Below, piece by piece: positions 1-64,000 of a stretch of 64,000 nt of DNA (position 1 is its first letter; each line of letters starts with the position of its first letter). This DNA comes from Zoogloea sp. (lineage in GTDB: Bacteria > Pseudomonadota > Gammaproteobacteria > Burkholderiales > Rhodocyclaceae). Below the pieces are notes generated by a model that searched no databases, was not told where the DNA came from, and saw only the letters and a program-made list of their open reading frames with translations. The stretch is taken from contig JADJBR010000007.1 of NCBI GenBank assembly GCA_016703645.1, positions 248,001 through 312,000 of the forward strand, read 5' to 3'. A program made the translations under genes and the position numbers.

Positions 1-176
1 ACGCGAGGCGGCTCGGCGCTGATGGGCGGCTTGGGGGCCACGGGGGCGGGGCTGGTGCCAGGGGCCGGCGGGAGGTTCGGGGAGGGGTGCGACTCGACGG
101 GCCCGGTGCTGGCGCAGCCCGCAAGGACCATGACGGCCGCGAACAGGCCGAGCAGCTTGCGGACGGCGGGTTTCAA
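1..176 (-). CDS. putative lipoprotein, 3' end outside the window
   Basis: The minus-strand frame opens with a TTG codon at 174-176 that overlaps the TGA stop of the upstream 79-residue gene (TTGA overlap), so the two are probably translationally coupled. The first residues form a short basic n-region (KPAVRK), a hydrophobic stretch and a lipobox, LAGC, at about residues 19-22. This predicts signal peptidase II processing and lipid attachment. The next visible part is Pro/Ala-rich (SHPSPNLPPAPGTSPAPV), typical of an envelope linker. The gene is cut by the window edge after about 58 codons, so the functional domain is not visible. The lipobox is seen directly; envelope location is inferred. Confidence 0.6.
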   Translation of the reverse strand, partial: MKPAVRKLLGLFAAVMVLAGCASTGPVESHPSPNLPPAPGTSPAPVAPKPPISAEPPR

Positions 177-412
177 GCCTTCTCCGAGCCCTTTTCAAGG
201 CGCGCGACACGACTCAGGCTGCGGGTGTAAAAGGCGGCATACCCAAGGCCGACCAGGGCCATCACACCGGTGAGGAGTACTGGCCCCTCGGCCGGCTGAC
301 CGGCCAGCACATTTGCGATGAAGGAATAGCCCAGCACCGAGGCGGCGGCGAAGCCGCCGATGATGCGGACCAGGGCAAAGGTCTTCTGTTGCTTGAGAGA
401 GGGTGTGGACAT
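173..412 (-). CDS. small membrane protein, unknown function
   Basis: A 79-residue protein starting at ATG 412. It has two likely membrane segments (about residues 14-33, VRIIGGFAAASVLGYSF, and 44-62, VLLTGVMALVGLGYAAFY) followed by a basic C-terminus (SLSRVARLEKGSEKA). I do not recognise the family. It lies 74 bp downstream of the Pit transporter on the same strand and overlaps the following lipoprotein gene by four bases. A DUF47-pit-membrane protein-lipoprotein transcription unit is therefore plausible. No catalytic motif is visible. The coding call rests on the hydrophobic pattern, the coupled overlap and normal codon use. Confidence 0.6.
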   Translation of the reverse strand: MSTPSLKQQKTFALVRIIGGFAAASVLGYSFIANVLAGQPAEGPVLLTGVMALVGLGYAAFYTRSLSRVARLEKGSEKA

Positions 413-486
413 CGGCGAAGCGGTAGCTGAAACGGAGTGGCGCGAGGATCGGGCTTCTCCCCGTCCCCGTCAAGCACTCCGGTGCC

Positions 487-1494
487 TTAAAAGATGCTCC
501 GGCCCAGCCAGTAGCCGCCGGCGGCGATCAGGCCCGAGCAGGGAATGGTCAGCACCCAGGCCCACACGATGTTGCCGGCCACCCCCCAGCGCACGGCCGC
601 CGTGCGTCGCACCGACCCGACCCCGACAATCGCACCCGTGATGGTGTGGGTGGTGGAGACCGGGATGCCCAGGCTGGTTGCCAGGAAGAGGGTGATTGCG
701 CCACCGGTTTCGGCACAGAAGCCGCCCACCGGCTTGAGCTTGGTGATGCGCTGGCCCATGGTCTTGACGATGCGCCATCCGCCAAAGAGGGTACCGAGGC
801 CGATGGCCAGGTAGCACAGCACCACCACCCACATGGGTACCGGATCGCCCTGGGCCGTGACGCCGGCCGCGAGCAGCAACATCCAGATGATGCCGACGGT
901 CTTCTGGGCATCGTTACCCCCGTGGCCGAGGCTGTACATGGCGGCGGAAACCAGTTGCAGGCGGCGAAACCACTTGTCCACCCGGCGTTGGGTCTTGTTG
1001 CGGCAGATCCAGGCGACCACCACCAGGATCAGGGAGCCGAGCACATAACCGAAGAGCGGCGAGATGATGATGAAGGAGACGGTCTTCCAGATTCCCGAGG
1101 CGATCAGCGGATCAGTGCCGGCCTTGGCGATGGCTGCACCGACGATGCCGCCGATGAGGGCGTGGGATGAGCTGGAGGGAATGCCGTAGTACCAGGTCAC
1201 CACGTTCCAGGTGATGGCGCCGAGGAGTGCCCCGAAGATCAGGTAGTGATCCACTACGGAAGGGTCGATGATGCCCTTGCCGACGGTGCTGGCCACCTTC
1301 AGCTGAAACACGAAGAGCGCCACGAAGTTGAAGAAAGCTGCCCAGGCCACGGCCTGATGGGGCTTGAGCACGCCGGTGGAGACGACGGTGGCGATGGCAT
1401 TGGCCGCGTCGTGAAAGCCGTTCATGAAGTCAAAGAGCAGGGCGACCACAACCAGCCCGGCGATGACCCAGAACCCGATCTGTACGGTTTCCAT
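487..1494 (-). CDS. pit: low-affinity inorganic phosphate transporter, Pit family
   Basis: A 335-residue integral inner-membrane protein with the internal duplication typical of PiT (PF01384) carriers. Signature GFHDAANAIAT lies near residue 26 and its repeat counterpart SLGHGGNDAQKT near residue 190. Conserved loops GIPSSSSHALIGG and GIPVSTTHTITG follow each half. The family moves metal-phosphate with protons and is used when phosphate is plentiful. The upstream gene on the same strand, 8 bp away, encodes a DUF47/PhoU-like protein, the standard genetic partner of Pit. Length is at the short end for bacterial Pit (many are 330-500 residues), and no domain appears to be missing. Confidence 0.93.
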   Translation of the reverse strand: METVQIGFWVIAGLVVVALLFDFMNGFHDAANAIATVVSTGVLKPHQAVAWAAFFNFVALFVFQLKVASTVGKGIIDPSVVDHYLIFGALLGAITWNVVTWYYGIPSSSSHALIGGIVGAAIAKAGTDPLIASGIWKTVSFIIISPLFGYVLGSLILVVVAWICRNKTQRRVDKWFRRLQLVSAAMYSLGHGGNDAQKTVGIIWMLLLAAGVTAQGDPVPMWVVVLCYLAIGLGTLFGGWRIVKTMGQRITKLKPVGGFCAETGGAITLFLATSLGIPVSTTHTITGAIVGVGSVRRTAAVRWGVAGNIVWAWVLTIPCSGLIAAGGYWLGRSIF

Positions 1495-1502
1495 GGTGGT
1501 GC

Positions 1503-2129
1503 TCAGGCGTTTTCGAGCACGATGCCTTCGACGATCTTGGCGACGTCCTCGCAGCGGTCGGTAATCGATTCGAGCTGCTCGTAGATGGCCTTCAGTTTCA
1601 TGACCTGGAGCGCGTCCCGTTCGTCGCGGAAAAGGCGCGACATGGCGCCGCGCATGATGCGGTCGGCGTCGGTTTCGAGGCGGTCGATTTCCTGGCAGGT
1701 CTGGAGGATGGCGCTGGCGTTATCCATGTTGGAGATGAGCCCGACGACGATCTTCACCCGGGTGCAGCAGGACAGGCTCACGTTGGCCAGTTGCAGGGCT
1801 TCCGGGGTGATGCGCTGAATGTGGTAGAGCGTGGTGCACTCGGCAACGTCCTGGATGGTGTCGAGAATGTCGTTCATGGCGTTGATGAGACCGTGGATCT
1901 CATCCCGGTCAAGGGGCGTGATGAAGCTCTTGTGAAGCTGGGCAACGGTCTCGTGGGTGATCTTGTCTGCGGCCTGTTCGATGGCCTCGATGGCGGCGAT
2001 GCGCTGCTCCGCACTGGCCAGATCCTCCATCAGGGCGACGAGCGCCTGGGCACCGAGGACAATTTGCTCCGCATGGGAGTTGAACAGTTCAAAAAAACGG
2101 CCCTCATGGGGCAGCAAGCGTCCGAACAT
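1503..2129 (-). CDS. DUF47 (PhoU-like) Pit-accessory protein
   Basis: A 208-residue, almost wholly alpha-helical protein (FGRLLPHEGRFFELFNSHAEQ at the start) of the DUF47/PF01865 family, structurally related to PhoU. Acidic and helical repeats include EAIEQAADKITHETV and DRDEIHGLINAMNDILD, which match the E/D-rich metal-cluster repeats of PhoU-like proteins. These proteins are encoded directly before pit and are thought to modulate phosphate uptake. Here only 8 bp separate the two genes. The ATG at 2129 is the first in frame. The AT-rich upstream DNA (2130-2175) has only a weak resemblance to a Pho box. Confidence 0.9.
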   Translation of the reverse strand: MFGRLLPHEGRFFELFNSHAEQIVLGAQALVALMEDLASAEQRIAAIEAIEQAADKITHETVAQLHKSFITPLDRDEIHGLINAMNDILDTIQDVAECTTLYHIQRITPEALQLANVSLSCCTRVKIVVGLISNMDNASAILQTCQEIDRLETDADRIMRGAMSRLFRDERDALQVMKLKAIYEQLESITDRCEDVAKIVEGIVLENA

Positions 2130-2317
2130 GAAATTATTTCGAAATGATTTCTGTAATGTTTCATTTTAACAGAGCCGATCCCCATCCATGTGTCGACTGT
2201 TGGGTGGCCGCAACGCCCGGGCTGCGCTTCAGCCAGGCGGATTGCGGCCGTTACCCCTGACGGGGCCCGTTGTTCTTCACCGAGGCGGGAAGGTGTGATT
2301 CGCCATGGAGTGGGTAT

Positions 2318-3670
2318 ATGCCGCTGGGAGGTTTGAAGCTGTCGGAGCTGATCGGGGCGCTCAGTCATGCCCTGGACATCACCGAGGGGCAGCCTGAAGG
2401 ACACTGTGTGCGTTGCTGCTGGATCGGCATGCATGTGGGCAAGGCCATGGGAATGTCCGACGAGGCGCTATGGGAGCTCTATTACACGCTGTTGCTGAAG
2501 GACCTGGGGTGCAGCAGCAATGCGGCACGGATCTGCCAGCTCTATCTCACTGACGATCTGTCGTTCAAGCGCGATTTCAAGATGGTGGATGGCCGTCTGC
2601 CCAAGGTGCTGAATTTCGTGATCGGTCATACGGGTCTGGGTACGGCATTGACTGATCGTTTCAAGGCGATTGCCCACATCTTCCGGAATGGTGATGGAAT
2701 CGCCCAGGAACTGATCGAAACACGTTGCACCCGGGGTGCAAGCATTGCGCGCCAGTTGCGCTTCGGCGAAGCGGTGGCCATGGGCATACAGTGTCTTGAC
2801 GAGCACTGGGATGGAGGCGGGAGACCGGCACACCTGCAGGCTGAAGCCATTCCCCTGTACTCACGCATTGCCCTGCTGGCGCAGGTGGTGGACGTCTTCA
2901 ATGTGTCGGACGGCATGGATGCCGCTTGCTGGGAGGTGGAGGACCGATGCGGTAGCTGGTTCGACCCGGCGGTGGTCGCGGCCTTCCGGCGGGTGGCCGA
3001 ATCGGCGGCATTCTGGGAGCACCTGGCGGCACCCGATCTCGATCGGGCGGTGTTCACCCTCGAGCCGGGTCGCTTCGTGGTGCCACTGGATGAAGACTAC
3101 CTCGACGAAATCGCCATCGCTTTCGGGCAGGTGGTGGACTCGAAGAGCCCCTATACGGCAGGCCATAGCAGCCGGGTGGCACTCTATGCCGACCGGATCG
3201 CCGAAGCCCTGGAGATCGATCCGGCGCGCCGACGGTGGCTCAGGCGCGGCGCCCTGCTGCATGACATGGGCAAGCTCGGGGTGAGCAATGCCGTCCTCGA
3301 CAAACCGGGCAAGCTCGATGCGGACGAGTGGGCTGCGGTGCAGCGCCATGCCCGCTATACGGAATCCATCCTGTCACGGATAGACGCCTTTGGCGAACTG
3401 GCCAGGGTCTCCGGGGCGCATCACGAGCGTCTTGACGGCAAGGGCTATCCGCGAGGCTTGCAGGGGGACGCCATTTCGCTGGAAACCCGCATCATCACGA
3501 CGGCCGACATCTTTGATGCGATTACCGCGGAGCGCCCCTACCGTGGGGCGGTGCCGGTGTCGAAAACCCTGGAGATCATGGGTGACGAGGTGGGGCGGGC
3601 CATCGACGCCCGCTGCTTCGATGCCCTGAAGCAGATTGTCGGGGGTCTCGATTTGAGCACGTCTGCGTAA
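2318..3670 (+). CDS. tandem HD / HD-GYP protein, probable c-di-GMP phosphodiesterase
   Basis: The ATG at 2318 is preceded by GGAG and gives 450 residues; a TTG 48 bp upstream is less likely. The protein is a duplication. The C-terminal half is a complete HD-GYP domain: HSSRVA, HDMGK (H315-D316), HHERLDGKGYP (H368-H369, GYP at 376-378), so cyclic-di-GMP hydrolysis is predicted. The N-terminal half (about residues 10-190) aligns with the same fold but is degenerate. It has H29 in EGHCVRCC, K61-D62 where HD is expected, and DGGGRP where DGxGYP is expected, so it is probably a non-catalytic sensory or dimerisation copy. No membrane segment or receiver domain is present. It is monocistronic, followed by a dispersed repeat. 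Confidence 0.88.
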   Translation: MPLGGLKLSELIGALSHALDITEGQPEGHCVRCCWIGMHVGKAMGMSDEALWELYYTLLLKDLGCSSNAARICQLYLTDDLSFKRDFKMVDGRLPKVLNFVIGHTGLGTALTDRFKAIAHIFRNGDGIAQELIETRCTRGASIARQLRFGEAVAMGIQCLDEHWDGGGRPAHLQAEAIPLYSRIALLAQVVDVFNVSDGMDAACWEVEDRCGSWFDPAVVAAFRRVAESAAFWEHLAAPDLDRAVFTLEPGRFVVPLDEDYLDEIAIAFGQVVDSKSPYTAGHSSRVALYADRIAEALEIDPARRRWLRRGALLHDMGKLGVSNAVLDKPGKLDADEWAAVQRHARYTESILSRIDAFGELARVSGAHHERLDGKGYPRGLQGDAISLETRIITTADIFDAITAERPYRGAVPVSKTLEIMGDEVGRAIDARCFDALKQIVGGLDLSTSA

Positions 3671-3675
3671 GCCCC

Positions 3676-3773
3676 CTGCACGGTCTGGTTTGCCCCTGGG
3701 ATGATTCGGCACCCCTGCGCTTGCGCTTCCTGGTGCCGAATCGAAGCGCTCGCGACGTTTTTTCAGGGGTGCC
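3676..3773. repeat. dispersed intergenic repeat, copy 1
   Basis: About 98 bp directly after the HD-GYP gene. It resembles 50421-50520 along its length. Shared blocks include ctgc-cgg, TTTGCCCCTG, GCGCTTC, CGAA, CGCTCGC and ACG-TTT-TTCAG. This copy holds a perfect 11-bp inverted repeat, GATTCGGCACC...GGTGCCGAATC, around an 18-bp loop, followed by TTTTTT, so it may also terminate transcription of the HD-GYP gene. Confidence 0.55.
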
Positions 3774-3784
3774 GAGCCCGGGCT

Positions 3785-5596
3785 TTAGACCCGGGGCTTG
3801 CGGGGTTTGAAATCTCCCCCCGGGCGGTCGAAACCGCCTTCCTTGCGGAAAGGCTTCTTGGGCGGTGCGCCGCGGCCACCGGGGCCGGGACGGCCGCGTT
3901 CGCGGGCGGCTTCTTCGGGGCTGGCCAGACGGAGGTTGAGCGCCTGCTGACGCACCCGGGCCCGACGCAGGATCTGGATGATCTCGTTGGGCAGATCGGC
4001 GGGCAGCTCCACGGTGCTGTAATTCTCGAAGAGATTGATCTGGCCAATGAAACGGCTTTCGATGCCCGCCTCATTGGCAATGGCGCCGACGATGTCCTTG
4101 GGCGAGGCCATGTGTTCGCGACCCACGTCGATGCGATAGCGGGCCAGGCGACCTTCCGCGTAATCGCGGCGGCGTTCGAGGATCTCTCCGCGATTTTCAC
4201 GGGGCTCGCGTGCCTCCCGGGGAGGACGTGCTTCGGGCTTGCCACTCGCAAGCTGGGCGATGTCGGGGCGTCCCGTTTCGGGCATCTGCAGGGGGCGGTC
4301 CTTCTGGGCAAGGAAGGCCAGGGCTGCGGCGATCTCGTGGATTTCGGCGTCGTGCTGGGCCTCCATGCCGGCGATCACATCAAGGAAGAAGCCCAGGTCC
4401 TCGGCTTCCAGCACCTCGGCCACCTGCTGGCGGAAGGCGGCGACACGCTTGTCGGCCACGGCCTCGCGGCTGGGGAGCTTGAGCAGTTCGATGGGCTGAC
4501 GGGTGGCTCGCTCGATCTGGCGCAGGAGATGGGTTTCGCGCGGCGCGACGAAGAGGATGGCATTGCCCGCACGACCCGCACGGCCGGTGCGCCCGATGCG
4601 GTGGACGTAGGCCTCTGTGTCGTAGGGAATGTCGTAGTTGATCACGTGGCTGACGCGGGGCACGTCGATGCCGCGGGCGGCCACGTCGGTGGCGACGACG
4701 ATGTCGAGGGTTTTGTTCTTGAGCTGCTCGATGACCCGCTCGCGAAGTTGCTGGGTCATGTCGCCATTGAGGCAGGCCGCGGCGTAACCACGGGCTTCAA
4801 GCTTCTCGGCGAGTTCGACGGTGGCGGTCTTGGTGCGCACGAAGACGATGGCGGCGTCGAAGTCGTCCTCGACCTCGAGGATGCGGGTCAGGGCGTCGAG
4901 CTTGTGGGGGCCTGCAATCTGCAGGAAGCGCTGATGAATGGTGGAGACCGTGGCGGTGGCGGCCTTGATCTTCACCTCCTTGGGGTCGCGCAGGTAGCGA
5001 TGGGCAACCCGGCGGATGGCGTCCGGCATGGTGGCCGAGAAGAGGGCCGTTTGGCGCTCCGCGGGGAGATGCTGGAGGATCCACTCCACGTCATCGATGA
5101 AGCCCATGCGCAGCATCTCGTCGGCCTCGTCGAGCACCAGGGTGCTCAGGTTGTCGAGGTTGAGGCTCTTGCGCTCGATGTGGTCCATGACCCGGCCCGG
5201 GGTGCCGACGATCACGTGGGCGCCCCTTTGCAGTTGGCGCAACTGCACAACCATGCTCTGGCCGCCATAGATGGGAAGCACATGGAAGCCCGGCATCTTG
5301 CTGGCGTAGCGCTGGAACGCTTCGGCCACCTGAATGGCCAGTTCGCGGGTGGGAGCCAGAACCAGTACCTGGGGGTTGCGCTTGCTGATGTCGACACGGT
5401 CGAGGGCGGGCAGGGCGAAGGCCGCTGTTTTGCCGGTGCCGGTCTGGGCTTCACCCAGGATGTCGTGGCCTGCCAGGAGGTGCGGAATGCAGGCCGCCTG
5501 GATGGGGGAGGGGGTTTCGTAACCGATCTCGGCGAGGGCCGCGAGAATGGGGGCCTGGAGATCGAGCTGGTCGAAACGTTCGATGGGAGCAGTCAT
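3785..5596 (-). CDS. deaD: DEAD-box ATP-dependent RNA helicase, DeaD/CsdA type
   Basis: A 603-residue RNA helicase. Helicase motifs are all present: Q motif with SPIQAACIP, Walker A AQTGTGKT (50-57), PTREL, TPGR, DEAD (155-158), SAT (186-188), ARGIDVPRV and HRIGRTGR. A DbpA/CsdA-type RNA-binding domain follows (about 480-560, YRIDVGREHMASPKDIVGAI...ELPADLP). A Gly/Arg/Pro/Lys-rich tail ends the protein (GRPGPGGRGAPPKKPFRKEGG). In E. coli DeaD unwinds structured mRNA and helps 50S assembly, notably in the cold. The ATG at 5596 gives the normal N-terminus. The 5'-flanking 115 bp separates it from the GST gene. No obvious partner gene is adjacent. Confidence 0.95.
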   Translation of the reverse strand: MTAPIERFDQLDLQAPILAALAEIGYETPSPIQAACIPHLLAGHDILGEAQTGTGKTAAFALPALDRVDISKRNPQVLVLAPTRELAIQVAEAFQRYASKMPGFHVLPIYGGQSMVVQLRQLQRGAHVIVGTPGRVMDHIERKSLNLDNLSTLVLDEADEMLRMGFIDDVEWILQHLPAERQTALFSATMPDAIRRVAHRYLRDPKEVKIKAATATVSTIHQRFLQIAGPHKLDALTRILEVEDDFDAAIVFVRTKTATVELAEKLEARGYAAACLNGDMTQQLRERVIEQLKNKTLDIVVATDVAARGIDVPRVSHVINYDIPYDTEAYVHRIGRTGRAGRAGNAILFVAPRETHLLRQIERATRQPIELLKLPSREAVADKRVAAFRQQVAEVLEAEDLGFFLDVIAGMEAQHDAEIHEIAAALAFLAQKDRPLQMPETGRPDIAQLASGKPEARPPREAREPRENRGEILERRRDYAEGRLARYRIDVGREHMASPKDIVGAIANEAGIESRFIGQINLFENYSTVELPADLPNEIIQILRRARVRQQALNLRLASPEEAARERGRPGPGGRGAPPKKPFRKEGGFDRPGGDFKPRKPRV

Positions 5597-5710
5597 GGGA
5601 ACGGGGCGCGGGCCGGGTGAAAGGTGAAGCGGTCTTGGGCCCGGGGAAAGAAGCGGCTTCAGATAAACCGCGATTTTACCGGAAGCTCACCCGGCCGTCC
5701 CGTCAGCGGC

Positions 5711-6415
5711 TCACGGATTCTTTACGGTTGTTGCATCCTGTCCGAAAAGAACGCGGCGGGATTCCTCGCTGACCGATGGCGCCGTATTGATGTTTGCCGC
5801 GAGGGCATAGGCACGCTGGGTCGCGGGGCGCTGCTGAATGGCCTCGAACCAACGCTTCAGATTGGGGAAGTCGTCCAGCTCCTGTCGCTGGCGGGCGTGG
5901 GGCACGATCCACGGGTAGCAGGCCATGTCGGCAATGGAGTAGTCCGGGCCGGCGATGAAATCCCGGTCTGTCAGGCGTTTATCGAGTACGGCGTAAAGAC
6001 GCGCGGTTTCCTTCACGTAACGTTCGATGGCGTAGGGGATGACTTCCGGTGCGTACTGGACGAAGTGATGGTTCTGGCCGGCCATGGGGCCGAGGCCGCC
6101 CATCTGCCAGAACAGCCATTGCAGGGTGTCGATGCGGACGCGGGGGTCGGTGGACAGGAAGCGCCCGCTCTTTTCGGCCAGGTAAAGGAGGATGGCGCCG
6201 GACTCGAACACGGAGATCGGTTCGCCTCCCCCTGCCGGGGCGGTGTCGACAATGGCCGGGATGCGGTTGTTGGGGGCAATGCGCAGGAAGTCCGGCTGGA
6301 ACTGTTCGCCCTTGCCGATGTGGATGGGCAGGATGCGGTAGGGCAAGCCACTCTCTTCAAGGAAGAGGGTGATCTTGTGGCCGTTGGGGGTGGTCCAGTA
6401 ATAGAGATCGATCAT
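5711..6415 (-). CDS. glutathione S-transferase-like protein, YfcG/Ure2 type
   Basis: A 234-residue two-domain protein. The N-terminal thioredoxin-like GSH-binding domain begins LYYWTTPNGHKITLFLEE with the TxPNxxK pattern of YfcG/YghU (nu-class) GSTs. RIPAIVD and ESGAILLYLAEK are the GSH-contacting segments. The all-helical C-terminal domain carries FIAGPDYSIADMACYPW. Nu-class members act as disulfide-bond reductases of glutathione rather than classical transferases. The downstream gene on the same strand begins only after another small gene, so no functional operon is evident. The ATG at 6415 fits the family start. Confidence 0.9.
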   Translation of the reverse strand: MIDLYYWTTPNGHKITLFLEESGLPYRILPIHIGKGEQFQPDFLRIAPNNRIPAIVDTAPAGGGEPISVFESGAILLYLAEKSGRFLSTDPRVRIDTLQWLFWQMGGLGPMAGQNHHFVQYAPEVIPYAIERYVKETARLYAVLDKRLTDRDFIAGPDYSIADMACYPWIVPHARQRQELDDFPNLKRWFEAIQQRPATQRAYALAANINTAPSVSEESRRVLFGQDATTVKNP

Positions 6416-6424
6416 GGCGTGTAG

Positions 6425-6781
6425 TCAGGCGGCAGGGCGGTGTCCGGTGGCCAGCACCCAGGCGGCGTCGAGGCCGCGAATGGGAATGCGGGGATCGGTG
6501 GGGATGCGGCCAGCCAGCTGGAGCTGCTGGTAGCGCATGCAGGTGACCCGCAGGAAGGACGTAAAGTTCGCGTGTTCGTCAAGGCGACCGCTTGCCACCA
6601 GTTCGTCGTAGAGACGGCTGACCAGCTGGGGCACGCTCAGGGCGTCCCGTTGGCCGATTTCTTCCAGTACAGCCCAAAACAGCTTTTCCAGGCGGAGGCT
6701 GGTGGCCACGCCGTGCAGGCGGATGGAGCGGCTTCGGGTGGCGTACAGCTCCGGGTCGGCGCTGATGAAGATCTGGCACAT
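6425..6781 (-). CDS. ribbon-helix-helix domain protein (RHH_4 type)
   Basis: Start chosen at ATG 6781 (MCQIFISADPELYATRSRS), with AGGAG eleven bases upstream. A longer frame to 6862 has no support. The 118-residue product resembles the small ribbon-helix-helix family (PF13467-like). It has a short beta strand with SRSIRLHGVATSLRLE, then a helix-rich body (FWAVLEEIGQRDALSVPQLVSRLYDEL...NFTSFLRVTCMRYQ). Such proteins are predicted DNA-binding factors of unknown target. It sits between a GST gene (10 bp downstream) and a DJ-1 gene on the same strand and may be co-transcribed with the GST. Function is inferred from fold only. Confidence 0.7.
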   Translation of the reverse strand: MCQIFISADPELYATRSRSIRLHGVATSLRLEKLFWAVLEEIGQRDALSVPQLVSRLYDELVASGRLDEHANFTSFLRVTCMRYQQLQLAGRIPTDPRIPIRGLDAAWVLATGHRPAA

Positions 6782-6868
6782 CGTCGCATGGCTCCTGAAA
6801 CGGGGAACGCCCCCGTCAGACCATTGTAGGTGCTGCGGGGGCGTGCGCCGAGTTGGGGACAATCCTGA

Positions 6869-7444
6869 TCAGAGGCTGATCTTGGTACCGAGCACGGCCA
6901 GGAACTGGGCCAGCCAGACCGGGTGGGCCGGCCAGGCGGGTGCGGTGACCAGGTTGCGGTCGGTGATGGCCTGATCAATGGGAATGGCGGCGTAGGTGCC
7001 GCCCGCCAGTTCGACTTCGGCCTGGCAGGCGGGATAGGCCGAGCAGATGCGGCCTTCGAGGACACGCGCACCGGCCAGGAGCTGGGCGCCGTGGCAGACG
7101 GCCGCCACCGGCTTATCGGTGGCAAAGAAATGTCGCACAGCCTCGGTCACCGCGGGGAACATGCGCAGGTACTCGGGGCCGCGGCCGCCGGGAATCACCA
7201 GGGCGTCGTAGTCCTGGGCACGGATCTCGGCAAAGGTGGCGTTCAGGGTGAAGTTGTGACCGCGCTTCTCGGTGTAGGTCTGGTCGCCTTCGAAATCGTG
7301 GATGGCCGTGGCAATGGTGTCGCCGGCCTTCTTGTCGGGGCATACGGCATGCACCGTATGGCCAACGGTGAGGAGGGTCTGGAAGGGCACCATGGTTTCG
7401 TAGTCTTCGCAGAAGTCGCCGCAGATCATGAGTATTTTGGCCAT
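6869..7444 (-). CDS. DJ-1/PfpI family protein
   Basis: Start at ATG 7444 ([16 protein letters not shown]), preceded by GGAGACAGGC; a frame open to 7495 adds no family sequence. The 191-residue product has the class-I amidotransferase-like fold of DJ-1/PfpI: the acidic residue of FCEDYE, the nucleophile elbow [10 protein letters not shown] near residue 100, and a Gly-rich [12 protein letters not shown] loop. Members act as stress chaperones, glyoxalases or proteases, and the reaction here cannot be assigned. It is transcribed toward the ribbon-helix-helix gene and is divergent from the FAH-family hydrolase gene. Confidence 0.88.
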
Positions 7445-7586
7445 GCCTGTCTCCGTGTGGGTTGGGGTGGAGGCAGTGTGGCGCTGGCGGGCCATGCTTG
7501 GGTGGTAGCCGGTTACTGCGGCGTGGCGGAGGGCTGACGGGCGGGCCGGGTTTGGTCATGATGGCGGCTTTGCACGGAGTTCCTTG

Positions 7587-8285
7587 ATGGCCTATGCAAT
7601 CCCCCAGCCGACCCCGGCCGCCGTTCCTGTGCAGGGTGGCGATGCGCTGTTTCCGGTGCGTCGTATCTACTGTGTCGGGCGCAACTATGCGGCCCACGCC
7701 CGCGAGATGGGCTCGGACCCGACCCGCGAACCGCCCTTCTTCTTCTGCAAGCCGGCTGATGCCGTGGTGCCGGTGCACGCCGGCCGGATAGTCGATCTGC
7801 CCTATCCCCTTGCCACGTCAAATCTCCACTACGAAGTCGAGCTCGTGGTGGCCATCGGGCGCGGCGGTGTGAACATTCCGGTGAATGAGGCGGCGGCCCA
7901 TGTGTGGGGCTACGGTGCGGGGCTGGACATGACCCGCCGGGATCTCCAGTTCGCACTCCGCGACAAGGGCCGTCCGTGGGAATTGGGCAAAGCCTTCGAC
8001 CGTTCTGCGCCCATCTCCCCCCTGGTGGCGGTCGCTGCCGCCGGCCCGATGGATCGCGCGCCGATCTGGCTGAAGGTCAATGGACAGTTACGCCAGTCGG
8101 CACAGGTGGCGGACATGATCTGGTCGGTGCCCGAGATCATTGCCAACCTGTCCACCTATTTCCGGCTGGAGCCAGGCGATCTGATCTTTACCGGAACCCC
8201 GGAGGGTGTCGGCCCGGTGGTGGCAGGAGATGTGATCGAAGCCGGCGTGGACGGAGTCGGGAGTCTGTCGGTGCGTATTGTCTGA
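7587..8285 (+). CDS. fumarylacetoacetate hydrolase-family protein (fumarylpyruvate hydrolase-like)
   Basis: ATG 7587 is directly preceded by an in-frame TTG; GGAG lies about eight bases upstream of the ATG. The 232-residue product contains the FAH C-terminal domain only. YCVGRNYAAHAREMG is the start of the fold. The metal-binding acids are in NLHYEVELVVAIG, and DMTRRDLQ, KGRPWELGKAFD and FTGTPEGVGPV follow. Short single-domain members hydrolyse 3-fumarylpyruvate (gentisate pathway) or related beta-diketo acids using Mg2+ or Mn2+. No gentisate genes are adjacent, so the substrate is open. Confidence 0.9.
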   Translation: MAYAIPQPTPAAVPVQGGDALFPVRRIYCVGRNYAAHAREMGSDPTREPPFFFCKPADAVVPVHAGRIVDLPYPLATSNLHYEVELVVAIGRGGVNIPVNEAAAHVWGYGAGLDMTRRDLQFALRDKGRPWELGKAFDRSAPISPLVAVAAAGPMDRAPIWLKVNGQLRQSAQVADMIWSVPEIIANLSTYFRLEPGDLIFTGTPEGVGPVVAGDVIEAGVDGVGSLSVRIV

Positions 8286-8323
8286 GGTGTGCCGGGGCAG
8301 GGTGCGTTCCCGCCCGTGGGGCA

Positions 8324-8776
8324 TCAGTCCAGTTCGCTGCGAAGGGCGTCGGCCCAGCAGTTGGGTGTCTCGAAGAGACGCACCCGCTCCAGGCGCAGGT
8401 GATTGCCGTAGACATCCCGGTACAGGGGGTCAAGGATGCGGAAGGCTTCCGCCGCGAGGTTTTCCGCGGTGGGCACCACATCGAGCAGCACGGTCTTGTG
8501 GCCGGGCATGCTTTGCAGGAAGCTCACCACCGCGGTATCGCCCCGGTAGGCCAGGAAGGCGTGGTCCCACACATCGACCACATGCTGCTTGGCGACCGCC
8601 TTGACGTCGGCGAAGTCCATCACCATGCCATTCACCGCCTCGCCGGTCGCCTGGATGATCTCCCCCGAGAGGGTGATCTCCAGCGCGTAGCGATGGCCGT
8701 GGAGATGGCGACACTGGCTGGCATGGTCGGGAATGCGGTGGCCCGCGTCGAATTCCAGGCGGCGCGTGATACGCAT
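8324..8776 (-). CDS. queD: 6-carboxy-tetrahydropterin synthase
   Basis: Start set at ATG 8776 (MRITRRLEFDAGHRIPDH); upstream in-frame ATGs run into the divergent radical SAM gene. The 150-residue protein has the zinc ligands of the PTPS/QueD family: H in FDAGHRI and the pair in CRHLHGHRY. The Glu/Asp residues in MVMDFADVK and the catalytic region DHAFL are also present. QueD converts dihydroneopterin triphosphate to 6-carboxytetrahydropterin in queuosine/7-deazaguanine biosynthesis. It is head-to-head with a radical SAM gene, the two starts being only 67 bp apart. Confidence 0.9.
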   Translation of the reverse strand: MRITRRLEFDAGHRIPDHASQCRHLHGHRYALEITLSGEIIQATGEAVNGMVMDFADVKAVAKQHVVDVWDHAFLAYRGDTAVVSFLQSMPGHKTVLLDVVPTAENLAAEAFRILDPLYRDVYGNHLRLERVRLFETPNCWADALRSELD

Positions 8777-8843
8777 GGGGTACACCGGTCGTGAAAAAAG
8801 GTCCCGTAGTATACGCGACCTCGTTTTGAAGCCGGATGCCCGC

Positions 8844-9695
8844 ATGAATTCCCCTCGCCAGATGCTCACGGTGACTGACCACAACCGCAGCTTCATCGAC
8901 ATGACTTACGTCTATCCCGTCGTGTCGCGGCGGGCCGGCGGCGTGTCGGTGGGCATCAACCTCAACCCCAACAATGCCTGCAACTGGCATTGCGCCTACT
9001 GTCAGGTGCCGGGGCTGGTGCGTGGTGCGGCGCCGGAGATCGACCTTCCGCTGCTGGAGCGCGAACTGGCCGGATTTCTGGACGAGCTGATCCATGGAGG
9101 TTTCATGGAGGAGCATGTGCCGCCCGAAGCCCGGGTGATTCGTGACATCGCCTTTTCGGGCAACGGAGAGCCGACCGGATGCCGGAATTTCGGCGAGATC
9201 GTCGAGCGTGTGGTGTCGATCCGCGATGAGGCAGGCCTGTCGGAGGTGCCCATCCGCTTGATCACCAACGGCAGTCTGGTGCACAGACCCGAGGTTCAGG
9301 ACGCCCTGAAGGCGCTTTCACGCGCAGGCGGGGAGGTGTGGTTCAAAGTGGATGGGGGAACTCAGGAAGACATCGCACGCATCAACGGCGTCGACATCAA
9401 GCCGCAAGCTCATGCGCACCGGTTGGCCCTGTGTGCGTCCCTGTGCCCGACCTGGGTGCAAACCTGCCTGTTCCGTTGGGACGGAGCGTCACCTACGCAG
9501 GCATTCATGGATGCCTACATGGATATCCTGAAAACGGCTGGGACGGCGTCGTTGAAAGGCATCCTCCTGTACGGGGTTGCCCGGCCGTCCTTCCAGCCTG
9601 AAGCGGTACATCTGCAGCGCCTGAGCCCCGAGGAACTCGAAGCCATCGCCACGCGACTGAGGGACGAGGGGCTGGCCGTTGCGGTCAGCCCCTGA
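8844..9695 (+). CDS. radical SAM protein (COG0731-like Fe-S oxidoreductase)
   Basis: Start at ATG 8844 (MNSPRQMLTVTDHNR). 283 residues. The [4Fe-4S]-binding triad CNWHCAYC (CxxxCxxC) lies near residue 50 within NLNPNNACNWHCAYCQVPG. FSGNGEPT matches the SAM-binding GGE-type motif, and LITNGSLV and WFKVDGGTQ follow the barrel. This resembles the COG0731 group, related to wyosine-type tRNA modification enzymes but of unproven role in bacteria. Divergent pairing with queD suggests a tRNA- or deazapurine-related function, but it lacks the QueE-type sequence, so I do not call it queE. Confidence 0.85.
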   Translation: MNSPRQMLTVTDHNRSFIDMTYVYPVVSRRAGGVSVGINLNPNNACNWHCAYCQVPGLVRGAAPEIDLPLLERELAGFLDELIHGGFMEEHVPPEARVIRDIAFSGNGEPTGCRNFGEIVERVVSIRDEAGLSEVPIRLITNGSLVHRPEVQDALKALSRAGGEVWFKVDGGTQEDIARINGVDIKPQAHAHRLALCASLCPTWVQTCLFRWDGASPTQAFMDAYMDILKTAGTASLKGILLYGVARPSFQPEAVHLQRLSPEELEAIATRLRDEGLAVAVSP

Positions 9696-9707
9696 CCCGG
9701 GCCTGCA

Positions 9708-10010
9708 TCAGTGGGCCACGCGTTCCTTCTTCTTGGCGCGGGCTTCCTTCTTCAGGGTCTTGAACAGCTCCGGATTGGTGCTCTTCAGGTACTCGACGAC
9801 TTCCACGTCATCCTTCTTGATCTTGCTGATGTCCACCTGCTCGATATGGACAAGGCGCAGCAAGGCTTGCACGGGGCGGGGAATGTTGCGGCCGCTCTCG
9901 TAGCGGGAACCGCCGCTCTGGGTCACGCCGATCTTGGACCAGAACTGGGACTGGTTCATGCCGAGCTTGCGGCGGATTTCACGTACATCAACTTTTTCAG
10001 TGGTCTTCAT
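9708..10010 (-). CDS. XRE-family helix-turn-helix regulator, 100 residues
   Basis: A small regulator. The HTH occupies about residues 8-60: REIRRKLGMNQSQFWSKIGVT, then SRYESGRNIPRPVQALLRL, the typical XRE/lambda-repressor pattern with recognition helix around QSGGSRYESG. The C-terminal third is very Lys/Glu-rich (ELFKTLKKEARAKKKERVAH). The gene ends 12 bp from the radical SAM gene on the opposite strand (convergent). Its 257-bp upstream region is shared with lysC and contains two inverted repeats 37-75 bp from the start, so autoregulation is likely. Target genes are unknown. Confidence 0.85.
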   Translation of the reverse strand: MKTTEKVDVREIRRKLGMNQSQFWSKIGVTQSGGSRYESGRNIPRPVQALLRLVHIEQVDISKIKKDDVEVVEYLKSTNPELFKTLKKEARAKKKERVAH

Positions 10011-10046
10011 TTGGCCATCCTCAAGGGGTTACTCTGTTAGTTTTAA

Positions 10047-10085
10047 CAACAGGCTAGCTGTTGCGGAATATAACTTTAGTTATAT
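10047..10085. promoter_or_regulatory. two adjacent inverted repeats upstream of the HTH gene
   Basis: Two perfect palindromes: CAACAG-gctag-CTGTTG (10047-10063) and ATATAACT-tt-AGTTATAT (10068-10085). They lie 37-75 bp upstream of the XRE-type gene start at 10010 and about 185 bp before lysC. They are good candidates for the operator of that regulator. Binding is inferred. Confidence 0.5.
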
Positions 10086-10267
10086 GTCGAAAAGTATAGA
10101 TCACTACTCGCAACTCATACAACGACATATTTGCATGGGCTAGGGTTTTCCACATCTCAATTTCGTGACAAGGCGCACATCACTCGAAAGAAACTCGAAG
10201 CTGCAAGAGATCGCGATATCCGCTAAGATCACGCGCTTTCCACATCCACATCTTCTTAGAAGTCAAG

Positions 10268-11497
10268 ATGGCGCTCATAGTTCAGAAATATGGCGGCACT
10301 TCCGTCGGCAATCCCGAACGGATCAAGAACGTTGCCAGGCGGGTCGCAAAGTCCCACGCCCAGGGAAACCAGATGGTGATCGTCCTGTCCGCGATGAGCG
10401 GCGAGACCAATCGCCTGATCGCCCTGGCCAAGGAAATCAGTCCCAATCCCAAGCCGCGCGAACTCGACGTGGTGATCTCCACCGGCGAACAGGTCACCAT
10501 TGGCCTGCTGTGCATGGCCCTTGAAGACATGGGCGTCAAGGCACGCAGCTACACCGGTGGCCAGGTGCGCATCCTCACCGACGATGCCTTCACCAAGGCC
10601 CGCATCCTCGATATCGATGGCGACAACATCCGTCGCGATCTGGACGCCGGCGCGGTTGTGGTGGTGGCGGGCTTCCAGGGTGTCGACGAAGCCGGCAACA
10701 TCACCACCCTCGGCCGTGGTGGCTCCGACACCACCGGCGTTGCCCTGGCGGCGGCCATCAAGGCCGACGAGTGCCAGATCTATACCGACGTGGATGGGGT
10801 GTATACCACCGACCCCCGCGTCGTTCCGGAAGCCCGCAAGCTGGACACCATCACCTTTGAAGAGATGCTGGAAATGGCCAGCCTCGGCTCCAAGGTGCTG
10901 CAGATCCGCTCGGTGGAGTTCGCCGGCAAGTACAAAGTCAAGCTTCGTGTTCTCTCCAGCTTCCAGGAAGAAGGTGAGGGCACCCTGATTACCGTAGAGG
11001 AAGACAAGAACATGGAACAGCCGATCATCTCCGGCATTGCCTTCAACCGTGACGAAGCCAAGATCACCGTGCTGGGCGTCCCCGACAAGCCGGGTATCGC
11101 TTACCAGATCCTCGGCCCGGTGGCGGACGCCAATGTGGACGTGGACATGATCATCCAGAACGTCGGCCACGATGGCACCACCGACTTCTCCTTCACGGTG
11201 AATCGCCCTGACTACGACAAGGCGATGAAGATCCTCGAAGGCGTGCAGACCCACATCGGCGCCCGCCAGATCCACGGTGATCGCACCATGGCCAAGGTCT
11301 CCATCGTCGGCGTTGGCATGCGCTCCCACCCGGGCGTCGCCTCCCGCATGTTCCGTACTCTGGCCGAAGAAGGCATCAACATCCAGATGATCTCCACCTC
11401 CGAGATCAAGATCTCGGTCGCCATCGACGAGAAGTACCTGGAGCTGGCAGTCCGCGTGCTGCACCGCGCCTTCGGTCTGGATCAAGCCACGGCCTGA
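10268..11497 (+). CDS. lysC: aspartate kinase
   Basis: A 409-residue monofunctional aspartokinase, the first enzyme of the Lys/Met/Thr/diaminopimelate pathway (aspartate to 4-aspartyl phosphate). The N-terminal kinase domain begins with the family signature [39 protein letters not shown] and [16 protein letters not shown] are substrate/ATP contacts. Two ACT domains follow (about 265-340, [17 protein letters not shown], and 345-409, [19 protein letters not shown]), the site of lysine/threonine feedback. The length and layout match the beta-proteobacterial type. The tRNA-Ser gene promoter starts at the lysC stop. Confidence 0.97.
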
Positions 11498-11498
11498 T

Positions 11499-11527
11499 TT
11501 GACGAGCATCTGCGCCTTGTCTATAAT
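11499..11527 (+). promoter_or_regulatory. sigma-70 promoter of tRNA-Ser
   Basis: TTGACG (-35, 11499-11504), a 17-bp spacer, then a perfect TATAAT (-10, 11522-11527). The tRNA starts 17 bp after the -10 box. The promoter begins right at the end of lysC, so the tRNA can be transcribed independently. Confidence 0.9.
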
Positions 11528-11543
11528 GCGCAGCTCTTGCGGA

Positions 11544-11637
11544 GGAGAGTTGGCCGAGAGGTCGAAGGCACTCCCCTGCTAAGGGAGCATGCGAGCCAAA
11601 ACTTGCATCGAGGGTTCGAATCCCTCACTCTCCGCCA
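11544..11637 (+). tRNA. serX: tRNA-Ser (anticodon GCU)
   Basis: 94 nt including an encoded CCA. Acceptor stem GGAGAGT (11544-11550) pairs with ACTCTCC (11627-11633), followed by discriminator G and CCA. The anticodon stem is CTCCC/GGGAG with loop CTGCTAA, anticodon GCT at 11578-11580. The long variable arm (CATGCGAGCCAAAACTTGCATC region) marks a class II tRNA. The T arm is GAGGG-TTCGAAT-CCCTC. It decodes AGC/AGU. Confidence 0.97.
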
Positions 11638-11650
11638 AGAACCTGTTTCA

Positions 11651-11686
11651 AGCAAAAAAGCCCTGAGCAATCAGGGCTTTTTTGCT
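11651..11686 (+). terminator. intrinsic terminator after tRNA-Ser
   Basis: A perfect 16-bp inverted repeat: AGCAAAAAAGCCCTGA (11651-11666), GCAA loop, TCAGGGCTTTTTTGCT (11671-11686). The GC core with flanking A6/T6 makes it effective on both strands. Confidence 0.92.
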
Positions 11687-11791
11687 TTTCTGGATCAGAA
11701 ATCCCCCAGTCGTCGATAATCGGTCGGCGGCGTCCTCGTTGCCGACTCATTCGCACAGGCAGCGAGCGGACTGTCTCCACACAGGATTCTC

Positions 11792-13744
11792 ATGAACGAT
11801 CAACAAGACAAATCCCGGCAGGCCCTGCGTTTCGCCCGGACCATCAGTGGCAGCCGGGTATGGCTCGCAGCCGGACGGCGCGTCGCCATCCTCGGCGACG
11901 AGTTCCGGATCTTTGGTTACATCGCGGATTCGTGCCTTGGCCAGGAGGCCCACTGGCGGCGCCGGACCGGCGAGGTTCGCGACGCCCTCGAGCAGCGCAT
12001 GCTGCAGGAGCAGGGCGCCCGGTTGGAGCAGGCGCTGGAGTCGGCCATCACCGAGATCACCGCCTACCTGGAGGCCTGCCGGGCCGAGGGGCTGGAACCC
12101 AACCTGCGCAAGCTCCGGGAGTTCTGGTCCTGCGGCGATCTCGACCTGGGCAGCGTCGGCAAGGGCCTGGCCCAGTCCCTCCATGACCTGCGCGCCAGGC
12201 AGCGCCAGCGGGATCTGGCCGAACAGATCGGGCGCTCCCTCAAACTCTCCGACTACCCCGACACCTTCCCTGCGCGGCGTCGTGCCCGCAAGCTGATCGC
12301 GGTGCTCGGGCCGACCAACTCGGGCAAGACCCACGATGCTTTCGAGCGTCTGGTCACCGCGTCGTCCGGCGTGTATCTGGGGCCGCTGCGCTTGCTGGCC
12401 CTGGAGGCCTTCACCCGCCTTAACGAAGAGTTCGGTGTCAGCGCCTCCCTCATCACCGGCGAAGAGCGCCGCATTGTCGAGGGCAGCCGGGTGACCGCGT
12501 CCACCATCGAGATGCTCGACCCCGGCACCGAGATCGACGTGGCCGTCATCGACGAAATCCAGATGCTCAGCGACCCGGACCGGGGCTGGGCATGGACCCA
12601 GGCCGTCGTCGGCGCCAACGCCCGCGAGGTGTGGCTGGTTGGTGCCCTGTCGGCGGAGCCGGCCATCGTCGCCCTGGCTGCGCGTCTGGGCCTGCCCCTG
12701 GAGATCCGGCGCAAGGCGCGCAAGCACCCGCTGTCCGTAGGCCAGCCCCTCGCCAATGACGCGGCGGGTGCCCTGCGCCGGGCCCGGCCGGGGGACGCCT
12801 TCATCGTGTTTTCCCGGCGCGACGCGCTCAATCTGCGTGACGACCTGCTGGCCCTGGGCAAATCCGTGGCCTGCATCTACGGTGCCCTGTCGCCGGAGGT
12901 GCGTGAGCGGGAGGCGCACCGCTTCGCCGGGGGCGATGCCGACATTCTCGTGGCCACGGACGCCATCGGCATGGGCCTGAATCTCCCCATCCAGCGGGTC
13001 GTGTTCACCGCCGTGCAGAAGTACGACGGCACCCCCCGCGACACCCTGTCACCCTCATTGCTGCAGCAGATCGGTGGCCGGGCCGGGCGCTTCGGGCACC
13101 AGGAGGAGGAAGGCCTGGTGGTGGGGCTGACGCCGGCCGAGCACAAGGTGGTGACTTCCCTTATGAAGGCCCCGCAGCCTCCGCTGGAGACCATGGGTTT
13201 CCAGATCACGCCGGGCAGCGCCTACCTGGAGCAACTGGCCGACATGTCCGGCGACACCCGCCTTGAGGCCCTGTTGTCCCTGTTCCAGCTCCATGCTGAT
13301 TGCGGCGATTGTTTCTTCCGGCCCCACGTCCCGGAAGAGCAATTGGCCCGGGCAGGGCAGCTGGACCGGATGAAGAAGCTGTCACTGCATCTCAAGCATG
13401 TGTTTTCCATGGCGCCCATGGCCGCCCAGAACGAGACCATCGACGGGGTGTGGCGGGGCTGGGCCTATGCCGCCAACCAGGGCAAGTCGATCCGGCTGGA
13501 CTTCCTGCCCGACTCGCCACGGCGGGCCTCCCTTGAAGAGGCCGAAACCACCGTCCGGCTGCTGGCCGCCTATCGCTGGTTTGCTTACCGCCTGCCCGAG
13601 CTGTTCGTCGATCTGGAGCTGGCAGACATGCACCTGGCACCGTGGATCTCGGTGGTGGACGGCCACCTGCGCAGCCGTTACCGGCAGGGTGTCGGCGGTG
13701 GCCGCAAGGGCGTACCGAGCTGGTACTGGCCGGTGCGGCACTGA
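11792..13744 (+). CDS. Suv3-type ATP-dependent RNA helicase
   Basis: A 650-residue superfamily 2 helicase close in layout to mitochondrial Suv3. Walker A is GPTNSGKT, motif Ia LGPLRLLALEAF, motif II DEIQML (a DExH-box variant with Gln), then IYGALSPEVRERE, ATDAIGMGLNLPI (motif V) and QIGGRAGRFG (motif VI). A Suv3 C-terminal helical region follows. The first 160 residues form a family-specific helical domain. Suv3 unwinds RNA for exonucleolytic decay in mitochondria; the bacterial homologues are poorly studied. No RNase gene is adjacent. It stands alone between the tRNA terminator and a convergent gene. The ATG at 11792 is the only credible start. Confidence 0.88.
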   Translation: MNDQQDKSRQALRFARTISGSRVWLAAGRRVAILGDEFRIFGYIADSCLGQEAHWRRRTGEVRDALEQRMLQEQGARLEQALESAITEITAYLEACRAEGLEPNLRKLREFWSCGDLDLGSVGKGLAQSLHDLRARQRQRDLAEQIGRSLKLSDYPDTFPARRRARKLIAVLGPTNSGKTHDAFERLVTASSGVYLGPLRLLALEAFTRLNEEFGVSASLITGEERRIVEGSRVTASTIEMLDPGTEIDVAVIDEIQMLSDPDRGWAWTQAVVGANAREVWLVGALSAEPAIVALAARLGLPLEIRRKARKHPLSVGQPLANDAAGALRRARPGDAFIVFSRRDALNLRDDLLALGKSVACIYGALSPEVREREAHRFAGGDADILVATDAIGMGLNLPIQRVVFTAVQKYDGTPRDTLSPSLLQQIGGRAGRFGHQEEEGLVVGLTPAEHKVVTSLMKAPQPPLETMGFQITPGSAYLEQLADMSGDTRLEALLSLFQLHADCGDCFFRPHVPEEQLARAGQLDRMKKLSLHLKHVFSMAPMAAQNETIDGVWRGWAYAANQGKSIRLDFLPDSPRRASLEEAETTVRLLAAYRWFAYRLPELFVDLELADMHLAPWISVVDGHLRSRYRQGVGGGRKGVPSWYWPVRH

Positions 13745-13763
13745 TCTCCCCGGGGCGTGGCGA

Positions 13764-14483
13764 TCACCGGGTCAGCCGCTTCACCTCGCCGCCGCAACTC
13801 TCGGCCACCCGCGCGTATTCCTCGGGGGTGTCGATGAGCGCCTGGGCGGCGTCCACCTTGTTCATCTCCCGCCGGATATAGGGCGCCCAGCGTTCCTCCA
13901 GTTCCTGCTGGAGACGTGCGCGGGCCTGTCCGACGGGGCCGCGCCAGGGGCCGTCGGTGACGAAGCGGCGCTTCAGGGTGTCGGCAAGCTCCTGTTCAAT
14001 CCGCAGCAGATGCGCCTGGTAGGCACGAACGTGGCGGAGCTCATGCTCGTGGATCTCCTTGTAGGCACAGCTACCCGGTTGGAATTCCCTGGCCACGTAG
14101 ACCGTCATGGGGCTGAAACCGTAGGTCACGGTGAGCTGGGGGCTGGCGCATTCCCAGCGCCCGCCTGGGTCAGTGTAGGCCGTGATGCGGGACTCGAAGC
14201 GCACGGTGGCGGTGCCGCGGGTGAGCCCCAGAACCTGTTTGCCCGCCGGGAGGTTGCGCGGGCCGATCAGGGTGAGGGTGCGGTAGCTGCTGCGGGTATC
14301 CAGGGTGATGGGCTCTTCGTGGCGTTTCAGGGTCACCGAGGGGCTGGGGAGCTGGTCGCAGCGGTCGACAGCGTTTGCACCGGAGTTTGGGCCCAGGGCA
14401 ATGGCGACGGACGCCAGTACCGGCAGCTTGCACAGGCGTGCCCGGACGAAGACCGAGATGCTTCCGGGCGGTGCAGGGATCAT
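13764..14483 (-). CDS. secreted putative Zn-metalloprotease-like protein (DUF922-like)
   Basis: ATG 14483 overlaps the fisR stop codon (ATGA), so the two genes are translationally coupled. The 239-residue product has an N-terminal hydrophobic export segment (about residues 12-30, VRARLCKLPVLASVAIALG). It contains an HExxH zinc site, HELRH, within IHEHELRHVRAYQ, with an adjacent HEH. Four cysteines are likely disulfide-bonded in the periplasm. The pattern resembles the DUF922 family of putative secreted Zn proteases. Its role is unknown; coupling to fisR suggests periplasmic protein quality control or processing during sulfide stress, which is inference. Confidence 0.7.
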   Translation of the reverse strand: MIPAPPGSISVFVRARLCKLPVLASVAIALGPNSGANAVDRCDQLPSPSVTLKRHEEPITLDTRSSYRTLTLIGPRNLPAGKQVLGLTRGTATVRFESRITAYTDPGGRWECASPQLTVTYGFSPMTVYVAREFQPGSCAYKEIHEHELRHVRAYQAHLLRIEQELADTLKRRFVTDGPWRGPVGQARARLQQELEERWAPYIRREMNKVDAAQALIDTPEEYARVAESCGGEVKRLTR

Positions 14484-15820
14484 CACAGGTTCTTGAGCCG
14501 GCGGTACAAGGTCCGCTCGCTGAGGCCGAGCTTGGCGGCGAGGGCCTTGCGCGAACCCCGGTGGCTGCGCAGGGCGGCGGCCAGATCCACGTCGTCGGGT
14601 TCGGGCTGATCCGGCGAGCGCCCGGGAACAGGCGAGGTGGTGAGCATGGAGCCGGGCAGGGCGGGGGCCTGCGGATGATCCTCGGGATACTGCAGTTCCT
14701 CGGGCAGATGCCGCCGTTGCACCGTATCGCCATCGCACAGCAGGCTCGCCCGTTCCAGGATGTTGCGCAGCTCCCGGATGTTGCCCGGGTAGGTGTGGGT
14801 GCGCAGGCAGGCCAGGGTGTCGGCGGCAATGCGCAGCTTGCGGTCCGGTGCGACGCGCTCCAGCAGCGCTGCCGCCAGCAAGGGGATGTCGTCCTGACGT
14901 TGGCGCAGGGGCGGGAGACAGATCGGGAAGGCGTTGATGCGGTAGTACAGATCCTGGCGGAACTGGCCCTTCTCAACCAGGCTCTTCAGGGGGCGGTGGG
15001 TGGCGGAGATCAGGCGGATGTCGGCGCGCATGAGCTCCGTGCTGCCCACCCGTCGATAGGTGCCGGTCTCCAGCAGGCGCAGCAGCTTGACCTGCATGCT
15101 CAGGGGGATGTCGCCCATCTCGTCGAGAAACAGGGTGCCGCCGCTGGCGGCCTCGACCAACCCGGTCTTGCGGATACTGGCACCCGTGAAGGCCCCGCGC
15201 TCATGGCCGAAGAGTTCGCTTTCGAACAGGGTTTCGGTGAGGCCGGAGCAATCCACGGCGACAAAAGGCCCCTCCCGGCGTCGGCTGGCGTCATGGATGG
15301 CCTGGGCGACGAGCTCCTTGCCGGTGCCCGATTCGCCCTGCAGCAGCACCGTGGCCTCCGACGGGGCGACCCGTGCCACCAACTCTAGCATGGCCCGGAA
15401 GGCGGGAGCCCGACCGATCAGACCCTGGGCGCCAGCCAGTCCGCGGGACACGGGCAGGGGTTCGAGCTTCTCGATGAAGTAGGCGATCTCCCCGGTGCTG
15501 TCGCGGATGGGTGACAGCTCGATATTCTCGTAGCTCTCGCCCGTCGAGGTGTGATGCAGGTGCACCACCCGCTCACGTTGCCCCGATTTCAGGCTATGGG
15601 CCAGCGGGCAGGATTCGCCGGCCTGGTCGCAGGGCACCGGATAGTGATGGGACACCTCGAAGCACTTGCGCCCGATCAGATCGTCCGGTCGCCCGCAGTT
15701 GGCCCGATAGGCGGCATTGGCGGCCAGGATGCGGTAACTGCGGTCACACAGGATGTGCGGCTCGGGCAGGGTCTCCAGGAAGGAGACCAGTTCGGGCAGG
15801 GGGTGGAGTCGGTTCGACAT
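14483..15820 (-). CDS. fisR: FisR-type sulfane-sulfur-responsive sigma-54 activator
   Basis: Start chosen at ATG 15820 ([10 protein letters not shown]), not 15859, because this places cysteines exactly at positions 53, 64 and 71 (GRKC53[11 protein letters not shown]64DQAGESC71). Those are the numbering and spacing reported for persulfide-sensing FisR of Cupriavidus pinatubonensis. 445 residues: N-terminal PAS-like sensory domain (about 10-120); AAA+ domain with Walker A GESGTGKE (162-169), GAFTGA (209-214, sigma-54 contact) and Walker [13 protein letters not shown]-terminal Fis-type HTH ([19 protein letters not shown]). Known FisR activates sqr/pdo genes with sigma-54 when polysulfide modifies the cysteines. 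Here it is divergent from cydPABX. Family assignment is strong; its targets are inferred from promoter motifs. Confidence 0.9.
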
Positions 15821-15831
15821 GGGGGAGGGGC

Positions 15832-15895
15832 TGGCAGTTTTGCTGCCAAATACTGCCATGGCGGTGTGTGGCGGTCAAACCGGCATTCCTGGCAG
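15832..15895. promoter_or_regulatory. CTGCCA/TGGCAG repeat cluster, candidate FisR enhancer
   Basis: TGGCAG at 15832-15837 and 15890-15895, CTGCCA at 15843-15848 and 15853-15858. TGGCAG and the first CTGCCA form an inverted repeat with a 5-bp loop. The cluster lies 60-125 bp upstream of the sigma-54-like promoter of cydP and overlaps the fisR 5' region, as expected for an enhancer plus autoregulation. The same hexamers recur at 21767-21846 before the Rieske operon. Confidence 0.55.
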
Positions 15896-15954
15896 TCACG
15901 CAAGTTGTGGGGCAAGGCATTGGGCGAAAAAGAATTTCTCTGAGAATTCAGGAG

Positions 15955-15970
15955 TGGCACGGCTCTTGAT
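15955..15970 (+). promoter_or_regulatory. sigma-54-type promoter of cydPABX
   Basis: TGGCACG-gctc-TTGAT. The -24 element is a perfect TGGCACG and spacing to the -12 element is correct (GG-N10-G). The -12 element reads TTGAT instead of TTGCW, a deviation in a well-conserved base. Identical elements precede the Rieske operon (21899-21914). The start codon of cydP lies 36 bp downstream. Confidence 0.65.
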
Positions 15971-15984
15971 TAGCAATGACTGAT
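15969..15984. promoter_or_regulatory. palindromic motif, copy 1
   Basis: ATTAGC-AATG-ACTGAT, overlapping the -12 element and probable start site of the cyd promoter. It matches ATNAGC-N4-RCTNAT, also found at 19096-19111 (inverted orientation) and 21913-21928. It may be an operator for a second regulator; the binding protein is unknown. Confidence 0.5.
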
Positions 15985-16006
15985 ATTTCATCGGACTGCC
16001 AGAACC

Positions 16007-16189
16007 GTGACCCCATCCGACTCTCTCCTGCGACGCCACCTGGGCTGGGTGGTCGCCATCAAATTGATGGCCCTGCTTCTGCTGTGGTGGTTCTTCGTGC
16101 GCGACAAGGGCACGCAGCTTGATCCGGCTGCGCTGTCCAGGCAGTTCGCCCCCAACCCCGTCGTCCAAGGAGCCCCCCATGGTCAGTGA
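16007..16189 (+). CDS. cydP: cytochrome bd oxidase small subunit, CydP family
   Basis: A 60-residue protein from GTG 16007 whose last codons overlap the start of cydA by 11 bp, implying coupled translation. It has one membrane helix ([19 protein letters not shown]) preceded by basic LLRRH and followed by RDKGTQLDP. This is the pattern of the small proteins annotated as putative bd-oxidase subunit CydP, which lie directly before cydA in many proteobacteria. It is the first gene after the sigma-54-like promoter. No Shine-Dalgarno sequence is obvious. The role is inferred from position and family resemblance. Confidence 0.75.
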
Positions 16190-17732
16190 ACAACTGGTCG
16201 ACCTCTCCCGGCTGCAGTTTGCCGCCACCGCCCTATACCACTTTTTGTTTGTTCCCCTGACCATCGGCATGGTGTGGATGCTGGTGATCATGGAGTCGGT
16301 GTATGTGATGACCGGCAAGCCCCTCTACAAGGACATGACCCGCTTCTGGGGCAAGCTCTTCGGCATCAACTTTGCCCTGGGTGTCACCACCGGCATCACC
16401 CTGGAGTTCCAGTTCGGCACCAACTGGGCCTACTACTCCCACTACGTGGGGGACATCTTTGGTGCGCCGCTGGCCATCGAAGGGCTGATGGCCTTCTTCC
16501 TCGAATCGACCATGATCGGCCTGTTCTTCTTTGGCTGGGATCGCCTGTCGCGCCGGCAACACCTGCTGGTGACGGTGCTGATGGCGGTGGGGACCAACCT
16601 GTCGGCCCTGTGGATCCTGATTGCCAATGGCTGGATGCAGAACCCGGTGGGCGCCGAGTTCAGCTACGTGACCATGCGCATGGAGATGACCGACTTCTGG
16701 GCCGTGGTCTTCAATCCGGACGCCCAGGCCAAGTTCGTGCATACGGTGTCTGCCGGCTATGTCACCGGTGCCATGTTCGTGCTGTCGATCTCGTCCTGGT
16801 ACCTGCTGCGTCGTCGCGACGTGGAATTTGCCAAGCGCAGTTTCGGCATCGCCGCCGCCTTCGGCTTTGCGTCCGTGTGCTCGGTGATCGTCCTCGGCGA
16901 CGAATCGGGCTACACGGTGGGCGAGGCCCAGCAGACCAAGCTGGCCGCCATGGAGGCCATGTGGGAGACCGAACCGGCCCCCGCACCCTTCAATCTCATC
17001 GCCATCCCCAACGAAGCGGAAATGAAGAACGACTTCGCCATCGAGATTCCCTGGGTGATGGGGATCATCGGCACCCGCTCCCTGGACAAGCAGATTCCCG
17101 GCATCAAGGAGATCAAGGCAAAGAACCGGGAGCGCATCGTTTCCGGTATCGAGGCGGTGACGGCCCTTGATGCCTTGCGCCGCGACCAGAATGACGAAGC
17201 CGCCCGCCGCGAATTCGAGGAGCACAAGGCGGACCTGGGCTTTGGTCTGCTGCTGAAGAAGTACGTCAGCCATTTCGACCAGCTCACGCCCGAGATCATC
17301 GAGAAGGCCGTGAATGACACCGTTCCCCGCGTCGCGCCGATGTTCTGGAGCTTCCGCCTGATGGTGGCCCTGGGCTTTGCGATGCTGCTGCTCTTCGGCC
17401 TGGCCCTGTGGCATTCGGTGAAAGGCGACTTTGCCGACAAGCCCTGGTTGCTGCGTGCAGCCCTGTATTCCCTGCCCATGCCGTGGATCGCCTGCGAGGT
17501 CGGCTGGTTCGTGGCGGAGTACGGGCGCCAGCCCTGGACCATCTACGGCGTATTGCCCACCCATCTCTCCGTCTCCACCCTCAGTGTGGAGAGCCTTTAC
17601 GGCTCCCTGGCCGGATTCGTTGGCTTCTACACCGTGCTGCTGGTGGTCGAGATGTACCTGATGATCAAGTTTGCCAAGCAGGGCCCGGGCAGCCTGGGCA
17701 CCGGCCGCTACGCCAACGAGGCCCACGCCTGA
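16179..17732 (+). CDS. cydA: cytochrome bd ubiquinol oxidase subunit I
   Basis: ATG 16179 has AGGAG in place; 517 residues. CydA carries heme b558, b595 and d and oxidises quinol while reducing O2 to water without proton pumping. Visible family features: [19 protein letters not shown] with the axial His at residue 21; helices with [22 protein letters not shown] and [38 protein letters not shown] near the C-terminus; and an extended periplasmic Q-loop (about 250-385), as in the E. coli-type long enzyme. bd oxidases tolerate sulfide better than heme-copper oxidases, which fits control by FisR. Confidence 0.97.
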
Positions 17733-17748
17733 ACCGAGGACACGCAAA

Positions 17749-18888
17749 ATGCTCGACTATGAATCCCTCAAACTGATCTGGTGGCTGCTCGTCGGCGTGC
17801 TGCTGGTGGGCTTCGCCATCATGGATGGCCACGACATGGGTGTTGGCACGCTGCTGCCCTTTGTCGGCAAGGACGACACCGAGAGGCGGGTGGTCATCAA
17901 CACGGTCGGCCCCCACTGGGACGGCAACCAGGTGTGGTTCATTACCGGCGGCGGCGCCATCTTTGCCGCCTGGCCGCTGGTCTATGCCACCGCCTTCTCG
18001 GGTTTCTACTGGGCCATGCTGGCTGTGCTGTGGGCCCTGTTCTTCCGCCCGGTGGGGTTTGATTACCGCAGCAAGATCAGCAACCCCACCTGGCGCAAGA
18101 CCTGGGACTGGGGCCTGTTCATCGGCGGGGCGGTGCCGCCGCTGATCTTCGGGGTGGCCTTCGGCAACCTCTTCCAGGGCGTACCGTTCAGCTTCGACGA
18201 CCACCTGGTGTCCACCTACTCCGGCAGTTTCTGGGCCTTGCTCAACCCCTTTGCACTGCTCTGCGGGGTCGTGTCCACGGCCATGATCACCTTCCATGGC
18301 GCCATCTACCTGGTGCACCGTACCCAGGGCGAGATCCAGTGGCGGGCACTGCGGGCGGCCGGTTTCTTTGGCGGGCTCATGGTATTGAGCTTTGTCGCGG
18401 CGGGCGTCTGGTTGTGGATGGGGATTCCCGGCTATGTCATCCAGTCGGCGGTGGAGGGCGGGGCGCTGCCCAACCCCCTGGCCAAGACAGTGGTGAGGGA
18501 GGCGGGTGCCTGGTTCGCCAACTATCGGGCCTACCCCGCGACGTTGCTTCTGCCTGCCCTTGGCATCGTGGGTGTGTTTGCTGCCCAGGCGCTCGCGCGT
18601 TCGGGCCGCAGCATGGCGGCTTTCTGGGCATCGGCGCTGGCCATTGTTGGCGTCATCGGTACCGCTGGCGCAGCCCTGTTCCCCTTCATCATGCCCTCGT
18701 CCCTCGACCCGCGCGCCAGCCTGACGGTGTGGGACAGCGTCTCCAGTCGGCTGACCCTCAACATCATGCTGTGGGCCACGTTGATCTTCATGCCGATCAT
18801 CATCCTGTACACAAGCTGGGCCTACCGGGTGATGGGGGGCAAGGTCACCGCCGCCTACGTGCGCGAGAACAGCCATTCGGCCTATTAG
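17749..18888 (+). CDS. cydB: cytochrome bd ubiquinol oxidase subunit II
   Basis: 379 residues from ATG 17749, 16 bp after cydA. CydB is the structural, heme-free partner. Its opening MLDYESLKLIWWLLVGVLLVG and GFAIMDGHDMGVGTLLPFVGK are characteristic. The pattern GPHWDGNQVWFITGGGAIFAAWP and a C-terminal SLTVWDSVSSRLTLNIM are also typical. Eight to nine membrane segments can be counted. The gene is followed by cydX after 24 bp. The normal assembly ABC transporter genes cydDC are not in this window. Confidence 0.97.
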   Translation: MLDYESLKLIWWLLVGVLLVGFAIMDGHDMGVGTLLPFVGKDDTERRVVINTVGPHWDGNQVWFITGGGAIFAAWPLVYATAFSGFYWAMLAVLWALFFRPVGFDYRSKISNPTWRKTWDWGLFIGGAVPPLIFGVAFGNLFQGVPFSFDDHLVSTYSGSFWALLNPFALLCGVVSTAMITFHGAIYLVHRTQGEIQWRALRAAGFFGGLMVLSFVAAGVWLWMGIPGYVIQSAVEGGALPNPLAKTVVREAGAWFANYRAYPATLLLPALGIVGVFAAQALARSGRSMAAFWASALAIVGVIGTAGAALFPFIMPSSLDPRASLTVWDSVSSRLTLNIMLWATLIFMPIIILYTSWAYRVMGGKVTAAYVRENSHSAY

Positions 18889-18912
18889 TCGGCTTACCAA
18901 GGAGTCAACAAC

Positions 18913-19047
18913 ATGTGGTATTTCACCTGGGTTCTGGGCATCGGCTTTGCCGTCTTCCTGGCCATTCTCAATGCACTGTGGGCCGAGCATGAGGCAAGCC
19001 GTCAATCCCTGCCTCGCGGCAGGCAGGGCGACAATCCGCCTTCCTGA
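18913..19047 (+). CDS. cydX: cytochrome bd oxidase small subunit CydX
   Basis: A 44-residue open frame at ATG 18913 with GGAG upstream. The sequence opens MWYFTWVLGIGFAVFLAI and continues LNALWAEHE, the diagnostic single-helix CydX (YbgT) pattern including the conserved W and E after the helix. CydX is needed for stability and full activity of CydAB. The tail after residue 27 is hydrophilic and somewhat longer than in E. coli CydX (37 residues). With cydP, cydA and cydB it forms a complete four-subunit operon. Confidence 0.93.
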   Translation: MWYFTWVLGIGFAVFLAILNALWAEHEASRQSLPRGRQGDNPPS

Positions 19048-19095
19048 TGATTCATTGAGGGCCGGCTCGCGGGAAGCGTCGAAGGGTGGGATTAA

Positions 19096-19111
19096 ATCAG
19101 TATCTGCTAAT
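19096..19111. promoter_or_regulatory. palindromic motif, copy 2
   Basis: ATCAGT-ATCT-GCTAAT; read on the minus strand it is ATTAGC-AGAT-ACTGAT, matching copy 1 except for three of the four central bases. It sits 16-31 bp before the ybgE start. No sigma-54-like elements accompany this copy. Confidence 0.45.
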
Positions 19112-19126
19112 ATTTAAGGGGCGTCT

Positions 19127-19432
19127 GTGAACATGGCATTCCGGGAATTACCTGAACCCCCTGGCGAGCAGAGTCCCGGGAGGATGCATCTGCCGAGTCT
19201 GGCAGCCGCCATGCTGATCATGCTGGCGGGCTCGCTCTACCCGCTCTTGTTCACCCGTGCGGATGCCCGGGTCGATCACGGATTGGCGATGGCCTTGTTC
19301 ATGGCCATGAGCGCGGGGTTCGTCCGTGGTGTGGGCTTCATCCCTGCTGCGCCCTTATGGCGCTGGCTGTTTTCGGGTTGGGCCTGTTTGCTGGCGCTGC
19401 TCCTTGCGGCCACCCTCAAGTTCCTTCATTGA
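19127..19432 (+). CDS. ybgE: cyd operon YbgE-family membrane protein
   Basis: 101 residues from GTG 19127, which has AAGGGG six bases upstream; ATG 19133 is an alternative. There are three hydrophobic segments (LAAAMLIMLAGSLYPLLF, HGLAMALFMAMSAGFVRG, WACLLALLLAATLKFL). The central AMSAGFVRGVGFIP matches the conserved W/A-x-x-AGxxxGxGF core of YbgE, a small protein usually encoded next to cydX. Its function is unknown but linked to the bd oxidase. An 80-bp gap from cydX with a copy of the palindromic motif suggests separate control. Confidence 0.75.
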   Translation: MNMAFRELPEPPGEQSPGRMHLPSLAAAMLIMLAGSLYPLLFTRADARVDHGLAMALFMAMSAGFVRGVGFIPAAPLWRWLFSGWACLLALLLAATLKFLH

Positions 19433-19511
19433 GCCTGGCAGTCAGGTGGCAAGGCCGACTTGGCGAGGGGCGCCTGAGATCCGGGCGCATTTATCGAGAT
19501 AGGGAGTGCGT

Positions 19512-20003
19512 ATGAGATTCAAGGCTTTGCTGTTGTCGCGCGTGGCGGGAGGCCTTCTTGCCCTGGTGTTGTCCCTGGCCGCTGATGCGGCGCCCATCCT
19601 TCCCGGGGGCGTACTTCCGGCGTTGGCGCTTGAGGATCAGCACGGCAGGACGGTGTCCACTTCCGCGAACACCCGTCTTGTCCTGTTTGCGGCGGACAAG
19701 GCCGCCAGCGACCTGATCAACGAGGTGCTGGCCGCCCGGCCCGCCGGGGTTCTTGAGGGGCTGGGCGCTGTCTACTTCGCGGACATCAGCGCAATGCCGG
19801 CCCTGGTTACGCGAATGTTCGCCCTGCCTGCACTGCGGGAGATGCCCTTCGCGGTCGGGCTCGGGCGGGAGGCCGGTCAGTTGGCTGATCTGCCTCGCCA
19901 GAAAGGGGCTGCAACCATCGTCAGACTGGTCGACGGAAAGGTCGCCTCCATCGAATATGCCCGCAATGTCGGCCAGCTGATGCAGGCCATCGGGCTCAAA
20001 TGA
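19512..20003 (+). CDS. secreted thioredoxin-fold-like protein without CXXC
   Basis: 163 residues from ATG 19512, with AGGGAG just upstream. An N-terminal signal peptide is clear (RFKALLLSRVAGGLLALVLS, cleavage near ADAA-P). The mature part starts GGVLPALALEDQHGRTVS, reminiscent of the opening of AhpC/YtfJ-type thioredoxin-fold proteins (xLPxLxLxDQHG). A VLFAADKAASDLI strand-helix follows where the CXXC would be, but no cysteines are present. It is therefore probably not a redox enzyme. The stop overlaps upstream sequence of the rhodanese gene, so the two are likely co-transcribed. Function unknown. Confidence 0.65.
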   Translation: MRFKALLLSRVAGGLLALVLSLAADAAPILPGGVLPALALEDQHGRTVSTSANTRLVLFAADKAASDLINEVLAARPAGVLEGLGAVYFADISAMPALVTRMFALPALREMPFAVGLGREAGQLADLPRQKGAATIVRLVDGKVASIEYARNVGQLMQAIGLK

Positions 20004-20023
20004 ACCCCTCAGGGAGAGAGATG

Positions 20024-20572
20024 ATGAAAAATCTGATCATTGCCGTTTCGTTGGGCCTGCTGGGTATTTCGGCACAGGCGGTTGATATTGCCGTTCCTGC
20101 GACCGACGTTCATGCGCGGCTACAGCAGGCCGATCAGAAGATGCTGTTTGTGGATGTGCGTGATCCGGTCGAGATCATGTTTGTCGGCTTCACGGATGCC
20201 GTCCATGTGAACGTGCCTTTCCTGATGGTGGACCGTAGCGCCTGGGATGAGCGGCGCGGGGTGTACAGGCTGACCCAGAACCCGGACTTTGTCAGGCAGA
20301 TCAAGGCAGAGCTGGAGAAGCGTGGCCTGGACATGGAGGCCGAGGTGATCACCCTGTGCCGTTCGGGCAGCGAGCGGGGGGAGCCCAGTGCCGCCTTCCT
20401 CCGGGACAATGGTTTTCCTAACGCCCGCTACGTTATCAATGGCTTCCAGGGCTCGGCCATCAAGGACGGCCCCCAGGCGGGTTTTCGTCTGGTTAACGGC
20501 TGGCAGAACAGCGGCCTGCCCTGGGGCATGAAGATGAATCCGGCCAAGATGTACCGCGTCGACAACAAGTAA
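20024..20572 (+). CDS. periplasmic rhodanese-like sulfurtransferase
   Basis: Start chosen at ATG 20024 (MKNLIIAVSLGLLGISAQA), seven bases after AGGGAG; an upstream ATG at 20000 overlaps the previous stop and 20021 is also possible. The signal peptide predicts export. The 182-residue product has a single rhodanese domain: LFVDVRDPVEIMFVG (CH2A-like), the active-site loop LCRSGSERG with the catalytic Cys, and GFPNARYVINGFQG. Rhodaneses move sulfane sulfur, for example between persulfide, sulfite and thiosulfate. In this island it probably handles sulfane sulfur in the periplasm; the substrate is inferred. Confidence 0.85.
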   Translation: MKNLIIAVSLGLLGISAQAVDIAVPATDVHARLQQADQKMLFVDVRDPVEIMFVGFTDAVHVNVPFLMVDRSAWDERRGVYRLTQNPDFVRQIKAELEKRGLDMEAEVITLCRSGSERGEPSAAFLRDNGFPNARYVINGFQGSAIKDGPQAGFRLVNGWQNSGLPWGMKMNPAKMYRVDNK

Positions 20573-20723
20573 CGACACGCATTGCCCTCGCAGTTCGTGT
20601 CCGTCTGATGGCGTGGTGTGTCCGGTGTCCGGGGCGGTATTCCGACCCCCATGGGGTGGGATTGCCACCCGGACGCAGGCGGGGCCATGCCATCATGCAT
20701 CTGAATCCTGACCCCACGTAAAC

Positions 20724-21716
20724 ATGAACCCCACGCCCATCGCCCCAAGCGCGCCTGACGTACATCATGAGACGTCTATCGCCCATTTTCCGGTTGCTCT
20801 CTTCTCCACGGTGATGGGGATCGCCGGGCTTGCCCTCGCCTGGCAGAAGGCTGCCCATGTGCTCGGTTGGTCTGGACTTGTGGGCCAGGGCCTTGCCGTG
20901 CTCGCCGGCCTGGTGTTCCTCGTGGTGGCAGGCTTCTATGGGGCCAAGCTGCTTCGCCACTGGGCTGCTGCGCGGGCCGAAGCAGCGCATCCGGTGAAGA
21001 TGAACTTCGTTCCCGCCATTTCCATCGGCATCCTGTTGCTGGCAACGGCCTGGGGCCGGATGGCACCGGAGGTGGCGAGCTGGATGTGGGGCCTTGGTGC
21101 AGCACTGCATCTGGTGTTCACCTTGCGGACCATGAGTGCCTGGATCCACCACACCCATTTCGAGATCCAGCACCTCAACCCGGCCTGGTTCATCCCGGTG
21201 GTGGGCAACATCATCGTCCCCCTGGCGGGCGTCCGGTTTGCGCCCGCGGAGGTGTCGTGGTTCTTCTTCAGCATCGGGCTGGTGTTCTGGATCGTGCTGT
21301 TCGCGATCGTGATGTATCGCCTGTTCTTTCACGCCCCACTGGCCCTGCGCCTCACCCCCACGCTGTTCATCCTGCTTGCACCGCCCTCCGTCGGCTTCGT
21401 TGCCTACACCGGCCTTTCCGGCGGCCTCGATGCCTTTGGGCGGGTGCTGTATTACACGGCCCTGTTCCTGGGCTTGCTCTTCGCAAGCAACGCGCTGCGC
21501 TTCTTCCGGGTTCCGTTCTTCGTATCGGCCTGGGCATACTCGTTTCCACTGGCAGCGCTGACTGTTGCCACGCTGACAATGGCCGAACTGAGCGGGCTGC
21601 CCGCTTTTCGCCTCCTGGGGGCGGCACTGGTGCTGACCACCAGCGGCGTGATCGCCCTGCTTGGGGCGCTCACGGTCCGTGCTGCGCTGCGCGGCGAGAT
21701 CTGCCGGGCCGAGTAG
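20724..21716 (+). CDS. TDT/SLAC1-family anion transporter
   Basis: 330 residues with about ten membrane helices. It matches the tellurite-resistance/dicarboxylate transporter (TDT, TehA/SLAC1) fold: SIAHFPVALFSTVMGIAGLALAW near the start is the family signature (HFPVxxFxxVMGxxGL), NPAWFIPVVGNIIVPLAG is the central conserved stretch, and later helices repeat the pattern. Members carry small anions, and yeast SSU1 of this family exports sulfite. Here it lies between a rhodanese and a Rieske/persulfide dioxygenase operon, so sulfite or thiosulfate export is a reasonable inference. It begins 151 bp after the rhodanese. Confidence 0.85.
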   Translation: MNPTPIAPSAPDVHHETSIAHFPVALFSTVMGIAGLALAWQKAAHVLGWSGLVGQGLAVLAGLVFLVVAGFYGAKLLRHWAAARAEAAHPVKMNFVPAISIGILLLATAWGRMAPEVASWMWGLGAALHLVFTLRTMSAWIHHTHFEIQHLNPAWFIPVVGNIIVPLAGVRFAPAEVSWFFFSIGLVFWIVLFAIVMYRLFFHAPLALRLTPTLFILLAPPSVGFVAYTGLSGGLDAFGRVLYYTALFLGLLFASNALRFFRVPFFVSAWAYSFPLAALTVATLTMAELSGLPAFRLLGAALVLTTSGVIALLGALTVRAALRGEICRAE

Positions 21717-21766
21717 GGGGCGGTCTCGGCAAGCGGTCAGGTTATGCCATTGGGGGCGATGACGGG

Positions 21767-21846
21767 CTGCCATGACTGCCAGATGTCCGACAGGCTGCTG
21801 CCAACATCGCTGCCACATTCGTGTCCGCCCGGGCATGCAGTGGCAG
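21767..21846. promoter_or_regulatory. CTGCCA repeat cluster, candidate FisR enhancer
   Basis: Four direct CTGCCA copies (21767-21772, 21776-21781, 21798-21803, 21810-21815) and one inverted TGGCAG (21841-21846), 53-132 bp before the sigma-54-like promoter of the Rieske operon. The hexamer set and placement match the cluster in the fisR/cydP intergenic region. Confidence 0.55.
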
Positions 21847-21898
21847 CTTGCAATTTCAGGTGCCTGAAGTAAAAGGGATTTCCCCTGAGCTGCAGTCC

Positions 21899-21914
21899 TG
21901 GCACGGGACTTGAT
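21899..21914 (+). promoter_or_regulatory. sigma-54-type promoter of the Rieske operon
   Basis: TGGCACG-ggac-TTGAT, identical to the cyd promoter in both elements (the same TTGAT at -12), with GG-N10-G spacing. The Rieske start codon is 59 bp downstream. Confidence 0.65.
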
Positions 21915-21928
21915 AAGCACTTGCTTAT
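21913..21928. promoter_or_regulatory. palindromic motif, copy 3
   Basis: ATAAGC-ACTT-GCTTAT; with the central bases it is a perfect ATAAGCA-CT-TGCTTAT palindrome. It overlaps the -12 element at the same relative position as copy 1. Confidence 0.5.
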
Positions 21929-21973
21929 ATTTGGTGTCCGACCCCGGCGCCCCAGTCCCCAGGAGAAGCCCCC

Positions 21974-22603
21974 ATGGCAAGCACCCCCGTTTCGGTTCTC
22001 GGAAACCCCAATACCCCGACCCCCTGCAACCCTGGCCGACGCCAGTTGCTGATTGCCACCGCCGGCGTGGGGGGCGTGCTGGCCGCGGCGGCGGCGGTAC
22101 CCTTCGTGGCCAGCCTCACCCCGTCCGAGCGGGCCATGGCCGCGGGCGCGCCGGTGGAGGTGGATATCGACAAGCTCGCGCCGGGTGAAATGATGGTGGT
22201 TGAATGGCGTGGCAAGCCGGTGTGGATTCTGCATCGCACCCCGGAGATGCTTGCCGCCCTCGCCAAGGCCGAGGGGGAGCTCGCCGATCCGGGCTCCGCG
22301 GTGGCGTCGCAGCAGCCGGAGTATGCCCACAACCCGCATCGCTCGCGGCGGCCGGAGATCTTCGTGGCGGTGGGGATCTGCACCCACCTGGGTTGTTCGC
22401 CTTCGTCGGCCTTCCAGCCCGGCAACCCCGCCATCGGAGCCGACTGGCGCGGCGGCTTCCTGTGCCCCTGCCATGGCTCCACCTTCGATCTCGCCGGCCG
22501 GGTCTTCAAGAACAAGCCCGCGCCCACCAACCTGGAAGTGCCGCCCTATATCTACCTGAGCGACGCGCGACTGCGCATTGGTGAAGACAATGGCCCTGCC
22601 TGA
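21974..22603 (+). CDS. petA: Rieske iron-sulfur protein, ubiquinol-cytochrome c reductase type, stand-alone
   Basis: 209 residues from ATG 21974 (AGGAG upstream). A twin-arginine-like start, GRRQLLIATAGVGGV, leads into one membrane anchor. The Rieske cluster motifs are CTHLGC (136-141) and CPCHGS (164-169), each giving one Cys and one His to the [2Fe-2S] centre, with the extra disulfide cysteines present. Spacing and the C-terminal PPYIYLSDARLRIG are those of bc1 complex subunits. Cytochrome b and c1 genes are not adjacent, so this is a single-gene paralogue or relocated copy. It is controlled by the same type of promoter as the bd oxidase. Confidence 0.92.
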   Translation: MASTPVSVLGNPNTPTPCNPGRRQLLIATAGVGGVLAAAAAVPFVASLTPSERAMAAGAPVEVDIDKLAPGEMMVVEWRGKPVWILHRTPEMLAALAKAEGELADPGSAVASQQPEYAHNPHRSRRPEIFVAVGICTHLGCSPSSAFQPGNPAIGADWRGGFLCPCHGSTFDLAGRVFKNKPAPTNLEVPPYIYLSDARLRIGEDNGPA

Positions 22604-22910
22604 TCACTCCTCTGCCGACGGCCGCGGTCAGGGTGGCGGTGGAGACGACGACACCGGTATCCGCATCCTGTCGGTGCTGACCGGCCTGGTGGTGGCGGGT
22701 CTGTTGATTTTTGCGCCACACGCGAGCCAGGACCGCTGGGGGGCGGCCGATCCCCTTGCCGCCCTCCTGCTGCTGTGGTCCATGGGCGCCGGTTTTGCCA
22801 GTGGCCTGGGCCTGGCTGCCCGGCTGCCCTCCGTCGCCCGGCTTCTCCTCTCCAGCCCTGCCTGCCTGGGAGCCCTCGTGCTCGCCGTGTTCCGGATTGC
22901 AGGTCATTGA
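22590..22910 (+). CDS. second YbgE-like small membrane protein
   Basis: 106 residues. ATG 22590 lies inside the end of the Rieske gene (14-bp overlap), consistent with coupled translation. After a hydrophilic Gly/Asp-rich N-terminus come three hydrophobic segments (LSVLTGLVVAGLLIFAP, PLAALLLLWSMGAGFASGLG, LLLSSPACLGALVLAVFRI). The central WSMGAGFASGLGL resembles the YbgE core, and segment lengths and order align with the protein at 19127-19432. I infer a diverged paralogue of the bd-oxidase-associated YbgE protein. Function is unknown. Confidence 0.6.
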   Translation: MALPDHSSADGRGQGGGGDDDTGIRILSVLTGLVVAGLLIFAPHASQDRWGAADPLAALLLLWSMGAGFASGLGLAARLPSVARLLLSSPACLGALVLAVFRIAGH

Positions 22911-22919
22911 AAGCCCGCC

Positions 22920-23582
22920 ATGTACTTTCGTCAGTTCTTCGAGCCTGATCAGGCGGCCATGAGCTACTTGCTGGGTGATCCCGTCAGTGGTCAGGCCGTG
23001 GCCATCGATCCACGCCCCGATCCCTGTCAGGTCTTGTTGTTGACTGCCTTGCTGGCTGAACGCCAGTTGGATCTCTGCCTGATCCTGCTCACTCACACTC
23101 ATGTGGACCGGGACGACCATCTGCCTGACCTCTATCCGGGGGCACAGGTGGTCGTCGGTGGAGGAGGGCGCCAGCCTGCGGGGCTGCGTACGGTTGTCCA
23201 TGGTGAGCGGCTGCTCATGGGTACGCAGGTCTTGCAGGTGATCGCCACCCCCGGCCACACGCCCTGCAGCGTCAGCTACTTGTGGCAGGACCGGATCTTC
23301 TGCGGTGACGCCCTGGAACTGGGGGGCTGCGGTCGGGTCGAGAGCGGGGAGTGCGATCCCGGACGCCTCTACGACTCGGTGATGAACCGGTTGTTCGTGC
23401 TGCCGGATGAAACGCTGGTGTTCCCCGGGCACGACTTTCATGGCCGCACGGTATCAACCATCGGGGAGGAAAGGCGGTGCAATCCCTTCTTTGCGGCGCG
23501 TTCGCGGGACGCCTTCCTCAGCCGCTACGCCATGAAGGGCGGCCCTGGCACGGTCGCGCGCCACGGGCGCGCCGAATCCTGA
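22920..23582 (+). CDS. ETHE1-type persulfide dioxygenase-like metallo-beta-lactamase protein
   Basis: 220 residues. The beta-lactamase fold has the three mononuclear-iron ligands of ETHE1/PDO: H59 (in THTHVDR), H113 (in ATPGHTPCS) and D130 (in FCGDALELGGCGRVE). The C-terminal pattern GECDPGRLYDSVMNRLFVLPD, VFPGHDF, GRTVSTIGEERRCNPFF is characteristic of PDO. The usual HxHxDH reads HTHVDR, so the second-metal His is Arg, compatible with a one-iron enzyme. PDO oxidises glutathione persulfide to sulfite with O2. It is the last gene of the Rieske operon. No sulfide:quinone reductase is in the window. Confidence 0.85.
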   Translation: MYFRQFFEPDQAAMSYLLGDPVSGQAVAIDPRPDPCQVLLLTALLAERQLDLCLILLTHTHVDRDDHLPDLYPGAQVVVGGGGRQPAGLRTVVHGERLLMGTQVLQVIATPGHTPCSVSYLWQDRIFCGDALELGGCGRVESGECDPGRLYDSVMNRLFVLPDETLVFPGHDFHGRTVSTIGEERRCNPFFAARSRDAFLSRYAMKGGPGTVARHGRAES

Positions 23583-23700
23583 GTGGTCCGAGTTCTTCTT
23601 CCTTGCCGTTGGTCAGGGCGAAATGGCCGGCGCGGGATGCAACGCATCGGGCAGCGGTGGGTCTATACGGGGGTCTTCCATCCTTCCTGAAGGAAACCCC

Positions 23701-24345
23701 ATGCAGCAACGTGCTCAGTCGGCGGCTGAAGAACTGGCCAACAGCATCAGCCATGGACTGGGCTGTGTCCTGGCCTTGGCATCGGCGCCCGTGCTCATCG
23801 TGGTGACGGCGCGCCAGGGGAGTACCGCCAGTATCGTCGGGGCCTGCATCTTTGCAGCGACGATGGTGTTGCTCTATCTCAGCTCCACCCTCTATCACGC
23901 CGTGTCCCCGGCCAGACCCCGGGTCAAACGCGTGCTTGCGAGGGTCGATCACGGGGCGATCTACCTGTTCATTGCCGGCAGTTATACACCCTTTGCCCTG
24001 GGTGTCCTCGACGGGCCGTGGGGCTGGACCCTGTTCGGGCTGGTGTGGGGGATGGCCGCCGTCGGCCTGACGCTGAAGGCCTTCGACCGACTCGCCAATC
24101 CGTGGCTGTCCACCGGCCTGTATGTGGCCATGGGCTGGCTTGTGGTGATTGCCGCCGGTCCGCTCATCGAGCGGGTGCCAACGGCCGGCCTGGCCTGGCT
24201 GGTGGCCGGCGGCCTGGCCTACACGGCGGGTGTGGCCTTCTACCTGACGGATGCGCGCATCCGCTTCGGGCATTTCATCTGGCACCTCTTTGTGATGGCC
24301 GGTACGGGCTGTCACTTCGTGGCGGTGCTGTGGCACGCGGCCTGA
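23701..24345 (+). CDS. hemolysin III / TrhA-family membrane protein
   Basis: 214 residues from ATG 23701 (AAGGAAA upstream); longer frames have no homology pattern. Seven membrane helices of the PAQR/HlyIII fold are present: AEELANSISHGLGCVLALAS with the conserved H in the first segment, SSTLYHAV, RVDHGAIYLFIAGSYTPF (zinc-site His and Asp) and the C-terminal FGHFIWHLFVMAGTGCHF with the remaining His ligands. E. coli YqfA/TrhA influences membrane energetics and fatty-acid-related physiology; direct haemolysis is doubtful. It is monocistronic and convergent with ettA. Confidence 0.9.
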   Translation: MQQRAQSAAEELANSISHGLGCVLALASAPVLIVVTARQGSTASIVGACIFAATMVLLYLSSTLYHAVSPARPRVKRVLARVDHGAIYLFIAGSYTPFALGVLDGPWGWTLFGLVWGMAAVGLTLKAFDRLANPWLSTGLYVAMGWLVVIAAGPLIERVPTAGLAWLVAGGLAYTAGVAFYLTDARIRFGHFIWHLFVMAGTGCHFVAVLWHAA

Positions 24346-24417
24346 GGGGTGTGCCGGGACGCGATCAGATGAAAAACCCCGGTTTCAGCCAGGGCTTTTC
24401 CTTGGCAGGCGTGCCAA

Positions 24418-26082
<1,665 letters not shown>

Positions 26083-26207
26083 GGGGGAGGGGTTCCAGTA
26101 ATGCAGAAATCGAAGGCGTGACTTTACCCGAGTTGTCCCTGGAATCTGCATCTGAAAGCTACAGGCGGGTTGTGGGGCACACTGGATTCATGCAGTAGAA
26201 TCCCCCC

Positions 26208-26600
26208 ATGCGTCGCATCCTTGCCATCCTCCTCATGCTGCTCGTTCCGCTCCAGTTCGCCTGGGCGGCGGCCGAGAGTGTCGACGGTCACTGGGGGGAG
26301 GATGTGGCAGCTCTGGGCTTTCACGTTCATGACACGGATCATGATCACCAGCACGAGTCCGATCCCGACAGCGATCCGTATGGATTGTTCGGGCTGAACC
26401 CGATCCCTGATCACGGTGATCATGGTGAGGACGGACATCATGAGGGCGGGCACTATCACCCCCTGTTCAGCACGCTGATCATCAATCCCGATCTGAATCT
26501 CGGCGACCCTCCACCTGGTGTTCGCCCTGTCCGGCCACCTGCCACCTTCACGTCTCACATCCCACTGCTGTTCGACTGGCCTCCATCGGTTCTGCTGTAG
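26208..26600 (+). CDS. czcI: CzcI-like secreted His-rich protein
   Basis: 130 residues with a signal peptide (RRILAILLMLLVPLQFAWA). The mature N-terminal half is dense in His/Asp (HVHDTDHDHQHESDPDSDP and DHGDHGEDGHHEGGHYH), indicating periplasmic metal binding. CzcI of Cupriavidus precedes czcCBA and has the same leader style and position, so I assign it here. It is the first gene of the efflux operon, 98 bp before the outer-membrane component. The gene symbol is by analogy. Confidence 0.75.
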   Translation: MRRILAILLMLLVPLQFAWAAAESVDGHWGEDVAALGFHVHDTDHDHQHESDPDSDPYGLFGLNPIPDHGDHGEDGHHEGGHYHPLFSTLIINPDLNLGDPPPGVRPVRPPATFTSHIPLLFDWPPSVLL

Positions 26601-26698
26601 AACCGGCAGGCCCGTTTTCTCCAGGCTGCTTCGCGCAGCCATCGCCTTTCATCGCCTGCCGGTGACCTCGACCCTGTCATTTCGTCACGAGGAATCCG

Positions 26699-27943
26699 AT
26701 GCGACACCTGCTATGCATGGTTTCGCTCGCGCTGCCGCTGGCTGCGTGGGCACAGACCAATACGCCCCAATCTGCACCCCAATATCGCTCGCTGACCGAG
26801 GCTGATGCCGTTCGCCTTGGCCTTGCACGGAGCGATCTCTCCAGCCTTGAACGTGGAAGCGTTGAGGTGGCCGAGGCGGATGCCCTGGCCGCCGGCCTTC
26901 CGCCCAATCCCACGCTGGGCTACAGCCGTGATGGCGGTCGGCGTGGCGCCGATGCCACCGAGCAGACCTGGCTGATTGCCCAAACCTTCGATGTGTCCGG
27001 GCGTCGCGGACTGCGCCGGGAAGCCGCCGGTGTGCGTGTGGATGTGGCCAGCGCCGGTAACGCCCAGCGTCGCAAGGAGATTGCCGCCGAAATCCGTTAC
27101 CGCTTCCACGAAGTGCTCCTCAAGCAGGAGACCATCAGTTCGACCGAGGCCTGGACCCGGCGTTTCGCGCGCGTCGAGGGCATCGTCGACAAGCTGGCCC
27201 GTAGTGGCGAAGCCTCCGGCTATGACCGCCGTCGTCTTGCCCGCGAGCGCCAGACCGCCCAGGCGCGTCTCAGCGTCGAGCAGGCCGATCTCGAACGGGC
27301 GCACGAACGTCTGGCTGCCCTGATCGGCACGCCCGGCGCGCCTCTCGCACCCGTCAATGGCGTGCTGGCTCCGGCAGGCTTACCTGCCCTTGACCAGGCT
27401 CTGGGGGGACTTGAACGGAGGCCGGATCTGCAAGCCCTTGCCCGGCGTGCCGAAGCGGCCGATCTCGACGGCCGGGCTGCCTCCCGTGGCTGGGTGCCGG
27501 ATATCACCGTTGGCGTCGGCCCCAAGTACACGGATAACGGCGTCGGCCGGGACACGTCGACCGTCGTCACCCTCTCTATTCCCCTGCCGGTCTTCGATCG
27601 CCAGCAGGCCGGTGCGCGCAGGGCGATAGCCGATGCACTCAGTGCTCGCTCGGAATACGCCTTGATTCGTGCCCGCGCGGAAGGCGATCTGCGTGGCCTG
27701 CACCGCCAGGTCGAGCGTCTGAGCACCGCCGCGGCTGATTACCGCACGCGTGCCGTCGCTGGCTCGGCAGAGCTGCTGCGCATCGCCGAGGCCGCCTACC
27801 AGGGCGGTGAGTCCACCCTGCTGGAGCTTCTCGACGCCTATCGCGGCGCCCTGGATGCCGAAATCACCGCCCTCGATCTGGAATGGAAAGCCCGCCAGGC
27901 CCGCATCGAATACGACCTGTTGACCGGGAGTGTCACCGAATGA
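26699..27943 (+). CDS. czcC: outer membrane efflux channel, CzcC/TolC type
   Basis: 414 residues with a signal peptide (LLCMVSLALPLAAWAQ) and a preceding AGGA-type ribosome site. The long helical TolC-like repeats are visible: SLERGSVEVAEADALAAGLPPNPTLGYS at the start of the first repeat and GRAASRGWVPDITVGVGPKY in the second, with AYQGGESTLLELLDAYR as the conserved second-repeat end. It forms the outer-membrane exit duct of an RND heavy-metal pump. Its stop codon overlaps the ATG of the next gene (ATGA). Confidence 0.9.
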   Translation: MRHLLCMVSLALPLAAWAQTNTPQSAPQYRSLTEADAVRLGLARSDLSSLERGSVEVAEADALAAGLPPNPTLGYSRDGGRRGADATEQTWLIAQTFDVSGRRGLRREAAGVRVDVASAGNAQRRKEIAAEIRYRFHEVLLKQETISSTEAWTRRFARVEGIVDKLARSGEASGYDRRRLARERQTAQARLSVEQADLERAHERLAALIGTPGAPLAPVNGVLAPAGLPALDQALGGLERRPDLQALARRAEAADLDGRAASRGWVPDITVGVGPKYTDNGVGRDTSTVVTLSIPLPVFDRQQAGARRAIADALSARSEYALIRARAEGDLRGLHRQVERLSTAAADYRTRAVAGSAELLRIAEAAYQGGESTLLELLDAYRGALDAEITALDLEWKARQARIEYDLLTGSVTE

Positions 27944-29514
27944 ACAAGACCCTGATTGCCACTTTGCTGCTATCGACCTTTGCCGTCCTGAGCCTGTCAG
28001 CTTGCAGCGACCGTGGCCACGAAGATGCCGCCGACGGCCGCCATCCACCGGCAGCCGACGCCGGCCATGGGCATGACCACGGCCCTGGCGGCGAGAAGAT
28101 CACCCATTTCACCGACAAGACCGAGTTGTTCGTGGAGTTTCCCCGCCTCGTTGTCGGCGAGAAGTCGGCCTTCGCTGCCCACCTGACGCAACTGGCCGAC
28201 TTCAAGGCCCTGGCCACGGGCACAGTGAGCGTGATTCTCTCCGGTGGTGGCCAGCCGGATGAAGTCTTCTCCACCCGCGCGCCAACCCAGCCGGGCATCT
28301 TCAGGCCGGAAGCCGAGCCCAGGCTTGCCGGACCGCGAGAACTCGAGATTGAGGTGATTACCGCAGACTTCACCGTTCGCCATCGCCTCGGCCCCGTCAC
28401 GATCTACCCTGACCGGAAGAGCGCCGATGCGCTTGCCGCGGAGCACGATGAGGGCGGCATCGGTTTCACCAAGGAACAGCAGTGGAAAGTGGATTTCGCC
28501 ACGACCGAAGTGATCCGGCGTCCGATCCGTCCCGCCATCGCCGCCACCGGCACCGTGCGTGCTCGACCAGATGGCGAAGCCCTGCTGACGGCGCCGATGT
28601 CCGGCCAGGTGCAGCCGTCCGGCGCTTTTCCGCAGCTTGGACAGGTCGTGAAGAAGGGCGACATCCTCGCCTACCTTTCACCGCGCCTGGGCGGCGACAC
28701 TGATCTGGCATCGCTCCAGGCCAATGCCCGCAAGGCCAGGGTGGCGCTTGATCTGAGCGCACGTGAACGTGCCCGCATGGAAGAGCTCTTCAAGGATGAG
28801 GCCGTGCCCGAGAAGCGCGTGCTCACGGCCCGTGCCGCTGAAGCGTCGGCACGGGCCGAGCTCGACGCCGCACAAGGGCGCCTTGGCCAGTACGGAGGGA
28901 GCGCCAGCGGGGTACCCCTGCGTGCTCCGGCTTCGGGGATCATTGCCGATGTACGCGTGTCTCCGGGCGCCTTTGCTCAGGAGGGCAGCTTGCTTTTTCA
29001 TATCGTTGATCGCCGCGTGCTGTGGCTGGATTTACGGGTTTCCGAGTCGGAATCGGCCCGGCTCGCTGCGCCGAGTGGTGCCAGCTTCCGGGTGGAAGGC
29101 ATCGAGAAGCGTTTCGACATCGTGCCGGGCAGGAATGGCCGCCTGATCGCCACGGGTGGGGCCATCGATACGGCAACCCGTACCGTGCCGGTCCTTTTCG
29201 AGTTCCCCCTGCCAGATGAACGCTTGCGTGTCGGCATGGCGGTGAAAGCGGAGGTCTACGCCGGCGCAGCCCGCGAAGTGATCGCTGTTCCGGGCTCGGC
29301 GGTGATCGACGAGAGTGGCGTCCCCCATGTGTTTGTAATGACCGGCGGAGAATCCTTCGAGCGTCGCCCGGTACGGGTGGGCACCCGCGAAGGTGACTGG
29401 GTGGAAATCGTCGAAGGCCTTGAGCCTGGCCAACGGGTGGTGTCGCGAGGCGCCTATCTGGTCAAGCTCGCCGCCACCAAGACGGGTGAAATCGGCCACG
29501 GCCATGCGCACTGA
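27940..29514 (+). CDS. czcB: periplasmic adaptor (membrane fusion) protein, CzcB type
   Basis: 524 residues. ATG 27940 overlaps the czcC stop. A lipobox, LSAC, ends the leader (LLSTFAVLSLSAC), so it is lipid-anchored in the inner membrane. A His-rich patch follows (HPPAADAGHGHDHGPGGEK) and then an extra N-terminal beta domain (about 50-170). The adaptor core has the barrel-sandwich pattern LTAPMSGQVQPSG...VPLRAPASGIIADVRVS, an alpha-hairpin between the halves, and a C-terminal membrane-proximal domain. The short His tail (GHGHAH) is also metal-binding in style. It links CzcA to CzcC and may load metal. Confidence 0.9.
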   Translation: MNKTLIATLLLSTFAVLSLSACSDRGHEDAADGRHPPAADAGHGHDHGPGGEKITHFTDKTELFVEFPRLVVGEKSAFAAHLTQLADFKALATGTVSVILSGGGQPDEVFSTRAPTQPGIFRPEAEPRLAGPRELEIEVITADFTVRHRLGPVTIYPDRKSADALAAEHDEGGIGFTKEQQWKVDFATTEVIRRPIRPAIAATGTVRARPDGEALLTAPMSGQVQPSGAFPQLGQVVKKGDILAYLSPRLGGDTDLASLQANARKARVALDLSARERARMEELFKDEAVPEKRVLTARAAEASARAELDAAQGRLGQYGGSASGVPLRAPASGIIADVRVSPGAFAQEGSLLFHIVDRRVLWLDLRVSESESARLAAPSGASFRVEGIEKRFDIVPGRNGRLIATGGAIDTATRTVPVLFEFPLPDERLRVGMAVKAEVYAGAAREVIAVPGSAVIDESGVPHVFVMTGGESFERRPVRVGTREGDWVEIVEGLEPGQRVVSRGAYLVKLAATKTGEIGHGHAH

Positions 29515-29526
29515 GAGGGCACGATC

Positions 29527-32500
29527 ATGATCGGACACATCATTGCGTGGTCGCTACGCAACACGCTTTTTGTCGTGCTGGCCGGCGTATTGCTGCTGGC
29601 CTGGGGGGGCTGGCAGGCTGCCCGCACACCGGTGGACGTTTTTCCGGATCTCACCGCACCGGCGGTAACGGTCGTCACCGAGGCGCACGGCATGGCGCCG
29701 ACGGACGTGGAGAACCTGGTCACCTTTCCCATCGAAACCGCACTCAACGGTGCCCCCGGTGTGCGTCGGGTACGCTCGGCCACCAAGATCGGCCTGTCGG
29801 TGGTGACCGTCGAGTTCGAGTGGGGCACCGACCTCTACCGGGCCCGCCAGGTGGTGGCCGAACGCCTGCAACTGGCCCGTGCTACCTTGCCGCCGGATAT
29901 CCCGGCGCCGGCGATGACGCCTGCCGCATCGATCATGGGGGAGATCCTTTTCATTGCATTGGTCTCCGACAAACACAATGGTCTGGTCCTGAAGAACGTC
30001 GCAGAGCAGGTGCTCAAGCGGCGGATTCTGGCTGTTCCCGGGGTGGCCGAGGTGTTGCCCATCGGTGGCGACACCCAGCAGTTCCAGGTGACGGTGAAGC
30101 CCGAGCGTCTGGCCGCCTACAAGCTGACGCTCGACGAGGTGGTACTGGCGCTACGCGAGTCCAACCAGAACGCCTCAGCCGGCTTCTACGTGGAGGCGGG
30201 CCAGGAGTATCTGATCCAGGGCCAGGGCCGGATTGTCGTGCTGGACGATATTGCGGAAACGGTCATTACCGTCCGCGATGGGCAGCCGGTCTTGATCCGT
30301 CACGTCGCCGAAGTCGGCATCGGGGCTGCGCCAAAGCGTGGTGTTGGCTCCCATAACGGCAAGCCGGCGGTGGTGCTGGGCATCCAGAAGCAACCCGGGG
30401 CCAATACGCTGGAGCTGACCGACCGGCTTGACCGCACCCTGGCGGACATCCAGGCAGGCCTGCCGGCAGGCATGAAGATCGAGCGCCACATCTTCCGCCA
30501 GGCGGATTTCATCGAAACCTCGATCGACAACCTGCTCGTCGCCCTGCGCGACGGGGCCATCCTGGTTGTTGCCATCGTCTTCGCTTTCCTGCTGTCGGCC
30601 CGCGCCACGCTGATCACCCTGGTGGCCATCCCCCTGTCGCTGGTCGCTGCCATCCTGTCGATGAAGGCGCTCGGGGCCACCATCAACACCATGACCCTGG
30701 GCGGCATGGCGATTGCCCTTGGTGCCCTGGTGGACGACGCCATCATCGTGGTGGAGAACATCGTCCGGCGTCTGCGGGAGAACCTGGCCCAGCCCGAAAG
30801 CGAACAGCACACCGTTCTGCAGGTGGTTTTCGATGCCACCCGCGAGATCCAGGGCTCCATCGTGTTTGCGACCCTGATCATCATGCTGGTGTTCATGCCG
30901 CTCTTCTTTCTCTCCGGTGTGGAAGGTCGGCTGATGGTGCCACTGGGCTTTGCTTACGTCGTCTCCCTTGCCGCTTCGCTGCTGGTGGCGATCACCGTTA
31001 CGCCGGTACTGGCGGCGCTTGTCCTGCCACGCTCGAAGATCGTCCGCCAGAACGTGGAGCCGCGCTTTCTGCATGCCATCAAGGGCGGCTACCGGCGCGT
31101 GCTGGACGCAACGCTGACCCGCTGGAAGGGGGTGACGCTGGTCAGCGTGCTTGCCTTGGTGGCATCCCTGGTCGCGTTGAGCTTCGCAGGCCGGGCCTTT
31201 TTGCCGGATTTTAACGAAGGGACGCTGACGGTCAGTACCGCCACGCTGCCGGGCACGGCGCTGGAGGAGTCCGATCGCCTGGGCCAACAGGTCGAGCAGA
31301 TTCTGCTGTCCCATCCTGAAGTGGTCGCCACCGCTCGTCGAACCGGCCGGGCCGAGGGCGATCCGCACGCGATGGACGTGTCTGCGTCGGAAATGGAAGT
31401 GACTTTGAAGATGCGGGAGCGCAGCAAGGAAGCTTTTCTGGCCGCGCTACGGGCCGACCTCGCCAGCATCCCGGGCACCCAGATCGTCATCGGTCAGCCG
31501 ATTTCCCACCGCATCGACCACATGCTTTCGGGCAACCGCTCGAACATCGCGGTGAAGATATTCGGCCCCGAGCTGCCCGAGCTGCGTCGCCTGACCGGCG
31601 AAATCAAGGCGCTGGTGCAGACCGTGGACGGTGCGGTCGATATTTCGGACGAGCAGCAGGGCGATATTCCCTTCCTCACCCTGCGCTTTCGGCGGGATGC
31701 CCTGGCCCGTCATGGCCTGTCCATCCGGCAGGTGGCGGAAACCGTCGAGATGGCGTTTTCCGGGATGGCGGTAAGCCGTGTCCAGCAAGGCCAGGCCAGC
31801 TACGATCTGGCGGTGCGCTTCGATCCTTCGGCGAAGGCCAATCTCGATGCGATCCGCTCTACGCTGGTCACCACGGCCAGCGGAGCGCGCATCCCGCTTT
31901 CGGCCCTGGCAGACATTCGCAACGACCGGGCGCCTTACTACATCACGCGTGAAAACGTGCAGCGCAAGATGGTCGTGATGGCCAATGTGGCCGGGCGGGA
32001 TCTGGCGAGTGTGGTGGACGACATCCGGCGCAAGATCGCGGCCCAGGTCAAGCAGCCTGCGGGCTACCACGTGGAGTACGGCGGCCAGTTCGAGAGCGCC
32101 GAAGAGGCTGGCCGGACGTTGCTGTTCCTGGGTGTGGGCGTCATCGTGGGCATCTTCCTGCTGCTCTTCGTCGCTTTCCGCACAGCGCGGGATGCGCTGC
32201 TGGTGATGCTCAACCTGCCGCTGGCCATCATCGGTGGCGTGATCGGGGTGTTCGCCGCCGGTGGCGTGCTGTCGGTGGCGTCGATCATCGGCTTCATCAC
32301 GCTCTTCGGCATCGCCACCCGCAACGGCGTGATGATGATCGCCCACATTCATCACCTGGTGGAGCACGAGGGGGTGCGCGATGCCGCCGAAGCCGTCAGG
32401 CGCGGCGCCGAGGAGCGCCTGGTGCCCATCCTGATGACGGCCCTGGCCGCTGGCTTGGCGCTGGTGCCGCTAGCCCTGGCCGCCGGGCAGCCAGGCAGCG

Positions 32501-32670
32501 AGATCCAGTCGCCGATGGCCATCGTCATCCTGTTCGGGCTGGGCAGCTCGACGCTGCTCAACATGATCGTCGTGCCCGCGCTATACCTGCGCTTCGGTGC
32601 CATCCACGAGTGTGCGGAACGTGGTTCCTCTGCGTGCCGGTCGGGCAACGCAAGCATTCTTGAATCCTGA
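29527..32670 (+). CDS. czcA: heavy-metal RND efflux pump, CzcA/CusA type
   Basis: 1047 residues with the RND layout: a first helix, a porter domain, helices 2-6, a second porter domain and helices 8-12. The opening (IAWSLRNTLFVVLAGVLLLAW, then TPVDVFPDLTAPAVTV) is typical of HME-RND proteins. The TM4 charge cluster reads GALVDDAIIVVENIVRRLREN. It lacks the DFG-x3-DGA form of zinc/cobalt pumps, so the substrate cannot be assigned with confidence. It exports metal ions from periplasm or cytoplasm using protons. It is the last large gene of czcICBA. No czcRS two-component regulator is nearby. Confidence 0.92.
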   Translation: MIGHIIAWSLRNTLFVVLAGVLLLAWGGWQAARTPVDVFPDLTAPAVTVVTEAHGMAPTDVENLVTFPIETALNGAPGVRRVRSATKIGLSVVTVEFEWGTDLYRARQVVAERLQLARATLPPDIPAPAMTPAASIMGEILFIALVSDKHNGLVLKNVAEQVLKRRILAVPGVAEVLPIGGDTQQFQVTVKPERLAAYKLTLDEVVLALRESNQNASAGFYVEAGQEYLIQGQGRIVVLDDIAETVITVRDGQPVLIRHVAEVGIGAAPKRGVGSHNGKPAVVLGIQKQPGANTLELTDRLDRTLADIQAGLPAGMKIERHIFRQADFIETSIDNLLVALRDGAILVVAIVFAFLLSARATLITLVAIPLSLVAAILSMKALGATINTMTLGGMAIALGALVDDAIIVVENIVRRLRENLAQPESEQHTVLQVVFDATREIQGSIVFATLIIMLVFMPLFFLSGVEGRLMVPLGFAYVVSLAASLLVAITVTPVLAALVLPRSKIVRQNVEPRFLHAIKGGYRRVLDATLTRWKGVTLVSVLALVASLVALSFAGRAFLPDFNEGTLTVSTATLPGTALEESDRLGQQVEQILLSHPEVVATARRTGRAEGDPHAMDVSASEMEVTLKMRERSKEAFLAALRADLASIPGTQIVIGQPISHRIDHMLSGNRSNIAVKIFGPELPELRRLTGEIKALVQTVDGAVDISDEQQGDIPFLTLRFRRDALARHGLSIRQVAETVEMAFSGMAVSRVQQGQASYDLAVRFDPSAKANLDAIRSTLVTTASGARIPLSALADIRNDRAPYYITRENVQRKMVVMANVAGRDLASVVDDIRRKIAAQVKQPAGYHVEYGGQFESAEEAGRTLLFLGVGVIVGIFLLLFVAFRTARDALLVMLNLPLAIIGGVIGVFAAGGVLSVASIIGFITLFGIATRNGVMMIAHIHHLVEHEGVRDAAEAVRRGAEERLVPILMTALAAGLALVPLALAAGQPGSEIQSPMAIVILFGLGSSTLLNMIVVPALYLRFGAIHECAERGSSACRSGNASILES

Positions 32671-32694
32671 TACTTTCCACTTGAGGCGTTCCCG

Positions 32695-33078
32695 ATGAAA
32701 CACACCCTGTTGTTCCCCCTGCTGTCTGCTGCCATGCTCGTGTCTACGCCGGTCTTCGCTGGAGCCGGGCACGACCACGGACCAAAATATGGTGGTATCG
32801 CCCGCGAGGTCGCTTCGGTGACTTACGAGCTGGTCGCCAGGCCCAATGCACTGACCCTTCATGTTTCTGATCACGGCAAACCGGTCTCCACCCAAGGAGC
32901 AAAGGCGGAAGTGGCTCTTTATGCCGGCAACGAAAAGACGGTCGTGCCCCTTGAGCCGGCCGGCGAAAACCTCCTGCTTGCCAAAGGTAATTTCAAGGTG
33001 GGGGTTGGAGTGCGTGCCGCAGTAACGGTGACCCTTGCCGGCAAACCTCCGGCGCAGGCCATCTTCAACCTTAAATGA
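32695..33078 (+). CDS. small secreted protein of the metal-efflux operon
   Basis: 127 residues with a signal peptide (LLFPLLSAAMLVSTPVFAG). A short metal-binding-like segment follows the cleavage site (GAGHDHGPKYGG). The rest is a beta-rich domain (VASVTYELVARPNALTLHVSDH ... GVGVRAAVTVTLAG) with no cysteines. I do not recognise a named family; a periplasmic metal chaperone or sensor is possible. It starts 24 bp after czcA, and its stop overlaps the next ATG by four bases, so it belongs to the same operon. Confidence 0.7.
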   Translation: MKHTLLFPLLSAAMLVSTPVFAGAGHDHGPKYGGIAREVASVTYELVARPNALTLHVSDHGKPVSTQGAKAEVALYAGNEKTVVPLEPAGENLLLAKGNFKVGVGVRAAVTVTLAGKPPAQAIFNLK

Positions 33079-34121
33079 GCACCACGCCCGCCGTCTGGCT
33101 CGCCCTGCTGGCCGCCGCCCTGTTCGGCGCCAGCACGCCCTTCGTCAAGCTCCTTATCGGCGACGGCTCGGCCCTGGCGCTGGCCGGGTTGCTTTACCTG
33201 GGGAGCGGCCTCGGCCTTGCCGTGGCTCGGCTGCTGCGGGACCGGGGCTGGCAGGCGAGCGGGCTTTCGGGTGCAGATTGGCGCTGGTTTGGAGGCGCCA
33301 TCGGCTTCGGCGGTGTGCTCGGCCCATTGCTGCTCGTTGTCGGGCTTGGCAGAACAGGCGCAGGCACGGCTTCGCTGCTGCTCAACCTCGAAGCCGTGCT
33401 GACCGCGGTGCTGGCCTGGGTGGTGTTCCGGGAGCACGCCGGACGTCGGATTGTTGCCGGCATGGGGTTCATCGTCGCCGGTGGCATCGCGCTTTCCTGG
33501 CAGAGCGGAGAGGCTGGCCGGGGTGACTGGATTGGCCCGGCTGGGGTTATGGGGGCTTGTCTGTGCTGGGCCATCGACAACAACCTGACCCGCAAGGTGT
33601 CCGCGTCCGATGCCTTGTTCATCGCCAGCGCGAAAGGGCTGGTGGCGGGGGCCGTCAATCTGGGTCTGGCCCTCGTTCTTGGTCAGGCCCTGCCAGCCTG
33701 GCCGCTGGCCGGCATGACCATGGGTGTCGGTTTGCTGGGATACGGTCTGAGCCTGGTGTTTTTCGTGCGGGCGCTACGGGAACTGGGCACATGCCGTACC
33801 GGTGCCTATTTTTCGACCGCGCCTTTCGTCGGCGCTGCGGTGAGCATTGCGCTGCTGGGAGAGCCGACGCCACCTCCGTTCTGGATCGCCGCGGTTCTGA
33901 TGGGCATTGGCGTGTGGTTGCATCTGACCGAGACCCATGGGCACGGGCATGTGCATGAAGCACTGGACCATACCCACGCGCACATCCACGACGAACACCA
34001 TCAGCACAGCCATGATTTCACGTGGGATGGGCGGGAGCCGCATACCCATCCCCATCACCACGTGCCGTTAAAGCACAGCCATGATCACTTTCCGGACATC
34101 CATCACCGGCATGGGCATTGA
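33075..34121 (+). CDS. DMT/EamA-family transporter with long His-rich tail
   Basis: 348 residues. Ten membrane helices of two EamA repeats (first: WLALLAAALFGASTPFVKLL; second: GPAGVMGACLCWAIDNNLTRKV) end near residue 290. An unusual C-terminal tail of about 60 residues follows, with more than 20 histidines (THGHGHVHEALDHTHAHIHD, later HPHHHVPLKHSHDHFPDIHH). The ATG overlaps the previous stop (ATGA). The tail strongly suggests a metal-linked role in the czc-type operon. EamA carriers usually move metabolites, so substrate is open. Convergent with chrA. Confidence 0.85.
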   Translation: MSTTPAVWLALLAAALFGASTPFVKLLIGDGSALALAGLLYLGSGLGLAVARLLRDRGWQASGLSGADWRWFGGAIGFGGVLGPLLLVVGLGRTGAGTASLLLNLEAVLTAVLAWVVFREHAGRRIVAGMGFIVAGGIALSWQSGEAGRGDWIGPAGVMGACLCWAIDNNLTRKVSASDALFIASAKGLVAGAVNLGLALVLGQALPAWPLAGMTMGVGLLGYGLSLVFFVRALRELGTCRTGAYFSTAPFVGAAVSIALLGEPTPPPFWIAAVLMGIGVWLHLTETHGHGHVHEALDHTHAHIHDEHHQHSHDFTWDGREPHTHPHHHVPLKHSHDHFPDIHHRHGH

Positions 34122-34164
34122 GTCCTTGGCACTTCGGTTGAAGGCAGTGTCCGGTTGGTTGCTA

Positions 34165-35526
34165 TCAATGGATGCTCTTGATGAGCAGACCAAGCACGGC
34201 ACATCCTGCGATGACCTGGATCACGCTGCGTTTGTACCGGAACAGGGCGATGGCTGCCGCCAGGGCGATCAGTGCCGACACCCAGTCGAAGGGGCCGGCA
34301 AGCCCGGCTGGCCACAACACGTGGTAGCCGAAGAACAGCGCCAGGTTGACGATCACGCCCACCACGGCGGCGGTGATGGCGGTGAGGGGGGCGGTGAACT
34401 TGAGATCGTTGTGGGTCGTCTCGATGAGCGGTCCACCGGCCAGGATGAAGATGAAGGATGGCAGGAAGGTGAACCATGTCACCAGGGATGCCGCGACCGC
34501 GCCGGCCAGAAACAGGCTGTCCGGACCGAAGACGGCCTTCACGTAGCCGCCAACAAAGCCGACGAAGGCCACCACCATGATCAGCGGCCCCGGCGTGGTT
34601 TCACCCAGGGCCAGCCCGTCGATCATCTGGACCGGCGTGAGCCAGCCGTAATGTCCTACGGCCCCCTGATACACGTAGGGCAGCACCGCATAGGCGCCAC
34701 CAAAGGTCAGTAGTGCGGCCTTGGTGAAGAACCAGCCCATCTGCGTCAGGGTGTGATCCCAGCCGTAGGTGGCCGTGAGTAGGCCCATCGGGATCGCCCA
34801 CAACAGGGCTCCCGCCAGGGCTACCTTGATCAGCCCGGTCCAGCGAAAGCGGGCATGTTCCGGGGTTGGCGTATCGTCGTCGATCAGGGCCCGGCCGAAG
34901 GATTTGTCGGCCATGCCATGGCCCCCACCGGCCTTGAAGATGTCGGGCGCAAGCCGTCCGCCCACGTAGCCGATGAGCGCGGCGACGGCGACGATGGCCG
35001 GGAACGGGACATCCAGCGCAAAGATCGCCACAAAGGACGCGGCAGCAATCGCCCACAGGGCATTGTTCTTGAGTGCCCGACCCCCGATACGGTGGGCCGC
35101 CTGCACAACGATGGCGGTGACAGCCGGCTTGATGCCATAGAACAACCCGGCCACCAGTGGCATCTCGCCGAATGCGATGTAGATCCACGACAGGGCAATC
35201 AGGATGAACAATGAAGGCAGCACGAACAGCACCCCGGCGGCGATACCGCCCCAGCGCCGGTGCATCAGCCAGCCGATGTAGGTGGCGAGTTGCTGGGCCT
35301 CGGGGCCGGGCAGCACCATGCAGTAGTTGAGGGCGTGCAGGAAGCGGCGCTCGGAAATCCAGCGGCGGTTTTCCACCAGTTCCTGGTGCATGATCGAAAT
35401 CTGCCCGGCCGGTCCGCCGAAGCTGATGAAGCCGAGCTTCAGCCAGAAAACGAAGGCTTCCCAGAAGCTGACCGGCGCGGGTGGCGCGTCAGGACGCACT
35501 TCAGGGATGGTGGCGGTGGGGTTCAT
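34165..35526 (-). CDS. chrA: chromate transporter ChrA
   Basis: 453 residues, the long two-domain form of the CHR family. The N-terminal half carries FGGPAGQISIMHQELVE and LPGPEAQQLATYIGW. The C-terminal half repeats the pattern (LLTFGGAYAVLPYVYQGAV, LGETTPGPLIMVVAFVGFVGG). Each half has about five or six helices. ChrA exports chromate driven by the proton gradient. The ATG at 35526 overlaps the chrB stop by four bases, so chrB and chrA are a translationally coupled operon. Confidence 0.95.
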   Translation of the reverse strand: MNPTATIPEVRPDAPPAPVSFWEAFVFWLKLGFISFGGPAGQISIMHQELVENRRWISERRFLHALNYCMVLPGPEAQQLATYIGWLMHRRWGGIAAGVLFVLPSLFILIALSWIYIAFGEMPLVAGLFYGIKPAVTAIVVQAAHRIGGRALKNNALWAIAAASFVAIFALDVPFPAIVAVAALIGYVGGRLAPDIFKAGGGHGMADKSFGRALIDDDTPTPEHARFRWTGLIKVALAGALLWAIPMGLLTATYGWDHTLTQMGWFFTKAALLTFGGAYAVLPYVYQGAVGHYGWLTPVQMIDGLALGETTPGPLIMVVAFVGFVGGYVKAVFGPDSLFLAGAVAASLVTWFTFLPSFIFILAGGPLIETTHNDLKFTAPLTAITAAVVGVIVNLALFFGYHVLWPAGLAGPFDWVSALIALAAAIALFRYKRSVIQVIAGCAVLGLLIKSIH

Positions 35527-36464
35527 TTTGCGGGGGGCACTTTCTCGAAGGAGGCCAGCAAGCCATCAAATATCGTGCTGGCGAGGTTCAGGAGTTGATC
35601 GTCGTCGGCGATGCGCTCCCGCAGCCCAGCGAGAGCGCTCTCGATCCCCACCGATTCGGGGGGCTGTACACCGCCCACATCCAGGAAATGCACCAGTGCG
35701 CCCAGCCTTTGCAAGGCAGGAGTTTCTAGGCCAAAGCTCGCCAGCAGGACTTCAAAGGTGACCCGAACGCCGACGTGACTGAAAGTCGCACCGTCAAAGT
35801 CGAAGCCCAAGGCATCGGCGGGGCAATCGGTGGGCGATTCCAGCCACAGCAGTTTCGCATCGGAATCGATGAAGCGGCGGATTAGCCAGGCACTGGCAAG
35901 GCGGTCCACCCATGGGCGACGACGGGTGGCCCACGTTCGTCTGCGGTACAGGCCAAGAGGTAACTGAGGAATGGCGCCAGCGATGGAACGGGGTTCGTCT
36001 GGAGACAAGGCCCAGTCAGCCTGTTGCTCCAGATCCTGCAATGCGGCTTCGGTCTGGCGCCGGGCCTCGCCAGGGAAAAAGTCAATTTCTGCGAGACCCG
36101 CAAAGGTCTTGCGCAGTTTTCTGGCCTGCTTGAGGGTGTCAGCCGCCGTCTCGGCAGAAAGTCCGGTATGTGCCTTGCTGATGTCGGCGAGCAGCGCGGA
36201 GTAGTCGTCTCGGCGATCAAAGAGGCCGACGAAAGCGGCGCCATTCGGCTCTTCGACCCGAAGGACATGCGCTGTGCCACCGGCTGCAAGTATGTCGGCC
36301 GCAAAGGAGTCGAGCGCATTGCAGCAGACTTCCCGTTCAGGCATTAGATAGACGCCGTCACGCAAGACGGCGGCACCCGATGCCTTCAGTGCCCGCCAGA
36401 CTCGCATACGGGCTGTGGCGTTCTCGGTGGGAAGACTGGTGATGAGCAAGCGCCACTGATTCAT
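35523..36464 (-). CDS. chrB: chromate resistance regulator ChrB
   Basis: 313 residues. The N-terminal part (WRLLITSLPTENATARMRVWRALKASGA) is the winged-helix-like DNA-binding region of ChrB, and DGVYLMPE follows. The C-terminal ChrB domain (VDRLASAWLIRRFIDSDAKLLW, FDFDGATFSHVGVRVTFEVLL) carries the conserved His and Asp/Glu residues seen in the family. ChrB is a chromate-responsive regulator of chrA. A strong inverted-repeat site lies 10-35 bp upstream of the start codon (36474-36499), fitting autoregulation. Confidence 0.93.
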   Translation of the reverse strand: MNQWRLLITSLPTENATARMRVWRALKASGAAVLRDGVYLMPEREVCCNALDSFAADILAAGGTAHVLRVEEPNGAAFVGLFDRRDDYSALLADISKAHTGLSAETAADTLKQARKLRKTFAGLAEIDFFPGEARRQTEAALQDLEQQADWALSPDEPRSIAGAIPQLPLGLYRRRTWATRRRPWVDRLASAWLIRRFIDSDAKLLWLESPTDCPADALGFDFDGATFSHVGVRVTFEVLLASFGLETPALQRLGALVHFLDVGGVQPPESVGIESALAGLRERIADDDQLLNLASTIFDGLLASFEKVPPAK

Positions 36465-36473
36465 GTCGTATAC

Positions 36474-36499
36474 GCTACTTTAATGTAGCTATATCTACA
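36474..36499. promoter_or_regulatory. interlocked inverted repeats, probable ChrB operator
   Basis: GCTAC-tttaat-GTAGC (36474-36489) overlaps TGTAG-ctatat-CTACA (36484-36499). The two inverted repeats share the central GTAG, giving three half-sites at 11-bp (one helical turn) spacing. Located directly before chrB. Confidence 0.6.
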
Positions 36500-36615
36500 A
36501 ATAGATTCTTGGTGCGCACTACAGGGCTGGCAGCAACGGTGACCTGAGCGAGTGCTCTGCGTCGCGTTAGAGTGCCCCGGCAAGCTCGATTGCCGGACTC
36601 CCGCCGACTGTGTAT

Positions 36616-38352
36616 CTAGGCGACAAATTGCAGGCGGGCCAGGCGTGCGTAAAGTCCATCGGCGGCAATCAGGTCGGCATGACTGCCTTGCTGGACGATG
36701 CGCCCCCCGTCCATCACCACGATCCGGTCGGCTTTCTGCACGGTGGCAAGGCGGTGGGCGATGACCACCGTGGTGCGCTGGCGCATCAGGCCATCGAGGG
36801 CCTGCTGGACCATGCGCTCGCTCTCGGCGTCGAGGGCCGAGGTGGCTTCGTCAAGGAGCAGCACCGGCCGGTTGGCGAGGATGGCCCGGGCGATGGCGAT
36901 GCGCTGGCGTTGACCGCCGGACAGGCGCACGCCACGCTCGCCCAGGTCGGTGTCGTAGCCCTGGGGCAGGCCCGCGATGAACTCGTCGGCGAAGGCGGCG
37001 CGGCACGCGGCCTGCACTTCGTCGAAGCTGGCCTCGGGGCGGGCGTAGCGGACGTTGTCGGCCACGCTGGCGGCGAAGATCACCGCCTCCTGGGAGACCA
37101 GTGCGATGTGGCGGCGCAGGGCCAGCGGGTCGGCCTCGGCCAGGGGCACGCCGTCGATGGCGAGCTGGCCGGTCTCCGGGTCATAGAAGCGCAGCAGCAG
37201 CTGGAACACGGTGCTCTTGCCCGACCCGGAAGGGCCCACCAGGGCCACCGTCTCGCCGGGCTGCACCGCCAGGCTGAAGTTGTCGAGGGCGGGGGTGTCT
37301 GGCCGCGAGGGGTAATGAAAACGCACCCCGTCAATGGCGATGGCCCCCCGCGCCGGCATCGGGAAGGGGCGGGGGTTTGCCGGCGCCTGGATGGCCGGTG
37401 CGGTGGCGAGGATCTCCATCAGCCTCTCGGTGGCACCCGCCGCCCGCTGCAGTTCCCCCCACACCTCGGACAGGGCGCCGATGCTGCCGGCCACGATGGC
37501 GGCGTAGAACACGAAGGCCGACAGCTCCCCGGCGCTCAGGCGCCCGGCCAGCACGTCGTGCCCGCCCACCCACAGGATGAAGGCGATGGCGCCAAACACC
37601 AGCAGCAGTACCGCAGCCACCAGCTTTGCCCGGCTGGCGACACGTTGGCGGGCGGTGGCGAAGCTGTCCTCGACGCGCCGTCCGAAGTCCTGCCGGTCTG
37701 CGTCCTCGTGGCCATAGGCCTGGACGATGCGGATCTCGTGGATGGTCTCGTCGATGCGGTTGCCCAGCTCGGCCACCCGATCCTGGCTCTCCCGGGCCAG
37801 CCGGCGCACCTTGCGCCCGAACACCACGATGGGCGTGACCACCAGGGGCACCCCGGCGAGGGTCAGCAGGGTGAGCTTGATGCTGGTGGTGAACAGCATC
37901 ACCAGCCCGCCCACCAGCAGCAGGGCGTTGCGCAGGGCGATGGACAGGCTGGAGCCCACCACGTTTTCGATCTGGGTGGTGTCGGAGGTGAGGCGGGAGA
38001 TCACTTCACCGGTGCGGCCAGCTTCGAACCACGCCGGGGGCAGGGACAGCAGATGGTCGAAGACCCGCCGCCGGATGTCCGCCGTGACCCGCTCTCCCAG
38101 CCAGGACACGTTGTAGAAGCGCAGATAGGTGGCCACGGCGAGCAGCACGATGACGCCGAACATGGCGGCCAGACTGCGATCCAGCCAGGCCGGGTCGCCT
38201 GCGGAGAAGCCCTTGTCGATCACCGTGCGCAGGCCCTGGCCCACCGCCAGCATGGCGCCTGCAGCAAGCACCAGGGCAATGGCGGCAATGATCACCCGCT
38301 GGCGGTAGGGGGCGAGGAGGTGGAGGAGGGCGCGGGCGGGATGAGTAGGCAT
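36616..38352 (-). CDS. MsbA-related ABC exporter (fused permease/ATPase)
   Basis: 578 residues from ATG 38352 (MPTHPARALLHLLAPYRQRV); an upstream in-frame ATG at 38400 has no family sequence. There is a six-helix ABC transmembrane domain (about 20-310) and one ABC domain: Walker A VGPSGSGKST, Q-loop ALVSQEAVIF, signature LSGGQRQRIAIARA and Walker B VLLLDEATSALD. This is the half-transporter form of ABCB exporters related to MsbA. Typical cargo is lipid, drug or glycan. No neighbouring gene hints at the cargo. It is divergent from the MAPEG gene. Confidence 0.9.
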   Translation of the reverse strand: MPTHPARALLHLLAPYRQRVIIAAIALVLAAGAMLAVGQGLRTVIDKGFSAGDPAWLDRSLAAMFGVIVLLAVATYLRFYNVSWLGERVTADIRRRVFDHLLSLPPAWFEAGRTGEVISRLTSDTTQIENVVGSSLSIALRNALLLVGGLVMLFTTSIKLTLLTLAGVPLVVTPIVVFGRKVRRLARESQDRVAELGNRIDETIHEIRIVQAYGHEDADRQDFGRRVEDSFATARQRVASRAKLVAAVLLLVFGAIAFILWVGGHDVLAGRLSAGELSAFVFYAAIVAGSIGALSEVWGELQRAAGATERLMEILATAPAIQAPANPRPFPMPARGAIAIDGVRFHYPSRPDTPALDNFSLAVQPGETVALVGPSGSGKSTVFQLLLRFYDPETGQLAIDGVPLAEADPLALRRHIALVSQEAVIFAASVADNVRYARPEASFDEVQAACRAAFADEFIAGLPQGYDTDLGERGVRLSGGQRQRIAIARAILANRPVLLLDEATSALDAESERMVQQALDGLMRQRTTVVIAHRLATVQKADRIVVMDGGRIVQQGSHADLIAADGLYARLARLQFVA

Positions 38353-38414
38353 GGGCGGGGCGGGGGCGGGAGGAGGATGGATTTTATGTGCAATGCACAA
38401 ATGGCCGGTAAGCT

Positions 38415-38849
38415 ATGGAGCTTCAAAACATCAACACGTTCGCTGACATGCTGTCTTCTTCGCCATTGACGGCAGGGGTCACCCTGCTGATTGTCCTGCT
38501 GATGTTCGGAACCACGTTTGCCGTGGGCAAGGGGCGCCACAAGTATGGCGTCCAGGCACCTGCCGTGACAGGCCATCCAGTGTTCGAGCGGCTTTACCGG
38601 GTGCAGATGAACACCCTGGAATGGGCCGTGATGACGCTGCCCTGCCTGTGGATTGCCGCCGCCTATGTGAGCGATGCCGTGGCCTCGGGCCTGGGTGTGG
38701 TGTGGTGGCTGGGCCGTATCGCCTACGCCCTGGCCTACGCCGCCGATCCGGCCAGGCGTGCCCGGGGCTTCACGGTGGGGGCGCTGGCCTTTGGCGCCCT
38801 GGGGCTGGTGGCCGGTGGCGGCGTGATCCGACAGCTGATTGGAGTATGA
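38415..38849 (+). CDS. MAPEG-family membrane protein
   Basis: 144 residues with four membrane helices. The family signature is in ERLYRVQMNTLEWAVMTLPCLW (E-R-x-x-R-x-Q-x-N-x-x-E). MAPEG members are glutathione-dependent membrane enzymes (microsomal GST type) or related proteins; the bacterial role is mostly unknown. The last codon overlaps an ATG 6 bp upstream of the preferred start of the next gene, so the two genes form a short operon. Confidence 0.9.
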   Translation: MELQNINTFADMLSSSPLTAGVTLLIVLLMFGTTFAVGKGRHKYGVQAPAVTGHPVFERLYRVQMNTLEWAVMTLPCLWIAAAYVSDAVASGLGVVWWLGRIAYALAYAADPARRARGFTVGALAFGALGLVAGGGVIRQLIGV

Positions 38850-38851
38850 GC

Positions 38852-39898
38852 ATGAAACGAATTTCCTGCGCGGCGCTGCTCCTGGTTGGATGCGCGCTCT
38901 CGGCCCATGCGGCTCCCCCGCTACCGGCCATGGGGGCTAGGGGTGATGCCGTCACCGTGTCGGGGATCTCCTCGGGCGGCTATATGGCGGTGCAGTTCCA
39001 GGTGGCCTTTTCCAGCCTGGTCAAGGGTGCCGGCGTGCTTGCGGCAGGCCCCTACGACTGCGCCGAGGGCAGCACCTGGCGCGCCCTCAACAACTGCATG
39101 GCCCCCAAGAGCTGGGCGCTGCCACCGACACCCGACGCCATCAAGTCGCGCATGGAGTCCCGTGCCCGCCTGGATCTGATCGACCCGCCCGCTGGCCTTG
39201 CGGACGACAAGGTGTGGGTGCTGACGGGCAGCGCGGACCACACGGTGGAACGCCCCGTGGTGGATGCGCTGGTGGCTTTCTATCGTCAGTGGATGCCGGC
39301 CGGTTCGATCCGGCTGGTGCCCCTGCCGGATGCGGGCCACGCCATGATCTCGGTGTCCGATACGCGGCCCAATGCCTGCGACACTTCCGAGCCGCCCTTC
39401 ATCAACCGCTGCGGTGACTTCGATGCGCCGGGGGAACTGCTCGGCCACCTGCTCGGCCCCCTGAAGCCCAAGTCCACGGGGCGTCCTGAGTCCCTGGTGG
39501 CCTTCGACCAGCGGCCCTTCATTGCCGGCCGGCCCGTGGACATCAGCATGGCGGAGCAGGGCTTCGCCTATATTCCGGCGGCCTGCCGCTCCGGGGGGTG
39601 CCAGGTGCATGTGGCCTTCCATGGCTGCCGCCAGGGTGAAGACCAGGTGGGGCGCCGCTTCGTGGAGGGGGCCGGCTACAACGCCTGGGCGGAGAGCAAC
39701 CGGCTGGTGGTGCTCTATCCCCAGACGGTGGCCCGCAGCGGGGCCGCTGCGGGCTCCCTGCGCTGGGTGTACAACCCGAAGGGGTGCTGGGACTGGTGGG
39801 GCTATGCGTCCCTTGATTACGCCACCCGCAACGGGCCGCAGATGGCGGCGGTGCGCAAGATGGTGGCCCGTCTGGCCGAAGCGCGGGGGCGCTTGTGA
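38852..39898 (+). CDS. PHB depolymerase-like secreted esterase (PhaZd-like)
   Basis: Start at ATG 38852 (GGAG seven bases upstream); an ATG at 38846 is also possible. A signal-like segment (RISCAALLLVGCALSAHA) begins the 348-residue protein. The lipase box is GISSG in TVSGISSGGYMAVQFQ. VWVLTGSADHTV supplies the Asp region, PDAGHAM the His region, and VHVAFHGCRQGEDQVG is typical of the extracellular-type PHB depolymerase catalytic domain. No substrate-binding domain is attached, as in PhaZd-type enzymes. It may hydrolyse short polyhydroxyalkanoates or related esters. The leader could also be a lipoprotein-like signal (LLVGC). Confidence 0.8.
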   Translation: MKRISCAALLLVGCALSAHAAPPLPAMGARGDAVTVSGISSGGYMAVQFQVAFSSLVKGAGVLAAGPYDCAEGSTWRALNNCMAPKSWALPPTPDAIKSRMESRARLDLIDPPAGLADDKVWVLTGSADHTVERPVVDALVAFYRQWMPAGSIRLVPLPDAGHAMISVSDTRPNACDTSEPPFINRCGDFDAPGELLGHLLGPLKPKSTGRPESLVAFDQRPFIAGRPVDISMAEQGFAYIPAACRSGGCQVHVAFHGCRQGEDQVGRRFVEGAGYNAWAESNRLVVLYPQTVARSGAAAGSLRWVYNPKGCWDWWGYASLDYATRNGPQMAAVRKMVARLAEARGRL

Positions 39899-39951
39899 GC
39901 TGATCTGCCGCGCGGCCCGCTGCCGCCTCCCGCCCTGAGACCGGCGTCGTC

Positions 39952-40728
39952 CTACTTCTCGACGAAGGCGCGCTCGATCACATAGTCGCCGGGGGCGCCG
40001 ATGTGCGGGGAGATCTTGAAGCCGCGGGCGTCGAGCATCTTGCAGCAGTCGTCGAGCATGGCCGGGCTGCCGCAGATCATGGCCCGGTCCAGGGCCGGGT
40101 CGAGGGGCGGCAGGCCGGTGTCCTCGAAGAACTTGCCGGTGGTGATCAGGTCGGTGACGCGGCCCTGGTTGCGGAACTCCTCGCGGGTCACCGTGGGGTA
40201 ATACACCAGCTTGTCGCGGACCTCCTCGCCGAAGAACTCGTTCTGGGGCAGGTAGTCTTCGATGAACTCGCTGTAGGCCAGCTCGGACACATAGCGCACG
40301 CCGTGGAGCAACACCACCTTGTCGAAGCGCTCGTAGGTTTCCGGGTCCTGGATCACGCTCATGAAGGGGGCCAGGCCGGTGCCGGTGGAGAACAGGTAGA
40401 GGTTGCGGCCGGGCAGCAGATCGTGGAGCACCAGGGTGCCGGTGGGCTTCTTGCTCACCACGATGGGGTCGCCGGGCTGCAGGTGCTGCAAGCGCGAGGT
40501 CAGGGGGCCGTTGGGCACCTTGATGCTGAAGAACTCCAGGTGCTCTTCGTAGTTGGGGCTGGCGATGCTGTAGGCGCGGGTCAGGGGCTTGCCTTCCACC
40601 TCCAGGCCGATCATCACGAACTGGCCGTTCTCGAAACGCAGGCCGGCGTCGCGGGTGACCTTGAAGCTGAAGAGGGAATCGTTCCAGTGACGGACGGACA
40701 GAACGGTCTGGGTACTCAGTTTGCTCAT
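39952..40728 (-). CDS. fpr: ferredoxin-NADP+ reductase
   Basis: 258 residues from ATG 40728. The FAD domain has RAYSIASPNY (RxYS motif) and GPLTSRLQHL. The NADP domain has FSTGTGLAPFMSVIQ (GTGLAPF), LLHGVR, and the C-terminal CGSPAML and PGDYVIERAFVEK. This is the bacterial Fpr class, which exchanges electrons between NADPH and ferredoxin/flavodoxin and supports redox-stress defence. It is divergent from a LysR-type gene, as in Pseudomonas where FinR regulates fpr, so oxidative-stress control is likely. Confidence 0.95.
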   Translation of the reverse strand: MSKLSTQTVLSVRHWNDSLFSFKVTRDAGLRFENGQFVMIGLEVEGKPLTRAYSIASPNYEEHLEFFSIKVPNGPLTSRLQHLQPGDPIVVSKKPTGTLVLHDLLPGRNLYLFSTGTGLAPFMSVIQDPETYERFDKVVLLHGVRYVSELAYSEFIEDYLPQNEFFGEEVRDKLVYYPTVTREEFRNQGRVTDLITTGKFFEDTGLPPLDPALDRAMICGSPAMLDDCCKMLDARGFKISPHIGAPGDYVIERAFVEK

Positions 40729-40827
40729 GACAGGGCCTGCTCGGGTTGGCGTTGATGTGCCCATTCTAGTCAGTGCCATAAATCTGTAAAATGGATTGTA
40801 TTGATATATATATTCTATTTTGTAGAT

Positions 40828-41754
40828 ATGAAGTACACCCTCCGCCAGCTTGAGATCTTTCTCGCCGTGGCCCGCCACGAAAGCGTGTCCCGTGCCGCAG
40901 AGGAGCTGTCCCTGTCCCAGTCGGCCACGAGCACGGCCCTGGGCGAACTGGAGCGGCAGTTCGACACCCAGCTTTTCGACCGCATCGGCAAGGCCCTGCG
41001 CCTGAACGAACTGGGCCAGGTGGTGCAGCCCCACGCGGTGCAGCTCATCGAGCACGCCCGGGAGATCGAAGCCCTGCTGGCCCGGCAGACCGACTTTGGC
41101 CCCCTCCAGATCGGCGCCACCCTGACGGTCGGCAATTACCTGGCGACCCTGATCGCCGCCGATTTCCTGCGCCATCACCCGAGCGCCCGGGTGAAGCTGA
41201 CGGTCCATAACTCGGCCACCATCGTCCATCAGCTGACCCGCTATGAACTTGACCTGGGGTTGATCGAGGGGAGCTGCCGCCATCCCGATCTGATCGTCGA
41301 GCCCTGGGTGGAGGACGAACTGGTGGTGTTCTGCGCACCAGGGCACGCCATGGCCCATGGCCGCCCGGTGGACATGGATGAGCTGGCCGGGCAGGACTGG
41401 ATCCTGCGGGAGATCGGCTCGGGCACCCGCGAGACCTTCGATCAGGCCCTGCGGCATTTCTCGGGGGAGGTGAAGGTACGCCTGGAGCTCGAGCACACGG
41501 AGGCCATCAAGCGCACCGTGGAGAGCGGGCTGGGCATTGGCTGCATCTCGCGACTGGCCCTGCGCGACGCCTTTCGCCGGGGCAGCCTGGTGCCCATCGA
41601 GACGCCGCAGCTCGATCTGCGCCGCCAGTTCCAGTTCGTGACCCACAAGCGCAAGTACGTGACCGCCGGCATGCGCGAGTTCATCGCCCTGTGCCGGCAG
41701 ATGACGGCCGGGGTGGCGCGCAGCGATCTGATCGATCTGCCCTACGTTCCCTGA
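40828..41754 (+). CDS. LysR-type regulator, probable activator of fpr (FinR-like)
   Basis: 308 residues from ATG 40828 (MKYTLRQLEIFLAVARHESV); a preceding in-frame ATG at 40801 lies in the AT-rich promoter. The LysR HTH occupies about residues 2-60 (SRAAEELSLSQSATSTALGELERQF). The periplasmic-binding-like effector domain follows (LQIGATLTVGNYLATLIAADF, VFCAPGHAMA). Divergence from fpr with a 99-bp AT-rich intergenic region (ATTGATATATATATTC) is the classic LysR arrangement and matches FinR of pseudomonads. The effector and the identity of the gene as finR are inferred. Confidence 0.88.
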   Translation: MKYTLRQLEIFLAVARHESVSRAAEELSLSQSATSTALGELERQFDTQLFDRIGKALRLNELGQVVQPHAVQLIEHAREIEALLARQTDFGPLQIGATLTVGNYLATLIAADFLRHHPSARVKLTVHNSATIVHQLTRYELDLGLIEGSCRHPDLIVEPWVEDELVVFCAPGHAMAHGRPVDMDELAGQDWILREIGSGTRETFDQALRHFSGEVKVRLELEHTEAIKRTVESGLGIGCISRLALRDAFRRGSLVPIETPQLDLRRQFQFVTHKRKYVTAGMREFIALCRQMTAGVARSDLIDLPYVP

Positions 41755-41800
41755 GCGTTCAGCCCCTGTGGGAAAGTCCCCGGCAATTCACACAGAGCGT

Positions 41801-42149
41801 GGGCAAGCCTGTGGACAAGGTGTGGGGGGCGCTGTCATGTGCCGGACACATAAGGTATTTTTGCCTTTGCCTAAAAATAGAGCAATCCTGTTGATCTCGC
41901 GGCTTGAATAGTTTTTATCTATACACACAAAACCGGGGATAAGCTGTGGACAAGCTGTGTGGCGGTGCAGCAGAGCCTTGATACAAAAGAAGAAAGATGC
42001 GCTGCCTCAAAATGGGGCAGTGCGTGTCCACGCTGGTGCAGTGATGTTTTATCCCCGGCCGGGGTGGGCAAGGGTGTGGACAAACTGTGGGGTCGGGCAG
42101 CAAGGCCTTCACGCGTAAGGGTTTTGTGCTGTTGCCTAAAAAGTAGGCA
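41801..42149. repeat. three diverged tandem units with DnaA-box-like nonamers and hairpins
   Basis: The 475-bp gap 41755-42229 has no gene. It holds three units spaced 135 and 130 bp. Each starts with the motif TGTGGACAANNTGTGKGG (at 41810, 41945, 42075). Exactly 58 bp after that start comes a 17-nt hairpin beginning TGCC: TGCCTAAAAATAGAGCA (41868), TGCCTCAAAATGGGGCA (42003), TGCCTAAAAAGTAGGCA (42133). The hairpin stems change by near-compensatory substitutions. TGTGGACAA is one base away from a complementary DnaA box (TTATCCACA). Known function: none recognised. Confidence 0.7.
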
Positions 42150-42229
42150 GTGGCGGGAACCGGCCGTCGGGGCCGGCCTGGGCCGCCTTTGTTAGAATCC
42201 CTGCCACTCTCGCTTTTCCGGCTGCTCCC

Positions 42230-44014
42230 ATGACTGCTCCCGTCCGCTACACCATCCAGGCTGTCCATCCCGCCGCGCATCTGTTTGAAGTCGGCCTGCA
42301 GCTCGACGATCCGGATCCGGCCGGGCAGGTATTCACCCTGCCGGCGTGGATTCCCGGCAGTTACATGATTCGGGAGTTCGCCAGGAACATTGTCAGCCTG
42401 TCGGCCAGGGCCGGCCGGCAGGAGCTGGAGGTCACGCGACCCGACAAGCACACCTGGCAACTGCCGGCCGGTATCCAGGGCCCGGTCAGCCTGAGCTACA
42501 CCGTGTACGCTTGGGATCTGTCGGTGCGCACGGCCCATCTCGACCAGACCCACGGTTTCTTCAACGGCACCAGCGTCTTTCTGTGTGCCCGGGGCCATGA
42601 GGGGCGGGCTCACCTGGTGGACATCCGCCCACCGGTGGGCATGGAGGACGCGGGCTGGCGGGTGGCCACCAGCCTGCCCGAGGCCGAGGGCGAAAAGGGG
42701 GCTGCCGAGCGCTACGGTTTCGGCCTCTACCGGGCGCCGGACTACGACGCCCTGATCGACCATCCAGTGGAGATGGGGCGCTTCAGCCTGGCCGAGTTCG
42801 ACGCCTGCGGGGTGCCCCATGCGGTAGCCATCACCGGCCGCCACGACTGCGACCTGGGCCGCCTGGTGGAGGATCTGAAGCCCATCTGCGAGGCGCAGAT
42901 CCGCCTGTTTGGCGAGCCCGCGCCGATGGATCGCTATGTCTTCCTGGTCATGGCGGTGGGGGATGGCTACGGGGGGCTCGAACACCGTGCCTCCACGGCC
43001 CTGCTGTGCAGCCGGGCCGATCTCCCCCATGTGGGCCTGGATGCGCCGAGTGAGGGCTATCGCCAGTTCCTGGGCCTGTGCAGCCATGAGTACTTCCACA
43101 CCTGGAACGTCAAGCGCATCAAGCCGGCGGCCTTCGTGCCCTACGATCTGTCCCGGGAGAACTACACCCACCTGCTGTGGGCCTTCGAAGGCTTCACGTC
43201 CTACTACGATGATCTGATGCTGGTGCGTAGCGGGCGAATCAGCGTGGCTGACTACCTGGGCTTGCTCGGCAAGACCCTTACCCAGGTGCACAAGGGCAGC
43301 GGCCGTCGCAAGCAGAGCGTGGCCGAGTCGTCCTTCGATGCGTGGACCAAGTATTACCGTCAGGACGAGAACAGCCCCAACGCCATTGTCAGCTACTACA
43401 CCAAGGGTTCCCTGGTGGCCTTGCTCCTTGATCTGCGCCTGCGCGTGGAGAGCGGGGGCGGCCGCAGTCTCGACGACCTGATGCGTGTCCTGTGGCAGCG
43501 CCATGGCCAGACCGGAGTGGGGGTGGCCGAGGACGGCCTGTTTGCGCTGGCGGCGGAGATCGGTGGCGCGGAGACCGGCCGTTGGCTGCAGGCCCTGGTG
43601 GAGGGCACCGATGAACTGCCCCTCGAAGCCTGGCTCAAGCGGGTGGACGTGAGCCTGATCTGGGAGGCGGCGACAACGGCGCCCGGCCTTGGCGTGCGCA
43701 CGGCGGCCGATGGCGATGCGGTGCGCCTGGCCAATGTCTTCGATGGCGGGGCGGCCCAGGCGGCCGGCCTGTCGGCGGGGGATGTGCTGGTGGCCCTGGA
43801 TGGCCTGAAGGTGAATGCGGGCAATCTGGACAAGCTGCTGGCCCGCCGCCTGCCGGGCGAGGAGGTGGAGATCCACGCCTTCCGCCGGGACGAGCTGATG
43901 CACTTCGCGGTGAGCCTGCAGGAGGCGCCCCGGGATACGGCCAAGTTGAGCCTGGTGGAGGAGGGGGGCAGCCCCGCGCACGGGGCGCTCAGGGAGGCCT
44001 GGCTGGGGGGCTGA
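42230..44014 (+). CDS. M61 glycyl aminopeptidase-like protease with PDZ domain
   Basis: 594 residues. The N-terminal beta domain (RYTIQAVHPAAHLFEVGLQL, PAWIPGSYMIREFARNI) is characteristic of the M61 family. The zinc site is HEYFH (HExxH) in CSHEYFHTWNVKRIKP, with YGGLEHRAST upstream and a Glu ligand in LLWAFEGFTSYYDDL. A PDZ domain follows (about 490-560, VFDGGAAQAAGLSAGDVLVALDG). M61 members remove N-terminal Gly or Ala. No signal peptide is seen, so it is probably cytoplasmic. The ATG at 42230 fits the family start. Confidence 0.9.
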   Translation: MTAPVRYTIQAVHPAAHLFEVGLQLDDPDPAGQVFTLPAWIPGSYMIREFARNIVSLSARAGRQELEVTRPDKHTWQLPAGIQGPVSLSYTVYAWDLSVRTAHLDQTHGFFNGTSVFLCARGHEGRAHLVDIRPPVGMEDAGWRVATSLPEAEGEKGAAERYGFGLYRAPDYDALIDHPVEMGRFSLAEFDACGVPHAVAITGRHDCDLGRLVEDLKPICEAQIRLFGEPAPMDRYVFLVMAVGDGYGGLEHRASTALLCSRADLPHVGLDAPSEGYRQFLGLCSHEYFHTWNVKRIKPAAFVPYDLSRENYTHLLWAFEGFTSYYDDLMLVRSGRISVADYLGLLGKTLTQVHKGSGRRKQSVAESSFDAWTKYYRQDENSPNAIVSYYTKGSLVALLLDLRLRVESGGGRSLDDLMRVLWQRHGQTGVGVAEDGLFALAAEIGGAETGRWLQALVEGTDELPLEAWLKRVDVSLIWEAATTAPGLGVRTAADGDAVRLANVFDGGAAQAAGLSAGDVLVALDGLKVNAGNLDKLLARRLPGEEVEIHAFRRDELMHFAVSLQEAPRDTAKLSLVEEGGSPAHGALREAWLGG

Positions 44015-44067
44015 AGCGCTGTAAGGGTGGCCCCCATACTCCGTGGCTGCGCCTGGGGCGCGGCAAC

Positions 44068-44763
44068 TCAGAGAAAGCGGTCGGGGGTCAGGCGCAGGCC
44101 GAAGGAAAACCAGCGGTTGTCGGTGGAGCCGTTCAGTTCGCGCCCGAAGGTGGCGTCCACCTGGACGCGCTCCGGCACGATGGCGAAGCGGGCGCCAGCC
44201 TGCCAGAAGGGGCCGCTGCGGTTGTCGCCGAAGGCTTCGGCAATGGCCGTGAGGCGTTGGCTCACGTGAAACTCCCCGCCCACCCCCCAGGTGAGGCGGT
44301 GGTCGCCAGTGGCCTTGTCCTTCAGCCAGCCCAGGTTGTGATGAAGCACCACCTTGTCGTCGGCGAAGGAGAAGGAGATCGGCACATAGACAAAGGTGTT
44401 GCCGAGCAGGTTGGGGCCGGGGTTGATGTCCGGATGCTGCACGCTGCCGGCGGCGAGGCCCCAGCCCCAGCCGTTGGTCTCCAGGGGGCGGAAGAGCGTC
44501 TTGAACTGGAACATGTAGTCCCGGGTGGCGTTCTCGCCGCTGTTCTTGGCGCGTCCGCCGCCAAAGGTGAATTCCAGATTGCCCCACGGGTTGCAGGCCG
44601 GCAGGGCCCACACTTCACGGCTTTCCGGATAGACCCGCATCCAGCTTTCGAGCTGGCAACTGCCGGCCGTGGTCATGCGGGCATCGTCGGTCACGAAGGG
44701 GCGGGCAGCCAGGGCGGGCAGGGCAAGGGCCTGGAGCAGCGCAAGCAGGGCGAGTCTGTTCAT
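44068..44763 (-). CDS. hypothetical outer-membrane barrel-like protein
   Basis: 231 residues with a signal peptide (NRLALLALLQALALPALA) and then RPFVTDDARMTTAGSCQLESW. The rest alternates hydrophobic and polar residues as in a beta-barrel (NLEFTFGGGR, DYMFQFKTLFRP, TWGVGGEFHVSQRLTAIAEA) and ends in RWFSFGLRLTPDRFL, a barrel-type final strand. Two cysteines are present near the N-terminus. I do not recognise a named family. It is on the same strand as, and 24 bp downstream of, the MATE pump gene, so it may share its transcript. Confidence 0.75.
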   Translation of the reverse strand: MNRLALLALLQALALPALAARPFVTDDARMTTAGSCQLESWMRVYPESREVWALPACNPWGNLEFTFGGGRAKNSGENATRDYMFQFKTLFRPLETNGWGWGLAAGSVQHPDINPGPNLLGNTFVYVPISFSFADDKVVLHHNLGWLKDKATGDHRLTWGVGGEFHVSQRLTAIAEAFGDNRSGPFWQAGARFAIVPERVQVDATFGRELNGSTDNRWFSFGLRLTPDRFL

Positions 44764-44787
44764 GATGCGGATTCTGGCAGCGGCGTG

Positions 44788-46167
44788 TTATTCCTGCGTG
44801 ACAGGTCCGGCCCCGTTGCGCGAGACGACGTGCAGGTAGGTGCCGAAGAGCAGGGCAGCGGCCATGTTGCTGAGTACGCAGGCCTGCCAGAAACCGGCCA
44901 CGCCCTGGGGGGGCAGCAGGCTGCCGAGGCCGTGGTAGGCCAGCCCGTAGCCCCCTGCCAGGCCGATGCCCCAGAAGCAAAGGGTGTGTACGAGCATCGG
45001 GCCGAAGGTGATCTTGTAGCCGCGCAGGGCATGGGCGGCGACGGTCTGGATGGCGTCGAAGAACTGATACAGGCAGATGTAGATCACCAGGGACACGGCC
45101 AGGCGGCTGACCGCCGGATCGGCGGTGTAGGCCGCCATCAGGGCATCGCGATACAGCCAGGCGACGATGCTGACCAGGGTGGACAGGCCGGTGGCCAGCA
45201 GGATGCCGACCCGCGCGGCCTGTCTGGCGGCGTGCCCGTCTCGGGCACCGAGAGCCTGTCCGACCAGCACCAGGGTGGCAATGGCCAGGGCCAGGGGCAG
45301 CATGTAGATGAGGGCCGACAGGTTGCCGACAATGCGGTGGCCGGCGACCACCGTCGCGCCCAGCCGGGCCACCAGCAGGGCGATCAGGGTGAAGGCGGTG
45401 ATCTCGACGAAGCTGGAAAAGCCCATGGGCAGGCCGAGGCGCAGCAGTTCGCCGATGGGGCCGGCCCGGGGGCGTGTCCACCGGGAGAACAACTGATAGG
45501 GCGCGTAGGCCGGTGCCCGCAGCACGTGCAAGCCGGCACACAGCAGCGCCAGCCAGCCCATGCAGGCACTCGAGACGGCGCAGCCGGTACCGCCCAGGGC
45601 GGGGACGCCCGGCAGATGTCCGTTGATCAGGGCCCATGAGAGGGGGATGTGCACGCCGGTGGTGGTGAGGCTGATCACCATCAGCACCCGGGTACGGCCC
45701 AGGGCATTGGTGAAGGCGTAGAAGGTGCGGTAGAGCAGCACCGCGGGCAGCCCCCAGGCGATCGTCGCCAGGTAGTCCCGGGCGCCGGCTTCGACTTCCG
45801 GGCTGATCTCGGAGAGCTGCATCAGCCAGTCGGGGTGGCGCAGGAAGAGGACGGCCGGAATGCCCAGGGCCAGGGCCAGCCAGAAGCCCTGTTGCACGGC
45901 CGGGCCGATGGCGTCCTTGCGTCCGGCGCCCACATGATGAGCCACGGTGGGGGCGACCGCCTGCAGAATGCCGACCATCAGCATCACGATGGAGATGTAG
46001 ATGCCGCTGCCGACAGCCACGGCGGCCAGGTCGGCGGTGCCGTAGCGACCGGTCAGGACGGTATCGCTGACCATCTGGGTCATGGACGACAGCTGGGCGA
46101 TCAGCACCGGCCAGGCGAGATCAATGATGCGGCGGGCGAGGCCGGGCTGGGCGGTGTTCTGGCTCAT
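44788..46167 (-). CDS. MATE-family multidrug efflux pump (NorM-like)
   Basis: 459 residues from ATG 46167 (MSQNTAQPGLARRIIDLAWP). It has twelve membrane helices in two MATE bundles: first half with LIAQLSSMTQMVSDTVLTGR and the Gly-rich VAVGSGIYISIVMLM, second half with LGLPMGFSSFVEITAFTLIA. Pumps of this type exchange cationic drugs for Na+ or H+. The next gene upstream is imuB on the same strand, about 80 bp away, but a functional link to SOS is not evident. Confidence 0.9.
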   Translation of the reverse strand: MSQNTAQPGLARRIIDLAWPVLIAQLSSMTQMVSDTVLTGRYGTADLAAVAVGSGIYISIVMLMVGILQAVAPTVAHHVGAGRKDAIGPAVQQGFWLALALGIPAVLFLRHPDWLMQLSEISPEVEAGARDYLATIAWGLPAVLLYRTFYAFTNALGRTRVLMVISLTTTGVHIPLSWALINGHLPGVPALGGTGCAVSSACMGWLALLCAGLHVLRAPAYAPYQLFSRWTRPRAGPIGELLRLGLPMGFSSFVEITAFTLIALLVARLGATVVAGHRIVGNLSALIYMLPLALAIATLVLVGQALGARDGHAARQAARVGILLATGLSTLVSIVAWLYRDALMAAYTADPAVSRLAVSLVIYICLYQFFDAIQTVAAHALRGYKITFGPMLVHTLCFWGIGLAGGYGLAYHGLGSLLPPQGVAGFWQACVLSNMAAALLFGTYLHVVSRNGAGPVTQE

Positions 46168-46250
46168 GGGGAGCGTAGTGTAGCGATTCGCAGACGTGTA
46201 GCTGTGTTTGTGAAGGAATCGGACCATGCAGTGGACTTGCCCACACCCGC

Positions 46251-47726
46251 TTAGCTGAAGTAGCCGTGGACGAACCAGCCATGGGGGGGCTGACGTTCCT
46301 GGAAGATCCACACCAGGCAGTCGTCGTGGCTGCGGGCGACGAAGTAGTCCCGGCTCACGTCCGCGCCGGGCCCGTCCCACCAGCCCGCTTCGATGCGCTC
46401 GGGCCCGGCGAGCAGGCTCTCTGCCGGGGGCCGGGCCATGGGCCGGGGGGTGGGCAGTAGCCACAGGGGGCGCGGGGATGAGGGCAGATCGGGGGGGGCG
46501 TGGGGGCCGGCCCTGTCGCCGGGAATGGGCTCTGCCCAGCGCCAGGCCCGCTCGGGGCGGTGGTCCGGGTGTGCCGTCAGGCACTGCACTGCCGCATGAC
46601 CAAGACGTGCGCGCAGGGTGGCGAGGAGCAGGCCCGGGTCTCCCTGTTGTCCGTCGTCGCCATCGAAAAGATCGGTGCGGGGCGGGGTGAGCAGGCGGGG
46701 GGCATCGGCTTCCAGGCGCAGGGCATCGACCGGTGCGGGCAGGGGGCCGCGGGTGAGGTGTTCGCGGGCCAGCATCTGGCAACGGGTCATGTCCCGCGAC
46801 AGGGCGCCCAGCACGATCTCCCGTGGCTCTTCACGGATTTCGCTGCCTTGGCGGTGGCGTTCGTATTCGAGCACCAGGGTGAAGCGCTCCAGCCCGGCCT
46901 GACGGGCATCCAGCCAGCCGGAGAGGCCGGCAAGCAGGCGACGCAGGCCGAACACCAGGGTGTCCACCTGGTCGGTGGGGGCCGGCAGGGGCAGGTGGGC
47001 GACGTAGCGCTCGGGGGGCACGAACCATGGGCGGGGGTCGGGAACGATGGCGTAGGCGCGATCGAGCTGTGTGGTGACGGCCCGGGCGTGGCGCCGGGCC
47101 AGGCCACTGCGGGGCAGGCGTTGCACGTCGGCGAGGCAATGGATTCCGATCCCGGCGAGCAGATCGAGATTTTCTGTCGTCACGGCGCCACCACAGCCAT
47201 CGGCCACGACCGTGATGGGCAGGGGGGCCAGGGCCGCCGCCAGCCCGGCTTCAGCGTCGATCAGGCTACCCGGGGAACAACGGGCCAGCCAGCGCGCTGC
47301 CAGCGGGGTGGGGGCGACAGCCAGCTGCCCGGCAAAGCCGAGCTCGCCCAGGCTCTCCCCGATGCTTGTACACAGGGGTGCGAGTCCGCCGAAGAGACGC
47401 AGGCTGGCCTGGATTTCGAGCAGCAGGGTGTCGGGTGGGTCAAGGCTGATGCTGGAGGTGAAACGGCCGGCCCAGGTGGCGATCTCGGCCAGGGCTGCGC
47501 TTTCAAGGGCGGGTGCCCGCTCCCGCAGGTGCAATTGGGGCGCTAGGGCCAGAGCACTGGCGCGGCTGATCCCTGGTTCCACGCCGCATGCCACTGCCGC
47601 CGGATCCGCGGCCACCACCCGGAGTTGCGGACGGGGGCCGAGAATGGCCAGCGGGCCGGCATCACTGCGCCCCCGCGTGAAAACCTGCAGGGCCAGATCG
47701 GGCAGGACGAGGGCGCACCAGAGCAT
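46251..47726 (-). CDS. imuB: ImuB, inactive Y-family polymerase-like protein of the SOS mutasome
   Basis: 491 residues. Start chosen at ATG 47726 (MLWCALVLPDLALQVFTRG), which overlaps the imuA 3' end by 65 bp. The protein has the Y-family palm/little-finger framework, but the N-terminal metal-binding acids are missing (the first motif is LVLPDLALQ instead of DxDxFF), as in ImuB. The C-terminal tail is long and Pro/Arg-rich. ImuB bridges ImuA and DnaE2 to the sliding clamp in error-prone synthesis. dnaE2 is not adjacent here. Confidence 0.9.
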   Translation of the reverse strand: MLWCALVLPDLALQVFTRGRSDAGPLAILGPRPQLRVVAADPAAVACGVEPGISRASALALAPQLHLRERAPALESAALAEIATWAGRFTSSISLDPPDTLLLEIQASLRLFGGLAPLCTSIGESLGELGFAGQLAVAPTPLAARWLARCSPGSLIDAEAGLAAALAPLPITVVADGCGGAVTTENLDLLAGIGIHCLADVQRLPRSGLARRHARAVTTQLDRAYAIVPDPRPWFVPPERYVAHLPLPAPTDQVDTLVFGLRRLLAGLSGWLDARQAGLERFTLVLEYERHRQGSEIREEPREIVLGALSRDMTRCQMLAREHLTRGPLPAPVDALRLEADAPRLLTPPRTDLFDGDDGQQGDPGLLLATLRARLGHAAVQCLTAHPDHRPERAWRWAEPIPGDRAGPHAPPDLPSSPRPLWLLPTPRPMARPPAESLLAGPERIEAGWWDGPGADVSRDYFVARSHDDCLVWIFQERQPPHGWFVHGYFS

Positions 47727-48453
47727 GGACGGAGGCGTCAGGGTCGGAATGAGGGTGGGAGGTGGGAGTGTCGGTGCTGCTCCCCGTCGCTGTGGCCAGA
47801 TCGGGGCGGGAGCGGGCTGCGGACCAGGGCAGCATGAGGCGCACGGGGGCAGCCAGCATGGGCCCACGGCGTTTGAGCACACGGACCTGGACGCCACCCC
47901 TGTCGGCACTCAGTTCCAGGCGCAGCACAGCCGGGGAGGCCTGACCGGCCACGCTGGCCGGGCGCAGCAGGATCAGGGGTGTGGCGCTGTCTTCTGCAGC
48001 CAGTTGCAGGCGGCGCAGGGCGGCCATATCGGCTTCGGCCAGCCACAGCAGGACGATCTCGCAACTACGTGAAGCCAGTGCCTGGCGGCAGGCCCAGCGG
48101 GCATGGGCCGGGCTTTCGGCCTGCACCAGCAGCAGTCGCCCGAGGGGGACGCCCGCTGCGGCGAGGGCCGGTGCATAGGGCAGACCCGGCGGCGCGATGC
48201 ACACCCCCCAGCGCCCGGCGGGAATGTTGCGTAGCTGGGGCAGCAGGAGCCCGAGCTCGCCGACGCCGAAATGGGGAATCAGCAGCTCGGTGAGGGCGCC
48301 CGTCGGCCATCCGCCGCCGGGCAGCACGGCGTCCAGGGCCGGATGGCCGGTGGGCCGCCCGGGGGCTGCTTCGACGGCCAACCGGTCACCCCGCCAGACC
48401 AGGTGGTCAAGGGCGGAGAGGGCGGTGGCGGAGCGGGCTGCCGGGGTGGCCAT
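47662..48453 (-). CDS. imuA: ImuA, RecA-like SOS mutasome protein
   Basis: 263 residues from ATG 48453. It contains a degenerate RecA-like core: LDAVLPGGGWPTGALTELLIPHFGVGEL (Walker-A-like region without a proper GKT), WGVCIAPPGLPYAP, and an Arg-rich C-terminal part. ImuA interacts with ImuB and RecA. It lies 27 bp after lexA and overlaps imuB, so lexA-imuA-imuB is one SOS operon controlled by the LexA box upstream of lexA. The last 40 residues are low complexity (HSDPDASVHALVRPRPARSG). Confidence 0.88.
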   Translation of the reverse strand: MATPAARSATALSALDHLVWRGDRLAVEAAPGRPTGHPALDAVLPGGGWPTGALTELLIPHFGVGELGLLLPQLRNIPAGRWGVCIAPPGLPYAPALAAAGVPLGRLLLVQAESPAHARWACRQALASRSCEIVLLWLAEADMAALRRLQLAAEDSATPLILLRPASVAGQASPAVLRLELSADRGGVQVRVLKRRGPMLAAPVRLMLPWSAARSRPDLATATGSSTDTPTSHPHSDPDASVHALVRPRPARSGPAGFHAGAQ

Positions 48454-48480
48454 GGGGCGTGTGCAAGGAAGCCGAGCAAC

Positions 48481-49083
48481 TCAGAGAGGGTCGGAGCGGA
48501 TCAGACCGACTGCCAGGCCTTCGATCTCCAGGGGCGAGCTGCGGGTATCCACCACGATGGGTTCGAACTCCGGGTTGGCGGGGAGCAGCTCGACAATCGG
48601 CCCCTTGCGGGCCAGGCGCTTGACGGTGACTTCGTCCTCCACCCGGGCGACGACGATCTGGCCGTTGCGGACTTCGGTGGTGCGATGGACGGCCAGCAGG
48701 TCGCCATCAAGAATGCCGGCGTCGCGCATGCTCATCCCGCGCACCTTGAGCAGATAGTCAGCGCGGGGGGAGAACAGGCCGGGGTCAACCTGGTAGCGGC
48801 CCTGGATGTGCTCGGCGGCAAGGATGGGGCTGCCGGCGGCGACCCGCCCGATCAGGGGCAGGCCGAGGGCTTCCATCAGGCGGATGCCCCGGGCACGGCC
48901 CTCTTCAAGGGTGATGGCGCCCTTGGCGGCCAGGGCGCGGAGGTGGGTTTCCGCCGCGTTGGGGGAGCGGAAACCAAAGGCGGTGCAGATCTCGGCCCGG
49001 GTGGGGGGACGGCCTTCCTGTTCGACGGTGTCGCGGATGAGTTGCAGGATCTCCTGTTGCCGGGAGGTGAGCGTGTCTGACAT
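48481..49083 (-). CDS. lexA: SOS repressor LexA
   Basis: 200 residues. The N-terminal winged helix ([40 protein letters not shown]) binds SOS boxes. The self-cleavage site is Ala-Gly in GRVAAGSPI. The catalytic Ser is in [11 protein letters not shown] and the Lys in [12 protein letters not shown]. RecA-bound ssDNA triggers cleavage and relieves repression of this operon. An upstream LexA box at 49103-49118 supports autoregulation. lexA is first in lexA-imuA-imuB. Confidence 0.96.
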
Positions 49084-49102
49084 GGGGACTCCTGTGGGGT
49101 TT

Positions 49103-49118
49103 GTGTAATTTTATACAG
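49103..49118 (-). promoter_or_regulatory. LexA box upstream of lexA
   Basis: Read on the minus strand: CTGT-ATAAAATT-ACAC. It matches the CTGT-N8-ACAG SOS box at all but one base of the core. It is 20-35 bp upstream of the lexA start codon. Confidence 0.8.
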
Positions 49119-49368
49119 CTTTCGGTACTTCGCAAGCTGTTACATCCTTGCTGCAAGGCCTTTTCAGCGTGATAAACGTCAAACAAGGCCCACAAATCCC
49201 TTGAGCACCCGGCCCCCATGGGCTATCCCTTCAAGGACGCAGGCCAAAAAGCGTACCGCCCTGGTGGTGGTCAGAACACAAAAAGACAAAAACAGAGAAC
49301 AGCGCAAGTCGTATCGCCCAATCAGCAAGGGTTCCATCCAGAGCCCACAGCCCCCGGAGGAGATCTTC

Positions 49369-49956
49369 ATGCATGTCAGTCCCCAACACGCTTCGGGTAG
49401 AGTTCTCAAAGCGGCTCGGTTAGAATCCCCAGCCGTGCCGGCCGAGCCCCGCGAAGGCGAGCCGGCTCCGCTCTTTTCCCTGCCCGATGCCGACATGGAG
49501 ATGTTCGATCTGGCGTCGGTGCTGGGTTCCCATCATGTGGTCCTGTATTTCTACCCCCGTGACAACACCCCCGGCTGTACCCGCCAGGCCATCGACTTCA
49601 GCGATCACGATGCCGATTTCGAGAAGGAAAAATGCATCGTGGTCGGCATAAGCCCCGACGACTGCATGACGCACGCGGATTTTCGCGATGAGCATGGTCT
49701 GTCGGTCGAACTGCTCTCCGACGAGGAGGGCGAGGTGTGCAAGCTCTACGGGGTGTGGCAGTCGGCGCTGGTGAATGGAGTCATGAAACGCAATGTGCGC
49801 CGTTCGACCTTCATCATTTCCGCCGATGGGGTCTTGCAGCACGTACTGCACGATATCAATCCGCGCGGCCATGCCGCCGAAGTCTTTCAGCTGGTAAAGC
49901 AACTCAACTCAAGGAAACTAAATGGAAATCGCCAAAAACACGGTCGTCACGCTTAA
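49369..49956 (+). CDS. bcp: peroxiredoxin, Bcp/PrxQ type
   Basis: Start at ATG 49369 with GGAGGAG eight bases upstream; a GTG about 65 bp downstream is an alternative. 195 residues. The thioredoxin-fold core begins APLFSLPDADMEMFDLAS. The peroxidatic Cys is in YFYPRDNTPGCTRQAIDFSD; a second Cys lies in KEKCIVVGIS and a third in SPDDCMTHAD (PrxQ-like resolving position candidates). It reduces H2O2 or organic peroxides with thioredoxin. Its 3' end overlaps slyD by 35 bp. Confidence 0.9.
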   Translation: MHVSPQHASGRVLKAARLESPAVPAEPREGEPAPLFSLPDADMEMFDLASVLGSHHVVLYFYPRDNTPGCTRQAIDFSDHDADFEKEKCIVVGISPDDCMTHADFRDEHGLSVELLSDEEGEVCKLYGVWQSALVNGVMKRNVRRSTFIISADGVLQHVLHDINPRGHAAEVFQLVKQLNSRKLNGNRQKHGRHA

Positions 49957-50401
49957 CTACACGGTCAAGGACCCGGACGGCAACATCATCGACGACGGCC
50001 ACCACCCCCTGGTGTATCTGCATGGCGGTTACGACGGCATCTTCACGGTGATCGAGGAAGCCCTGCACGGCAAGAAGGTGGGCGACAACCTGCAGGTCAA
50101 GCTGCTGCCCGAAGATGCCTTTGGCGAGTACGACGAAGAGCTGGTGCTGGTGGAAGAGGCTTCCCTGTTCCCTGACAACATCGAAGTGGGCATGTCCTTC
50201 GAGCGCGTCGGTGAAGACGGCGAAGAGGATGTGGTCTATCGCATCACCGACATCGCCGACGGCAAGGTGGTGGTGGATGGCAACCATCCCCTGGCCGGTA
50301 CCGCGCTGATCTTCGACATCACCGTCAAGGAAGTCCGCACTGCCAGCGCCGAGGAAATCGGCCACGGTCATGTGCATGGCGAGGGTGGTCACCACCACTA
50401 A
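49922..50401 (+). CDS. slyD: FKBP-type peptidyl-prolyl isomerase SlyD
   Basis: 159 residues. The FKBP core is split by the insert-in-flap domain typical of SlyD: NTVVTLNYTVKDPDGNIIDD, then LHGKKVGDNLQVKLLPEDAFGEYDEELV, then VVDGNHPLAGTALIFDITVKEVR. The C-terminal GHGHVHGEGGHHH is a metal-binding tail, shorter than that of E. coli. SlyD is a folding helper and nickel-insertion chaperone. The ATG 49922 lies within the end of the bcp gene, so the two are co-transcribed. Confidence 0.94.
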   Translation: MEIAKNTVVTLNYTVKDPDGNIIDDGHHPLVYLHGGYDGIFTVIEEALHGKKVGDNLQVKLLPEDAFGEYDEELVLVEEASLFPDNIEVGMSFERVGEDGEEDVVYRITDIADGKVVVDGNHPLAGTALIFDITVKEVRTASAEEIGHGHVHGEGGHHH

Positions 50402-50420
50402 GAGGGTGTGAATAAATCTA

Positions 50421-50520
50421 CTGCGCGGCCCGATTTTGCCCCTGCGATGCTCCCGTACCCTTGTACGGCTGCGCTTCTCGGGGCGAACTCGAACCGCTCG
50501 CTACGATTTCTTCAGACCCT
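50421..50520. repeat. dispersed intergenic repeat, copy 2
   Basis: About 100 bp directly after slyD, related to 3676-3773. Local hairpin CCGTAC-cctt-GTACGG lies inside. The remaining 50521-50699 has no recognised feature. Both copies follow a stop codon on the plus strand. Confidence 0.55.
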
Positions 50521-50699
50521 TTGAGAGCGTGTGAGCCAGTCCGCTACACGGCTCACCTCCCGGTCCATGCATCTGCCGCATTGACATTACACGTGCAGGC
50601 GCGAGGTGGTGGAGGGTGCCGGCGTCGGCGGTCTTTCACGCGTGTGCCCTGATGGGCCCCTGACTTGAACGGGCCGCTCTGCGGTCCGTTTTCTTTGCG

Positions 50700-52748
50700 A
50701 TGAACAAACTGGACAAGGAAGGCCCGGCCCTGCTGCGTGTCGAGGGTTTGCGGGTGGAACTCGGCGCCCGGAGCAAGCCGGTGCGTCCGGTGGATGGCAT
50801 CAGCTTTGACGTTCCGGCCGGCAAGACCCTGGCCCTGGTCGGGGAATCCGGCTGCGGCAAGTCCATGACGGCCCTGGCCTGCATGCGCCTGTTGCCGGCG
50901 GGGGGCCGGATTGCTGCAGGTTCGGTCAGCCTTGGCGGGGAAGCCCTGCAGGATCTGCCGGAAACCCGCATGCGCGACATCCGCGGCAAGCACCTGGCGA
51001 TGATCTTCCAGGAGCCGGCCACCAGCCTCAATCCGGTGATGACCGTGGGTGACCAGATCGGCGAAGTGCTGGTCCGTCACCGGAGCCTGCATGGCAAGCC
51101 GGCCTGGGACGAGGCCGAGCGCTTGCTTGATGCGGTGGGCATCCCCGACCCCCGGCGGCGCCTGTCCGAATACCCCTTCCAGCTGTCCGGCGGCATGAAG
51201 CAGCGGGTGATGATCGCCATCGCCCTGGCGGGCGACCCCCGCCTGCTGATCGCCGACGAGCCCACCACGGCCCTCGACGTGACCATCCAGGCCCAGGTGC
51301 TCGACCTGCTGGCCGATCTCCAGGCCCGCCGCGGCATGGGCATGCTGCTGATCACCCACGACCTGGGCGTGGTGTCGCGCATGGCCCACCGGGTGGGGGT
51401 CATGTACGCCGGCGAGCTGGTGGAGACCGGCGACCGGGAAGATTTTTTCAGCAAGCCGCTGCATCCCTATTCCCGCAAACTGTTCGCGGCCCTGCCCACC
51501 CCTGCCCAGCGCGGCCGGGCCCTGGAGACCATCGTCGGGCAGGTGCCCCGTCTCGGCGAGCGCCAGGAGGGCTGCCGTTTTGCCGAGCGTTGCCCGCAGG
51601 TCCAGGACCATTGCCGGCGCACGCCACCGGCCCTGCACGGGGTAGGGCGGCAGACGGTGCGCTGCCACCTTTATGATCCCAACGGGCGCATGGGCTGGGT
51701 GCAGACACCGCCGCGGCCCGCCGCGCCGGAGGTCCGCCCGGCCGAAACCGGCAAGGTTCTCGATATCGCCGCCCTGCAGGTGCACTTCCCGGTCCGCAAG
51801 GGTTTGTTTCGGCGCGTGGTGGGGCATGTAAAGGCGGTGGACGGGGTTTCCCTGCAGGTGCCCGCGGGTGAAACCCTGGCCCTGGTGGGCGAGTCCGGCT
51901 GCGGCAAGACCACCGCCGGCAAGGCGCTCCTCAAGCTGGTGCCGGCCAGCGGCGGTCAGGTTCACTACGGTGGTCAGGAGCTCCTGTCCCTGCCCGCCGG
52001 CCAGTGGCAGCCCCTGCGCCGGGATCTGCAGATGATCTTCCAGGATCCCTTCAGCTCCCTCGACCCGCGCATGCGGGTGGGCGAGATCCTGGAGGAGGGC
52101 ATGCAGGCCCTGGGGGTGGAGCCCGATGCGTCCAGCCGGCAGGCCCGGGTGGACGCACTGCTGACGCGGGTCGGCCTCGATCCGGCCATGCGTCACCGCT
52201 TTCCCCACGAGTTTTCCGGCGGTCAGCGTCAGCGCATCGCCATCGCCCGGGCCCTGGCCGTGTCACCCAGGCTGATCGTCTGCGACGAGCCGACGAGCGC
52301 CCTGGATGTGTCGGTACAGGCCCAGATCCTCAACCTGCTGCGGGAGCTGCAGGCCGAGTACGGCTTGTCCTACCTGTTCATCACCCACAACCTGGCCGTG
52401 GTGGACTACCTGGCCCACCATGTGGCCGTGATGTACCTGGGGCGCATCGTGGAGCGGGGCACGGCAGAAGAGGTTTTGCGCAATCCGCGCCATCCCTACA
52501 CCCGCATGTTGCTGGCGGCGGTCCCACGCATTGAGGCCAGCAGCCGGGCCGGTGTCCGGGCCGGGGAGGCGACCCGGGGCGACATGCCTTCGGCCTTCAA
52601 CCCGCCCTCAGGCTGCCATTTCCACCCGCGCTGCGAGCACGCCAGCGAGGTGTGCCGCAGCACTTATCCCGAAGAGACCCGCTTGTCGGACAGTCGGGTG
52701 GTGCGTTGTCATTTCCCTCAGATGACTCCAGCGGCGGTGCCCGCGTAA
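50700..52748 (+). CDS. double ATP-binding subunit of a peptide/nickel-type ABC importer (DppD-DppF fusion)
   Basis: 682 residues with two ABC cassettes. First: Walker A VGESGCGKSMT, signature QLSGGMKQRV, Walker B LLIADEPTTALD. Second: VGESGCGKTTA, FSGGQRQRIAIARAL, LIVCDEPTSALD. Each is followed by an oligopeptide-transporter C-terminal domain with conserved Cys residues (GCRFAERCPQVQDHC and GCHFHPRCEHASEVC). This is the YejF/GsiA form that powers uptake of peptides or glutathione-like substrates. No permease or binding protein gene is adjacent, so the partner is elsewhere. The GGCC-like upstream DNA offers no clear ribosome site. Confidence 0.9.
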   Translation: MNKLDKEGPALLRVEGLRVELGARSKPVRPVDGISFDVPAGKTLALVGESGCGKSMTALACMRLLPAGGRIAAGSVSLGGEALQDLPETRMRDIRGKHLAMIFQEPATSLNPVMTVGDQIGEVLVRHRSLHGKPAWDEAERLLDAVGIPDPRRRLSEYPFQLSGGMKQRVMIAIALAGDPRLLIADEPTTALDVTIQAQVLDLLADLQARRGMGMLLITHDLGVVSRMAHRVGVMYAGELVETGDREDFFSKPLHPYSRKLFAALPTPAQRGRALETIVGQVPRLGERQEGCRFAERCPQVQDHCRRTPPALHGVGRQTVRCHLYDPNGRMGWVQTPPRPAAPEVRPAETGKVLDIAALQVHFPVRKGLFRRVVGHVKAVDGVSLQVPAGETLALVGESGCGKTTAGKALLKLVPASGGQVHYGGQELLSLPAGQWQPLRRDLQMIFQDPFSSLDPRMRVGEILEEGMQALGVEPDASSRQARVDALLTRVGLDPAMRHRFPHEFSGGQRQRIAIARALAVSPRLIVCDEPTSALDVSVQAQILNLLRELQAEYGLSYLFITHNLAVVDYLAHHVAVMYLGRIVERGTAEEVLRNPRHPYTRMLLAAVPRIEASSRAGVRAGEATRGDMPSAFNPPSGCHFHPRCEHASEVCRSTYPEETRLSDSRVVRCHFPQMTPAAVPA

Positions 52749-52829
52749 GGAGTGAGGTCGCGCCTTGTGGGGTGTCGAATTCGATTTTTTAGGCTGAGCC
52801 CTTACTTGCGGGCGTTCCGGTGTTTGGCG

Positions 52830-53333
52830 TCACATCGGCCGGGTCTCGCCCCGGCGGGCGACCTTCTTCTTTGTTGTACGACAAAGAAGAAGGCAAGAAA
52901 ACGTACCCCGCTGTCGCGCCCCCTTCGGGGGTTCCCTCCTTCCGGTAATGCCGGGCGGGGTCTTCGCAAACTCGCCCTTCGGGCTCAGACATGCGAAGCC
53001 CTCTTTCCGCCCGTCATCACCTCCAGTCGGCACGCCAGAGGGGAGAGGAAATGCAGGTGATCAACGGCCAGTGCCCGACTCAATTTCCGTAGGGACTCGG
53101 AGCATCCGAAAAGCCCGTTCCGACCCGCCGAGCAGCGCACCAGCGGGCGGGGGAAGTCCGGCGCGGCTGTTTGAGCCCAAAGGGCGAGTTCCGCGCCGGC
53201 CGCCTGCTGGGAGCAGCGCAGGGGAGTCATTCGCGCAGCGAATGACCGGGGTGGCCGGGTCGCCTTTCTTGCCTTCTTCTTTGGCGAAGCAAAGAAGAAG
53301 GTCGCCCGCCGGGGCGAGACCCGGCCAATGTGA
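52830..53333. repeat. 504-bp element with 70-bp terminal inverted repeats
   Basis: The gap 52749-53405 has no gene. Left arm 52830-52900 and right arm 53265-53333 are inverted copies differing at one base plus the loop. Each arm has TCACAT-Y-GGCCGGGTCTCG, GCCCCGGCGGGCG and a 12-bp hairpin CCTTCTTCTTTG...CAAAGAAGAAGG. The 364-bp interior is GC-rich and has no credible reading frame. No target-site duplication is clear. It resembles a miniature or palindromic mobile-element-like repeat. Confidence 0.7.
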
Positions 53334-53405
53334 GATAACACACAGGAAAGCCGCCCAGTAAACCCTCACCGGTTCGAGGCCGACGACCCCACACGCGCGA
53401 AAGCC

Positions 53406-54716
53406 TTACATCCCCAGGTACGCCGCCCGCACCTGTTCATCCTCGATCAGCTCGCGACCGCTTCCGGTCAAGGTGATGTTGCCGGTTTCCAGCACATAGC
53501 CCCGGTCGGCGATGGCCAGGGCCGAGAAGGCGTTCTGTTCGGCCAGCACGATGCTCATGCCCTGGGATTTGAGGGTCTTCACCACGTTGAAGACTTCCTC
53601 CACCAGCAGCGGAGCGAGGCCCATGGAGGGCTCGTCGAGCAGCAGCAGCTTGGGCCGGCCCATCAGGGCGCGGCCGATGGCCAGCATCTGCTGCTGACCG
53701 CCGGACAGGGTGCCGGCCGGCAGTTTCCGCTTCTCCTTGAGGATGGGGAACATGGCGTAGATCTTTTCGAGATCGCCCTCCACCTGGGCCTTGGGCTGGG
53801 TATAGGCGCCCAGGCGCAGGTTGTCCTCGATGGACAGGGGGCCGAATACCTGGCGCCCTTCCGGTGACTGGCAGATCCCCCGGCGCATGCGCATGTCGGC
53901 GCGCAGGGTCGAGATGTCCTCGCCGTCAAAGAAGACGTGCCCGGCGCTCATGGGTTGCACTCCCGACAGAGCACGCAGGAAGGTGGTCTTGCCGGCGCCG
54001 TTGGCTCCGACCAGGGCCACGGTCTCGCCGCGTCGCACTTCCAGGGAGATCCCCTTGAGGGCCTTGATGCGGCCGTAGCAGCTTTCCAGACCGTCCACCT
54101 TCAGCAGTACCTCGGCGGGTGCGGTGGACGACCGCAGCTCTCCGGCCGTGCTGCCGCCCAGGCCCACCGAGACAGGCGCCAGGCTGGCCACTTTGTGGAA
54201 CAGCTCGCGGAATTCGGCCCGCGCGGCGCTGCCAAAAACCGGGTCGTCGTTGTCGAGGAAGGCTGCGTCGATCTCGGCCCAGTCGGCGGGGGTGAGCACC
54301 TCCCGGGCGAGGGGGTAGATATCCTGCTCCTCGGTGCGGATGTGGGCCTTCTGGTCGTTGAGGTAGAGACGCAGGGCTTCGGTGAGGCCACCGACGGTGC
54401 TGCGCCCGGCCGCCGTGTCGGCCAGTTGCTGGCGCAGGGCGGCGAGGTTGTGGGGCGCGTTGCGGTGCTCGGCCTGCAGGCGGTCGAGGAGCGGAGCGGC
54501 CGAATCGCTGCGCAGGCGCAGCAGGCGGAACAGATGCTCGTCTTCCTTGCGGTGATGGCAACCGTCCATGAAGTGCTCGAAGTAGTCGAGCACCGAGCCG
54601 ATGAAGGCCGGGTCGGCCTTCTGGGTCTGCTCCATTTCCTCGATGACCTGGTCGAGGGTGATGGCCAGGCGCCACAGGTTGCGGTGCTCGTCCTTGATGA
54701 TGCGGAGTGCTTCCAT
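53406..54716 (-). CDS. hemerythrin domain fused to LivF-type ABC ATPase
   Basis: 436 residues, start ATG 54716. Residues 1-180 are a hemerythrin-like HHE domain with all expected ligands: H11, H48, H54-x3-E58, H84, H125-x3-E129. After a Gly/Ser/Pro linker (about 180-205), residues 206-436 are a complete LivF-type ATPase: Walker A GANGAGKT (237-244), LSGGQQQML, LLLLDEPSMGLAPLL, and the typical C-terminal LVEEVFNVVKTLKSQG region. No internal start with a ribosome site is seen, so this is a real fusion. LivF powers uptake of branched-chain or aromatic acids; the added domain could sense O2 or NO. It is the last gene of the livH-livM-livG-livF series. Confidence 0.9.
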   Translation of the reverse strand: MEALRIIKDEHRNLWRLAITLDQVIEEMEQTQKADPAFIGSVLDYFEHFMDGCHHRKEDEHLFRLLRLRSDSAAPLLDRLQAEHRNAPHNLAALRQQLADTAAGRSTVGGLTEALRLYLNDQKAHIRTEEQDIYPLAREVLTPADWAEIDAAFLDNDDPVFGSAARAEFRELFHKVASLAPVSVGLGGSTAGELRSSTAPAEVLLKVDGLESCYGRIKALKGISLEVRRGETVALVGANGAGKTTFLRALSGVQPMSAGHVFFDGEDISTLRADMRMRRGICQSPEGRQVFGPLSIEDNLRLGAYTQPKAQVEGDLEKIYAMFPILKEKRKLPAGTLSGGQQQMLAIGRALMGRPKLLLLDEPSMGLAPLLVEEVFNVVKTLKSQGMSIVLAEQNAFSALAIADRGYVLETGNITLTGSGRELIEDEQVRAAYLGM

Positions 54717-54734
54717 CTTCGTTCTTCCTCGGTC

Positions 54735-55496
54735 TCAGGCGTGGGCGCCCAGGTAGGCGGCGATCACGTCCGGGTTGCGGCGCACTTCCTCGCCGGTGCC
54801 TTCGGCCAGCTTCTTGCCGTAGTCGAGCACCAGGATGCGGTCGGACAGGTTCATGACCATCTTCATGTCGTGCTCGACGAGCACCACGGTGATCCCCGAG
54901 TCGGCGACCTTGCGGACGAGGGCGTCCACCTCGATGGTTTCCTTCGGATTGAGGCCGGCGGCCGGCTCGTCGAGGAAGATGACCCGTGGCTTCATGGCCA
55001 GGGCGCGGGCGATCTCCAGGCGCTTGAGGGCACCGTAGGGCATGGCGTCGGCGCGGGCTTCGGCGTACTTCTCCAGGCCGACGAAGCGCATCAGCTCCAG
55101 AGCCTCGCTGCGTAGCTCGGCATCGCGACGGGTGATGCTCGGGAAGCGCAGGGCGGCCTTGACCAGGTTGCGGTCGAGACGCAGGTGGGCACCCACCATC
55201 ACGTTCTCGATGGCGCTCATGTTCATGCAGATCTGCAGGTTCTGGAAGGTGCGCGCCACACCGCGACGGGCCAGCTCGTTCGGCGACTTGCCGCCGATGG
55301 ATTCGCCGTCCAGGCGGATCTCGCCGTGGGTGGGTTTGTAGACCCCGGTGATGAGGTTGAACAGGGTCGTCTTGCCGGCGCCATTGGGGCCGATCACGGC
55401 ATAGACGATGCCTGCGTCGATGCTGAAGCTCACATCCTGCACGGCCTTCACGCCGCCGAAGTGGATGGAGAGATTGGTGACGTCGAGGAGGGGCAT
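54735..55496 (-). CDS. livG: LivG-type ABC ATPase
   Basis: 253 residues: Walker A GPNGAGKTT, IRLDGESIGGKSPNELARRG, and a degenerate-looking signature region at ALKRLEIARALAM. Walker B is VIFLDEPAAGLNPKET, followed by a LivG C-terminal helix (GTGEEVRRNPDVIAAYLG). It is one of two ATPases of a branched-chain-type importer, here probably for an aromatic acid. It is 18 bp before the hemerythrin-LivF fusion and 82 bp after livM. A binding protein gene (livK) is not in the window. Confidence 0.93.
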   Translation of the reverse strand: MPLLDVTNLSIHFGGVKAVQDVSFSIDAGIVYAVIGPNGAGKTTLFNLITGVYKPTHGEIRLDGESIGGKSPNELARRGVARTFQNLQICMNMSAIENVMVGAHLRLDRNLVKAALRFPSITRRDAELRSEALELMRFVGLEKYAEARADAMPYGALKRLEIARALAMKPRVIFLDEPAAGLNPKETIEVDALVRKVADSGITVVLVEHDMKMVMNLSDRILVLDYGKKLAEGTGEEVRRNPDVIAAYLGAHA

Positions 55497-55578
55497 GTCA
55501 GGACTCCTGAAGGGCCGCCCCGAAGGAGGCCTGCGCCCCCTTGGGGGGGCCGCGAATAAAATGAGCGTGGGGGCACCC

Positions 55579-56511
55579 TTATTCCCCCTTGCCGAACTTC
55601 GCCGCCAGCGTGGGCACCAGGCCTTTGGGCAGGAAGATCATGCAGATCATCAGGATGGCGCCGAACACCACGGTCTCCCAGCCTTCGAATGTGGCCAGGG
55701 CCTGGGGCAGGGCGGTGAGCAGCACGGCGCCGACCAGGGAGCCATACACCGAGGCCATGCCGCCGATCACCACCATGGTCACCAGCTCGATGGAGTGGAA
55801 GAAGTCGGCCAGGTTGGGGGTGACAAAGCCCACGTAATGGGCGGTGATGCTGCCCATCAGGCTGGCGAACACCGCGGACAGCACGAAGATGGCGACCTTG
55901 TAGCGGACCACGTCCACACCCACCACGCGGGAGGCGACCTCCGAGCCGTGCAGCGCACGCAGGGCGCGGCCGAAGGGCGAGTCGATGAGGTTGAGGGACG
56001 CCCACACGCTTACCGACAGCAGGATCGCCACCACCCAGTACCAGTGCTTGTCACTGTTGAGTTCGAAGCCGAACAGGCCGAAGGCCGGCACCGGCATGCC
56101 ATCGGGGCCGCCGGTCCATTGGGCTTCGTTGCGCAGGGCGATGTTGAGGATGATGCCCAGGCCGAGGGTGGCCATGGCCAGGTAATTCCCCTTCAGCTTG
56201 AAGATCGGCCGGGCCACCAGCGCGGCCAGCAGGCCGGTGGCTGCAGCGCCGGCCCCCATGGCCAGCAGCGGATGCCAGCCGAAGTGGGTGGGCAGCACCG
56301 CCGAAGCGTAGGCTCCGATGCCCAGGAAACCGGCGTGGCCCAGGCTGATCTGACCGGCAAAGCCGATCAGCAGGTTGAGGCCAAGGACGATGACCGCGTT
56401 GATGGCCATGCGGATCGCCAGGTCCATGTAGAAGCTGTTGGGCAGCACCAGCGGCAGCAGCGCAAGAATCGCGATGACGATGTAGAGCCCGAAGTAGGCG
56501 CGTTTCTGCAT
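55579..56511 (-). CDS. livM: LivM-type ABC permease
   Basis: 310 residues from ATG 56511 (MQKRAYFGLYIVIAILALL). About ten hydrophobic segments are present, with the family patterns INAVIVLGLNLLIGFAGQIS, GHAGFLGIGAYASAVL and NYLAMATLGLGIILNIALRN, and the EAA-type loop in GRALRALHGSEVASRVVGVD. It starts 2 bp after the frame-corrected end of livH. The gene itself is intact and remains in the same frame as the 5' part of livH, which makes the two look like one long open frame. Confidence 0.93.
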   Translation of the reverse strand: MQKRAYFGLYIVIAILALLPLVLPNSFYMDLAIRMAINAVIVLGLNLLIGFAGQISLGHAGFLGIGAYASAVLPTHFGWHPLLAMGAGAAATGLLAALVARPIFKLKGNYLAMATLGLGIILNIALRNEAQWTGGPDGMPVPAFGLFGFELNSDKHWYWVVAILLSVSVWASLNLIDSPFGRALRALHGSEVASRVVGVDVVRYKVAIFVLSAVFASLMGSITAHYVGFVTPNLADFFHSIELVTMVVIGGMASVYGSLVGAVLLTALPQALATFEGWETVVFGAILMICMIFLPKGLVPTLAAKFGKGE

Positions 56512-56513
56512 GT

Positions 56514-57396
56514 TTACACCCGGTCGGTGACCCGGGCGCCAAACAGGCCGCGGGGCATGAAGAAGAGGATGAAAAGGATCAGCACGAAGGGGATCGCGTC
56601 CTTGTAGGCCGACGACAGGTAGCCGGCGCCCATGGATTCGAGGATGCCCACCAGCAGGCCGCCCACCACGGCGCCCAGACCGTTGCCCAGCCCGCCGAGC
56701 ACCGCGGCGACGAAGCCCTTGAGGCCCATCATGATCCCGGCGTCGTAGGAGGTGAGGGTGATCGGCGTGACCAGAATGCCGCCGAGGGCCCCCAGGGCCG
56801 CCGACATGGCAAAGCTCATGAACAGCACGCCAGTTGGTGTTGATGCCCACCAGCTCGGCCGCCACCCGGTTGTACGAGGTGGCCAGCATGGCCTTGCCGG
56901 ACAGGGTGCGGTTGAAGAAGTACCACAGCACCACCACCACCATGGCGGTGACGCCCAGCACCCACAGGCTCTGGGGCATCAGGGTGGCACCGAGGATCTG
57001 GATCGGCTCGTCGCCGGAGAAGGCCGGCAGGCTGTGGGTGCCCTTGCCGAAGATCACCGCGGTGAGGCCGCGGATCACCAGGGAGGCGCCGATGGTGATG
57101 ATGATCAGGGTGACGGTTTCGGCGCCCTTCACCGGCTCGATGGCCAGCTTTTCGATCAGTACGCCGACCACGGCTGGCACCAGGATGGCCAGCACCAGGG
57201 CCGCTGGCAGGGGCAGGCCCGACTGCACGAAGAACACCGCCAGCATGCCGCCGAGCATGATGAACTCGCCCTGGGCGAAGTTGATGACGTTGCTGGCGTT
57301 GTAGATCAGCGTGAAACCCAGCGCGGCCAGCGCATAGGTGGCGCCCACCGTGACCCCGGAGAAGAGGAATTGCAGGAACTGGGCAAGCATGTTCAT
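56514..57396 (-). pseudogene. livH: livH permease with one frameshift
   Basis: The 5' part (from ATG 57396, good GGAGG upstream) reads LFSGVTVGATYALAALGFTL, NFAQGEFIMLGGMLAVF and AAELVGINTNW. After the Trp codon at 56830-56832 homology jumps to another frame (VLFMSFAMSAALGALGGILV ... FVLILFILFFMPRGLFGARV) that ends properly at 56514. A 2-bp deletion or 1-bp insertion at 56829-56832 would explain it. Corrected length would be about 294 residues, normal for LivH. The rest of the operon looks intact, so either a sequencing error or a recent mutation is possible. Confidence 0.8.
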
Positions 57397-57523
57397 TGCC
57401 CTCCTGCCCGGTCGGTCTCGCATCGGTGGTTCATGATGTCTCCTGTCGTGATTGTTGTAGGACGGATGACCCGCGCCTCGGAGGCGGGTTCTGTATTTTG
57501 TAATCGATTCTGCAGATTAGAAA

Positions 57524-57561
57524 TGATACAAAAACACTAGTCAAGACAAAAATATGTATCA
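57524..57561. promoter_or_regulatory. GATACA...TGTATC motif in the liv promoter region
   Basis: TGATACAAAAA, 14 bp, then CAAAAATATGTATCA. The outer hexamers GATACA and TGTATC are inverted repeats with starts 30 bp apart. The same layout is found at 62731-62768. The 361-bp gap 57397-57757 holds no gene; besides this motif it has the inverted repeat TGGCCTG-ag-CAGGCCA at 57665-57680. Confidence 0.6.
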
Positions 57562-57757
57562 AATTGGCCGTGGGCGCAGAAACGCGCATCGGCAGGCCGC
57601 GACAAGACCTCGCCACGGGGCGTGGCCTGATCCGGATGAATGGAAAAACAGGAGAGGGATGCGGTGGCCTGAGCAGGCCAGGGCGGACTGAAGACGGGCC
57701 GAGAACAGCGCAGCCCCGGGAGGCGGCCTCACGCCCCGGGGCAGTATCGGGGCAGGG

Positions 57758-58567
57758 TCAGTCGGTGGCGGAGGGCTGTTCGTTGTCCCGGGTGGAGCCC
57801 AGGCGCAGGGAGAGGGAACGGGAGGCGCGCTTCAGTTCGGCGATCACCGGGCTGTCCGCGCCCATGTCGATGGAGCCTTCGACGCCGACGATGATCAGGG
57901 CCATGGTGAGTTCGTTCTTGAAGTTGAACACCGGGGCCGACACGGCCTCGACGCCTTTCACCGCATAGTTGCCCGAGATGGCCGAGACACCTCGTTGCTC
58001 CACCTCGGCGAGCAGGCCCAGGGCGTCGTCCAGGCTGTGCACACCGGGGGGCAGGTTGTTGCCGGAGAGTTCCTTCAGGATCAGGGGTTCCACCTGGCTG
58101 CGCGGAAGCCAGGTGGCAAACACGCGGCCGGCTGCAGAGTTGAGCAGGCTGAGACGGGTGCCGGTGACCACGTTGACGGTGATCGCCCGGCGCGGCCGCT
58201 CCCAGCGCACCACCACCGGGCCGCTGTCACCCCACACCGCCAGCGCGGTGGTTTCGTTGATCTGGTCGCGCAGCTCGGCAATGGCGGCCATGCCCACCCG
58301 CACCCGATCCAGGCGGTCGATGGCCACCAGCCCGATGTTGAGCGCGAAGGGGCCCAGGTTGTAGCGGGAGGTGAGGGGGTCCTGCTCCACGAGGCCGGCG
58401 CGGATCAGGCTGACCAGATAGCGGTGTGCCTTGGACGGCGGCATCTCGGCGGCGGCGGCGATGTCCTTGAGCATCATCGAGCGCTTGCCACCGACCATCG
58501 CCTTGAGAATGCCCATGCCCACTTCCAGGGACTGGACTCCGTGTTTGCCTTCCAGCTCTTCGCTCAT
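57758..58567 (-). CDS. IclR-family regulator
   Basis: 269 residues. The N-terminal winged helix (VQSLEVGMGILKAMVGGKRS, MMLKDIAAAAEMPPSKAHRYLVSLIRAGL) is followed by an IclR effector domain (NETTALAVWGDSGPVVVRWE, LSLLNSAAGRVFATWL, VSAISGNYAVKGVEAVSAPVF). Such proteins usually control aromatic-acid catabolic genes. It is upstream of the liv genes on the same strand and divergent from the PaaY-like gene. A likely operator, TATTG-CA-CAATA, lies at 58603-58614 in the shared 94-bp region. The effector is unknown. Confidence 0.92.
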   Translation of the reverse strand: MSEELEGKHGVQSLEVGMGILKAMVGGKRSMMLKDIAAAAEMPPSKAHRYLVSLIRAGLVEQDPLTSRYNLGPFALNIGLVAIDRLDRVRVGMAAIAELRDQINETTALAVWGDSGPVVVRWERPRRAITVNVVTGTRLSLLNSAAGRVFATWLPRSQVEPLILKELSGNNLPPGVHSLDDALGLLAEVEQRGVSAISGNYAVKGVEAVSAPVFNFKNELTMALIIVGVEGSIDMGADSPVIAELKRASRSLSLRLGSTRDNEQPSATD

Positions 58568-58602
58568 GATGGTGATTCTCGGGTAAGGTTGCGTCTGTTA
58601 CG

Positions 58603-58614
58603 TATTGCACAATA
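58603..58614. promoter_or_regulatory. palindrome in the iclR/paaY intergenic region
   Basis: TATTG-CA-CAATA, 36 bp before the IclR-type gene start and 48 bp before the paaY start. It is a candidate IclR-family operator controlling both genes. Inference only. Confidence 0.4.
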
Positions 58615-58661
58615 GATTTCATTATAAGAAACCCAGTGTCAAGCCAAGGAGACAGGAAACC

Positions 58662-59282
58662 ATGACAACACGCCTGCGCGTCTATGCCATCGACGGTATC
58701 GTTCCGGTGGTCCACCCCAGCGCCCACGTTCATCCGTCCGCCGTGCTCATCGGCGACGTGATCGTCGGCCCCGATTGCTACGTGGGGCCCTGCGCCAGCC
58801 TGCGTGGTGACTTTGGCCGCCTGATCCTCGAGCGCGGTGCCAACCTTCAGGATACCTGCGTCATGCACGGTTTTCCCGGCACCGACACGGTGGTGGAGGA
58901 AGACGGCCACATCGGCCATGGTGCGGTGCTGCACGGCTGCCGCATCCGGCGCAATGCCCTGGTGGGGATGAACGCGGTGATCATGGACAACGCCATCGTC
59001 GGCGAATCGTCCATCGTTGCCGCTTCAGCCTTCGTCAAGGCCGGGATGGAGATCCCGCCCCGTGTGCTGGTCGCCGGTATGCCGGCCAAGGTGATCCGCG
59101 AACTCAGTGACGAGGAGATCCGCTGGAAAGGGGAGGGGACAGCGACCTACCAGGATCTGACCCGCCGCTGCCTCGCCACCCTGGTGGAGACCGATCCGCT
59201 GGTTGAAGTCGAGCCTGATCGCAAGCGCATCCACATGCCTGACGTGGTGCCGCTGGTGGCGCTGCGCAAGAAGGAGGAATGA
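58662..59282 (+). CDS. paaY: PaaY-like gamma-carbonic anhydrase-fold protein
   Basis: 206 residues from ATG 58662 (GGAG ten bases upstream). It is a left-handed beta-helix of hexapeptide repeats ([39 protein letters not shown]). The metal-binding His residues of gamma-class carbonic anhydrases are in [10 protein letters not shown] and [11 protein letters not shown]. PaaY proteins occur in phenylacetate clusters and have thioesterase activity toward CoA intermediates, including dead-end products. Its location next to PaaX- and PaaN-like genes supports this assignment. The C-terminal 30 residues are basic. Confidence 0.88.
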
Positions 59283-59487
59283 CACCCCCTGAGCTGCCGT
59301 GGGGTCAAATTGATTGGCTTGTGTTGGCGTCAAGCGTGGAAAGCGTTTTCACCCCGACAGGTAAGGCTCTCCACGCCCGACGGGCCTGCCAGGGATAGGG
59401 ATTACTGGTGAGGATGTCGCCCCGGCGGCCGGCGAAGAACTCGACCTCACGGGCCAGGGCCGTCTGGCACTGCACTGGGTCAGCGCG

Positions 59488-60432
59488 TCAGGCCAACGGG
59501 TCGGCTTCGCGGAAGCGTTCGAGCAGCAGGGGAGAGGCTTCCGGCGTCTGGCCGTTTGCCAGTTGGAGGAGGGTGTCCAGATGGCTCTCGGAGGCAGGCA
59601 GCAGGCGTCGGTAGACTTCCTTGCACAGCAGGCGGGCCTTCTGGCCCGGCCACTCGGCGGGGAGGAGCACGTCGGGCAGCTCCGGATCGCGCAGGAGCAG
59701 GCGGCGGTAATCGTGGATCAGCAGGGTGCGCAGCAGGAAGGCGCTCTCACCGTCGATGTCCACTTGCACGTCGGCGCGCAGTTGCGCCAGCACCGGCTGG
59801 TAGCGCTCGACGAATTCGGCGTACATGCCGGCGAGGCGCTCCAGGTTCCAGGCGCCGTGCACCATGTCCACATCGTTGGCGGCGTTGCCAAACTGGGCGT
59901 CGGCGGCCAGCAGGGGCTTGAGCTTGCCCAGCAGGTCGGCCAGGCCCTCGGCGATCAGGGCATCGAAGGCCGCCGAGAGATCGGCGCTGGGATGCACGAA
60001 GAAGTTTCCGCCAATGACCCCGAAGCCCTGCCAGAACAAGGCCCGGCGCAGGGCTTCGCGCTCCTTGGGGGCGAGTTCGCCGACCGTCACGATGAGGCGC
60101 CAGCGGCGGTCCCACTGGGGGGCGCTGGAGGCGTAGATGTGGCGGGAGGCTTCCTCGAAGCGGCGCTGGCCGGAGGGCGTCAGCAGGTAATCGGTGCGCC
60201 GGCCCGAAGGCTCGGTGCGCAGCCATTCTTCCTTGGCGAGGCGGAACACCGAGGTGCGTATCAGGCGTTCATTGAGCTCCAGGGGCTCGAGGAGGCGGAT
60301 CAGGCTGCCCAGCCAGATCCGGCCGCCGCGGGGCAGCACGGCGTCACCGAAAACCGAGATGATGAGGGAGCCGGCCTGCACGCGGCCCTGCTGGCGGAAG
60401 TCGTCGAGACGTTTCTGGATCGGGGGAAGCAC
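59488..60432 (-). CDS. paaX: PaaX-family transcriptional repressor
   Basis: About 314 residues from GTG 60432 (VLPPIQKRLDDFRQQG). The frame is open to 60603, but the extra part overlaps the reductase gene; the start is uncertain. The N-terminal winged helix is GSLIISVFGDAVLPRGGRIWL with FRLAKEEWLRTEPSGRRTDYLL. The central domain (RRWRLIVTVGELAPKEREALRRAL) and the C-terminal PaaX domain (LRTLLIHDYRRLLLRDPELP) follow. PaaX represses phenylacetate genes and is released by phenylacetyl-CoA. It follows the reductase gene on the same strand by about 80 bp. Confidence 0.88.
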   Translation of the reverse strand: MLPPIQKRLDDFRQQGRVQAGSLIISVFGDAVLPRGGRIWLGSLIRLLEPLELNERLIRTSVFRLAKEEWLRTEPSGRRTDYLLTPSGQRRFEEASRHIYASSAPQWDRRWRLIVTVGELAPKEREALRRALFWQGFGVIGGNFFVHPSADLSAAFDALIAEGLADLLGKLKPLLAADAQFGNAANDVDMVHGAWNLERLAGMYAEFVERYQPVLAQLRADVQVDIDGESAFLLRTLLIHDYRRLLLRDPELPDVLLPAEWPGQKARLLCKEVYRRLLPASESHLDTLLQLANGQTPEASPLLLERFREADPLA

Positions 60433-60514
60433 TTGATCTGCCGCGTGAATCAGGCGTGAAACGCGGCAGTGTAGCGACTCGCCGGCGTTCTGGGTAGCGT
60501 GCCTCCGGCGCCGT

Positions 60515-61564
60515 TCAGAAGGTGAGAAGGTGATCTGCATCGGCCACCACGGGTTGCTGATGGGCAAAGAAACCTTCGGTATGAATGCGTTCCCGGACGG
60601 CACCGAGGGCCGTTACGGTGGCCACGCAACTGTCGACAAAAGCCGGGCTGCCCGCCGCAAAGACCGTGTGTTTCGACAGGTCGGGGAAGAGCCCGGGCAA
60701 CACCGCATCGATGCGTCCAGCCAGGCAGCCGTCTCGATTTTCGCGGGTCAGGGTGATCTTGTAGTCGAAGCTGCGGTGCTTGGTACGCCACCAGGCCAGC
60801 ATGCCCCGGCCATATACGTCGGCATCGCCGCGGGCCGAGAAGAGCAGGGTCACCGGCTTGCGGAAGCCCCGCCGCAGGGCGGCTTCGGTGAGGGCCAGGA
60901 TGGGGGCCAGACCCGTGCCGGCGGCCAGGCATAGCACGGGGGTGTCCACGCCGGGGTCGCCGATGAAGGTGCCGTAGGCGCCCGACACCTTGACGCTCTC
61001 GCCCACGCCCAGGCTGTCGTGAATCCAGTTGCTGGTCACGCCGCCATCTGCGCGGGCCACCTGCAGTACCAGCTCGCCGTCGGGGCGCGGCGCGTTGGAG
61101 ATGGAGTAGGCGCGGGCCGGAATGTCGGCGCGCGGGTTGCCGAGGGTCACGTACTGGCCGGGCCAGTAGCGGATGGGCTGGCCCACCGGGCGCAGGCGCA
61201 GCTCCACCACCCGCTCGGCGACGCCGCGCTTGTCGGTGATGACGAAAAGGGCGTCCTCCCGGGGCGGAAAGAGCTTGGGTCGGGCGTCCTCGGTGCCCCA
61301 TTCGATGCTCAGTTCATCGGAGATCGGTTTGGCCATGCACATCAGGCCATAGCCCTGGCGCCGCTCTTCCTGGGACAAGGCCATGTCGAGCACCATGCCC
61401 TGGTCGAACTGACCGGAGGTGACCTTGACCTTGCATTCGCCGCAGGCGCCGGCACGGCAGTTGTTGGGCAGGGCATAACCGGCCTTCTCGAGGGCCATCA
61501 GTACGGTGTCGCCATAGGCGCAGTCCACCGACTTGCCCGAGGGTTGCATGATGATGCGGGACAT
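60515..61564 (-). CDS. NAD(P)H:oxygenase reductase with [2Fe-2S] and FAD domains
   Basis: 349 residues from ATG 61564 (AGGAAG upstream). The N-terminal plant-type ferredoxin domain has C36, C41, C44 and C76 (NNCRAGACGECKV ... MCMA). The FAD domain has RAYSISNAPR, and the NAD(P) domain has LAAGTGLAPILALTE and TVFAAGSPAFV. This is the class of reductase that feeds electrons to diiron or Rieske oxygenases. It lies directly after the diiron subunit gene (67 bp) and before paaX. It is therefore assigned as the electron-transfer component of the same oxygenase. Confidence 0.92.
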   Translation of the reverse strand: MSRIIMQPSGKSVDCAYGDTVLMALEKAGYALPNNCRAGACGECKVKVTSGQFDQGMVLDMALSQEERRQGYGLMCMAKPISDELSIEWGTEDARPKLFPPREDALFVITDKRGVAERVVELRLRPVGQPIRYWPGQYVTLGNPRADIPARAYSISNAPRPDGELVLQVARADGGVTSNWIHDSLGVGESVKVSGAYGTFIGDPGVDTPVLCLAAGTGLAPILALTEAALRRGFRKPVTLLFSARGDADVYGRGMLAWWRTKHRSFDYKITLTRENRDGCLAGRIDAVLPGLFPDLSKHTVFAAGSPAFVDSCVATVTALGAVRERIHTEGFFAHQQPVVADADHLLTF

Positions 61565-61631
61565 TGGGGCTTCCTGTTATTTATGTGGGATCGAATGAAT
61601 TCGACCCCACAGTCTGGTTTTATCGGGCTGC

Positions 61632-62661
61632 TCAGAACACCGGGATGATGTCTTCCATGTCCAGGTCGCTGACCTCCTGGCCGGTGATGCCCACCTCGGG
61701 GATAGCCGGGAAGGGGATGTTGTAGCGGTCAAGGACGCCCTTCAGGTTGATCATGGCGTTCTTCCAGTTCTGCAGCTTGGCCTCGTAGGTGGGGATGCCG
61801 AAACCGGCGCCGCGGGCCACTTCCTCGGCTTCGCGCTGGTTGTCGATGAAGTCGGCGGGCAGGTCCCAGAACTCCATCGGCGGTTCGAACAGCACGGCCG
61901 ACAGGAACAGGTAGCCGGCGCGGATCTGCTTGGTGACGATGGCCTTGGTCTCGTCCTTGAGGCCCGGGTAGTCGCGCTCCATCACGGCCATGCAGATGGC
62001 CATGTGGCGGCCCTCGTCACGGCCGATGTTCTTGAAGCCTTCCTTGAAGACCGCTTCGCGGGAGTTGTCGAACATCTGCTTGAAGATGGTAGCGGCGGCG
62101 ATCTCGCCCATCAGGAAGGAACTGAACAGCACGGCCAGGTCGTACTTGGGCACGGCCTGCTTGTAGCCGGTCCAGTAGCGGCCGCCGTTGAAATACAGCC
62201 ACTGCACGTTCTTCTGCAGGCGCTTGCCGAGCTCGGTCTTCGGCGTCGTAGGTCAGCGGGTCCGGGTGGCCGAGCATCCTGGTGATGGCCAGGCCGCACA
62301 TGATTTCGTGGTTCTGCTCGTCCCGGGTCACCGAGAAGAAGCACTTGCGCACCGGGTCTTCCTCATGGACCTCGTAGGTCTTGATCAGCGCCTCGGCAAA
62401 AACCGGGGGCGCGGACGCGTCGAACACCGACAGGAGGCTCCACCAGTAGGCAATGGATTCACGCTCTTCCCAGCTATAGCTGTCCACGTCCAGGGTGTCC
62501 CAGGGGAGCTTCTCCGGGTCCCAGTTCTCACGCAGGGCGGCTTCCCAGACTTCCTGCAGCTTCCTGGTCTTGCTGTTCCAGGACAGGGGATAGATGTTGG
62601 GCTGCGGCGTTTCCGGCGGGAACTCCATCTTGTCGGCAAAACGTTCCTTGTGACTGGCCAT
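61632..62661 (-). pseudogene. ferritin-like diiron oxygenase subunit with one frameshift
   Basis: ATG 62661 has GGAGGAG upstream. The first frame covers about 142 residues (WEERESIAYWWSLLSVFD, RDEQNHEIMCGLAITRMLG) up to LTYDAED. The homologous frame then continues as ELGKRLQKNVQWLYFNGGRY, FSSFLMGEIAAATIFKQM, GRDEGRHMAICMAVMERD and ends at 61632. One extra base (or two missing) near 62235 explains it. Corrected length is about 343 residues. Two ExxH pairs (E115-x2-H118, and EGRH) plus helical Glu residues indicate a carboxylate-bridged diiron site as in R2-like oxygenases. It is not BoxB-sized. Substrate unknown, presumably an aromatic acid or its CoA ester. Confidence 0.8.
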
Positions 62662-62701
62662 GACTCCTCCTTGTGTGATTCCGGTTGTGTTTTATACGCT
62701 C

Positions 62702-62718
62702 CAAACCGTCGCGGTTTG
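62702..62718. promoter_or_regulatory. inverted repeat upstream of the diiron gene
   Basis: CAAACCG-tcg-CGGTTTG, a perfect 7-bp inverted repeat 41 bp upstream of the diiron oxygenase start. It is a candidate operator. Confidence 0.45.
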
Positions 62719-62730
62719 TGAGCTAAATAG

Positions 62731-62768
62731 TGATACAAAAATATTTATAACGTCAACAAAAATGTATC
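62731..62768. promoter_or_regulatory. GATACA...TGTATC motif in the oxygenase/paaN intergenic region
   Basis: TGATACAAAAA, 15 bp, then CAAAAATGTATC. It is the same arrangement as at 57524-57561 with outer hexamers starting 31 bp apart. It lies 70-107 bp upstream of the diiron gene and about 240 bp upstream of paaN. Confidence 0.6.
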
Positions 62769-62871
62769 GTAATGGATCGCTGGCCGAAAACTTTGAACTT
62801 CTCTCCTGTGCGCCTTGTAAGCGCTATACTCGTGATAAAACCTATTTAACTATATGATATATATTGTATTT

Positions 62872-62887
62872 CTGATTTGTAAATCAG
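62872..62887. promoter_or_regulatory. palindrome in the paaN promoter region
   Basis: CTGATTT-gt-AAATCAG, perfect 7-bp arms, followed by the palindrome AACTCATGAGTT at 62901-62912. The 345-bp gap 62662-63006 holds no gene and is strongly AT-rich. These may be operators of PaaX or IclR. Confidence 0.45.
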
Positions 62888-62940
62888 TTATGTAATGTAG
62901 AACTCATGAGTTTTCTAACAGATTTATTTGATACGTAGCA

Positions 62941-62969
62941 TTGACATAGATCATGTGTCTTTGTAACGT
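62941..62969 (+). promoter_or_regulatory. candidate promoter with FNR-like site before paaN
   Basis: TTGACA (-35, 62941-62946), 17 bp, then TAACGT (-10, weak). The segment TTGAC-atag-ATCAT (62941-62954) also resembles an FNR/ANR box (TTGAT-N4-ATCAA) at eight of ten positions. The paaN start is 38 bp downstream of the -10. Confidence 0.45.
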
Positions 62970-63006
62970 TTGCATCAGGAGAACAAACCCAACCGGAGAC
63001 AAGACA

Positions 63007-64000
63007 ATGACTCACCCCCTGTTCGAGAAGCATCGCGCCACCCTGGAGGGCGCCCTCGGTGCCATCGCCACCCGCAGCTACTGGTCGGCTTTCCCCGAGA
63101 TGCCCAGCCCCAAGCTCTACGGCGAGACGGCTCCCGATGACGGCAAGCGCGCCTTCGAAGCCCATCTGGGCAAGCCGTTCGAACTGGGTCAGCCGGGCCG
63201 GAGCGGCTGGCATGGTGGTGAGTCCTCGCCCTACGGCGTGGCCCTGGACGTGAGCTATCCGGTGTGTGATCCGGAAGCCTTGATCGCCGCCGGCCTCGAG
63301 GCCATGAAGGGCTGGCAGGCCGTGGGTGCCGATGGTCGCACCGGCATCTGTCTGGAGATCCTCGACCGCCTCAACAAGCAGAGCTTCGAGCTGGCCCACG
63401 CGGTGATGATGACCACCGGCCAGGGCTGGATGATGGCCTTCCAGGCCGGCGCCCCCCACGCCCAGGACCGCGGCCTCGAGGCCGTGGCCTACGCCTGGCG
63501 CGAACAGAGCTTCGTGCCCGCCGAGGTCGTGTGGGAAAAGCCCCAGGGCAAGAACCCGGCGCTGGTCATGAAGAAGCACTTCCAGATCGTCGGCCGCGGC
63601 ATCGGCCTGGTGATGGGCTGCGGCACCTTCCCCACCTGGAATACCTATCCGGGCCTCTTCGCGGCGCTGTCCACCGGCAACGCGGTGATCGTCAAGCCCC
63701 ACAGCAACGCCATCCTGCCGGCCGCCATCACCGTGCGCACCGTCCGCGCCGTGCTGGCCGAGAACGGCATCGACCCCAACCTGGTCAGCCTGTGCGTTAC
63801 CGACAAGCGCGCCACCACCCAGGCCCTGGCCACCCACCCGGCGGTCAAGTCGGTGGATTTCACCGGCGGCAACGTGTTCGGCCAGTGGCTCATCGACAAC
63901 GCCCGTCAGGCCCAGGTGTATGCCGAGCTGGCCGGCGTGAACAACATCGTCATCGACTCCACCAACGCCTACAAGGCGATGCTGGGCAACCTGGCCTTCA
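63007..64000 (+). CDS. paaN: PaaN-type aldehyde dehydrogenase, 3' end outside the window
   Basis: ATG 63007 opens THPLFEKHRATLEGALGAIA; 331 codons are present before the window edge. The ALDH fold is visible: GRGIGLVMGCGTFPTWNTYP, FAALSTGNAVIVKPHSNAIL (cofactor pocket) and VKSVDFTGGNVFGQWL. The sequence style matches the PaaN group found in Azoarcus-type phenylacetate clusters, which differs from PaaZ fusions. It is divergent from the diiron oxygenase across a regulated 345-bp region, so it probably oxidises a semialdehyde formed downstream of that oxygenase. The catalytic Cys lies beyond the window. Confidence 0.85.
   Translation, partial: MTHPLFEKHRATLEGALGAIATRSYWSAFPEMPSPKLYGETAPDDGKRAFEAHLGKPFELGQPGRSGWHGGESSPYGVALDVSYPVCDPEALIAAGLEAMKGWQAVGADGRTGICLEILDRLNKQSFELAHAVMMTTGQGWMMAFQAGAPHAQDRGLEAVAYAWREQSFVPAEVVWEKPQGKNPALVMKKHFQIVGRGIGLVMGCGTFPTWNTYPGLFAALSTGNAVIVKPHSNAILPAAITVRTVRAVLAENGIDPNLVSLCVTDKRATTQALATHPAVKSVDFTGGNVFGQWLIDNARQAQVYAELAGVNNIVIDSTNAYKAMLGNLAF

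Follow-up and report, generated by a model that had tools for sequence, protein, structure and literature searches.

The 64-kb window analysed here, the whole stretch of Zoogloea DNA under study, probably holds a single FisR/sigma-54 respiratory regulon of at least two transcription units, in which a cytochrome bd oxidase and an alternative Rieske protein would be induced by sulfane sulfur. All genes that a sequence-only reading had named at 14483-23582 are present, and its proposal of one FisR regulon is supported by the co-occurrence of fisR with cydPABX and a second Rieske gene in relatives, together with promoter evidence. The features of the island are:

14483..15820, minus strand: fisR, sigma-54-dependent activator (PAS_4 sensor with C53/C64/C71, AAA+ with GAFTGA, HTH_8)
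15832..15895, no strand assigned: candidate upstream site for FisR, made up of four CTGCCA/TGGCAG hexamers and two TGGCGG variants, 65-123 nt 5' of the cydP promoter
15955..15970, plus strand: sigma-54 -24/-12-like promoter TGGCACGGCTCTTGAT, 52 nt 5' of cydP
16007..16189, plus strand: cydP, small bd oxidase subunit (NF045611, 37.6 bits, cut-off 29.6)
16179..17732, plus strand: cydA, bd oxidase subunit I (PF01654, 595 bits; GRQPW present)
17749..18888, plus strand: cydB, bd oxidase subunit II (TIGR00203)
18913..19047, plus strand: cydX (TIGR02106)
19127..19432, plus strand: YbgE-family protein 1 (PF09600)
19512..20003, plus strand: cysteine-free protein, N-terminus signal-like, fold predicted to resemble thioredoxin/ResA (structure model, Foldseek)
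20000..20572, plus strand: rhodanese with a signal-like N-terminus and active-site loop CRSGSERG (PF00581)
20724..21716, plus strand: TDT/SLAC1-family anion carrier (PF03595)
21767..21846, no strand assigned: candidate upstream site for FisR (CTGCCA four times, TGGCAG once), 5' of the Rieske promoter
21899..21914, plus strand: sigma-54 -24/-12-like promoter TGGCACGGGACTTGAT, 75 nt 5' of the Rieske gene
21974..22603, plus strand: second Rieske iron-sulfur protein, petA2-like (TIGR01416, 211 bits, cut-off 97.4; alignment, tree)
22578..22910, plus strand: YbgE-family protein 2 (PF09600), 26-nt overlap with the Rieske gene
22920..23582, plus strand: ETHE1/PDO-like protein (Fe triad H59/H113/D130; HxHxDR in place of HxHxDH)

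The evidence for shared control comes from two near-identical sigma-54-type sites, TGGCACGG-N3-CTTGAT, one 5' of cydPABX and the other 5' of the second Rieske gene. In the 4,987,483 bases (4.99 Mb) of the genome, the pattern TGGCACRNNNNTTGAT has two matches, exactly 5' of these two genes, while the reversed-pattern control has none. The canonical PDO, the flavocytochrome c-type flavoproteins and the canonical petA of this genome have no such promoter upstream. The usual -12 half of sigma-54 promoters is TTGC; both promoters here have TTGAT instead, which counts against the one-regulon reading. Clusters of at least four CTGCCA/TGGCAG hexamers per 80 nt occur at only two places in the window, each 5' of one promoter site. 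CTGCCA ranks first among the 120 hexamer classes of equal composition, and k-mer enrichment over relatives supports the cydP-side array as a putative FisR site. Run over the whole genome, a triple-CTGCCA pattern finds no place but the Rieske promoter; its reversed control gives two matches, as many as the real pattern, so that on its own the array lacks genome-wide significance. Regulation of the cyd promoter by FNR/Anr was considered and rejected, as the window has no TTGAT-N4-ATCAA box upstream of cydP or the Rieske gene, even when two mismatches are allowed. Of 58 site-bearing upstream regions, five (one from Azoarcus, four from Thauera) contain a perfect FNR box; FNR may therefore add a layer in some lineages and is not the explanation here.

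The regulator has the sensor domain with C53, C64 and C71, the AAA+ sigma-54 interaction domain (PF00158, 227 bits by profile search) and the Fis-type helix-turn-helix (PF02954, 28.7 bits) of a FisR-type sulfane-sulfur activator, and its presumed target operons carry the sigma-54-type promoter that belongs to such a protein. The sequence-only reading had placed the sensor cysteines at 53, 64 and 71: all three exist and the first two match the tetrasulfide pair described for Cupriavidus pinatubonensis FisR in PMC8614764, but the numbering holds only if M14 (position 15820) is the start, the residues being 66, 77 and 84 when counted from the longest open reading frame, which would begin at 15859. 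We favour M14, since a start at 15859 would add 13 codons that overlap part of the upstream hexamer array. We take C71 to be the third sensor cysteine of the C. pinatubonensis protein. All three cysteines are kept in 82/82 compared fisR loci, 80 of which came from two search patterns, one including C64 and C71, and therefore only the conservation of C53 is free of search bias in those 80.

CydA, CydB and CydX are all present with family scores, as in a cytochrome bd quinol oxidase, and cydA is the sole PF01654 match in the genome. PMC7315123 and PMC8148161 describe other bd oxidases as sulfide-insensitive. The two YbgE proteins score 65.4 and 34.4 bits (cut-off 25.2). The gene at 19512-20003, an addition to those of the sequence-only reading, encodes a 164-165-aa product without any Pfam or NCBIfam match, whose model (pLDDT 86.7) finds a best Foldseek TM of about 0.6. 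The TDT/SLAC1 carrier is possibly a sulfite exporter.

The island Rieske protein, above the TIGR01416 cut-off, has the complete [2Fe-2S] ligands CTHLGC and CPCHGS, the RR signal motif and the membrane anchor of a bc1 Rieske subunit, and aligns at 59-72% identity with 30 canonical PetA proteins. Its gene stands alone; the sole PF00033 match in the genome lies directly 3' of the canonical Rieske gene. That the FisR island alters the Rieske subunit in use, as had been suggested, is plausible. A role outside bc1, whether as a partner of the bd oxidase or as an independent electron carrier, seems unlikely: the gene does lie between cydB and cydX in 10/64 non-Zoogloea loci, and close to fisR and cyd in many more, but the protein retains its identity to PetA, RR signal, anchor and ligands, and Rubrivivax gelatinosus is reported to have at least two functionally redundant Rieske genes (Ouchane 2005 as cited in PMC6256036). 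Like that exchangeable Rieske, the one studied here is encoded by a stand-alone second gene beside one in the bc1 cluster, and in our tree two Rubrivivax MAGs (L124, L137) carry the FisR-linked form. We know of no link of the R. gelatinosus Rieske subunits to FisR, sigma-54 or cyd.

The gene product that had been called a persulfide dioxygenase is, by its sequence, a divergent ETHE1-like protein and PDO-like only. It keeps H59, H113 and D130, which we take to be the ETHE1 iron triad, but lacks the DH of HxHxDH, with HTHVDR in its place. Its matches include the ETHE1/persulfide dioxygenases PDB 4ysb, 4chl and 9rhq (E 1e-43, 2e-31 and 2e-49). The triad is complete in 32/39 aligned rows (exceptions L064, L090, L106, L109, L121, L124 and L137), and the DH is missing in 35 of the 39, the window protein included; the remaining four are canonical PDOs. 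A canonical PDO is encoded outside the island. Two SQR-type queries of this genome returned nothing but a pair of flavoproteins of flavocytochrome c sulfide dehydrogenase type. The island has no sqr and no linked pdo-sqr target operon, which concerns the classical operon and not the regulator.

Absence of gene co-occurrence in relatives had been named in the sequence-only reading as an argument against a common regulon; tested, it did not appear, and in relatives cydPABX and the second Rieske gene accompany fisR. Among loci from the G genomes and the window, the site stands 5' of 16/16 cydP and 14/17 Rieske genes, and is absent 5' of cydB, cydX and fisR (0/20 each); shuffled cydP and Rieske upstream regions gave it in only 6/22,600. 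The Zoogloea Rieske genes at L044 and L045 have no site of their own, but lie closely 3' of cydX and therefore may be read from the cyd promoter. Both cydA and one or more looser-pattern matches are present in all 18 genomes where fisR was matched, and Zoogloea G001, G007, G013 and G021, with no fisR match or fragment, have neither cydA nor such a match, although genomes of a single genus are not independent, which limits the weight of these counts. The only cydA of G016 is of another type, without the site, which counts against one regulon. In its favour, five other cydAB loci (L190-L193 and L197) have neither site nor array. Gene-family clusters obtained by simple ORF calling were noisy in this GC-rich DNA, owing to wrong-strand ORFs.

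Within 10 kb of fisR, cydA is found in 43/80 loci and a Rieske gene in 50/80, in several arrangements. The FisR-cyd form was also seen in Pseudoalteromonas. Other counts speak against one regulon: outside Zoogloea the strict site lies 5' of only 20/30 cydA and 6/26 Rieske genes outside the cyd operon, and 23/81 fisR upstream regions have no site even by the looser pattern. So does the lack of both cydA and Rieske within reach in 18/64 non-Zoogloea loci, which would also suit a reading of cydPABX and petA2 as mere neighbours of a fisR with its target elsewhere, the sites being leftovers of shared regional ancestry. We regard this as highly improbable: just two such sites exist genome-wide, sites and arrays are kept despite differing gene order and orientation, and both still stand 5' of cydP in 5/5 Zoogloea genomes with cydPABX well inside a contig other than that of fisR.

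The wiring might also be right and the signal another, with this FisR branch sensing a thiol-reactive or redox cue (NO, low O2, metal) and the bd oxidase as natural output. NO and low O2 are conditions in which bd oxidases function as well, which would fit, as would the failure of two queries to find a close SQR in this genome. According to PMC7315123, the FisR of Acinetobacter baumannii, although it lacks the conserved cysteines, still responds to sulfide, and cysteine chemistry is therefore not the sole possible mode. Such a cue is nevertheless quite improbable, given the three cysteines in 82/82 loci (with the search bias for C64 and C71), the rhodanese and ETHE1-like genes within the island, and the PDO-type genes of Z. 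ramigera and MAG-181 (62% and 59% to the C. metallidurans PDO), each the next match after cydX at ~0.5 kb. In addition, SQR-like genes lie near fisR in 12/80 and 11/80 loci, and 18 of the 80 have octaheme tetrathionate-reductase-family cytochromes there.

With sulfane sulfur as the signal, we predict that sulfide would yield sulfane sulfur and that FisR would be modified at C53/C64, as in Cupriavidus. FisR would bind the CTGCCA/TGGCAG arrays seen ~60-130 nt upstream and drive sigma-54 polymerase at the TGGCACGG-N3-CTTGAT promoters of a first unit, cydPABX-ybgE-(thioredoxin-like)-rhodanese-TDT, and a second, petA2-ybgE2-ETHE1-like. Judging from protein families, the cell would gain a bd quinol oxidase tolerant of sulfide, an alternative Rieske protein able to take the place of its canonical counterpart in the only bc1 complex, and proteins that handle sulfane sulfur. 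The canonical PDO and the sulfide dehydrogenase-like flavoproteins would seemingly stay outside FisR control in this genome.

The closest known system is the fisR-pdo-sqr of Cupriavidus pinatubonensis JMP134, whose FisR is likewise an AAA+ sigma-54 activator with sensor cysteines 53/64 (PMC8614764). The congener C. metallidurans resembles the Zoogloea island in promoter type, in its CTGCCA arrays and in part of the helix-turn-helix: its fisR-pdo-sqr locus has arrays of 4 and 5 hexamers 5' of TGGCACGGGTTTTGAG and TGGCACGGAATTTGTA, and a 10-residue stretch of the FisR helix-turn-helix is identical to that in the window. Unlike in Cupriavidus, the Zoogloea targets are a bd oxidase and a Rieske gene, the island has no sqr, and the canonical PDO is encoded elsewhere and lacks the promoter. 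FisR here appears to have been retasked from sulfide detoxification to respiration. In A. baumannii, induction of the bd oxidase (cydAB) by sulfide is already known and FisR drives the sulfide response; that FisR has no conserved cysteines and was shown to drive the pdo1-sqr-tauE operon (PMC7315123), and we know of no demonstration from that work that it controls cydAB. By title or start of abstract, none of the literature matches listed shows cydAB, a Rieske gene or this island to be under FisR control.

More tentatively, and with less than even confidence, we propose that sulfane sulfur rewires both respiratory branches: FisR would induce the bd oxidase and a dedicated Rieske protein that enters bc1 in exchange for the usual one or, where encoded between cydB and cydX, associates with the bd oxidase, as sulfur-stress quinol-oxidising machinery. 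This respiratory FisR regulon would be widespread in Rhodocyclales, its FisR-cyd form reaching Pseudoalteromonas. If true, it would explain how Zoogloea, Thauera, Azonexus, Dechloromonas and Accumulibacter, sludge and denitrifying groups, keep respiring under sulfide. It would also offer a candidate regulator of the bd oxidase that sulfide induces, none being known to us from the A. baumannii work (PMC7315123), and would give the second Rieske genes of betaproteobacteria a condition of possible use.

The window occupies C7:248001-312000 (C7 being contig JADJBR010000007.1) of a 4.99-Mb genome, and the best named matches of its FisR sensor are from Zoogloea (93% to Zoogloea sp. STD2_9). Every gene that the sequence-only reading had named in the island was verified by Pfam or NCBIfam, and one further gene, here called the extra gene, was added.

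14483..23582, fisR on the minus strand, the other genes on the plus strand: the island
15832-15895: hexamer (CTGCCA/TGGCAG) array upstream of the cydP site
15966-15970: -12 half of the cydP site
19512-20003, plus: extra gene
21767-21846: hexamer array upstream of the Rieske site
21910-21914: -12 half of the Rieske site
21974..22603, plus: island Rieske gene
22920-23582, plus: ETHE1-like gene

Spacing of the island genes
cydP-A-B-X: gaps of -11, 16 and 24 nt
cydX-ybgE1: 79 nt
ybgE1-extra gene: 79 nt
extra gene/rhodanese gene: 4-nt overlap
rhodanese-TDT: 151 nt
TDT-Rieske: 257 nt, Rieske having its own promoter
Rieske/ybgE2: 26-nt overlap
ybgE2-ETHE1-like gene: 9 nt

The island CydA is the sole PF01654 match of the genome. 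TIGR01416 has two full matches, the island Rieske and a second protein whose gene, in a petABC-like order, directly precedes the sole PF00033 (cytochrome b) match. The extra-gene product contains no Cys and its modelled fold is thioredoxin/ResA-like (pLDDT 86.7; best TM-scores about 0.6); by position only, it may be a partner of the rhodanese. The product of the gene adjoining fisR (13764-14480) contains a HEHELRH motif, gives no NCBIfam match and presumably resembles secreted metalloprotease-like DUF922 proteins.

Two sigma-54-like (FisR-type) sites were found, TGGCACGGCTCTTGAT beginning 52 nt upstream of cydP and TGGCACGGGACTTGAT beginning 75 nt upstream of the island Rieske gene. The pattern TGGCACRNNNNTTGAT has two matches genome-wide, precisely these sites, and its reversed control none. 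Each site lies downstream of a hexamer array, and at least four CTGCCA/TGGCAG within 80 nt occur nowhere else in the 64 kb. CTGCCA ranks top among 120 same-letter hexamer classes, with three such windows versus two for the next, CCTGCA. Of the fisR upstream regions of the window and relatives, 49 carry a TTGA-type site; many of these are closely related, and 46 of them contain the hexamer versus 6.9 expected from Markov shuffles. The cydP-side array may also serve fisR autoregulation, since it overlies an alternative fisR start. The -12 half is TTGAT, not TTGC, as in most of the listed FisR-type sites of relatives; those of C. metallidurans read TTGAG and TTGTA. A common non-standard -12 element may distinguish FisR-type promoters.

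A strict site (TGG[CT]A[CT][AG]N4TTGA[TC] within 300 nt) was then counted upstream of genes in the window and loci L031-L050 and L185-L196 of relatives. It precedes cydP in 16/16 and Rieske in 14/17 cases, the extra gene in 2/5 and ybgE1 in 1/8, and is found upstream of none of the cydB, cydX or fisR genes (0/20 each), nor of ybgE2 or the ETHE1-like or PDO genes (0/15 each); shuffled cydP and Rieske upstream regions yielded it in 6/22,600. Two of the three site-less Rieske genes lie closely behind cydX (L044, L045) and the third is from another genus (L049). Five genomes (G017, G003, G020, G019, G015) carry cydPABX on a contig without fisR, at least 12 kb from the contig end, and all five retain a site 45-52 nt before cydP with at least three hexamers in the 170 nt upstream, while in G014 the cydA contig ends short of the promoter. 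Rieske genes on short contigs of G002 and G012 have both site and array, as does that of L196 (G006), which carries a fisR fragment. No FisR-type site with array was found at cydAB loci L190-L193 and L197 or at the more distant cydA of L198, L199 and L202. Upstream of cydPABX in G003 lies a second sigma-54 activator (L186 693-1532; 43% to FisR). The paired sites and arrays before cydP and Rieske, retained in 5/5 cases at cydP on contigs without fisR, support the earlier inference of a single regulon.

Within the window, the middle genes (ybgE1, extra gene, rhodanese, TDT) have no FisR-type site of their own. They seem to be regulon members in some relatives, because Zoogloea sp. 1C4 has a FisR-type site between fisR and divergent extra gene, rhodanese and TDT genes, and in STD2_9 a third site, TGGCACGATGATTGAT, precedes ybgE1.

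In flanks of about 1.5 kb, no FisR-type site with array was found at the canonical PDO (THIHADH, C7:133761), at the two flavoproteins resembling flavocytochrome c sulfide dehydrogenase or at the canonical petA. Both strict sites of this genome would thus seem to serve respiration and its helpers. Identity between the island Rieske and the 30 canonical PetA proteins compared is 59-72%, and it retains the ligands, RR signal and anchor. When 49 island Rieske proteins and 30 canonical ones were placed in one tree, a single branch separated the two sets (support 91/87; recovered in 92% of bootstrap trees). The FisR-linked proteins thus look like a single family of long standing, not the products of recent duplication, with moderate support. 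A swap of the bc1 subunit would be the favoured role, by analogy with R. gelatinosus (cited in PMC6256036).

The 23 Zoogloea genomes compared (G000-G022) are related, so that counts are not independent. A fisR sensor match was found in 18 of them, and a truncated copy in G006 in addition. As the earlier reading had proposed to check, fisR, cydA and a second Rieske gene are found together: cydA matches occur in 18/18 fisR-positive genomes and two full Rieske matches in 17/18, G022 having the island copy only. The island Rieske is on the fisR contig in 16/18 and on a separate short contig in G002 and G012. The sole cydA of G016 is an exception, being of another type (72%) and without the promoter. 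Neither fisR nor cydA is matched in G001 (72% complete), G007, G013 and G021, each of which gives no more than one full Rieske match; G006 (82% complete) likewise lacks cydA, yet gives two full Rieske matches. The looser pattern TGGCAYRNNNNTTGATNNG has at least one match in each of the 18 fisR-positive genomes and none in G001, G007, G013 and G021 (reversed controls 0); it is unspecific in other families, where matches are scattered through many genomes lacking a fisR match.

The best 80 fisR loci among 581 relatives (16 counted as Zoogloea; up to 10 kb covered on each side) contain a Rieske match in 50, cydA in 43 and an ETHE1-like or PDO gene in 36 cases (E up to 1e-3), octaheme tetrathionate-reductase-family cytochromes in 18/80 and two SQR types in 12/80 and 11/80. 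With stricter cut-offs, the 64 non-Zoogloea loci show cydA in 30, Rieske in 36, at least one of them in 46 and neither in 18.

Commonest arrangements at the 64 non-Zoogloea fisR loci
cyd divergent and Rieske on the downstream side of fisR: 10
cydB-Rieske-cydX order: 10
Rieske divergent, no cydA: 10
Divergent cyd, no Rieske: 5
cyd co-directional with fisR and downstream of it: 4
Rieske downstream, no cydA: 4

At these loci the strict site precedes 20/30 cydA and 6/26 Rieske genes lying outside the cyd operon; a looser pattern, used without shuffle control, gives 23/30 and 20/26. In a Rubrivivax MAG (L124), cydP-A-B-Rieske-X-ybgE-ETHE1-like-SQR-SQR run in one direction from fisR. The fisR-cyd association extends past betaproteobacterial lineages into an alteromonad: on a Pseudoalteromonas xiamenensis replicon (L208 2475-7293), a gene for a FisR-like protein that has the Cys motif lies divergent to a cyd operon (cydP, cydA and cydB as one annotated CDS, cydX, ybgE), with a variant site, TGGCATAGGACTTGTA, and a single hexamer. 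Perfect FNR boxes (TTGAT-N4-ATCAA) lie near the FisR-type site, between fisR and the divergent site, at L078, L088, L093, L101 and L104; joint oxygen and sulfur control is possible in Thauera/Azoarcus. Locus L110 has four FisR-like matches inside one 16-kb stretch.

The ETHE1-like protein had been called a persulfide dioxygenase, a label that stands in part. Structures of ETHE1 and of bacterial PDOs are among its matches (E 2e-31 to 2e-49), and it retains H59, H113 and D130, which we take from the alignment to be the Fe ligands, but the DH of HxHxDH is missing, as in 35/39 aligned proteins. The four with an intact DH are canonical PDOs, encoded at L065 (Z. ramigera), L066 (MAG-181) and L126 and in C. 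metallidurans; at the first two loci the PDO is the next match past cydX, about 0.5 kb on. All three triad residues are present in 32/39 proteins; the other seven lack the complete triad, which argues against full activity in every copy.

In C. metallidurans, fisR is divergent from PDO and SQR genes, with a gene on the opposite side that we presume to be TauE-like. Its sites TGGCACGGGTTTTGAG (before PDO) and TGGCACGGAATTTGTA (before the TauE-like gene) follow arrays of 4 and 5 hexamers, and a 10-residue HTH stretch of FisR is identical to that of the window. Because this locus shares both the arrays and the HTH stretch, the hexamer array is likely the FisR operator; we know of no publication describing it as such. 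According to the cited papers, the tetrasulfide of Cupriavidus pinatubonensis FisR forms between C53 and C64 (PMC8614764), and in A. baumannii cydAB is induced by sulfide and FisR controls a pdo1-sqr-tauE operon (PMC7315123), although that FisR, unlike the one in the window, is described there as being without the conserved Cys.

Taken as a computational result, the island is a conserved regulon: the wiring of FisR to the island targets is strongly supported, while analogy supports the signal of this FisR. Judged from its genes and sites, it is a new version of the FisR system, one with respiratory targets, and its FisR-linked ETHE1-like family is a natural test of whether the DH residues matter for persulfide dioxygenases.
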